Assembly (NCBI GenBank): GCA_026400555.1
Contig: JAPLOW010000047.1
Location: forward strand, 1-33,277
DNA: 33,277 nt
From: Hyphomicrobiales bacterium
Lineage (GTDB): Bacteria; Pseudomonadota; Alphaproteobacteria; Rhizobiales; Beijerinckiaceae
Direction of reading: 5' to 3'
Part shown: positions 1 to 33,277 of the stretch, piece after piece
How positions within the stretch are numbered: the stretch's first letter is position 1
Layout: each line of letters begins with the position of its first letter
The notes under the pieces: model-generated
Seen by the model: only the letters and a program-made list of their open reading frames with translations
The model's database searches: none
What the model was told of the DNA's origin: nothing
Translations under genes and position numbers: made by a program

Positions 1-1155
1 GATCGTGTACGCTGACTGGTCGGCCACCGGCTTGTTGGCGCCGACATGCAACCGACCGCTCGGCAGGTAGATCGTCCCCAGCAGCGTGCGCGCATCATCG
101 CTCATGATCTGATGCAAGAGGCTGCTGGAGTTATTGCGGTCTTCCGAAATCAGAATGCCAGCCATTGTCCCGGAGCGCGGGGCGGTGAGGCTGATGCTCG
201 AGTTCGCCGTGAAATTCAGTTGGGCGTCCTTCCCGGCGAAATGCAACGCCACGTTTGTGCCGGTAAAGCTGGAGCCGCCTGTCACGACAAGTGGGCCATC
301 CCTGAAGACATAGGTGCCGGGCGCGAGACTGACTTTGGCGCCTCCGTCGAATTTGGCGCCGCCGCAATAGGTCCCCGGCACCAGATAGACGAACCCGCCA
401 TTATAGCTGGCATTGTTCCGCAGGCAGCCCCCACTGCCCGGCAGGGCGCGCGGCAACAAGGGATCGGGGATGATGGGGCAGTCGGTCTGTGGTGTTGGCG
501 AATAGGACCCGGGCCCAGGCGAACTCTTGCCGCCCGCCGAACAGATGAAAGCTGCCCGTATGGTGCCGTTCTGTCTGGCCACCAAACCGTTTGGCTTGGT
601 CGAGTTGGAATAGACCGAACAGCCCGTTGCTTCGAGCTTGGCAGATTGTTCAATTTCGACTGTGGCATTCGCAGTAGCGTCGAGGCCGATGACACAGATT
701 GGCGCGCCGCCAACCATGCGGGCGGTGGCGACGACCTCAATGCGCGCTGCGTTTGTCCCGACATAGTGCATCAGGAGGGTCGGCGCCTCCAGCGCCAGCG
801 CCACGGTGATCGAGCGTTTATTGAGGTCGATGCTCGGCGTTATGGTTGCAGTGAGGTTCTGTCCCGCGAGCGATCCGCCGGCATAGGCCGTCGCGGCCTG
901 GTTGAGGGTCTGGACATTGGCGTTGCCGAGGCGGAACTCGCGGGCGGCCGCCAGCGCGGAGGCGTCTGCAACGGCCTGCAGCTTGGTCCGCTGGGCGCTG
1001 AGGCTGGCATAGTCGACGCTGACGCCCGCCACGGCGACCACCATCGGGATCATGAAGGCGAACATCAGCCCGACTGCGCCGCGCTCGTCGGCGCGGGCCC
1101 GCTGCACGACGAGGCGCGCGCGGGTGGCAAGGCGCGATGTCCTGCCCTCAGCCAT
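1..1155 (-). CDS. TadG-like Flp pilus assembly protein (C-terminus cut by window edge)
   Basis: The frame is open without a stop from an ATG at 1155 down to base 1 (385 codons), so the C-terminus lies outside the window. After a basic N-terminus, residues about 24-50 (DERGAVGLMFAFMIPMVVAV) form the single hydrophobic helix of the Flp pilus TadE/TadG class. It is followed by the family's VDYASLSAQRTKLQAVADASALAAA region. TadG-type proteins are pseudopilin-like or envelope proteins of the tight-adherence secretion system. The rest is Gly/Ser/Asn-rich with repeated GTY/GGA segments suggestive of a beta-rich exported domain, with several cysteines. The ATG overlaps the stop of the upstream response-regulator gene by 8 bases, implying translational coupling. 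No other tad genes are visible, so it may be a dispersed TadG paralogue. Confidence 0.8.
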   Translation of the reverse strand, partial: MAEGRTSRLATRARLVVQRARADERGAVGLMFAFMIPMVVAVAGVSVDYASLSAQRTKLQAVADASALAAAREFRLGNANVQTLNQAATAYAGGSLAGQNLTATITPSIDLNKRSITVALALEAPTLLMHYVGTNAARIEVVATARMVGGAPICVIGLDATANATVEIEQSAKLEATGCSVYSNSTKPNGLVARQNGTIRAAFICSAGGKSSPGPGSYSPTPQTDCPIIPDPLLPRALPGSGGCLRNNASYNGGFVYLVPGTYCGGAKFDGGAKVSLAPGTYVFRDGPLVVTGGSSFTGTNVALHFAGKDAQLNFTANSSISLTAPRSGTMAGILISEDRNNSSSLLHQIMSDDARTLLGTIYLPSGRLHVGANKPVADQSAYTI

Positions 1156-1597
1156 CGGCTCTCGTCCTGTGCCGGAGAGCCGCGTGGGCTCGCAAGAGGA
1201 ATTTGATCTGGTGGCTCAGCAGTCGCCAGTTCACCGGCTTCGACATGAAGGCGGTCGCGCCGGCGTCGTAGGCCCGGTCGATCGAGTCCATGTCCTCGCG
1301 GCCGGTGATGACCATGATCGGCATGTCGTCGAAGCGCGGGTCGGTACGCAGGCGGCGCACCATCTCGATGCCGCTGATGCCCGGCATGTCGACATCGACC
1401 AGCGCCATGTCGAAGTTTCGCTCAGCCAGAATGGCCAGACCCTCCTCGGCCGAGGCCGCGGTTGTGATCTCGGTCGCCGGCGTCGCGAGATAGACAGCGC
1501 AGAACTCGCGCTGGATCGCGTCGTCATCGACGGCAAGGATGCTCACTGCCTCATCAAGCACGAAGGTGAACCGGCGTTCTGAATGATAATCGAGCAT
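1148..1597 (-). CDS. Stand-alone receiver-domain response regulator
   Basis: 149 residues from the ATG at 1597; an in-frame TTG at 1660 would add 21 residues, and neither has a strong ribosome site. It is a single CheY-like receiver: acidic pocket D24/D25 (LAVDDD), phosphoacceptor D68 in ALVDVDMPG, conserved T98 (VITGR) and K120 (SKPVN). There is no DNA-binding or enzymatic output domain; after the receiver only a short basic helix remains (LLSHQIKFLLRAHAALRHR). The gene overlaps the downstream tadG-like gene by 8 bases and is back to back with the hybrid kinase at 1745. It could be the terminal acceptor of that kinase's phosphorelay, acting by protein-protein contact. That partnership is inferred from position only. 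Confidence 0.85.
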   Translation of the reverse strand: MLDYHSERRFTFVLDEAVSILAVDDDAIQREFCAVYLATPATEITTAASAEEGLAILAERNFDMALVDVDMPGISGIEMVRRLRTDPRFDDMPIMVITGREDMDSIDRAYDAGATAFMSKPVNWRLLSHQIKFLLRAHAALRHRTRADG

Positions 1598-1744
1598 TTG
1601 TGGACCGATACCGGACTGGGCCAACGAGATTTGCGTTTCGATCTGTCTGACTAGCAGCAAATCCTGAAGATTCAGTTGACTTTTAGGTCGAAATCAGGGT
1701 CCGCTCTTCGTCGAAAGTTAACCCTGTGCCGCCATGATCGCGCG

Positions 1745-4444
1745 ATGGGTCTGCGCTCCATCTCCATCCGCACGCGGCTGCTGCTGCTTGTCGTTGTCTC
1801 CATCACGCTCGCGCAAGGCGCGAGCCTTGGACTGTCGCTGTGGCAGGAGGTGACCCGCTACGCGCGGGCGAAACATGACGGGTTGGTGTCGACCGCGCAG
1901 GTCATCGCCGCCGCCGCCGCCCGTGCCACCGCAGAACGGGACATCGACGCCGCCTACCAGGCCATCCGCTCGGTCGGCTCGATTGCCGGCATCACCTTCG
2001 CCGGCCTTGAATCGGCCGATGGCCGCCCCCTCGCCGATGTCGGCGCCACCGAACAGCTCGTCAGCGATCTCGTCATCGAGCGGCCGGGCGAGCCTCTACC
2101 GCTGCTGGCGTTGCTGCGCAGCCGCTCGGTCGAGATCAACGTGCCTGTGGTGTTCGGCGGGCAGACCGTAGGCAGCCTCAAGCTGATTGCCGATACGGCG
2201 GACCTGCCCGGACGCATCCGCTCGGCTGTCGGCGTCACGGCTGTCGGCGCGCTGGTGGCCTTTGTCCTCGCTTTGGCGCTGGTGCTCAGGCTGCAAGGCG
2301 CGATCACTGGGCCGCTGAAGGCGCTGACCAGCGCAATGGCCCGGGTTTCGAAGAGCCATAACTACCGCATCGCCATGCCGGCCCACAGCCACGACGAAAT
2401 CGGCGTGCTCGTGGACGGTTTCAACACGATGATCGGCGACATCCGCGAGCGCGATGACAAGCTTGCGCGGCACCGCGAAAGCCTCGAGCGCGATGTCGCC
2501 GACCGCACCGCCGACTATCGCCGCGCCGCGTCGGAAGCGGAAGCGGCCAACGCCGCGAAGTCGGATTTCCTGGCGACCATGAGCCACGAAATCCGCACGC
2601 CCATGAACGGCATCCTGGTGATGGCCGAACTGCTGGCGAAATCGGAGCTGCCGGGCCGCGCGCGCCGGCAGGCCGATGTGATCGCCCGTTCCGGCCAGAG
2701 CCTTCTTGCGATCATCAACGATATCCTCGACTTCTCGAAGATCGAGGCGGGCAAGCTGGAGGTCGAATGCCTTGTGGTCGATGCCGCCGAGGCGGTCGAC
2801 ACGGTTCTCAGGCTGTTTGCCGACCGGGCGCAGGGCAAGGGTCTTGATCTGGCGGCCTGCACGGATCTGCCGCGCCATGCCGCTGTTGCGGCTGATCCGG
2901 TGCGGCTTGGCCAGGTGATCGCCAACCTCGTCAACAACGCGCTGAAATTCACCGAGACCGGCGGCGTCCTCGTCTCGGTGACGCCGGACCCCGACCGGGC
3001 CGGCCATGTCCGGTTCTGCGTCAGTGATACCGGTATCGGCATTGCCGCCGACAAGCTCGCCACCATCTTCGAGGCCTTCTCGCAGGCCGACCAGTCGACC
3101 ACCCGGCAGTATGGCGGTACCGGGCTCGGCCTTGCGATCGCCCGGCGGCTGGTCATGGCCATGGGCGGTGAGCTGGCGGTCACAAGCGTCGAGGGCCAGG
3201 GCACCTCGTTCTTCTTCAGCGTGCCGTCCGCGCCGGAACCTGTCCATGCCGACTGGCCCCGCCTGCCTGCCGGTCATGCCGCCCGGGCCGTGATCGCGAT
3301 CAACGGCGTGCAGAGCGCCGCAGCCGTCGAGACCTATCTCGTCGAGGCCGGCTACGCCGTCAGCCATGTCGATACCGCCTCGCTGCCGGCCGCCGCGCCG
3401 CGGGCGTCGCTGGTCATCGCCGGGTATGGGGCGCTGGCGGATGTGCCGCGCCTGCCGCTCGCGAGGGATGGCGCGGTGATCGCGCTGGTCCGGCCGGATG
3501 AAGAGGCCGCCGGGATCGTCGCTGACGGGCGGGTCGATGCCGCTCTGATGTGGCCGATCCTGCGGGAGGACCTTGCCAAGATGCTGGCCTGCCTGCGCGA
3601 CGGCAAGCCGCTTGGCGCGTTGCAGGCGGCGACAGCCGCGCGGCAGGAAGCGGCGCCGTTTGCGGCGCTTGCCGTGCTGGTGGCCGATGACAGCGAGGTC
3701 AACCGCGAGGTCGCCGCGACCGCGCTGCAGACGCTCGGCATCATGCCTGACCTGGTGAATGATGGCCGGCAGGCCGCCGACGCCATTCTGGCGCGCTCCT
3801 ACGATCTTGTCCTGATGGACGGCTCGATGCCTGTCCTCGACGGTTTTGCGGCGACGCGGCTGGTGCGGGCGGAGGAAGCCGCCAGCGGGCGCGAGCGCAC
3901 GCCGATCGTGGCGCTGACGGCGCATGTCATCGGCACGAGCGCAGACGCCTGGCGCGAGGCCGGCATGGACGGGGTTCTGCACAAGCCCTTCACCCTCGCC
4001 GGCCTGTCCGCCTGCATCAGGAAGCACGTGCGCAATGCGCAGGCGACTGACGGGGAGGCGCCCGCTCCGGACGCATCAATGCGTGTCGGCGATGCGGTGC
4101 AGCCGCATCTCGACCGCACCGTGCTGGATGAACTCAAGGCCATGGCGAATGGCTCTTCCGCGATCGTGACCCGGATCGGGCGGCTCTATCTCAGCCAGTC
4201 GACCGAACGCGTGGCCGAGTTGCTGGACGCTGTGCGCGACCATGACCTTGACCGGCTTGCCATGGCTGCCCATGCGCTGAAGTCGATGAGCTACAACATC
4301 GGCGCGCGCGGGATCGCCGAGCGCGCCGCCGCTGTCGAGCAGAGCGCGCGGGTCGAACGCCGCATGATCACGGCGCAGTCAGCCAGCGCGCTGGAGGCGG
4401 AGCTGGCCCAGGTGCACGCCGAGCTTGCGCGCCATATCGCCTGA
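1745..4444 (+). CDS. Membrane hybrid histidine kinase with receiver and HPt domains
   Basis: 899 residues from the ATG at 1745 (MGLRSISIRTRLLLLVV). An in-frame TTG at 1676 would add 23 residues that look non-coding. Domain order: TM helix about 9-31, periplasmic sensor about 32-160, TM about 160-183, HAMP about 184-237, a short coiled coil, HisKA with H281 in SHEIRTPMNG, HATPase about 380-494 (N-box NLVNNALKF, DTGIGI, GGTGLGLAIARRL), a degenerate receiver-like segment about 512-622, a true receiver about 641-763 (D648/D649, D692 in LVLMDGSMP, K747 in LHKPF), and an HPt domain with H843 in AAHALKSMS. This is a complete BarA/ArcB-style internal phosphorelay (His-Asp-His). The sensed signal is unknown; the periplasmic part has no motif I recognise. 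No DNA-binding regulator is adjacent; the receiver-only gene at 1148-1597 is the nearest candidate partner. Confidence 0.92.
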   Translation: MGLRSISIRTRLLLLVVVSITLAQGASLGLSLWQEVTRYARAKHDGLVSTAQVIAAAAARATAERDIDAAYQAIRSVGSIAGITFAGLESADGRPLADVGATEQLVSDLVIERPGEPLPLLALLRSRSVEINVPVVFGGQTVGSLKLIADTADLPGRIRSAVGVTAVGALVAFVLALALVLRLQGAITGPLKALTSAMARVSKSHNYRIAMPAHSHDEIGVLVDGFNTMIGDIRERDDKLARHRESLERDVADRTADYRRAASEAEAANAAKSDFLATMSHEIRTPMNGILVMAELLAKSELPGRARRQADVIARSGQSLLAIINDILDFSKIEAGKLEVECLVVDAAEAVDTVLRLFADRAQGKGLDLAACTDLPRHAAVAADPVRLGQVIANLVNNALKFTETGGVLVSVTPDPDRAGHVRFCVSDTGIGIAADKLATIFEAFSQADQSTTRQYGGTGLGLAIARRLVMAMGGELAVTSVEGQGTSFFFSVPSAPEPVHADWPRLPAGHAARAVIAINGVQSAAAVETYLVEAGYAVSHVDTASLPAAAPRASLVIAGYGALADVPRLPLARDGAVIALVRPDEEAAGIVADGRVDAALMWPILREDLAKMLACLRDGKPLGALQAATAARQEAAPFAALAVLVADDSEVNREVAATALQTLGIMPDLVNDGRQAADAILARSYDLVLMDGSMPVLDGFAATRLVRAEEAASGRERTPIVALTAHVIGTSADAWREAGMDGVLHKPFTLAGLSACIRKHVRNAQATDGEAPAPDASMRVGDAVQPHLDRTVLDELKAMANGSSAIVTRIGRLYLSQSTERVAELLDAVRDHDLDRLAMAAHALKSMSYNIGARGIAERAAAVEQSARVERRMITAQSASALEAELAQVHAELARHIA

Positions 4445-5665
<1,221 letters not shown>

Positions 5666-5673
5666 CGCCGGGC

Positions 5674-5690
5674 GGCATGTTGTTCATGCC
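5674..5690. terminator. Hairpin between convergent pobA and glycosidase genes
   Basis: GGCATG, a five-base loop (TTGTT) and CATGCC form a six-base perfect stem in the 18-base gap between the convergent stop codons, reaching into the last codons of the minus-strand gene. A weak bidirectional terminator is plausible; the stem is short and lacks a clear T-run. Confidence 0.35.
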
Positions 5691-6949
5691 AGCGCTTCTG
5701 ACATCAGCAGATAGGTCGCTGCGGTCCACGAAAAGGCCTCGCCACCAAGCGATTCACCGGTGAGCGGATCGAAGTATTCACCGAAGCCCTGGCGGCCGAT
5801 GGCAGCAACGGTGTCCTTGCGGATCCGTTCGGCAAGCCCTGTGCAACGATGGCGGGCGAGACCCTCGGCGATCATCCAGTTCATCACCGCCCAGACCGGG
5901 CCGCGCCAGTAACGTTTTGGCTCAAATCCGCTCTCGCCGGGCAGTGTAGACGCGATGCCGAAGGCGGCGCTGGCAAGATGAGCCGCCACCTCCGCTTGGA
6001 GGTGGCCGACCCGCGCTGCGTTCGGAACACCGGTGAGCAGGGGCAGTAGCCCGGCCGATGTCCGCACGGGAATCGCTTCTCCGGCAATCAGGTCGCGCGA
6101 CAGAAACCAGGCCTTGTCGGCATTCCAGAGCGCGGCAAGACCCTGCGACAGGCGCGTTATGCGTGTCCGGATCGCATCGCCGGACCCGGCAAGCCCATGG
6201 TCGGGGGCCAGCGCCAGCAGCGCCTCCTCCGCCGCAAGCAGGATGGCGTTGGTGCCGATGTCGGCGATGCGGAATGGCGCGGCGGCAAACATGGCGGCCG
6301 GCGACCAGCCAAGATCGCGGTAAAGGTCGACGAGGTGGATGTAGCGGCGGTAGTCGGCGTCGGTCGGCCGCATCGACGCATCGACATGGCCGGTGTCGCG
6401 CCGCCGGATCACGGTCGTGGTGGTCTGTGGCACGCGTGCGAAAGGAATGTCCCATTCCGGCGAGTTGTCGCGGCCGGTCTCCCAATTGTGCAGCGTCGCC
6501 ACAAGGCCTGCGCCGTGCGGGTCGCGGGCCTTGGCGAACCAGCGATGATAGGCGTCCACCACGGCGAAGAGGGCACGAATTCGCGGCGCGAAGGACGGGT
6601 CCGCCCGATCAGCGATGAACTTAAGCGCGATGGCGAAGACCGGCGGCTGGGTGATCCCCGAGGTCGGCACCCGATGCCGGGTTCCCCAGATCTCGGGTCC
6701 TGGGAAGTAGGTGTCTGATGGTGCGTGGAAAATGATGTGCGGGATCATCCCGTCTGCCCACTGCCCGCGCGCCAGATGCTCCAGCTCGCTCAGGGCGCGG
6801 TCGATGTCATAAGTCGCGAAACCCATGGCGACGAAGGCGGAATCCCAGTTCCATTGAAAGGGATAGAGCCCGTGCGTCGGCACGGTATAGCCTCCGCGGT
6901 CGTTGGCTGCCAGAATGGCCTTTGCTTGCGATGTGAGGTCTGTGGTCAC
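5684..6949 (-). CDS. MGH1/GH63-like glycoside hydrolase, cytoplasmic
   Basis: 421 residues, no signal peptide. The (alpha/alpha)6-type pattern of the mannosylglycerate-hydrolase-like/GH63 group is visible: FQWNWDSAF (31-39), HNWETGRDNSPEWD (154-167, D161 a candidate catalytic acid), YWRGPVWAVMNW (347-358) and the C-terminal EYFDPLTGES...EAFSWTAATYLLM, with E391 or E404 as candidate base. Length fits the bacterial mannosylglycerate/glucosylglycerate hydrolases of about 420-450 residues. The ATG overlaps the stop of the ATPase gene (ATGA), making it the last gene of the lacI-ABC operon, so it probably cleaves the imported compound. A glycosylglycerate or a related alpha-glycoside is a reasonable guess; the exact substrate cannot be read from the sequence. 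Confidence 0.83.
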   Translation of the reverse strand: MTTDLTSQAKAILAANDRGGYTVPTHGLYPFQWNWDSAFVAMGFATYDIDRALSELEHLARGQWADGMIPHIIFHAPSDTYFPGPEIWGTRHRVPTSGITQPPVFAIALKFIADRADPSFAPRIRALFAVVDAYHRWFAKARDPHGAGLVATLHNWETGRDNSPEWDIPFARVPQTTTTVIRRRDTGHVDASMRPTDADYRRYIHLVDLYRDLGWSPAAMFAAAPFRIADIGTNAILLAAEEALLALAPDHGLAGSGDAIRTRITRLSQGLAALWNADKAWFLSRDLIAGEAIPVRTSAGLLPLLTGVPNAARVGHLQAEVAAHLASAAFGIASTLPGESGFEPKRYWRGPVWAVMNWMIAEGLARHRCTGLAERIRKDTVAAIGRQGFGEYFDPLTGESLGGEAFSWTAATYLLMSEALA

Positions 6950-7995
6950 GCTGCTTGTCCGATGGCCTTGCCGTTGGCGGGGTCGATCCAGACGATGCGC
7001 CCGGGCGACGGTTCGAGGTTGAGCCTGTCGCCCGGCGCAACAACGGCGTCGGGGCGGACGGCGACGCGCGCCAGCTGTCCGGCGACGCGGCCTGTCAGCA
7101 GCAGCGTCGCGCCGAGCGGCTCGCAGACCATGACATCAAAGGGCAGACCGCCGCGCTCCACCACGGCGATGTCTTCCGCACGGATGCCTGCGGTGATGGT
7201 ATCCCTGCCTGTCGATACAGGGTTGGTAAAATCGCCCAGCCGCGCCAGCCCGGCCTTAACCGGCATGTCGATGAAATTCATCGGCGGCGAGCCGACGAAG
7301 CCGCCGACGAAGCGTGTGGCGGGGCGCTCATAGAGCGCCTGCGGGCGGTCGATCTGCTCGATGACGCCCTGGTGCATCACGGCGATCCTGTCTGCCAGGC
7401 CCATGGCTTCGGTCTGGTCATGGGTAACATAGACGGTTGTCGTGCCGGACGAGTTGAGGACGGATTTCAGCTCGGAGCGCATCTCAAGGCGCAGCAGGGC
7501 ATCGAGATTGGACAGGGGCTCATCCATCAGCAGCACGGCGGGCTGAACGGCGAGGGCGCGCGCCACCGCGACGCGCTGGCGCTGGCCGCCGGACAACTTG
7601 GCCGGATAGCGCTCGAGATAGGGCTCGATGTGCAAGAGCCCCGCTGCGCGCTCGACCTGCTTGTTCACCTCCGCAGCGGTGGCGCCCTTCATCCTGAGGC
7701 CGAACGCCACGTTCTCGTAGACGGTCATGTGCGGGAAGACAGCGTAGTTCTGAAAAACCATGGCGAGCCCGCGCTCGCGCGGAGGCAGGGCGGAGACATC
7801 CCGTCCGCCGATGAAGATGCGGCCGGAGGTCTGCGTCTCGAGGCCCGCGATGATGCGCAGCAGCGTGGTCTTGCCGCAGCCGGACGGGCCCAGCAGGGCC
7901 AGGAACTCGCCGTCCTCGACATCGAGCGTGAGCTGCTCGAGTGCCCTGGCGGCGCCGAACCTCTTCTCGATGGCGTCAATCCTGATTCCGGACAT
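6946..7995 (-). CDS. Carbohydrate ABC transporter ATPase (MalK/UgpC family)
   Basis: 349 residues from the ATG at 7995 (MSGIRIDAIEKRF); an upstream in-frame start lies inside the preceding permease gene and is less likely. Walker A GPSGCGKT at 36-43, Q-loop MVFQNYAVFPHM, signature LSGGQRQR, Walker B LLMDEPLSNLD and switch H in YVTHD are all intact. The long C-terminal part after about residue 235 is the OB-fold regulatory domain typical of MalK-type ATPases (TAGIRAEDI). It energises the import system formed with the two permeases just upstream; the start is 7 bases after the permease stop and its own stop overlaps the glycosidase start. Confidence 0.92.
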   Translation of the reverse strand: MSGIRIDAIEKRFGAARALEQLTLDVEDGEFLALLGPSGCGKTTLLRIIAGLETQTSGRIFIGGRDVSALPPRERGLAMVFQNYAVFPHMTVYENVAFGLRMKGATAAEVNKQVERAAGLLHIEPYLERYPAKLSGGQRQRVAVARALAVQPAVLLMDEPLSNLDALLRLEMRSELKSVLNSSGTTTVYVTHDQTEAMGLADRIAVMHQGVIEQIDRPQALYERPATRFVGGFVGSPPMNFIDMPVKAGLARLGDFTNPVSTGRDTITAGIRAEDIAVVERGGLPFDVMVCEPLGATLLLTGRVAGQLARVAVRPDAVVAPGDRLNLEPSPGRIVWIDPANGKAIGQAA

Positions 7996-8002
7996 GGCGC
8001 AC

Positions 8003-8827
8003 CTATCGGTTGGCGATGCCCCACATCGCAAAGAGGTATTTCCTCACGGCGAAGATGAAGATCACGGAGGGGAGGATGAGGAGAAACCCGCCAGCGAAAC
8101 GGAAGTGCAGCGGAGATTCGGCGAGGACAGTCAGCAGATAGGCGGTCAGGGTGCGGTTGCGGACGGTCAGCACCGAAGCGGCGAAGACCTCGTTCCAGGA
8201 GATCACGAAGGAGAAGATGGCCGCGGCGGCGAGGCCGGGGAGCGCGAGCGGAAGGACGATCTTGCGGAAGGCCTGCAGGCCTGTGCAGCCGAAGATCCAT
8301 GCCGCCTCCTCCAGTTCCCGTGGAATGCCCATGAACAGGCTGGAGGACACCAGCGCGGTGAAGGGCAGGGCCAGCGCCGTATGCACCAGGGCGACGCCCA
8401 GAGGCGTGTCGTAAAGGCCGGTGCGGATGAAGGTGACCGTGAGCGGCAGAGCCAGGATCGCGAGCGGAAAGGCCCGCGTCAGCACCACCAGCATGCGGAA
8501 AGCGTCCTGTCCGGCGAAGCGGTAGCGCGCCAGGGCGTAACCGGCGGGGGCTCCGAGCAGCAGCGAGAACAGCATGGTGAGGCAGGCGACAAGCGCGCCG
8601 TTGACAGCGGCGGTCCAGACGCCTTCCACGGCGAGAAAGGCCTGCATCGCCGCCAGACCTGAATCCCAGGGCAGCAGATTCTTGGGCCAGCGGAACACGC
8701 CGGCTCGTCCGCCGAAGGCGCCGAGCGCGATCAGGTAGATCGGCACCAGCACCCAGGCGCAGAGCATGGCGACGCCGGACCAGAACATGACGCGCCGCAG
8801 GCGGATTGACACGGTGGCCTCGCTCAT
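8003..8827 (-). CDS. Carbohydrate ABC transporter permease (MalG type)
   Basis: 274 residues from the ATG at 8827 (MSEATVSIRLRR), chosen because it gives the ATGA overlap with the preceding permease and the first TM helix falls directly after it; a longer frame upstream is only read-through. About six TM helices. The EAA loop reads ELEEAAWIFGCTGLQAFRKIVLPLALPG, the contact site for the MalK-type ATPase. It pairs with the MalF-type permease to form the membrane channel. Confidence 0.9.
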   Translation of the reverse strand: MSEATVSIRLRRVMFWSGVAMLCAWVLVPIYLIALGAFGGRAGVFRWPKNLLPWDSGLAAMQAFLAVEGVWTAAVNGALVACLTMLFSLLLGAPAGYALARYRFAGQDAFRMLVVLTRAFPLAILALPLTVTFIRTGLYDTPLGVALVHTALALPFTALVSSSLFMGIPRELEEAAWIFGCTGLQAFRKIVLPLALPGLAAAAIFSFVISWNEVFAASVLTVRNRTLTAYLLTVLAESPLHFRFAGGFLLILPSVIFIFAVRKYLFAMWGIANR

Positions 8828-9672
8828 GGCTGCATTTCCGGCGGCGTCCGCAGGGCCCTGATGTAGATCACCGTGGCCGCCAGCGAGATCGCCATGACGA
8901 GGATGGCGTAGACGGCGGCGACGCCGTTGTTTTGGTTGACGTGCTGCCAGGCATAGGCCTCGCCGACCAGAACGGGGAAGTTCCGGCCCGAGAGCGCGTA
9001 GACCACCGCGAAGACCTCGAAAGCGAGCACCGTGCGCAGGATCAGCGCGCTCTGGATCGATGGCTTCAGCAGGGGCAGCGTGATCTTGCGAAAGCGCGTC
9101 CAGGGTCCGGCCCCGAAGATTTCGGCGGCCTCGCCATACTCCTTGGGGATCAGCTGGAGGCCGGCTACCAGAATGACCAGCACAATGGCGGTCGCGCGCC
9201 AGACCTCGGCCAGCACAACGCCGACGAACAGACTGACCGGCGCCTCGTAGGAGAGCCAGTTCACCGGGCCGTCGACCAGGCCGAGCATGTTCAGGACGGT
9301 ATTGACGTAGCCCCGGTCCTGTAGGATCGCGAGCCAGACCAGACCGGCCGCCAGATCGGAAATCCCCAGCGGGATGATCCAGATCCACAGGACGAGGTCG
9401 CGCCCCTTGTCCATCTTCTGGATCATCATCGCCATGACCAGCGCCATGCAGATCTGGAGCGGAATGACGGCAAGTACGAGCAGGAAGGTGTTGCCGATGG
9501 ACAGGCCGAAATTCAGATCGCCGGCCATCTTGCGAAAATTGGTCAGCGAGGCGACGCCATTGTCCATGAAGGCGAGCGCGATGGTCTGCACCAGAGGCAC
9601 GACGAACAGCAGCACGAGGAACACCGTCGCCGGGGCGATCAGTAGGTAGGGCAGAAGTCGGTTGTTCGTCAT
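8824..9672 (-). CDS. Carbohydrate ABC transporter permease (MalF type)
   Basis: 282 residues from the ATG at 9672 (MTNNRLLPYLLIAPATVFLVLLF); a start at 9717 would add 15 polar residues. Six predicted TM helices and an EAA loop EYGEAAEIFGAGPWTRFRKITLPLLKPS. The first subunit of the permease pair; its stop overlaps the MalG-type start by 4 bases. It lies about 90 bases after the binding-protein stop, so it is probably in the same transcript. Confidence 0.9.
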   Translation of the reverse strand: MTNNRLLPYLLIAPATVFLVLLFVVPLVQTIALAFMDNGVASLTNFRKMAGDLNFGLSIGNTFLLVLAVIPLQICMALVMAMMIQKMDKGRDLVLWIWIIPLGISDLAAGLVWLAILQDRGYVNTVLNMLGLVDGPVNWLSYEAPVSLFVGVVLAEVWRATAIVLVILVAGLQLIPKEYGEAAEIFGAGPWTRFRKITLPLLKPSIQSALILRTVLAFEVFAVVYALSGRNFPVLVGEAYAWQHVNQNNGVAAVYAILVMAISLAATVIYIRALRTPPEMQP

Positions 9673-9763
9673 TGCGAAGCGTCCAGACGCGGACCCGTGC
9701 TGCGGGGCGCCGGCCACGGAGGCGGCGACGATGCCGCGCCCCTTCTGCCGGCGGCGAAACGGC

Positions 9764-11059
9764 TCAGTTCACCTTGCAGGCGCCGTCCGACGGCTTGTCG
9801 GGAGCCCAGCACGGGGCCTTCGTCTCATTCATGATGGTCTGGAGCGTCGCGGCCTGCGCATCGAGCGTGGCGCGGATCGGCGCGCCGCGCAGCACGATGG
9901 CCTGGAAGGTGTCCATGTAGACCTTGCTGAATTCGCCACTCTTGGCGCCGAGCCCCACGGGCAGGAGCGACACAAGCGCGTCCTTCGCTCCTTGGGTCTT
10001 GGCGACTCCTTCGACCAGAAGCGTGATGCCGCCGGGCAGATCGGTCGGCAAATCGGCCTTCACGACGGGGAAAAAGCCCAATTCGCGTGCCATTGTAACC
10101 TGTGTCTCCGGCTTCAGCAGGTGATCAATGGCTGCGGCAGCGCCGGCGCGGTTCGGCGCACCCGGCGCGATGCCAAGACCGGCGACGACCGGCATGAAGC
10201 CGCGGCCCTTGCCGGCGGAGGGCGCGGGGAAGGTCACATAATCATTCGGTGCGGCCACGAGCGCATCCTTGAGGCGGGCGACATGGTCGAAGGCGATCAT
10301 CACCTCGCCGGCCATCAGTGGCTCCTGCATGAAGTCATAGGAGGCCGAGTTGGGGTTCACATGGGTCCACAGGTCCTTGAAGGCCGCCCACATCGCTTCG
10401 GCATCGGCATTCTTGAACGTCGAAACCACGCCACCTGTATAGGACGGATAGAGGTAGCCCTGGAAAAAGCGTGGCATCAGGCCCTTCTGTCCGGCCGGAA
10501 AGCCCAGCGCGCGCTTGCCGGTCCGGTCCTGGATCGCCTTTGCCCAATCCTTGAGCTGCGCGTAGCTGAGCGCATTGATGTCGGCTCCCGCCGGCAGGTA
10601 CTGCAGCGCCTCCTTCCTCGCAGCCATGATGTAGGTGGCCTGCATCCAGGGAATGTACATCTGACGGTCGGTGCCGAGCTTGCCGAGCGCCAGCATGGCT
10701 TCAGGCACACCGCGTTCCCTGGCCCTGGCGGCGAGATCGTCAACCGGATCGAGCCCCTTGCTGCCAACCAGCGGCGACAACTCGCCGTGAAGCGCGCCGA
10801 CCATGGAAATGGTGCGCTTGCCGGCCGCGGTTTCGGCGTCCATGCGGGTCTGGAACGGCGACGGCTCCTCGACCACGAAGGTCACTGGCCCCGGTGCGCC
10901 GCGCAGGATGATCTGCCGGACCTTCGTGGCCTCTTCGATGGGCCTCAGCTGGGTGGACAGGAAGATGGTTTCCTGTGCGAGGGCCCCCTGCGTGGCGGCT
11001 CCCGAAACGGCGGCAGCTGTGAAGGCCGTGGCCGCGAGCAGTCGCTTCAGTCCAGTCAT
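9764..11059 (-). CDS. Periplasmic solute-binding protein of the sugar ABC importer
   Basis: 431 residues. A signal peptide (basic MTGLKR, hydrophobic Ala-rich core, ALA before Q29) is clear. The mature protein has the size and layout of family 1-type sugar-binding proteins, with hinge-like segments such as YIPWMQATYIMAARKEAL and GFMPVVAGLGIAPGAPN and late helices carrying KPETQVTMARELGFFPVV. It captures the substrate for the two permeases encoded next. The ligand is unknown; the hydrolase at the end of the operon suggests a small glycoside. The C-terminal pair of Cys residues (CWAPDKPSDGAC) could form a disulfide. Confidence 0.87.
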   Translation of the reverse strand: MTGLKRLLAATAFTAAAVSGAATQGALAQETIFLSTQLRPIEEATKVRQIILRGAPGPVTFVVEEPSPFQTRMDAETAAGKRTISMVGALHGELSPLVGSKGLDPVDDLAARARERGVPEAMLALGKLGTDRQMYIPWMQATYIMAARKEALQYLPAGADINALSYAQLKDWAKAIQDRTGKRALGFPAGQKGLMPRFFQGYLYPSYTGGVVSTFKNADAEAMWAAFKDLWTHVNPNSASYDFMQEPLMAGEVMIAFDHVARLKDALVAAPNDYVTFPAPSAGKGRGFMPVVAGLGIAPGAPNRAGAAAAIDHLLKPETQVTMARELGFFPVVKADLPTDLPGGITLLVEGVAKTQGAKDALVSLLPVGLGAKSGEFSKVYMDTFQAIVLRGAPIRATLDAQAATLQTIMNETKAPCWAPDKPSDGACKVN

Positions 11060-11102
11060 GGTCGTCTCCCTGGGTTGGCTGCGCCGGGTGTTCCCGGTCG
11101 CT

Positions 11103-12116
11103 TCAGTTCACTTCGTCCTCGCCTGTCGAGGCGCGGAGGATCTGGCGCAGGGGAAAAATCATTCCCTTCTGCGCTGACTCCTTGCCGTCGAGATCGTCGA
11201 ACAGCTTGTCGACAAGACTTTCGCCGACACTTTTCACATCCAGTTCCATGGTGGTGAGGGCCGGATGGGTGAAGCGCGCGGCGTGGATGTTGTCATGGCC
11301 GGTGACGGCGATATCGCGCCCGACCACCAGGCCGGCAGCCTGCGCGGCGCGCACCGCGCCGATAGCCATGCGGTCCGTGGCGCAGATCAGCGCCGTCGGG
11401 CGTTCGGGACCGACCAGAAGCGCCGCAGCGGCGGTCTCGCCAGCGTCCTCTGTTGCCGGGCAGACCCGCTTGAGATCGTCCGGCAGACCGGCGCTGCGCA
11501 TCGCCATATGCCAGCCGCGGGCGCGGAGCTCGGCGAAGGTGAAATGGTCCGGCGCAGCCAGATGCGCGATGCGCCGATGGCCGAGCACGATCAGGCGCCC
11601 GGTGATCTCGCGAAAGCCGGCCTCGCCATCGCCATCGACAAAGGCATAGGGCGTGCGTGTCTCGGTGCGGCCATGACAGACGAAGGGCACGCCGGCTTCC
11701 TGAAGAAGTGCGACCCGCTCGTCCTGCCTCCGTGTCCGCACGATGATGCAGGCATCGGCGCGCCGGTCCTTGACGATGCGGCGGTAGACCGCCTGCTCCT
11801 CGTGGCCGGGGCGGGCGGCCAGCAGCATCAGGTCGAAATGGCGGGCCGCGAGACGTTCGCCGATGACCGCCAGCAACTCGACAAAAACGGGTTCGTAAAA
11901 GCGGCCAGGCTCGGTGGGCATGACCAGCGCGATGGTCTCGCTGGCACCCTTGCGCAAGCGGCGCGCGGCTGAATGGGGCCGGTAGCCAACCGCATCCGCG
12001 GCGCGCCTGACGCGGTCGCGCGTGTCCTTTGCGACATCCCCGTAATCGTCCAGCGCCCGCGACACGGTCGTGATCGACAGGCCCAGATCGGACGCCAGAC
12101 TGCGCAGTGAGGTCAA
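11103..12116 (-). CDS. LacI-family transcriptional regulator of the glycoside operon
   Basis: 337 residues from a TTG at 12116, preceded at 5 bases by GGAGAGG. This start puts the LacI helix-turn-helix at the very N-terminus (LRSLASDLGLSITTVSRALDDYGDVAKDTRDRVRRAADAVGY) as usual for the family; the frame stays open further upstream but that part looks non-coding. Hinge helix HSAARRLRKG, then a periplasmic-binding-like effector domain (TIALVMP, DRMAIGAVRAAQAAG, IAVTGHDNI). It leads the minus-strand unit, 43 bases before the binding protein. Two tandem operator-like sequences sit directly upstream of its start, so autoregulation together with the whole operon is likely. Confidence 0.9.
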   Translation of the reverse strand: MTSLRSLASDLGLSITTVSRALDDYGDVAKDTRDRVRRAADAVGYRPHSAARRLRKGASETIALVMPTEPGRFYEPVFVELLAVIGERLAARHFDLMLLAARPGHEEQAVYRRIVKDRRADACIIVRTRRQDERVALLQEAGVPFVCHGRTETRTPYAFVDGDGEAGFREITGRLIVLGHRRIAHLAAPDHFTFAELRARGWHMAMRSAGLPDDLKRVCPATEDAGETAAAALLVGPERPTALICATDRMAIGAVRAAQAAGLVVGRDIAVTGHDNIHAARFTHPALTTMELDVKSVGESLVDKLFDDLDGKESAQKGMIFPLRQILRASTGEDEVN

Positions 12117-12125
12117 ATCGCCTCT

Positions 12126-12140
12126 CCCGAAACGTTTTGG
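12126..12140 (-). promoter_or_regulatory. LacI-type operator, copy 1
   Basis: CCCGAAACGTTTTGG is a near-palindrome centred on AAACGTTT with the central CpG usual for LacI-family operators. It abuts the ribosome site of the regulator gene. An identical copy begins 22 bases away, about two helical turns, so both sites lie on the same face of the DNA. Confidence 0.75.
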
Positions 12141-12147
12141 AGATTGA

Positions 12148-12162
12148 CCCGAAACGTTTTGG
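12148..12162 (-). promoter_or_regulatory. LacI-type operator, copy 2, with candidate -35 box
   Basis: Identical 15-base copy of the CCCGAAACGTTTTGG site. On the minus strand a TTGACT -35-like hexamer (12170-12165) lies directly before it, so the site occupies the spacer of the likely promoter; the -10 is poor (around 12147-12141). Occupancy would block RNA polymerase, the expected mode of a local repressor. Confidence 0.7.
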
Positions 12163-12291
12163 GAAGTCAATGCCCGTGATGTCCCTGATAAGTGGGGTGC
12201 TGTGGATCTTGCTGGGCGATGCAGGGTTGCGGTTTCGAAGGCTTCGCTGCAACCGGTCTTGAGCGGCTGACGAAGTTGCTCGCCAGACTCC

Positions 12292-12609
12292 CTACTGGAG
12301 CGGGGAGAAGAAGGCCGGCTTGAGGATGCGGTTCTCCATCGCCTCGATGTAGGCGCTCGTCTTCGGCACGAAGGCCAGCCAGTCGGGATCTGCGTAAAGC
12401 CGGTCCCGGCGCTGCTCGCGCTCGGCATGACTGTCATAGCGCCACATCATCAGCACCTGATTCAACTGACCGACCTCGGAGTAGAACCAGCCGATGGACG
12501 GCCCGAGATAGCGGCAATGAATCTCGAAGCCTTCCTGGTGATAGAATTTCAGGTAGTCATGCAGCAGGCCGGGCCTGATCGTGTAAGTGCGCAGTTCGAC
12601 GATTGTCAT
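12292..12609 (-). CDS. NIPSNAP-family protein
   Basis: 105 residues. A single ferredoxin-like (dimeric alpha/beta barrel) NIPSNAP domain: it opens with MTIVELRTYTIRPGLLHDYLKFY and has the family's W-Y-S-E-V-G-Q-L-N-Q-V-L-M-M-W centre and an RRDRLYADPDWLAF helix. Biochemical role is not established for the bacterial members. It lies upstream of the lacI-type gene on the same strand but is separated by 175 bases containing the operators, so it is probably a separate transcription unit. Confidence 0.88.
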   Translation of the reverse strand: MTIVELRTYTIRPGLLHDYLKFYHQEGFEIHCRYLGPSIGWFYSEVGQLNQVLMMWRYDSHAEREQRRDRLYADPDWLAFVPKTSAYIEAMENRILKPAFFSPLQ

Positions 12610-12931
12610 CAGGCCAAATCCCGGTCAAACGAGCGTGAAAAGCTGAGCGCCGAAAGGCCTTCCCGCAAGGCGGCTCTCGGCGTGTGGATACGTGGGACCT
12701 CACCGATCAGATGACCCCGGAGGATGGCGTCCTCTGGATCCACGACACCGACGAGCGAGAAACCATGGCCTTCACGGCGTTCGGCATCGGGACCCTCAAA
12801 GAGCTTATCGCAGACCAGCCTGAGGCCGAAAGCTAAAGACCAGCGGCCTTCGCCGCATGCTTACAGTGTCCAGCTCATACCCGCGAATGCGTATCCGTGC
12901 ATCAACGCCTCGATCAATCATAAAATTTTTC
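12610..12931. other. Intergenic stretch with a short coding-like relic
   Basis: About 320 bases between the NIPSNAP gene and the porin stop. The first part holds a short plus-strand coding-like frame (annotated separately). From about 12890 the composition turns A/T-rich (runs such as AAAATTTTTC), matching the porin cassette, so this point may be its boundary. A small GCGGC-CTTC-GCCGC hairpin lies at 12843-12856. No RNA gene was recognised. Confidence 0.5.
12684..12836 (+). CDS. Small hypothetical ORF or gene remnant
   Basis: A 50-codon plus-strand frame from GTG 12684 (or 41 codons from ATG 12711) to TAA at 12834-12836. The product looks protein-like rather than random (WDLTDQMTPEDGVLWIHDTDE, then ETMAFTAFGIGTLKELIADQ) and has GC-rich third positions, unlike the A/T-rich DNA that follows. 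The frame is open upstream to 12639 without a good start or ribosome site, which suggests a truncated C-terminus of a longer gene. I do not recognise the family. Low confidence that it is expressed. Confidence 0.3.
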   Translation: MDTWDLTDQMTPEDGVLWIHDTDERETMAFTAFGIGTLKELIADQPEAES

Positions 12932-14155
12932 TTAAAACTCAAGTTGCGTACGCAATCCAATGACAAACGCACTGGGACTTGTACTCAAAACTGGTCTGAC
13001 CCATTGCGCACTGAATGTGGTTCGAATATTTTCATTGAGCTGTGCATTATAATAAAATTCAAAACCACTCTCGCCGCTTATATTGAGAGAGGGCTTGAGC
13101 TGAGCAATAAGATCTTTGCTGAGATTGTAACGAAAATAGCCAATACCAAAATTATCACCACTCCTGTCAGACAGGGGACTGGTGCCACCAATTCCAAAGA
13201 AAAATGAGTTCCCAATGAAGGTCGGGTTTGAATCGGACATTGAAATCTGGCCAAATACACCCCACGCTCGTCGAGGATCGTTAGCATCTTGCCACAAATT
13301 TTGCTGAAATGAGTAGGCTGCGTACCAAACTCCTGCCTTTCGTGGGATCGCACCATTGAACCCGGGCTGCAGTGCTTGGCTTATCTGAGATAAATCGGTC
13401 CCTCTTGATGAACCGGATACCAGCTTAAGACCGTGATAGCCAAGAAGACCGGAAACTGTGACGGGGACTGTTGCAGATGCCAGCAGAGTGACTCCATTGC
13501 GGAACAAGCCTTGGGTCGGATCGCGCCGTACGGCGCTGTCCGGATCGTAGCCCATCAGTGCAAAACTTGCCCACGGCGTCGAGTAAGTCGCCATTGCTCC
13601 GAACAAGTAAGGCGGCGTGACGCCTGTCGCTGGCGCAGCGAGACCCAAATGACGAAATCCGCCCAACGTGCCCCCGCCTTGAAGGGGAATCAGCGTTGCC
13701 CGAGACACCATGTCAAATTTACCAATGCTAAACGAAAAATTCCCGGATCGTTGCGCGATATAGACTTCAGTCAGATCGCCCGCTTGCCTGCCTTCGCCTG
13801 GAAATGCCAGACTTGTATTAAACGGAAAAAGCGATCCACCTATTCCATTAAGTGAATGACCTAAATTCTGTTCAAAGCGCACTGAGATGGATAAGCCGTC
13901 AAAGCCGATCATGCGGCCAAGATCAAACACTGATCGGGCGACAAGTTTCCCCCCGCCCCGGCTTACAGAAACACCTGCGCGTGGCAAGTACATTTCGATC
14001 GTCGAAAACGCCTGAAGTCGGATATCAACGCCGCTATCCTTCAGAATGGCCTTCGTTTCAGACCACCGCCTATCGAATGTTTCAGCAACTGCGCCGCCGC
14101 CATGGCAGAAACAGATCGCTGCAAATAAAAATATCCTTACTATTGGCTTCAGCAC
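12932..14155 (-). CDS. OprB-like carbohydrate-selective outer-membrane porin
   Basis: 407 residues. A signal peptide (MLKPIVRIFLFAA, cleavage likely after AVA at residue 24) is followed by alternating amphipathic beta-strands and a terminal phenylalanine (RTQLEF), the outer-membrane barrel signature. Features resembling the OprB family include FDLGRMIGFDGLSISVRFEQNLG, the FPFNTSLAF segment, GKFDMV, and AAYSFQQNLWQDANDPRRAWGVFGQISMSD. OprB porins admit sugars and other small organic solutes. The start is 11 bases after the stop of the Ntn-hydrolase gene, so they form a two-gene transcript. Codon composition is visibly A/T-richer than in the flanking genes, suggesting acquisition. The solute is unknown. 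Confidence 0.82.
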   Translation of the reverse strand: MLKPIVRIFLFAAICFCHGGGAVAETFDRRWSETKAILKDSGVDIRLQAFSTIEMYLPRAGVSVSRGGGKLVARSVFDLGRMIGFDGLSISVRFEQNLGHSLNGIGGSLFPFNTSLAFPGEGRQAGDLTEVYIAQRSGNFSFSIGKFDMVSRATLIPLQGGGTLGGFRHLGLAAPATGVTPPYLFGAMATYSTPWASFALMGYDPDSAVRRDPTQGLFRNGVTLLASATVPVTVSGLLGYHGLKLVSGSSRGTDLSQISQALQPGFNGAIPRKAGVWYAAYSFQQNLWQDANDPRRAWGVFGQISMSDSNPTFIGNSFFFGIGGTSPLSDRSGDNFGIGYFRYNLSKDLIAQLKPSLNISGESGFEFYYNAQLNENIRTTFSAQWVRPVLSTSPSAFVIGLRTQLEF

Positions 14156-14166
14156 GAACCAAATTC

Positions 14167-15258
14167 CTAAGGAACGCTGACTTCGCGAATTGTTTGTTTC
14201 CGAGTTGCACCCGAATCTATCACATGCTGGCCAGGTTTTGTGAAGTCGATTTTGTTCAGATCAATCATCCTTACCTCGCGATTTGCGAAGGTATGAAAGT
14301 AAAGAACCCGATTGGTCAAATCTGAAGCGGTCGTGATCTGTGTTGCCCCGGTAATGTCTTTCGCCTGTGCCTCCGAAGGCGCGAGCGAGCCGAGAGGGAT
14401 ATTGAAATTATCCAAGATACGGAAAGCTTCAAAAACTGCATCGCTGGCTGTTGCAAGCGAGCGGACCGTCGCGGTCAGAACGGCTGCACGAACAAAGCGC
14501 GAAGGAGGCGTAAAATCGCCCGGGAGGCCGAGAAGACCTGAGCCTGCACCGAGCTGCGAAAATCGACGACCGTCAATCTCGATGGGGCTTCGTGATCCCT
14601 GGGCTAGCCCGACGTAGTTCCGCAAATTCGTCAGATGCCAATCATAGGACGGTGAATTGGTGACAACTCCAAGGAAAGCGTCATGCAGACGCACTTGGCC
14701 ACCATCTACAATTTCGACAATGATCGAAGCGCCCGAAGCATCCGCGACCTTCCAGTGGAACGGCAGTGGAGCCCCTCCGAATCTCGGGTCCTCGACATTG
14801 ACCACCCTGACATCTGCGATCGCTTCGCGCACCTCCGCCACAGTGCTGAACGACGAGAGCATCCATTGCATGAAATCGCCGACGCTCATTGAACGGCCAG
14901 CCTGGGCTGGGTCAAACGGCGCAAGGCTCATGAAGTCGGGAAAATAATACATTCCAACATACAGGCCCCTCTCATTCATTCCATCCGGACCAAATGGCTG
15001 ACCATAGGCCATCAGCGAGACAAATCCGTACTTGGCGGTCCACCGTTTACCTGTCAGTCCGGCCGGGGTTTGTCCAACAAACCCATGCCCCCTTGGTGAC
15101 ACAACAAACTGGTCGTGATGTGCATCGCCCAGTGCCCATTCTACGGTTCGTGCTGCCACGACAGCTCCGTCCGCGGAACGCAAGGAAATGCCGGTGCAGG
15201 CCAGCGCATTGCTCATCGCAAGCAGCAAAGCCATAGCCAGCGCCATCAGCTTGTTCAT
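14167..15258 (-). CDS. Exported Ntn hydrolase, choloylglycine hydrolase/penicillin V acylase family
   Basis: 363 residues from the ATG at 15258, preceded by GGGGGG; the longer upstream frame is read-through. The signal peptide ([20 protein letters not shown]) ends exactly before C21, which would become the N-terminal nucleophile after cleavage. R37 lies 16 residues after it, the spacing of C2-R18 in bile salt hydrolases; the usual Asp three residues later is Glu (RTVEW). [12 protein letters not shown] supplies the conserved Asn, and [14 protein letters not shown] the late Arg. The family cleaves linear amides (bile salts, penicillin V, in some Gram-negatives acyl-homoserine lactones). Cotranscribed with an OprB-like porin; substrate unknown. 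Confidence 0.87.
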
Positions 15259-15285
15259 CGAACTTATCCCCCCGGATCCTGCCTT

Positions 15286-15315
15286 TAAATACGCGCCAGC
15301 CTGAGCAGAAATCAA
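15286..15315 (-). promoter_or_regulatory. Candidate promoter of the Ntn-hydrolase/porin unit
   Basis: On the minus strand TTGATT (15315-15310), an 18-base spacer, and TATTTA (15291-15286) resemble a housekeeping promoter; the ATG of the hydrolase is about 27 bases further on. Hexamer matches are moderate. Confidence 0.4.
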
Positions 15316-15410
15316 GGGTGAGCCACCGAGGCCCGCGCACTGCTGACGGCGCTGGGGCTGATAGGGTTTGTGTGGTTCCGGATCCCGTGCGGCGTCTTGT
15401 ATGAACTTAT

Positions 15411-15444
15411 ACCCTTGACCCGCAGGGGCCGTCCACACATGACA
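15411..15444 (+). repeat. Split 34-bp element, copy A
   Basis: ACCCTTGACCC, six variable bases, then GCCGTCCACACATGACA. The same two blocks at the same spacing recur at 25495-25528. The element ends 38 bases before the start of the LacI-type gene. TTGACC and CATGAC are spaced 17 bases apart, so it may be a promoter; otherwise it is a fragment of a dispersed repeat. Confidence 0.6.
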
Positions 15445-15482
15445 GCAGCCTGCAAGTTCAGCATCCGTCAGAGAGGCATAGT

Positions 15483-16496
15483 TTGAGCCGTCGCTCCCGA
15501 GGAACCGGTCAGGTTCGCATCGAGGATGTCGCTCGCGAGGCCGGCGTCTCGGCGCAATCGGTGTCGCGCTACCTGCGGGATCCGGGGCGTGTCGGCCCTG
15601 CGACGTCGGCACGGATCTGCGAGGCCATCTCGGCGGTGGGCTACGTGCCCAACCTCATTGCCGGCTCTCTCGCCTCGAACCGAAGCCACGTGGTGGGCAT
15701 CCTGCTTCCGACCCTTGCGATCCCCGCGCATGCCGGCCCCGTCGAAGGGCTAGCGGCGGCTCTGCGGGACAGCGCTTACGAGGTTCTGGTGGGCACCACG
15801 GGCTATGACGCGGGCGCGGAGGAACGTCTCGTCCGCGCTTTCGTCGGCCGCAGGGTCGACGGACTGGTCCTCACGAGCGACGTGCTGTCTGCCGAGTTGC
15901 GCAGGACGCTCACGGCTTTCGCAGCGCCCGTGGTCCAGATCTGGGAACTCCCGTCAGAGCCGTTCGACATGGCGGTGGGCGTTTCGAACAAGGCCGTCGG
16001 TGCCGCTGTCGCAGGCCATTTCCTGGCGCGGGGCCATCGCCTCTGCGCCGCCGTCGGCCATGCTCAGGCCACGGATACGCGCTCTGCGGCGCGTGTCGCC
16101 GGCTTCGTCGAGACCCTCGCCGCAGCCGGTGCGCCCGCGCCAATCCGCCTCGACGTGCGCATGCCCGAGGCGCTCGCCCAAGCCGACGCAATCCTCGCCA
16201 GACTGTGCGCGGAGGGCCCACCCAGCGCCGTATTCTGCACCGCCGGCCAACTGACGGTCGCCTTGCATTTCGCAGCCCGCCGCGCTGGGCTCAACCTTCC
16301 GGACGACCTCGCCCTGATGGGGCTCGACAGTGAGTTCGCCGCGCTTGTCGATCCGCCGCTCTCGGTTGTCCGCGTGCGCACCTACGAGTTTGGCCGGCTG
16401 GCGGGCGAGATGCTGATCGAGCGGCTGGCCGGCCGCCGGCCGGAGACCCAAATGAGGGATGTCGGCTTCGAGATGATCCTGCGCGCCAGCACCTGA
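15483..16496 (+). CDS. LacI/GntR-type transcriptional regulator of the sugar-acid operon
   Basis: 337 residues from a TTG at 15483, preceded by AGAGAGG (15470-15476) at 6 bases; this start places the DNA-binding domain at the N-terminus. Helix-turn-helix [47 protein letters not shown], hinge [16 protein letters not shown], then the effector-binding lobe pair ending with [25 protein letters not shown]. The gene lies directly before the Dpp-type operon on the same strand; a perfect palindrome at 16531-16542 is its most likely binding site. Effector presumably a sugar or sugar acid of the pathway. Confidence 0.9.
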
Positions 16497-16500
16497 CGGC

Positions 16501-16530
16501 TTGACAGTGCAGATTGTCGCCTCGTAGCAT
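16501..16530 (+). promoter_or_regulatory. Promoter of the sugar-acid transport/catabolism operon
   Basis: A perfect TTGACA -35 (16501-16506), 18 bases, and TAGCAT (16525-16530, four of six matches) lie 5 bases after the regulator stop. The operator palindrome begins at the next base, covering the expected transcription start. Confidence 0.65.
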
Positions 16531-16542
16531 GTTAGCGCTAAC
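16531..16542. promoter_or_regulatory. LacI-type operator, perfect 12-bp palindrome
   Basis: GTTAGCGCTAAC is an exact palindrome with a central CpG, the layout of LacI-family operators. It directly follows the -10 box and lies 33 bases before the binding-protein ATG, an ideal site for repression by the regulator encoded just upstream. Confidence 0.78.
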
Positions 16543-16575
16543 TTAGACGACGCAGATCGGATGGGGAGGATAACC

Positions 16576-18339
16576 ATGAACAATATCGTAAAGGCCATGG
16601 GCGCCGTTTCGTTGGTGGCGATCGCCATGGCTTGCGCCGCGCCGACGCCGGCCGAAGCGCAGGATCTCAGACAGGTTCCGCGCAACCGCACCTTCGTCAC
16701 CCAGGGTTGGGACTTCTACAACCAGGTCCAGTCGCCGTCGAACCTGAGCCCTTACAACGGCGTTCTGCTGAACCAGCGGCAGGTGTTGCACTACACGGTG
16801 ACCGAGCCACTCTTCTTCACCAACCACATCCGGAACGAGTTGATCCCCTGGCAGGAGGAGCGGATGGAGACCAGCGCGGACTTCCGCGAGGTGACCATTA
16901 CGCTCAGGCCCAATGTCCGCTGGGCTGACGGCCGGCCGCTGACGTCGGCTGATCTGGTCTTCACCTTCGACACGCTGAGGGCGAACGCCCCCGAGATGGC
17001 TTTGTCCGGAGCGATGCGCGAATGGGTCGAGAGCGCGACCGCGCGTGACGAGCGGACCGTCGTCGTCCGGCTGACCAAGCCTGGCCCCCGCTGGGCGCAG
17101 GACATGCTCGCCACAGGGCAGGTAACGCGTTTCGTGGTGCTGCCGAAGCATGTGTGGGAGGGCAAGGATCCCAAGACCTTCGGCAATTTTGATCTCGCCC
17201 AGGGATGGCCGCTGGGAACCGGGCCCTACCGGGTGGTCCGCAGCGACGCGAATTCGATGGTCATGGACCGGCTCGACCGCTGGTGGGCGATCGACGCCGG
17301 TCTTGTCCAGGCCTTGCCTGCGCCTGAGCGCGTCATCTACCGGCCGGCCACTGCCGATGCGATGGCGCAGCTGTACACCGCCAACGAAATCGACGCCGGC
17401 CGTTCCATCCAGGTTGGCGCCTTCGAAGCGGCCCGTGCGCGCAACCCTAATCTCATCTCCTGGAACCGGCAGGGGCCTGTGTGGGGCGTTCCGTCCGGCT
17501 GCACGCACCGGCTCGCCTTCAACAATCAATCCCCACCTTTCGACCGCGCCGACGTGCGCCGTGCGATTGCGACCATCATCGACCGTAACCAGATCGCCGA
17601 CCTTGCCTGGGAGGGCTCGGCGCCGACCACCCTCGCGCCCTTCTCGTCCTATCCGGGCATGCAGGCCTACGTAACCCAGATGGACGCTCAGATACGCCAG
17701 GCCGCCGGCAAAACCGACCCACGCCAGGCGGAGCAGATGCTCACGGCGTCCGGCTTCAGCCGCGGGCCCGACCAGAAATGGCGACTGCCGGATGGCCAGC
17801 CCTGGCAGGTCACCATCAACACCCAGCAAGGCGAACCCATCGCGCCGGTCGTCGCGCGCCAGTTGCAGTCGGCCGGGATCGACGCGGTGTTCCGGCCGCT
17901 TGCCGACGCTCAGTATTTCGACGCCATGGCAAGCGGGTCCTACGCAGCGGTGGTCGGCGTGCACTGCGGCAGCCTGTACGATCCCTGGCAGACTCTCGAG
18001 CACTTCCACTCGAAATACGCTCCGAACGCAGGCGCCCGCGCCCCGAACCTGCGCGCCATCACCCGCTACCGCAATCCGGAACTGGACGCGCTGCTCGAGA
18101 GGATGGAGGCCATGCGGCCTTCGCCGACGAACGCGGCCTATGTTGACCTCGTACGCCAGGCGACGGCCATTGTGATGCGCGACATGCCGCAGATATCCCT
18201 CACCGAGGAGGTTCACACCATGGCGATGAACAGCACCCACTGGACTGGCTGGCCAACGGCCGCCGACCCCTATGTCGCACCCTTCGTGCCATGGGACGGC
18301 TATGCGCTGATCGTCCATCGGCTGCGCCCGCGTTCGTGA
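16576..18339 (+). CDS. Dpp/Opp-type (family 5) extracellular solute-binding protein
   Basis: 587 residues from the ATG at 16576, preceded by GGGGAGGATAACC; an in-frame ATG at 16561 overlaps that ribosome site. Signal peptide with likely cleavage AEA before Q29 (a Cys at 20 makes a lipoprotein less likely but possible). Family 5 hallmarks: TVTEPLFF, LRPNVRWADGRPLTSADLVFTFD, GTGPYRVVRSDANSMVMDR, LAFNNQSPPFDRADVRRAIATIIDRNQI. Members carry peptides, nickel, opines and also plant-type oligosaccharides. First gene of the nine-gene operon, 4 bases before the dehydratase; the context points to a sugar or glycoside, not a peptide. Confidence 0.9.
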   Translation: MNNIVKAMGAVSLVAIAMACAAPTPAEAQDLRQVPRNRTFVTQGWDFYNQVQSPSNLSPYNGVLLNQRQVLHYTVTEPLFFTNHIRNELIPWQEERMETSADFREVTITLRPNVRWADGRPLTSADLVFTFDTLRANAPEMALSGAMREWVESATARDERTVVVRLTKPGPRWAQDMLATGQVTRFVVLPKHVWEGKDPKTFGNFDLAQGWPLGTGPYRVVRSDANSMVMDRLDRWWAIDAGLVQALPAPERVIYRPATADAMAQLYTANEIDAGRSIQVGAFEAARARNPNLISWNRQGPVWGVPSGCTHRLAFNNQSPPFDRADVRRAIATIIDRNQIADLAWEGSAPTTLAPFSSYPGMQAYVTQMDAQIRQAAGKTDPRQAEQMLTASGFSRGPDQKWRLPDGQPWQVTINTQQGEPIAPVVARQLQSAGIDAVFRPLADAQYFDAMASGSYAAVVGVHCGSLYDPWQTLEHFHSKYAPNAGARAPNLRAITRYRNPELDALLERMEAMRPSPTNAAYVDLVRQATAIVMRDMPQISLTEEVHTMAMNSTHWTGWPTAADPYVAPFVPWDGYALIVHRLRPRS

Positions 18340-18343
18340 TCCG

Positions 18344-19516
18344 ATGCTGACCATAGAACGGATTGAGGCCTTCGCGATCAGGAGCGACATCGCATCGGGC
18401 CCAGGTCACACGCCCGCGCGGCGCGCGCCCTGGCTGGCCGGAGCCGAGATCGCCGCCCCGCTCGCCCGGCACGCGCGCTTCAAGCGGGATCGTACGGTCT
18501 GGCGTCCCAAATGGCCGGCGGTTGGCTGCCTGGTCACGGCCAGCGACGGCAGTTGGGGCTTTGGCGTCAGCCGCTATGGCAGCCCCGTCATCGCCATCGT
18601 CAATGAGCATTTTGGCCCGCTGCTCATCGGCGAGCCTGCGCTTGCGACGGAGCGGCTCTGGGACATGACAACCCGCTTCGCATCGCCCTATGGCGCGGGC
18701 GGGCTGTCCGCCTATGCGACAAGCGCGATCGACCTCGCCCTGTGGGACCTCAAGGGCAAGGTGCTGAAGCGGCCCGTCTACGAGCTGATCGGAGGTCCGT
18801 CGCGCAGCCATGTCGAGTGCTACGCCACCGGCAACGACACCGACTGGCACATGGAGCTGGGCTTCAGGGCGACCAAGCTGGCCTGCCCTCATGGCCCCGC
18901 TGACGGGCTGGAGGGGCTCGATGCCAACGAGGCGCTGTTCGCCAAGGCGCGCGAGCTGGTGGGGCCTCAGGTCGAGATCATGCTTGACTGCTGGATGTCG
19001 ATGGACGTGGAATATGTGGTCAGGCTGGCCCAGCGCCTCGCGCGCTACGAGCCGCGCTGGATCGAGGACAGCCTCAACCCGGATGATTTGGACGGCTTTG
19101 AGGCGCTGCGGCGCAGGCTTCCGGGGGTCGGCCTCGCCGGGGGCGAGCATTGGTATGTGCCGCAGACTTTCCTGCATGCGGCGAGCCGCCGGCTCCTTGA
19201 TGTACTCCAGCCGGATATCGGCTGGGCGGGGGGGCTCACTGGCCTGCTGCGGATTGCGGCGATTGCCGACGCGGCCGGGATCGCGGTGATCCCCCATGCC
19301 GGCATGAACACACCCTATGGGCAGCATTTCGGCCTGGCCGTCCCGGGAAGTCATATGGGAGAATTCTTTCTCGGCAGCGGCGTTGGGGTGCCGCTGGACG
19401 AAACCAAGCTGTTTCCAGGCCAAGGTGTTCCCGTCGACGGAAAAGTCACCGTCTCGGACGCCCCCGGCTTCGGTCTTGGCGTCGATCTGGACGGAATCGC
19501 CCGCATGAAGGCCTGA
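18344..19516 (+). CDS. Enolase-superfamily sugar-acid dehydratase, L-rhamnonate-dehydratase-like
   Basis: 390 residues. Mandelate-racemase-type barrel with metal ligands D215 (MLDCWMSMD), E241 (WIEDSL) and E268 (GGEHW), and the catalytic His-Asp dyad H318 (IPHAG) with D291 (QPDIGWAGGLTG). CYATGNDTDWHMELGFRATKLACPHGP and LDCWMS resemble L-rhamnonate dehydratase, which converts the aldonate to 2-keto-3-deoxyrhamnonate. The N-terminal specificity loops (residues 15-55) are much less alike, so the true substrate could be another 6-deoxy or acid sugar. It sits inside a transport operon with lactonase, dehydrogenase and mutarotase genes, supporting a non-phosphorylative pathway. Confidence 0.85.
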   Translation: MLTIERIEAFAIRSDIASGPGHTPARRAPWLAGAEIAAPLARHARFKRDRTVWRPKWPAVGCLVTASDGSWGFGVSRYGSPVIAIVNEHFGPLLIGEPALATERLWDMTTRFASPYGAGGLSAYATSAIDLALWDLKGKVLKRPVYELIGGPSRSHVECYATGNDTDWHMELGFRATKLACPHGPADGLEGLDANEALFAKARELVGPQVEIMLDCWMSMDVEYVVRLAQRLARYEPRWIEDSLNPDDLDGFEALRRRLPGVGLAGGEHWYVPQTFLHAASRRLLDVLQPDIGWAGGLTGLLRIAAIADAAGIAVIPHAGMNTPYGQHFGLAVPGSHMGEFFLGSGVGVPLDETKLFPGQGVPVDGKVTVSDAPGFGLGVDLDGIARMKA

Positions 19517-19520
19517 GCGA

Positions 19521-20515
19521 ATGTGGGCGTACGTCGCTAACCGGATCGGGCTCGCGGCGGTGGTGGTCCTCATCGCGTTGAGCGTCAACTTCGCGATTCC
19601 CAGAATCATGCCTGGCGATCCGGTGGAGCAGCAACTCGCCGCCATCTCGGCGGCCGGCGGTCAGACCGGCGACATGGCCGAGGCCGCCAAGGCGCTGCGC
19701 CAGCGCTTCCAGCTGGACCGTCCGATCTGGGAGCAATACCTCGGCTATCTCTGGAACGTGGCCCGCGCCGATCTTGGCGTCTCGGTCGCCAATTATCCGC
19801 AGCGTGTCTCGGAGATCGTGCTTTCGGGGCTGCCCTGGACTGTGGGCCTGCTGGGCCTTTCGACGTTGATCAGCTTCGGGCTGGGCACGTTGACCGGGGC
19901 GCTCATGGCCTGGCCTTCGGCGCCGCGGGCCTTGCGGCTCCTCGCGCTGCCACTGGTGCTTGTCTCCGCGATCCCCTATTTCGTCATCGGCCTTGTCTTG
20001 CTGGCCCTGCTCGGCATTGTCTGGCCGATTCTGCCCGTTGCTGGCGGCTATCCGTTCGGGCAGGTCATGAACGCCGACTTGCCGACAGCGCTCGGTGTTC
20101 TCAAGCACGGAATACTGCCCGCCTTGTCAATCGTGCTCGCCTCGCTCGGCGCCTGGGCGCTGGCCATGCGCGGCATGGTCGTGAGCGTGCTCGGCGAGGA
20201 CTACATGATGCTGGCGGAGGCAAAGGGGCTGACCGAGCGCAGAATCTTCCTGGCCTATGGCGTGCGAAACGCGCTTCTGCCGCAATTCACACAGCTCGCG
20301 CTCAAGCTGGGCGCCTTGGTGTCGGGCGCGATCCTGGTCGAGGTGATCTTCGCCTATCCCGGGATCGGCTATAAACTCTACGTGGCCATCGGGCAGAAGG
20401 ACGTGTTTGTCGTTCAGGGCATCGTTCTCCTGCTCTCGCTCTCGATCGCGGCGGCGATGCTGATCCTGGACCTCTTCTATCCTCTGATCGACCCGCGCGT
20501 GGCGGCGCGTTCATC

Positions 20516-20519
<4 letters not shown>
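19521..20519 (+). CDS. Dpp/Opp-type ABC transporter permease (DppB-like)
   Basis: 332 residues, six TM helices. The opening VANRIGLAAVVVLIALSVNFAIPRIMPGDPVEQQ is typical of DppB/OppB subunits, as is the EAA loop DYMMLAEAKGLTERRIFLAYGVRNALLPQ. ATGA overlap with the next permease gene. Forms the import channel with the DppC-like subunit. Confidence 0.92.
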
Positions 20520-21357
<838 letters not shown>

Positions 21358-21361
<4 letters not shown>

Positions 21362-22323
21362 GCCGCCACGCACTCAGCGTGAGGAGCCTCACGGTCGAGT
21401 TCGCCACGGCGCGAGGGCAGGCGCGGGCGGTGGACGAGGTGTCGTTCGACCTCGTCCCTGGCGAGCGCCTCGGTCTGGTCGGGGAGTCTGGCTCGGGCAA
21501 GACCACCACGGCGCTGAGCCTGCTCAGGCTCATCCGCCCGCCTGGCCGTATTGTCGGTGGCGAGATCCGCATCGCCGGCGCGGACGTGCTGGCCGCGTCG
21601 CCTGAGGAGCTGCGCCGGATGCGCGCGGCACGCATCGCCCTCGTGCCCCAGGGGGCGATGAGTGCGCTGAACCCGGTGCTGACCTGCGGTGCGCAATTCG
21701 AGGACCTTTTTGCCGCTCATGGCGAGCGCGGCGGCGCGGCTCGCATTGCAGCCCTGCTCGCATCGGTCGGGCTCGAGCCGCAGGTCGCCGGGTTCTTTCC
21801 GCACCAGCTCTCCGGGGGCATGAAGCAGCGCGTGTGCATCGCGCTCGCGGTCGCGCTCAGGCCCAGCGTGATCGTGGCCGACGAGCCCACGAGTGCGCTT
21901 GACGTCATCGTCCAGCGGCAGGTGCTCAGGACGCTCGTGAAGGCCCAGAAGGAGGCGGGTGCGGCGATCGTGATGGTCGGCCACGACATGGGCCTGATGG
22001 CGCAGTTCGCGCATCGCATCGGTGTGATGTACGCCGGCCGCCTCGTCGAGATCGCCCCGGTCCGGGACATCTTCGCCGATCCGCGCCATCCCTACACCCG
22101 GGCGCTGATCGAGAGCCTGCCGGACCTCGAGCGGCGCGGGGAGTTCCGTGGCCTGTCGGGTCTGCCGCCCTCGCTGCTTGATTTGCCCCCCGGATGCGCC
22201 TTCGCACCGCGCTGCCCCCGTGTCGTGGAGCGCTGCCGGGTGGAGCGGCCCGGACCAACGCTCCTCGCTGGAGGTCGCGAGGCGAGGTGCCATTTCGCGG
22301 CGGAACCGGTCCATGCCGGTTGA
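21358..22323 (+). CDS. Dpp/Opp-type ABC ATPase (DppD-like)
   Basis: 321 residues from the ATG at 21358 (MSRHALSVRSLTVEF), chosen for the ATGA overlap; the longer frame upstream is a shadow inside the permease gene. Walker A GESGSGKT (42-49), signature LSGGMKQR, Walker B VIVADEPTSALD and the family's C-terminal Cys-rich element (PPGCAFAPRCPRVVERC), which in relatives coordinates an iron-sulfur cluster. It should form a heterodimer with the next ATPase. Confidence 0.92.
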
Positions 22324-23131
22324 ACTACGGGGCGCACGGGTGGAGTTCGGCGGTGGCCTCTTTGGTGGCCCGCGCAAGGCCGCGCTCGTGGGCGTCGACC
22401 TCGCCTTGCCCGCCGAGGAGCCGCGCATCATCGCGGTGGTGGGCGAGAGCGGTAGCGGCAAGACCACCCTGACCCGCCTTCTGCTCGGGCTGCTCAGGCC
22501 GACCGCCGGAAGCGCCCTGTGGCGGGGCCGTGAGCTTTCGAGCTTGGGCGGCGAGGATTGGCGAGCCTATCGGCGCGAGGTCCAGGCCGTGTTCCAGGAC
22601 CCGTTCGGTTCCTTCAATCCGGTCTACCGCGTCGATCGGATGCTGGTCCTGCCGGCACTGACATTCGGGCTGGCGCGCGACGAGCAGGAGGCCCGGGCGC
22701 TGGCCACGACGGCGCCGGCTGCCGTGGGACTGAGGCCTGCCGATACGCTGGGCCGATTTCCACACCAGCTGAGCGGAGGCCAGCGGCAGCGCCTGATGGT
22801 GGCGCGCGCCGTGATGCTGCGGCCGCGCGTGCTCGTGGCCGATGAGCCGGTCTCGATGGTGGACGCCTCCTTGCGCGCCGCCATTCTGGAAAGCCTCTGG
22901 CAGCTCACGCGCGAGGCCGGGCTTTCACTTGTGTATATTACCCACGACCTCGCCACCGCCTATGCCATCGCCGATGAGATTCTTGTCATGCGGCATGGCG
23001 AGGTTGTCGAGCGCGGGGACGCTGTTGCAGTGATCCGGCGGCCGAGCCATCCTTACACCCGCGAGCTGATCGCGGCGCTGCCGCCGCCGGACCCAACAGT
23101 GGATTGGGGACTTGAGAAGGCCGAGGAATGA
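22313..23131 (+). CDS. Dpp/Opp-type ABC ATPase (DppF-like)
   Basis: 272 residues from the ATG at 22313 (MPVELRGARVEF), overlapping the preceding gene by 11 bases. Walker A GESGSGKT, VFQDPFGSFNP, signature LSGGQRQR, Walker B VLVADEPVSMVD and switch YITHD are intact. It is short for a DppF (usually above 300) and stops soon after HPYTRELIAALPPPDP, lacking the Cys-rich tail its partner keeps. Confidence 0.9.
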   Translation: MPVELRGARVEFGGGLFGGPRKAALVGVDLALPAEEPRIIAVVGESGSGKTTLTRLLLGLLRPTAGSALWRGRELSSLGGEDWRAYRREVQAVFQDPFGSFNPVYRVDRMLVLPALTFGLARDEQEARALATTAPAAVGLRPADTLGRFPHQLSGGQRQRLMVARAVMLRPRVLVADEPVSMVDASLRAAILESLWQLTREAGLSLVYITHDLATAYAIADEILVMRHGEVVERGDAVAVIRRPSHPYTRELIAALPPPDPTVDWGLEKAEE

Positions 23132-23955
23132 TCGTCGACGCTCATTGCCACGCCTGGCATGCCTGGCCCTACGAGCCGGCAGTCCCAGACCCCCGGCGCG
23201 GCTCGGCGCCGAACCTGCTCTGGGAGATGGACCGGGCGGGCGTCGCAAGGGCTGTGGTGGTCTGCGCCTCGATCGGCCCGAACCTCGACAATGCGAGCGA
23301 CGTGACGGCCGAGGCCGGGCGCGCGGGAGGACGTCTGATCCCCTTTGTCGACGTCGATTGCCGATGGAGCCCCACCCATTTGCGGCCCGGAGCCGCTGGC
23401 CGGCTGGAGGCTGCGCTGGCCCGGTTTGAACCAGCCGGCGTCACCTTCTACCTGAAGGAGGACGGCCCGGCCGATTGGCTGACCTCGGACGAGGGGCAGG
23501 CCTTCCTCGCGGTTCTGGCCGGGCGGCGAATGGCGTTGAGTCTCGCCTGCGGACCCTCCCAGTCGACCCTGGTGCAGGAGATGGCCCGGCGCAACCCCGG
23601 CCTGCCGATCCTGGTCCACCATCTTTGGCGTGTGCGCGCCGGCGACCGGGAGGCCCTGTCGGCAGCCGTTCAGGCGGCGGCCCAGCCAAATATTCACGTG
23701 AAGCTGAGCGGCTTCGGCTACGGCGTGGAGGAGGGCTGGGATTTCCCGTTGCGGGCGATGCGCGAGGTCGTCGAGGCGTTGATCGCGGCCTATGGCCCGC
23801 GCCGCCTTCTGTGGGGGTCCGACTGGCCTGTCTCCCAGCGTTTCATGACCTATCGCCAGAGCCTGGAGATCGTCCGACGGCTCGATCCCACACTCGGCAA
23901 GATGGAGATGCAGGCGATCATGGGCGGCAACATCTTGCGGATCCTGGAGGGCTGA
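23128..23955 (+). CDS. Amidohydrolase-family protein, probable sugar lactonase
   Basis: 275 residues, amidohydrolase 2 type (the group holding L-fucono- and L-rhamnono-lactonases). Metal-site features: DAHCH with H6 and H8, LVHHLW with H164/H165, and D232 in LLWGSDWPV; the terminal GGNILRIL is also typical. In the pathway it would open the aldono-lactone made by the dehydrogenase to give the acid used by the dehydratase. The start overlaps the previous stop (ATGA). Function is inferred from family and context. Confidence 0.8.
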   Translation: MIVDAHCHAWHAWPYEPAVPDPRRGSAPNLLWEMDRAGVARAVVVCASIGPNLDNASDVTAEAGRAGGRLIPFVDVDCRWSPTHLRPGAAGRLEAALARFEPAGVTFYLKEDGPADWLTSDEGQAFLAVLAGRRMALSLACGPSQSTLVQEMARRNPGLPILVHHLWRVRAGDREALSAAVQAAAQPNIHVKLSGFGYGVEEGWDFPLRAMREVVEALIAAYGPRRLLWGSDWPVSQRFMTYRQSLEIVRRLDPTLGKMEMQAIMGGNILRILEG

Positions 23956-23956
23956 G

Positions 23957-25006
23957 ATGGCGAAGCTGAAGGCGGCGGTGATCGGAGCCGGCTGGTACGC
24001 CGCCGAAAACCATATCCCCATCCTCGCTGCGCGCGCGGACGTGGTGCTTGATGGGGTCTGCCGGCTTGGCCGTGTGGAACTCGCGCGCGTCCGGGACGCG
24101 TTCTGCTTTGCCTTCGCCTCGGAAGATCATCGCGAGGTGCTGGCGCGCAAGCCCGACATCGCGGTGGTCGCCTCTCCCCACGGGCTCCATTTCGAGCACG
24201 CCATGGCCGCGCTGGAGGCCGGCGCGCATGTGCTGATCGAGAAGCCGATGACGATCGAGCCAGACCAGGCATGGGCGCTGGTCGACCGCGCCCGCATGCT
24301 CGGCCTGCACCTGGTGGTGGCCAACGGATTTCACTACCTGCCGCATCTGCCGGCGGTTCGGGCGATGCTGCGCGAGGGTCGCCTCGGACCGATCGAGCAT
24401 GTCCTGTGTACGTTCATTTCGGCAACCCGGCCCGTCTTTGAGGGAACGGTCGGGTTCAAACGCTGGGAGACGAGCTTCTTCCGCCCCGCGCTCTCCACCT
24501 GGCAGGACCCCGCGCAGGGCGGTGGATTCGCCTATGGCCAGCTGTCGCACTCGGTCGCGCTCGCGCTGTGGCTGACCGGCCTGAGGCCTGCTTCGGTGTC
24601 CGCGCAGACCCAGACGCGAGGAGGCGTTGACCTGGCCTCGGCGGCGGCCATCGCTTTTGAGAACGGCGCCGTCGGCGCTTTTAGCGGCGCGCCGGGCATG
24701 CCTGAAGGGAGGCGTGGCCTGATGCGGCTGGTCATCGTGGGCGCCGAGGGCATGATGGAGATCGAACTGGACCGCGACCACTGCAAATGGCGTCGCCATG
24801 ATGGCGAGGAGGGATCGCTGCCGCTTGCCCCCGACGAATGGGCCTATCATTGCCGCGGACCGGTCCACGCCCTTGTGGATCTGGCCCAAGGGCGCGGCGA
24901 TAACCTTTCTCCCGGCGAGACAGGGGCAGCGACGGTGGCCGTGATCCAGGCCCTGCTGGAGTCCGCTCGCGGCGGAGGCCGCCCGGTCCCGATCGAAAGG
25001 TCCTGA
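23957..25006 (+). CDS. Gfo/Idh/MocA-family oxidoreductase, probable sugar 1-dehydrogenase
   Basis: 349 residues. N-terminal Rossmann fold (AAVIGAGWYA, 6-15) and the family's EKP motif at 95-97 (K96 catalytic), with GGGFAYGQLSHSV giving the usual His (H198). After the second beta strand the residue pair is C-R with no Asp, which argues for NADP over NAD. Likely oxidises the sugar to its lactone. It starts one base after the lactonase stop and is followed after two bases by the mutarotase gene. Confidence 0.82.
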   Translation: MAKLKAAVIGAGWYAAENHIPILAARADVVLDGVCRLGRVELARVRDAFCFAFASEDHREVLARKPDIAVVASPHGLHFEHAMAALEAGAHVLIEKPMTIEPDQAWALVDRARMLGLHLVVANGFHYLPHLPAVRAMLREGRLGPIEHVLCTFISATRPVFEGTVGFKRWETSFFRPALSTWQDPAQGGGFAYGQLSHSVALALWLTGLRPASVSAQTQTRGGVDLASAAAIAFENGAVGAFSGAPGMPEGRRGLMRLVIVGAEGMMEIELDRDHCKWRRHDGEEGSLPLAPDEWAYHCRGPVHALVDLAQGRGDNLSPGETGAATVAVIQALLESARGGGRPVPIERS

Positions 25007-25008
25007 GC

Positions 25009-25338
25009 ATGGCCGGGGACGCGATCGAGATCCGTGCATTTTGTCTGCGCCTCAAATCCGGCGCCGAGGCCGAGTACAAGCGCCGCCACGACAGTTTGTG
25101 GCCGCAGATGAGGGCTGCGCTTCTGGAGGCGGGAGTGCTGTCCTACGATATCCACCTGCTGTGCTCCCAGGGTCTGCTCTTCGCGCAGATGACCCTGCGA
25201 GCCGGTCATACGCTGGACAGCCGACCGGAGCCGGACGTTATCTTGCGCTGGCGCGCCTACATGGCGGACATTCTTGATCAGCAGGGAGACGGGCCGGTGC
25301 GCTTGCCTCTGGAACCGATGTTCAGCCTGAGGCCGTGA
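25009..25338 (+). CDS. RhaM-type L-rhamnose mutarotase
   Basis: 109 residues, single dimeric ferredoxin-like domain. The catalytic-type His lies in KRRHDSLWPQM (H27; H22 in Escherichia coli RhaM), with the SYDIHL strand and WRAYMADIL helix of the family. It interconverts the alpha and beta anomers of the imported sugar, supplying the anomer used by the dehydrogenase. Last gene of the operon. Its presence is the best evidence that the substrate is L-rhamnose or a similar deoxy-sugar. Confidence 0.88.
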   Translation: MAGDAIEIRAFCLRLKSGAEAEYKRRHDSLWPQMRAALLEAGVLSYDIHLLCSQGLLFAQMTLRAGHTLDSRPEPDVILRWRAYMADILDQQGDGPVRLPLEPMFSLRP

Positions 25339-25494
25339 CGGCTCGCACAGCGCCGCCGAACGCGTCGGCACTGATGAACAGAATCGGCCCTGAACTCATG
25401 CCCGAACCGTCTTTGCTGCATATGCCACCTCCGGCTTCATGAAACACCCACTCTCGGTGTCCACAAACCGGCGGCAGGCCAAAACAACGGCTCA

Positions 25495-25528
25495 ACCCTT
25501 GACCCAATCGAGCCGTCCACACATGACA
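25495..25528 (+). repeat. Split 34-bp element, copy B
   Basis: ACCCTTGACCC, six bases differing from copy A in five positions, then GCCGTCCACACATGACA, identical to copy A at 15411-15444. It ends 39 bases before the preferred start of the photolyase-like gene. Here it is also overlapped by an inverted repeat ACGGCTC (25487-25493) / GAGCCGT (25510-25516). Confidence 0.6.
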
Positions 25529-25567
25529 CTGCCATTTCACAGGTGCATGACGGGTGACGCTCTTCCC

Positions 25568-26764
25568 ATGATCGAATCAACCTTTCCCCCGTCACGAGAG
25601 ATGGCGCTCGCTCGGCTTGCCCAATTCGTTCCGGGTGCGGGTCGACGATATGAACAAGGTCGCAACACGGACGCAGGACCGGATCAACCGAGTGCCGTCT
25701 CCAGGCTTTCTGCCTATCTGCGTTATCGCCTGATCACAGAGCATGAGGTCATCGCGCAGGTGCTGGCTCACCATACATTGCGTGATGCCGAGAAGTTTGT
25801 GCAGGAGGTGCTGTGGCGGACCTACTGGAAAGGCTGGCTGGAACTGCGCCCGTCGGTCTGGCGGCGCTTTCTGGACGAACGTGACCGCCAGCAAGAGGAC
25901 TTTCCCGCCGGTCACGCGATCATCACCGCCGAGAAAGGCCAAACCGGTATCGAGGGTTTCGACGATTGGGCGCGGGAGCTTGTCGAAACGGGTTACCTGC
26001 ACAATCACGCGAGGATGTGGTTCGCTTCCATCTGGATCTTCACCCTTCGCCTGCCCTGGGCTTTGGGCGCAGACTTCTTCTTGCGCCACCTGATCGACGC
26101 GGACACCGCCAGCAACACCTTGTCCTGGCGCTGGGTCGCAGGATTGCAGACCGTGGGAAAGACCTATTTGGCGACAACCGACAATATTGCGCGCCATACC
26201 AATGGACGCTTTGCTCCCAAGGGTCTCGCACGTGAAGCCGTTGCGCTGACGGAGGCCCCGATTGGGGCCATACGCGGCTTGGCGGAACAGGCCTGCCTTG
26301 ATCCGGCGCGGCCTTCAGCCTTGCTCCTCACCCACGAAGACATGCATGCGGAGTCCGCTTTTGCTGACGCCCAAAAGTTCAGTGCAGCCATCGTCGCCAT
26401 AGATCCTGGCTTGTTGTGGGGCGATGGTGCCCGCAGATTCGCGGGTGATGCCGGCGCGGATATCGCAACACGCGCAGCATCCCATTTTGGGTGTGGCACC
26501 AAACGGGTTGGCCAGTTCGACGCACAGACGCTGATCACGGCGTCCCAGACCGCGGGGGTCAGGCAGATCGTGACACCCTATGCACCGGTTGGTCCTGTGG
26601 CGGATGCGCTGGCGCAGCTTGCTCCGGTCCTGGCGCGCGAGGGTATTGCCCTGACCCAGATGCGCCGCCCATGGGACAGCGCCTTCTGGCCTCATGCAAC
26701 CAGGGGTTTCTTTTCGTTCAAGGAGCGGATTCCCGCCATTCTGCAGGAGCGCGGGCTGGCATGA
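25568..26764 (+). CDS. Photolyase/cryptochrome-family protein with FAD domain first and Rossmann-like domain last
   Basis: 398 residues from the ATG at 25568 (MIESTFPPSREMALARL); in-frame ATGs at 25439, 25523 and 25547 precede it but the earlier ones run into the 34-bp element. Residues about 1-230 match the photolyase FAD-binding helical domain: FPPSREMALARL, YLRYRLITEHEV, KFVQEVLWRTYWKGW, GFDDWARELVETGYLHNHARMWFAS and LSWRWVAGLQTVGKTYLATTDNI. Residues about 240-398 look like an alpha/beta domain (SALLLTHEDMHAE, AAIVAIDP, VRQIVTPYAPVGPV, RRPWDSAFWPHATRGFFSFKERIP). In ordinary photolyases the alpha/beta domain comes first. Flavin-dependent DNA repair or light sensing is expected. The stop overlaps the next photolyase gene. 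Confidence 0.82.
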   Translation: MIESTFPPSREMALARLAQFVPGAGRRYEQGRNTDAGPDQPSAVSRLSAYLRYRLITEHEVIAQVLAHHTLRDAEKFVQEVLWRTYWKGWLELRPSVWRRFLDERDRQQEDFPAGHAIITAEKGQTGIEGFDDWARELVETGYLHNHARMWFASIWIFTLRLPWALGADFFLRHLIDADTASNTLSWRWVAGLQTVGKTYLATTDNIARHTNGRFAPKGLAREAVALTEAPIGAIRGLAEQACLDPARPSALLLTHEDMHAESAFADAQKFSAAIVAIDPGLLWGDGARRFAGDAGADIATRAASHFGCGTKRVGQFDAQTLITASQTAGVRQIVTPYAPVGPVADALAQLAPVLAREGIALTQMRRPWDSAFWPHATRGFFSFKERIPAILQERGLA

Positions 26765-28296
26765 CCCGGCCACTCAACATGATCTGGTTCAAGCGGGATC
26801 TGCGCGTGGCCGATCACCGCCCGCTGGCGGAAGCGGCTCGGCGCGGCCCGGTCCTGCCGATCTATATTGTGGAGCGTGATCTCTGGGCCCAGCCGGACGT
26901 ATCAGCGCGGCAGTGGGCTTTTGCGGCAGAGAGCGTGGCCGAACTCCAGCGCGCTCTTGCAGCCCTTGGGCAACCCCTGTGCGTCATGGTGGGTGACGCC
27001 GTCGCCATTTTCCGGGAGATTCACAAACGCCACGGCATCGCTGGTTTGTGGAGCCATGAGGAAACGGGCAACGGCTGGACCTATGGACGGGATCTCGCCG
27101 TGGCCGCATGGGCCAGGGAGAACGGCGTGCCATGGCATGAGCCACGCCAGTTCGGCGTGATCCGACGCCTCAGATCGCGCAACGGCTGGGCGCGCTCATG
27201 GGACAGCACCATGGCCGAACCCATCACCGCGCCGCCCAAGGCGCTACAACCCATTCCCGGTGATTGGCCAACGCAGATCCCGACCGTCTCGGACCTGGGC
27301 CTCGCCCCCGACCCATGCCCATACCGCCAGCCGGGCGGCCGCATGGCGGCGCTGACGACCCTCGAAAGCTTTCTTGGCAAGCGTGGGCGCGACTATCGCT
27401 TTGAGATGTCCAGCCCCGTTACGGCGTTTGATGCGTGCTCGCGCCTGTCGCCCCACCTGACATGGGGCACAGTGTCGATGCGCGAGGTGGCGCAGGCGAC
27501 GGCGAAGCGTCTTCAGGCGATCAGTCTTTTGGATGATCGCGCTTCGAGACACTGGCGTGCTTCGCTGATGTCGTTCAAGGGACGCCAGCACTGGCATTGC
27601 CACTTCATGCAGAAGCTGGAGGATGAGCCCCGGCTTGAATTCGAGAACCTCCATCGCGCATATGACGGTATGCGCCCGGACACGGCCGATTCCCGACGGC
27701 TGCAGGCCTGGTGTGCAGGTGAAACCGGGTTTCCGTTCGTCGACGCCTGCATGCGGGCGCTTCACCAGCATGGATGGATCAACTTCCGGATGCGGGCCAT
27801 GTTGATGTCCTTCGCCAGCTATCACCTTTGGCTGCCATGGCGCGCCAGCGGGCTGCATCTGGCGCGGCAGTTCGTGGATTACGAACCCGGGATTCACTGG
27901 TCGCAGGTCCAGATGCAATCCGGGACAACGGGCATCAACACGATGCGGGTCTACAACCCTGTAAAACAGGGTATCGATCAGGATCCGACCGGAGCCTTCG
28001 TGCGCGCTTATGTGCCTGAGCTGGCTGCGGTGCCTGATGCGTTTATCCACGAACCATGGCGTTGGCCTGCAGCGGGTTCAATGGGCTACCCACAGCCGAT
28101 CGTGGATCATGCAGTTGCCGCAAAGGCGGCGCGCGATGCGCTCTATGCCAGGCGCCGGGGGGCCGGTCATCAAGACGCTGCGCGCGAGATCGCCGCGAAA
28201 CACGGCAGCCGAAAGGCGGGCATACCCATGACCGGGCGGCAGACGAAGGCTAAGCCCAAAATTAGGGAGGTCTCTCAGCTGACATTGGACCTTTGA
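26761..28296 (+). CDS. Deoxyribodipyrimidine photolyase-related protein
   Basis: 511 residues from the ATG at 26761 (ATGA overlap with the preceding gene). Normal domain order: N-terminal antenna-type domain starting NMIWFKRDLRVADHRPLAEAA and reaching about 150, then the FAD domain from about 200 (GRMAALTTLESFLGKRGRDYRFEMSSP, GFPFVDACMRALHQHGWINFRMRAMLMSFASYHLWLPW, MRVYNPVKQGIDQDPTGAFVRAYVPEL). Residues around HWSQVQMQSGTTGINTMR differ from the usual NWQW-type segment of class I photolyases, so it belongs to a divergent subgroup. Light-driven repair of UV dimers is likely; CPD versus 6-4 specificity cannot be assigned. The C-terminus is Lys-rich. Confidence 0.87.
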   Translation: MTRPLNMIWFKRDLRVADHRPLAEAARRGPVLPIYIVERDLWAQPDVSARQWAFAAESVAELQRALAALGQPLCVMVGDAVAIFREIHKRHGIAGLWSHEETGNGWTYGRDLAVAAWARENGVPWHEPRQFGVIRRLRSRNGWARSWDSTMAEPITAPPKALQPIPGDWPTQIPTVSDLGLAPDPCPYRQPGGRMAALTTLESFLGKRGRDYRFEMSSPVTAFDACSRLSPHLTWGTVSMREVAQATAKRLQAISLLDDRASRHWRASLMSFKGRQHWHCHFMQKLEDEPRLEFENLHRAYDGMRPDTADSRRLQAWCAGETGFPFVDACMRALHQHGWINFRMRAMLMSFASYHLWLPWRASGLHLARQFVDYEPGIHWSQVQMQSGTTGINTMRVYNPVKQGIDQDPTGAFVRAYVPELAAVPDAFIHEPWRWPAAGSMGYPQPIVDHAVAAKAARDALYARRRGAGHQDAAREIAAKHGSRKAGIPMTGRQTKAKPKIREVSQLTLDL

Positions 28297-28345
28297 CAGC
28301 CCCCTCGTGAAGCAGATCTCTCCAGATTGGAGACATGCGTATGGA

Positions 28346-28361
28346 CTATACTTATCTATAC
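28346..28361. promoter_or_regulatory. Direct repeat before the antitoxin gene
   Basis: CTATAC, TTAT, CTATAC: two identical hexamers on a 10-base period, 15 bases before the antitoxin start, in a promoter-like A/T-rich stretch. It could be an autoregulatory site or contain the -10 box (TATACT, 28347-28352). Confidence 0.4.
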
Positions 28362-28375
28362 GTGGAGACCGTGTG

Positions 28376-28621
28376 ATGTGGTCGGTCGCTGACGCCAAAG
28401 CTCAACTCTCTGAAGTGCTCCGCAAGTCACGCGGTGGATCGCCTCAGGTGATCGGTACGCGGGATCCTTGCGTCGTTGTATGCCTCAAGACCTATCACAA
28501 CCGGCTCGCCGAGGCAGATCACGACGGGACATGGCTGATCGATATGACCTTGCGGCTCCATCTCGATATGCCCTTGCCCTTACGGAAGGAAGATCGGGCT
28601 GATCCAGTGCCTGGCAAGTGA
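28376..28621 (+). CDS. Phd/YefM-type antitoxin
   Basis: 81 residues from the ATG at 28376, with GGAG at 28363-28366; a GTG one codon earlier and an ATG further upstream are less likely. MWSVADAKAQLSEVLRKSRGGSPQVIGTRDPCVVVCLKTY is the N-terminal DNA-binding fold of Phd/YefM antitoxins; the rest (HDGTWLIDMTLRL, then PLPLRKEDR) is the flexible toxin-neutralising tail. It precedes and overlaps the PIN-toxin frame, the standard type II order. Confidence 0.87.
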   Translation: MWSVADAKAQLSEVLRKSRGGSPQVIGTRDPCVVVCLKTYHNRLAEADHDGTWLIDMTLRLHLDMPLPLRKEDRADPVPGK

Positions 28622-28623
28622 GC

Positions 28624-29028
28624 ATGGATACGCATCATCTGCTCGACACCAACATCGTCCCGGAACTCGCCCGGAAGAGCCCGGATCCGGGTGTCGTTGC
28701 GTTCATTGCCGAACAACCCAGACGTCAGGTCAGCGCGATCCTGTTCCACGAACTGACCTACGGTCTCGAAACAGCCAATCCGGACCAGAAGCCGCGTCTC
28801 ACAATGTTTGTCGCAGGGCTTCGGAAAGTCTGCAATCCCGGTCGACCTCGAGATCGCGGAAACTGCGGGACGCTTGCGGGCGTTCGAAAAGCGAAGGGTC
28901 GCATCCTCACCGTGCCCGCCTCCATGATGGCTGCCAGTGCCGTGGTTCGCGATCTCACCCTTGTCACCCGTTACGTGAAGGCCTTCGATACCCTCGGTTT
29001 GAAACTCATCAACCCCTTCAGAGGCTAA
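28624..29028 (+). pseudogene. VapC-like PIN-domain toxin, probably decayed
   Basis: An open 134-codon frame from ATG 28624 (GTG 28618 also possible). The start HHLLDTNIVPELARK and FHELTYGLE carry the first two acidic residues of a PIN RNase. From about 28826 to 28893 the frame reads VCNPGRPRDRGNCGTLAGVRKA, whereas the next plus-strand frame reads IPVDLEIAETAGRLRAFEK, the expected VapC core. One base gained near 28826 and one lost near 28893 would explain this while restoring the frame. Downstream, TVPASMMAAS has Ala-Ser where relatives have the third Asp (TVPDxxIAAS), and TRYVKAFD replaces TRNVKDF. Loss of ribonuclease activity is likely. Confidence 0.75.
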
Positions 29029-29311
29029 CCATACGTGATCTGGCCCTCAGGCTGTCAAAAGGCGTGGAGGTTTGACCCTTGTGTGGAGTGCGCCCTTCGG
29101 TGCAGACAGTGTGACGGCCAGGACTTGACCTGGGGACCGGTTTTGCAAGGCTTGCCCCTGCAACGCCCCACAGCACCGAACTCAAGCGCCAGCTCATGCA
29201 AGGTCCTTCTTCGGCTGATCCGGCCTCAAGGGTTACCCTGCAGCCCTGACTGGGCCCGCTCCTTCACACTGGCCAGAACCGTCATCTCCGGGAAAGCCTC
29301 TTGTCACACCG
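29029..29311. other. Intergenic stretch between toxin remnant and secretion operon
   Basis: About 280 bases between a plus-strand and a minus-strand stop. A short inverted repeat CCAGG/CCTGG sits at 29118-29133. Frames crossing it give Cys-rich, unconvincing products. I see no RNA gene or promoter of note. Confidence 0.4.
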
Positions 29312-29340
29312 TCAAGGAGCGCTGGGTCAGCGCTCCTTGA
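29312..29340 (-). terminator. 12-bp perfect hairpin containing the stop codon of the HlyD-type gene
   Basis: TCAAGGAGCGCT, loop GGGTC, AGCGCTCCTTGA. On the minus strand the stem starts in the last sense codons (FKER) and the TGA stop spans the stem-loop junction. No T-run follows in either direction, so a factor-independent terminator is not certain; mRNA 3'-end protection is an alternative. Confidence 0.6.
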
Positions 29341-30658
29341 AGGCCCGCGCGATCTGATCGCTGAGGGGCTGGACCAGATACCGCACGGCGGAGCGGTCAG
29401 TGGTGCGGATGAACACCTCGGCCTGCATGCCTGCTGCGACCTGGTGGGGGGCAAGACGCTCCAGTTCCTGCGACGGGATGCTGACCCTGATCGTATACAG
29501 GCTGGCGCTGTTCTGGCTGTCGCGTGAGGTGTCGGGCGCCATCCGTGCGACAACGCCATTCAGCTCCGGCTGCATGCGCTGGTTGAAGGCATGCAGCCGC
29601 ACGCGCACCTCCTGCCCGATATGGACAAGATCATAATCGGTGGGCGCGATCCGCGCCTCAAGGGACAGCTGTTCTTCAGTCGGCACAAGCAGCATCAGCG
29701 GCTCGCCGGCATTCAGCACCGCGCCCACCGTGTTGATTGCCAGTTGATGCACCACCCCGCCAATGGGCGCCCGGACATCGAGCCGCCTGAACTGATCCTC
29801 AGCAGCGGCCCGGCGTTCGGCGAGTTCGGCGATGCGGCCTTCCGTCTCGCGCAGGTCGCGCAGCACTTCTGCGCGCCAGTCTGTGTCGATCTGGATGATC
29901 TGCAGCTCGGTTTCTGCGATCTTGCCTTCGGCCTGCGCGATCTGCGCCTCAAGCGCGCCGCGGACGCCTTCGATCAGGGCCGCGTCGCGCTCGAGCGGCG
30001 ACAGCCGGCTCATCTGAACCAGGTTGCGCTGGAACAGCGAGCGCACGGCTTCGAGTTCGCGCGCATTGTGGGCGCCCTCGCGTGTCTTCGCCACCAGTTG
30101 TCCGTTCAGTCCGCTGATTTCGCTGCGCAGCTGCAAGATGCGCTTGACCAGCTGGCTGCGTGTCCCGGCGCGGGCCGCTGTCCGCGATTCCTGGATGCGG
30201 GTCTCCGCGGCCATCACCCTGGCCACGTCCGGATCATCGCTCCGGGCGAGCAGGCTGTTCGGGAAGCGGGGTGCCGGCAGCATGTCGCGCTCGGCCTCGA
30301 GACGTGCGGCGCGGGCGCGGGCGTCCTCGAGTTGCCGGCTGATGATCTGCAGGTTCGCCCCGGCCATGGTCTCGTCAAGGCGCAGCAGCACCTGGCCGGG
30401 CGCAACCCGGTCCCCCTCGCGCACCATGAGCGCGCTGACGATACCGCCGCTCGGGTGCTGGACACGGCGCGCGTTGTTCTCGCTGACAAACACGGCGCTG
30501 GCGATCACGGCGCCGCCCACGGGCATGTAAACGGCCCAGACGCCGACGGTTCCGGCGAACAGGGCAAGTCCGGCATAGCCGGCCCGCGCCAGCTTGCGGG
30601 TCAACGTGAGGTGGCGATGCATCTGACGAGCGGCATCCGGATCCTGATGAGGTGTCAT
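29327..30658 (-). CDS. Type I secretion membrane fusion protein (HlyD/PrsE family)
   Basis: 443 residues. Short cytoplasmic N-terminus, a TM helix at about 26-46, a lipoyl-like half (RRVQHPSGGIVSALMVREGDRVAPGQVLLRLD), a long alpha-helical hairpin about 100-290 with repeated heptads, the second lipoyl half (RLDVRAPIGGVVHQLAINTVGAVLNAGEPLMLLVP) and a beta-barrel ending in GMQAEVFIRTTDRSAVRYLVQPL. This is the PrtE/PrsE layout: it bridges the inner-membrane ABC protein and a TolC-type outer channel. The ATG overlaps the ABC gene stop by 4 bases. No outer-membrane component is in the window. Confidence 0.92.
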   Translation of the reverse strand: MTPHQDPDAARQMHRHLTLTRKLARAGYAGLALFAGTVGVWAVYMPVGGAVIASAVFVSENNARRVQHPSGGIVSALMVREGDRVAPGQVLLRLDETMAGANLQIISRQLEDARARAARLEAERDMLPAPRFPNSLLARSDDPDVARVMAAETRIQESRTAARAGTRSQLVKRILQLRSEISGLNGQLVAKTREGAHNARELEAVRSLFQRNLVQMSRLSPLERDAALIEGVRGALEAQIAQAEGKIAETELQIIQIDTDWRAEVLRDLRETEGRIAELAERRAAAEDQFRRLDVRAPIGGVVHQLAINTVGAVLNAGEPLMLLVPTEEQLSLEARIAPTDYDLVHIGQEVRVRLHAFNQRMQPELNGVVARMAPDTSRDSQNSASLYTIRVSIPSQELERLAPHQVAAGMQAEVFIRTTDRSAVRYLVQPLSDQIARAFKER

Positions 30659-32577
30659 GTCTGCGTCGTGCTTCGTGCTGTTGGGGGGGAGCGCCGGACC
30701 TTCGGGCCAGTATCCGCCGCGCGCAGGGCCAAGGCGACCTGCTGCAGCACCGATGCGGGCGACTGGCTATCGAGCGCGCCCAGTGACGTTGTGATGACGG
30801 GGCCGGGGTTTTCGCTCGCGACTGCGCCGGTTTCGGCGCGGGCAGGGGTCTCATCATCCTGGTGCGGGGCCGCCGCCTGTCCCCGATCAGCGCGGGCCAC
30901 GACGCCGGACTCCCCCAGCACCTCATCGCGGGGACCAAAGCGCGTCAACCGCCCCTCGATCATCATGCCGACCTTGTCGACACCGGCAAGACCGGAGGGG
31001 CGGTGGGTGATGACCACGACAATCCCGCCCCGGGCCCGGATGGCCTTGACGGCGCCGGCAAGCGCCTGGTCTCCCTCGGCGTCGAGGCTCGAATTCGGCT
31101 CGTCAAGTACCACCAGGAAAGGGTCGCCATACAGGGCGCGGGCAAGGGCGATCCGCTGGCGCTGCCCGCCGGACAGGGATGTTCCGCCTTCGCCGACGAC
31201 GGTCTCATAGCCCTCGCGCATGGCGACGATCATGGCATGCGCGGCAGCCATTCTGGTGGCGGCGAGGATCTTCTCGGTGGTCGCCTCAGGATCGAAGCGG
31301 GCGATGTTCTGGGCGATTGTTCCGGGAAACAGCTCCACATCCTGCGGCAGGTAGCCGATCGCTTGCCCGAGCGAGTCCGGATGCCACTGTGTCAGTGCAG
31401 CGCCGTCCAGCCGGATCACGCCGCGTGCCGGCTGCCAGATGCCGACGAGCGCGCGGGCCAGCGTCGATTTTCCGGAACCGGACGGGCCGATCAGCCCGAC
31501 CCCGTCACCCGCGGTGACGGCAAAGCTGATGCCCGCGATGATGGCCTGGCGCCCGCCAGGCGCAATGATTGCCAGATCCTCGACGCGGAGCGAATGCCCC
31601 GGGGGCGGCAGGTCCATGGACAGGGTCCTGGGCTCCGCATCCGGCAGCATCACTTTAAGCCTGCGGTAGCCTTCCCTTGCCGCAATGAACGGTTTGATAT
31701 GCGACACCGCCAGTTCGACCGGCGCAAGCGCGCGCGCGGTCATGATGGAGGCCGCCAGCATCGACCCACCCGACAATTCGCCACGAACGACCAGGTAGCC
31801 TCCCAGCCCGAGCACGGCGGATTGCAGCACGAAGCGGAACATCTTTGCGAAGGAGCCGAGGCCGCCGGTGCGCTCGGTCAGTTTCAGGGTGTCTTCGACG
31901 TGCCGGCCATGGACGGCGTTGAAGCGGGCGGCAAAGGTCGAACGCATCCCCAGTGCAGAAATCGCCTCCGCATTGCGCCGGCCGGCTTCGAGCATGGCGG
32001 TCTGTTCGGCATTGCTCCTGGACGAATCCTGGCCCGGCACCGTGCTCAACCGTTCGGCAATCAATGTCAGCCCCACGATCGTGATCAGCCCGCCGACCGC
32101 AAGCCAGCCCAGCCACGGATGCAGGGCAAAGCAGACGATGATGAACAGCGGTGTGAAGGGCATGTCGATCAGCGCCGTTGGTCCGAGGCTGCCAAGGAAT
32201 GCCCGGATGGCGGCCAGATCGCGGAACGGTGTTAAGGAATCGATCGGACTTGCGCCCTTCAGGGGCGCGTTCATCGCGGCGTGCAGCGTCAGCGGCGACA
32301 GGGTGGCATCGACGCTGCTGCCGATCCGGCCGAGCATCCTCAGCCGGATATGATCAAGCCAGCCCTGCAGGGCATAGGCCGACAGCGCCAGGAGCGAGAT
32401 GCCGACAAGCGTGGGAATGGAGCGGCTGGCAAGGACGCGGTCATAGACCTGCATCATGTAAAGCGAGCCGGTCAGCATCAGCAGGTTGACCACAGCCGAA
32501 AACACGGCGACGTGGACCCAGGCCGCGCGCGTGTCACTCAACGCCCGAACGACGACGTTCCTTGAAGTTCGAGCCAT
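30655..32577 (-). CDS. Type I secretion ABC transporter (PrtD/PrsD family)
   Basis: 640 residues from the ATG at 32577 (MARTSRNVVVRALSDTRAAW); an upstream start at 32694 adds a non-membrane stretch and is unlikely. TM domain about 20-300 (TGSLYMMQVYDRVLASRSIPTL is typical of the PrtD group), then the ATPase with Walker A GPSGSGKS (364-371), signature LSGGQ (468-472), LVVLDEPNSSLD (488-499) and switch H525. There is no C39 peptidase domain, so substrates carry a C-terminal secretion signal. An unusual tail of about 80 residues, low in order and rich in Ala, Ser and Pro, follows the ATPase. No RTX-type substrate gene is nearby. Confidence 0.93.
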   Translation of the reverse strand: MARTSRNVVVRALSDTRAAWVHVAVFSAVVNLLMLTGSLYMMQVYDRVLASRSIPTLVGISLLALSAYALQGWLDHIRLRMLGRIGSSVDATLSPLTLHAAMNAPLKGASPIDSLTPFRDLAAIRAFLGSLGPTALIDMPFTPLFIIVCFALHPWLGWLAVGGLITIVGLTLIAERLSTVPGQDSSRSNAEQTAMLEAGRRNAEAISALGMRSTFAARFNAVHGRHVEDTLKLTERTGGLGSFAKMFRFVLQSAVLGLGGYLVVRGELSGGSMLAASIMTARALAPVELAVSHIKPFIAAREGYRRLKVMLPDAEPRTLSMDLPPPGHSLRVEDLAIIAPGGRQAIIAGISFAVTAGDGVGLIGPSGSGKSTLARALVGIWQPARGVIRLDGAALTQWHPDSLGQAIGYLPQDVELFPGTIAQNIARFDPEATTEKILAATRMAAAHAMIVAMREGYETVVGEGGTSLSGGQRQRIALARALYGDPFLVVLDEPNSSLDAEGDQALAGAVKAIRARGGIVVVITHRPSGLAGVDKVGMMIEGRLTRFGPRDEVLGESGVVARADRGQAAAPHQDDETPARAETGAVASENPGPVITTSLGALDSQSPASVLQQVALALRAADTGPKVRRSPPTARSTTQT

Positions 32578-32883
32578 CGACGCTGCCTTGTCTCGCACAC
32601 ACCGCCCCGCAAACGGGGCCGTCCCGGGAAGGCTAGCGAAAGATGGTGTACAAAGACTTGCCGGAAGGGGTCGAAAGCCGTGCAGGTCGGGCAAAGGCGA
32701 CCCTGCACCTTCGGTCTGTCGCCGCGCACGCCAGGGCTCCAGGCGAGCTGCAGAGATTAGTGTTCGGGGCGATCAGCTGGTCGAATGCCGCCAGCGCCAG
32801 TGCGCCGCCGTCCGCGAAGCGGCCACGGTGCCGGGCCCGCGCAGAAACATCAATCTGCCGCGGCTGGGCCGGAGGCCGCCGCC
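32578..32883. other. Leader/upstream region of the secretion operon up to the IS end
   Basis: About 300 bases. A GCCCCG-CAAA-CGGGGC hairpin (32604-32619) lies in the likely leader of the secretion operon. The remaining frames give unconvincing products on both strands; whatever lay upstream of the operon has been displaced by the IS21-family insertion. No clear promoter identified. Confidence 0.4.
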
Positions 32884-32954
32884 TGTCAATGGCAGCGCAA
32901 TTTCCGGCCAGTGGGGCGGCGTAAAAGTCTGCCACTGGTGTTGAGTGGGGCATG

Positions 32955-33000
32955 AAGCGCGACAGCCCGGGCCCCTGCAGGGGTCCGGGCCGTCGCGCTT
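32955..33000. terminator. Long hairpin downstream of istB
   Basis: Arms 32955-32977 and 32978-33000 pair almost throughout (AAGCGCGAC with GTCGCGCTT, then GCCCGG with CCGGGC, then CCCCTG with CAGGGG), with one mismatch and one G-T pair. It lies between istB and the IS end and would stop transcription from either side. Confidence 0.7.
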
Positions 33001-33037
33001 TCGTTTATGCTTGGTGTTGGCAGGATCAGTCAGCGGG

Positions 33038-33277
33038 TCAGCTGTCGGCACTGGCCTTGTTTTGCTCCGCCCCGGCTGTCGCGCGTTTGCGACTGGCGGA
33101 GTGCTTCAGGCGGTAGCTGTCGCCGTTCAGTTCGAGGATGTGGACATGGTGGGTCAGCCGGTCGAGCAAGGCACCAGTGAGGCGCTCTGACTGGAACACC
33201 GACGGCCATTCCTCGAAAGGCAGGTTGGAGGTCACCATGGTCGAGCCGCGTTCGTAGCGCTGGCTGAAGACCTCGAA
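33038..33277 (-). CDS. istB: IS21-family transposition helper ATPase IstB (C-terminal 79 residues)
   Basis: The frame enters from the right edge (FEVFSQRYERGS) and continues STMVTSNLPFEEWPSVF, SERLTGALLDRLTHHVHILELNGDSYRL, the conserved C-terminal part of IstB (AAA+ ATPase that assists the IstA transposase), ending in a short Lys/Ala-rich tail. The N-terminal Walker motifs lie outside the window. Read from the edge, the frame has no internal stop. Confidence 0.93.
   Translation of the reverse strand, partial: FEVFSQRYERGSTMVTSNLPFEEWPSVFQSERLTGALLDRLTHHVHILELNGDSYRLKHSASRKRATAGAEQNKASADS

Follow-up and report, generated by a model that had tools for sequence, protein, structure and literature searches.

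An inverted-topology photolyase gene overlapping the gene for a photolyase-like protein with an altered active site in a Hyphomicrobiales bacterium

The photolyases of the NewPHL/SPL class, for which Emmerich et al. 2020 is reportedly the source, act on CPDs in single-stranded DNA. A passage in PMC13274461 ascribes to this class both an 'inverted domain topology' and CPD repair in ssDNA, and a passage in PMC8948257 describes a Trp dyad in the NewPHL of Dinoroseobacter shibae. In the portion of Haney et al. 2022 (PMC9426592) that deals with these proteins, Phr7 is equated with the ssDNA CPD photolyase of D. shibae and Methylobacterium mesophilicum. Related arrangements are described there for Phr4+Phr5 and Phr6 of Synechococcus and Cyanobium, in which a FAD domain comes first and an antenna-like domain second, encoded by two ORFs or by one; when the Phr4/Phr5 pair is placed in E. 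coli, UV-C survival rises in a light-independent manner, but UV-B survival is not raised. In excerpts of this literature, short and inverted photolyases are discussed as lying near the origin of the photolyase/cryptochrome family.

The window analysed here, a stretch of 33,277 nucleotides from a Hyphomicrobiales bacterium, contains a gene with such an inverted layout. Its product, P0001 (398 aa; 25568..26764, plus strand), was typed as an inverted-topology photolyase (NewPHL/SPL type) from Pfam, phmmer, an AlphaFold2 model, and its relatives. The N-terminal FAD-binding helical domain (residues 1-225; 25568..26242, plus strand) is recognised by PF03441, the photolyase FAD domain, which matches residues 77-200 (E 1.6e-19; profile positions 1-126 of 203), and by phmmer, which aligns residues 5-201 with residues 199-396 of 1dnp, the FAD half of E. 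coli photolyase (E 1.8e-18). It is followed by an alpha/beta (HUP-like) domain, probably antenna-related (residues 238-398; 26279..26761, plus strand), that was delimited using AlphaFold2, Foldseek, and profiles. At E values up to 1, Pfam finds neither PF00875 in P0001 nor any family in its C-terminal part; among the 31 relatives of P0001 in alignment A1, PF03441 is the sole family present in more than one member. Pfam, phmmer, and the AlphaFold2 model together confirm the reversed order proposed in the initial annotation, with the FAD domain at the N-terminus and an alpha/beta domain of about 160 residues at the C-terminus. (It should be noted that other in-frame starts exist, an ATG at 25547 and the longest-ORF start at 25439; a start near 25568 is the commonest among the relatives.)

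The reversed order had been singled out as an oddity. It is real, but the class that displays it has already been described (NewPHL/SPL, Phr7); what the locus leaves open concerns the clade of P0002 and the pair that it repeatedly forms with P0001. P0001 itself very probably belongs to this known inverted-topology class, which includes Phr7 of Prochlorococcus; NewPHL and Phr7 are compared here by their descriptions. Like the NewPHL/SPL proteins, it has an N-terminal catalytic FAD domain, an additional C-terminal domain, and a Trp dyad, and no difference emerged in the features tested; its relatives are also found in roseobacters (L119, L127, L135) and in a Methylobacterium MAG (L100). It likewise resembles Phr7, as portrayed in part of Haney et al. 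2022, in having an N-terminal FAD domain and a C-terminal domain and in lacking Fe-S cysteines. Phr4+Phr5 and Phr6 share the order of domains; however, Phr4/Phr6 have four Fe-S cysteines according to a section of PMC9426592, whereas the only cysteines of P0001 are C243 and C309, both in the C-terminal domain, so P0001 does not belong with the Fe-S proteins Phr4/Phr6. The light-independent UV-C protection seen with Phr4/Phr5 also argues against an easy transfer of function to P0001. Compared with the class I CPD photolyase of E. coli (1dnp), P0001 has the same FAD domain and catalytic residues, but the opposite domain order and no third Trp at the aligned position. The PDB matches listed for P0001 include no inverted photolyase.

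The residues expected of a CPD repair enzyme are present. E80, W83, R84, N146, R149, and M150 of P0001 align with E. coli E274, W277, R278, N341, R344, and M345, and W164, D177, D179, N183, W187, and W189 align with W359, D372, D374, N378, W382, and W384. All but W189 are invariant in 32/32 rows of A1, and W189 is kept in at least 90% of these 32 rows. The Trp triad is represented by W164 and W187, and the position aligned with W306 is not Trp; there is no Trp between residues 98 and 134, a loop in which 3 of the 32 A1 rows carry one. By alignment, then, P0001 has the Trp dyad, instead of a triad, that characterises NewPHL/SPL proteins. With these class I CPD-repair residues, the N-terminal half of P0001 would bind FAD; light would excite FADH-, an electron would be donated to a pyrimidine dimer, and the dimer would be split. 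Like the substrate reported for other NewPHLs, that of P0001 would probably be a CPD in single-stranded DNA. That P0001 is instead a light sensor (cryptochrome) is highly improbable: a signalling role would sit well with the additional domain and with the linked second photolyase-like gene, but across the 32 rows the positions for CPD repair do not vary at E80, W83, N146, and M150 and hardly vary at W189, and characterised members of the inverted class repair ssDNA CPDs according to the relevant parts of later papers.

As a putative repair enzyme, P0001 is also distinct from DASH cryptochromes, scoring 68.1 bits against TIGR02765, under the cut-off of 317.05 bits. No DASH protein over that cut-off is present in 385 genomes of the taxonomic class (four fall below it, at 255-263 bits), which leaves a place for a different ssDNA enzyme. 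This result in the 385 genomes fits the view that DASH is replaced by inverted photolyases. The genome from which the window comes encodes three FAD_binding_7 proteins, namely P0001, P0002, and one on contig C136, and one PF04244 protein, a member of the family that includes Fe-S (6-4) photolyases; absences from this genome mean little, because its completeness is 85%.

Relatives of P0001 are widespread, although the full layout is less so. Matches at E 0.001 occur in 224/385 genomes of the class (own genome included), and most of those listed cover the FAD domain alone. Full-length relatives with the C-terminal domain, laid out like P0001, were found in 27 of 36 class loci fetched with flanks, one per genome, and thus in at least 27/384 other genomes; this is a lower bound, as the strong matches were fetched and the weaker ones left unopened. 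Because the layout recurs in at least 27/384 other sampled genomes of the class, it is more than chance. In the wider genome collection at least 573 stretches encode a P0001 relative, and the best 80 of these, which were kept, come from Alphaproteobacteria, Gammaproteobacteria, and Microbacteriaceae, together with single MAGs labelled cyanobacterium and Eremiobacterota. (The locus labelled uncultured cyanobacterium, L083, has a 65% identical relative that groups with Novosphingobium L081 and is probably misbinned.) Of 194 genomes from the phylum of genome G385, five besides G385 (1.6-1.9 Mb in size) encode full-length relatives 371-384 aa long, and many larger ones have a FAD-domain ORF of about 280 residues instead. 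Several of the cyanobacterial Phr4-like FAD-domain ORFs (L161-L174, L182-L201) carry a C-terminal cysteine motif. Nine pattern matches in viral contigs include no P0001 relative, and 10 phage records match P0001 over 51-57% of its length at the FAD domain, with none matching over 80%.

The C-terminal domain of P0001 had been proposed to be a moved antenna domain, and the evidence supports this, although not conclusively. The AlphaFold2 model of P0001, built from 79 sequences, has a pLDDT of 95.8 and a pTM of 0.92, and the C-terminal domain folded alone has a pLDDT of 93.5. In the model the domain consists of strands 250-255, 273-277, 310-314, 333-337, and 361-365 with helices between them, a pattern that we take to be that of the photolyase antenna domain. 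Foldseek against the PDB, run on the domain alone, puts the class II photolyase chain 8oy6_B at rank 1 (TMq 0.63, prob 1.00, E 3e-3); of 1430 matches with E up to 10, the best 50 include 19 photolyases or cryptochromes (TMq 0.46-0.66). Between these stand universal stress proteins, PPAT, and TcdA at TMq 0.38-0.50, one of them as high as rank 3; no match lies at or below E 0.001. The domain could accordingly be imagined as a HUP/Rossmann-like domain that was recruited independently. Universal stress proteins and PPAT do share its fold, its sequence profile retrieves no photolyase from the PDB, and a direct profile match to the antenna domain of the P0002 family is absent: hhalign gives 3% probability over 22 columns with 79 rows of the P0001 domain and 12% over 76 columns with 116 rows. 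(The antenna profile used in these comparisons has 27 rows, two of which are ordinary photolyases.) On these 3% and 12% values, a collinear homology of the two domains read by eye was not accepted until a bridge through a third set of proteins was found.

The bridge is provided by separate ORFs of 137-163 residues near cyanobacterial FAD-only ORFs, of which 17 occur within the fetched flanks of the 34 loci searched (L161-L174, L182-L201), the remaining loci showing none there, and which are taken to be Phr5. The Phr5-like profile matches the antenna domain of the P0002 family with 94.7% probability (128 columns, score 52.8) and the C-terminal domain of P0001 with 77% probability (105-116 columns, scores 35.6-35.9). 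In control comparisons, the best of 60 column shuffles per pair reached no more than 21.3, and reversed alignments and FAD-domain controls no more than 18.8. Independent recruitment is rather unlikely against this bridge, which stands above the shuffled controls, and against the TMq of 0.46-0.66 for photolyases/cryptochromes versus 0.38-0.50 for the universal stress proteins, PPAT, and TcdA listed. The proposal of a moved antenna domain therefore stands on the rank-1 fold match and the Phr5-like bridge, and fails on direct profile comparison; fold and bridge offer good, though not conclusive, support for an antenna origin, as judged from profiles and a predicted structure. The C-terminal domain of P0001 would thus be a relocated alpha/beta antenna domain, probably packed on the FAD domain.

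Downstream of P0001, and overlapping it, lies the gene for P0002 (511 aa; 26761..28296, plus strand), which Pfam and a family alignment identify as a photolyase-like protein of normal domain order that belongs to a distinct clade with an altered active site. PF00875 matches residues 8-127 (E 3.6e-24) and PF03441 residues 275-461 (E 4.2e-63), and profile alignment relates its FAD domain to that of P0001 with 99.5% probability. The equivalents of E. coli Glu274, Asn341, Met345, Asn378, Trp382, and Trp384 are R275, F342, A346, H379, V383, and M385. (For the Glu274 helix, a pairwise phmmer alignment of P0002 to 1dnp differs from the family alignment, which includes two ordinary photolyases, and from the profile alignment; the latter two were used.) These replacements hold across the family, whose alignment has 25 rows, two of them from the same genome, with 24 readable at the active-site positions. 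Glu274 is replaced by Arg, Asn341 by Phe, Asn378 by His, and Trp384 by Met in 24/24 readable rows; the Met345 position is Ala in 23 of 24; and the Trp382 position is Val in 17, Ala, Met, Thr, Cys, or Leu in 7, and Trp in 0/24. Trp277 and Trp359 are kept in all 24. Thus no readable row retains the Glu or the Asn of CPD photolyases, either Trp of the WxW motif, or the flavin-N5 Asn. The atypical substrate/FAD segment remarked on when the gene was first read is therefore borne out, and it is uniform in the family rows examined.

Two assignments of P0002 were rejected. Despite the antenna-then-FAD order, the active site rules out a class I CPD photolyase; as a DASH cryptochrome P0002 scores 139.7 bits, far under the TIGR02765 cut-off of 317.05 bits. 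(A passage in PMC9178010 names a 'DASH-like' group among eight photolyase groups.) P0002 would be a second flavoprotein of photolyase-like type, one that is probably translated together with P0001; its role probably lies in the same response to light/UV, either on a different substrate or in sensing. Searches of the open-licence literature found no description of the P0002 clade or of a P0001-P0002 tandem.

The two genes share the ATGA at 26761..26764 (plus strand), in which, as read from the sequence and as first annotated, the P0001 stop overlaps the P0002 start; translational coupling may follow from this arrangement. Part of PMC9649867 describes a similar UV-B operon in Synechococcus sp. 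PCC 7335, in which two overlapping photolyase genes are co-transcribed and UV-B induced. By its description there, the downstream gene encodes a PhrSph98 homologue that is putatively bifunctional for CPD/(6-4), and the operon offers a precedent for tandems like that of P0001 and P0002.

A P0002-matching photolyase is found in the flank of 19/80 named loci, which are the closest relatives, and so a biased sample, some of them cut by contig ends. A P0002-type gene immediately follows the P0001-type gene on the same strand in 11, immediately precedes it in 4, and is 1.6 kb away in 3; the flank photolyase of L142 is an ordinary one, 32% identical to P0002. Novosphingobium fuchskuhlense (L094), which can be cultured, is among the relatives that carry the pair. 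Taking the longest-ORF start, 6 of the 11 downstream pairs also have a 4-base overlap. In a rapidly built tree with 108 relatives of P0001, downstream pairing requires two changes even when judged by well-supported branches, and the upstream arrangement forms one separate cluster (the test is against the other labelled rows only, 86 unlabelled rows being uncounted). In the class sample, a P0002-type gene lies within the fetched flank of 5/27 P0001-type genes. At E 1e-60, such a gene occurs in 16/27 P0001-type genomes versus 25/357 others (Fisher p 8e-11, kinship and habitat ignored) and in 9/15 P0001-type families. (The genomes with short FAD-only relatives, 10 in all, are a mixed set in which two ORFs have 451 and 562 aa, and their 7/10 co-occurrence with P0002 is not evidence.) The association is recurrent, arising in different branches and in different orders, but it is found in a minority of relatives and is not obligatory.

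The earlier suggestion that the two proteins act together is borne out in part. P0001 and P0002 could form one functional unit, with P0002 as a partner or a photosensor/antenna and with co-translation assembling the complex. Such a unit would fit the ATGA overlap, the 11/80 downstream and 4/80 upstream placements with the 4-base overlap in 6/11, the DUF2256-like small ORF at the junction in 3/4 upstream cases, the two tree changes for downstream pairing and the separate upstream cluster, and the co-occurrence of 16/27 versus 25/357. However, a P0002-type gene was not seen at E 1e-60 in 11/27 P0001-type genomes; five annotated plasmid neighbourhoods of relatives have a P0001-type gene but no P0002, as does an ORF search for L033-L037, and in one Tritonibacter and one Vibrio plasmid the P0002-type gene has no P0001-type gene annotated beside it; moreover, the Fisher test is blind to kinship and the tree test omits the 86 unlabelled rows. 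What stands of the suggestion is thus a linkage that recurs, and a single functional unit of this sort is decidedly unlikely. It is equally doubtful that the pair makes up a unit for photorepair or photosensing in which an inverted photolyase and a member of an uncharacterised photolyase-like class with the uniform non-CPD active site are coupled in translation and have been repeatedly assembled in evolution.

Several other genes are found around the pair and its relatives. Just after P0002, 28307-29028 (plus strand) shows what seems to be the remains of a type II toxin-antitoxin pair: a PhdYeFM-type antitoxin is matched weakly (E 0.0057) and, after it, a PIN domain (E 0.0026) over only residues 8-57 of 136, both below cut-off. 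On the minus strand, 29327-32694 contains two genes that, by eye from the ORF list, resemble a type I secretion ABC transporter and an HlyD-like adaptor. A small ORF with a zinc-ribbon motif, which we take to be DUF2256-like (a name that appears in plasmid annotation), is present in 12/116 loci scanned, including L044, L059, L062, L084, L147, and L153, in which no P0002-type gene was detected; the open-licence literature yielded nothing that links DUF2256 with photolyase. Genes for UbiB/AarF kinases lie near the inverted photolyase in plasmids of Ruegeria, Peteryoungia, and Asticcacaulis (L034, L035, L036, L177), and DUF3429 lies near it in Asticcacaulis and Novosphingobium L033. In all seven Deinococcus plasmid records listed (H76-H82), the gene annotation that covers the P0002-type stretch is uracil-DNA glycosylase.

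For the photolyase/cryptochrome family, an antenna-derived C-terminal domain in P0001 would favour domain rearrangement over separate acquisition, which bears on the origin of the family. The recurrent neighbour P0002, in turn, points to a photolyase-like clade whose uniformly altered active site can be assayed directly.
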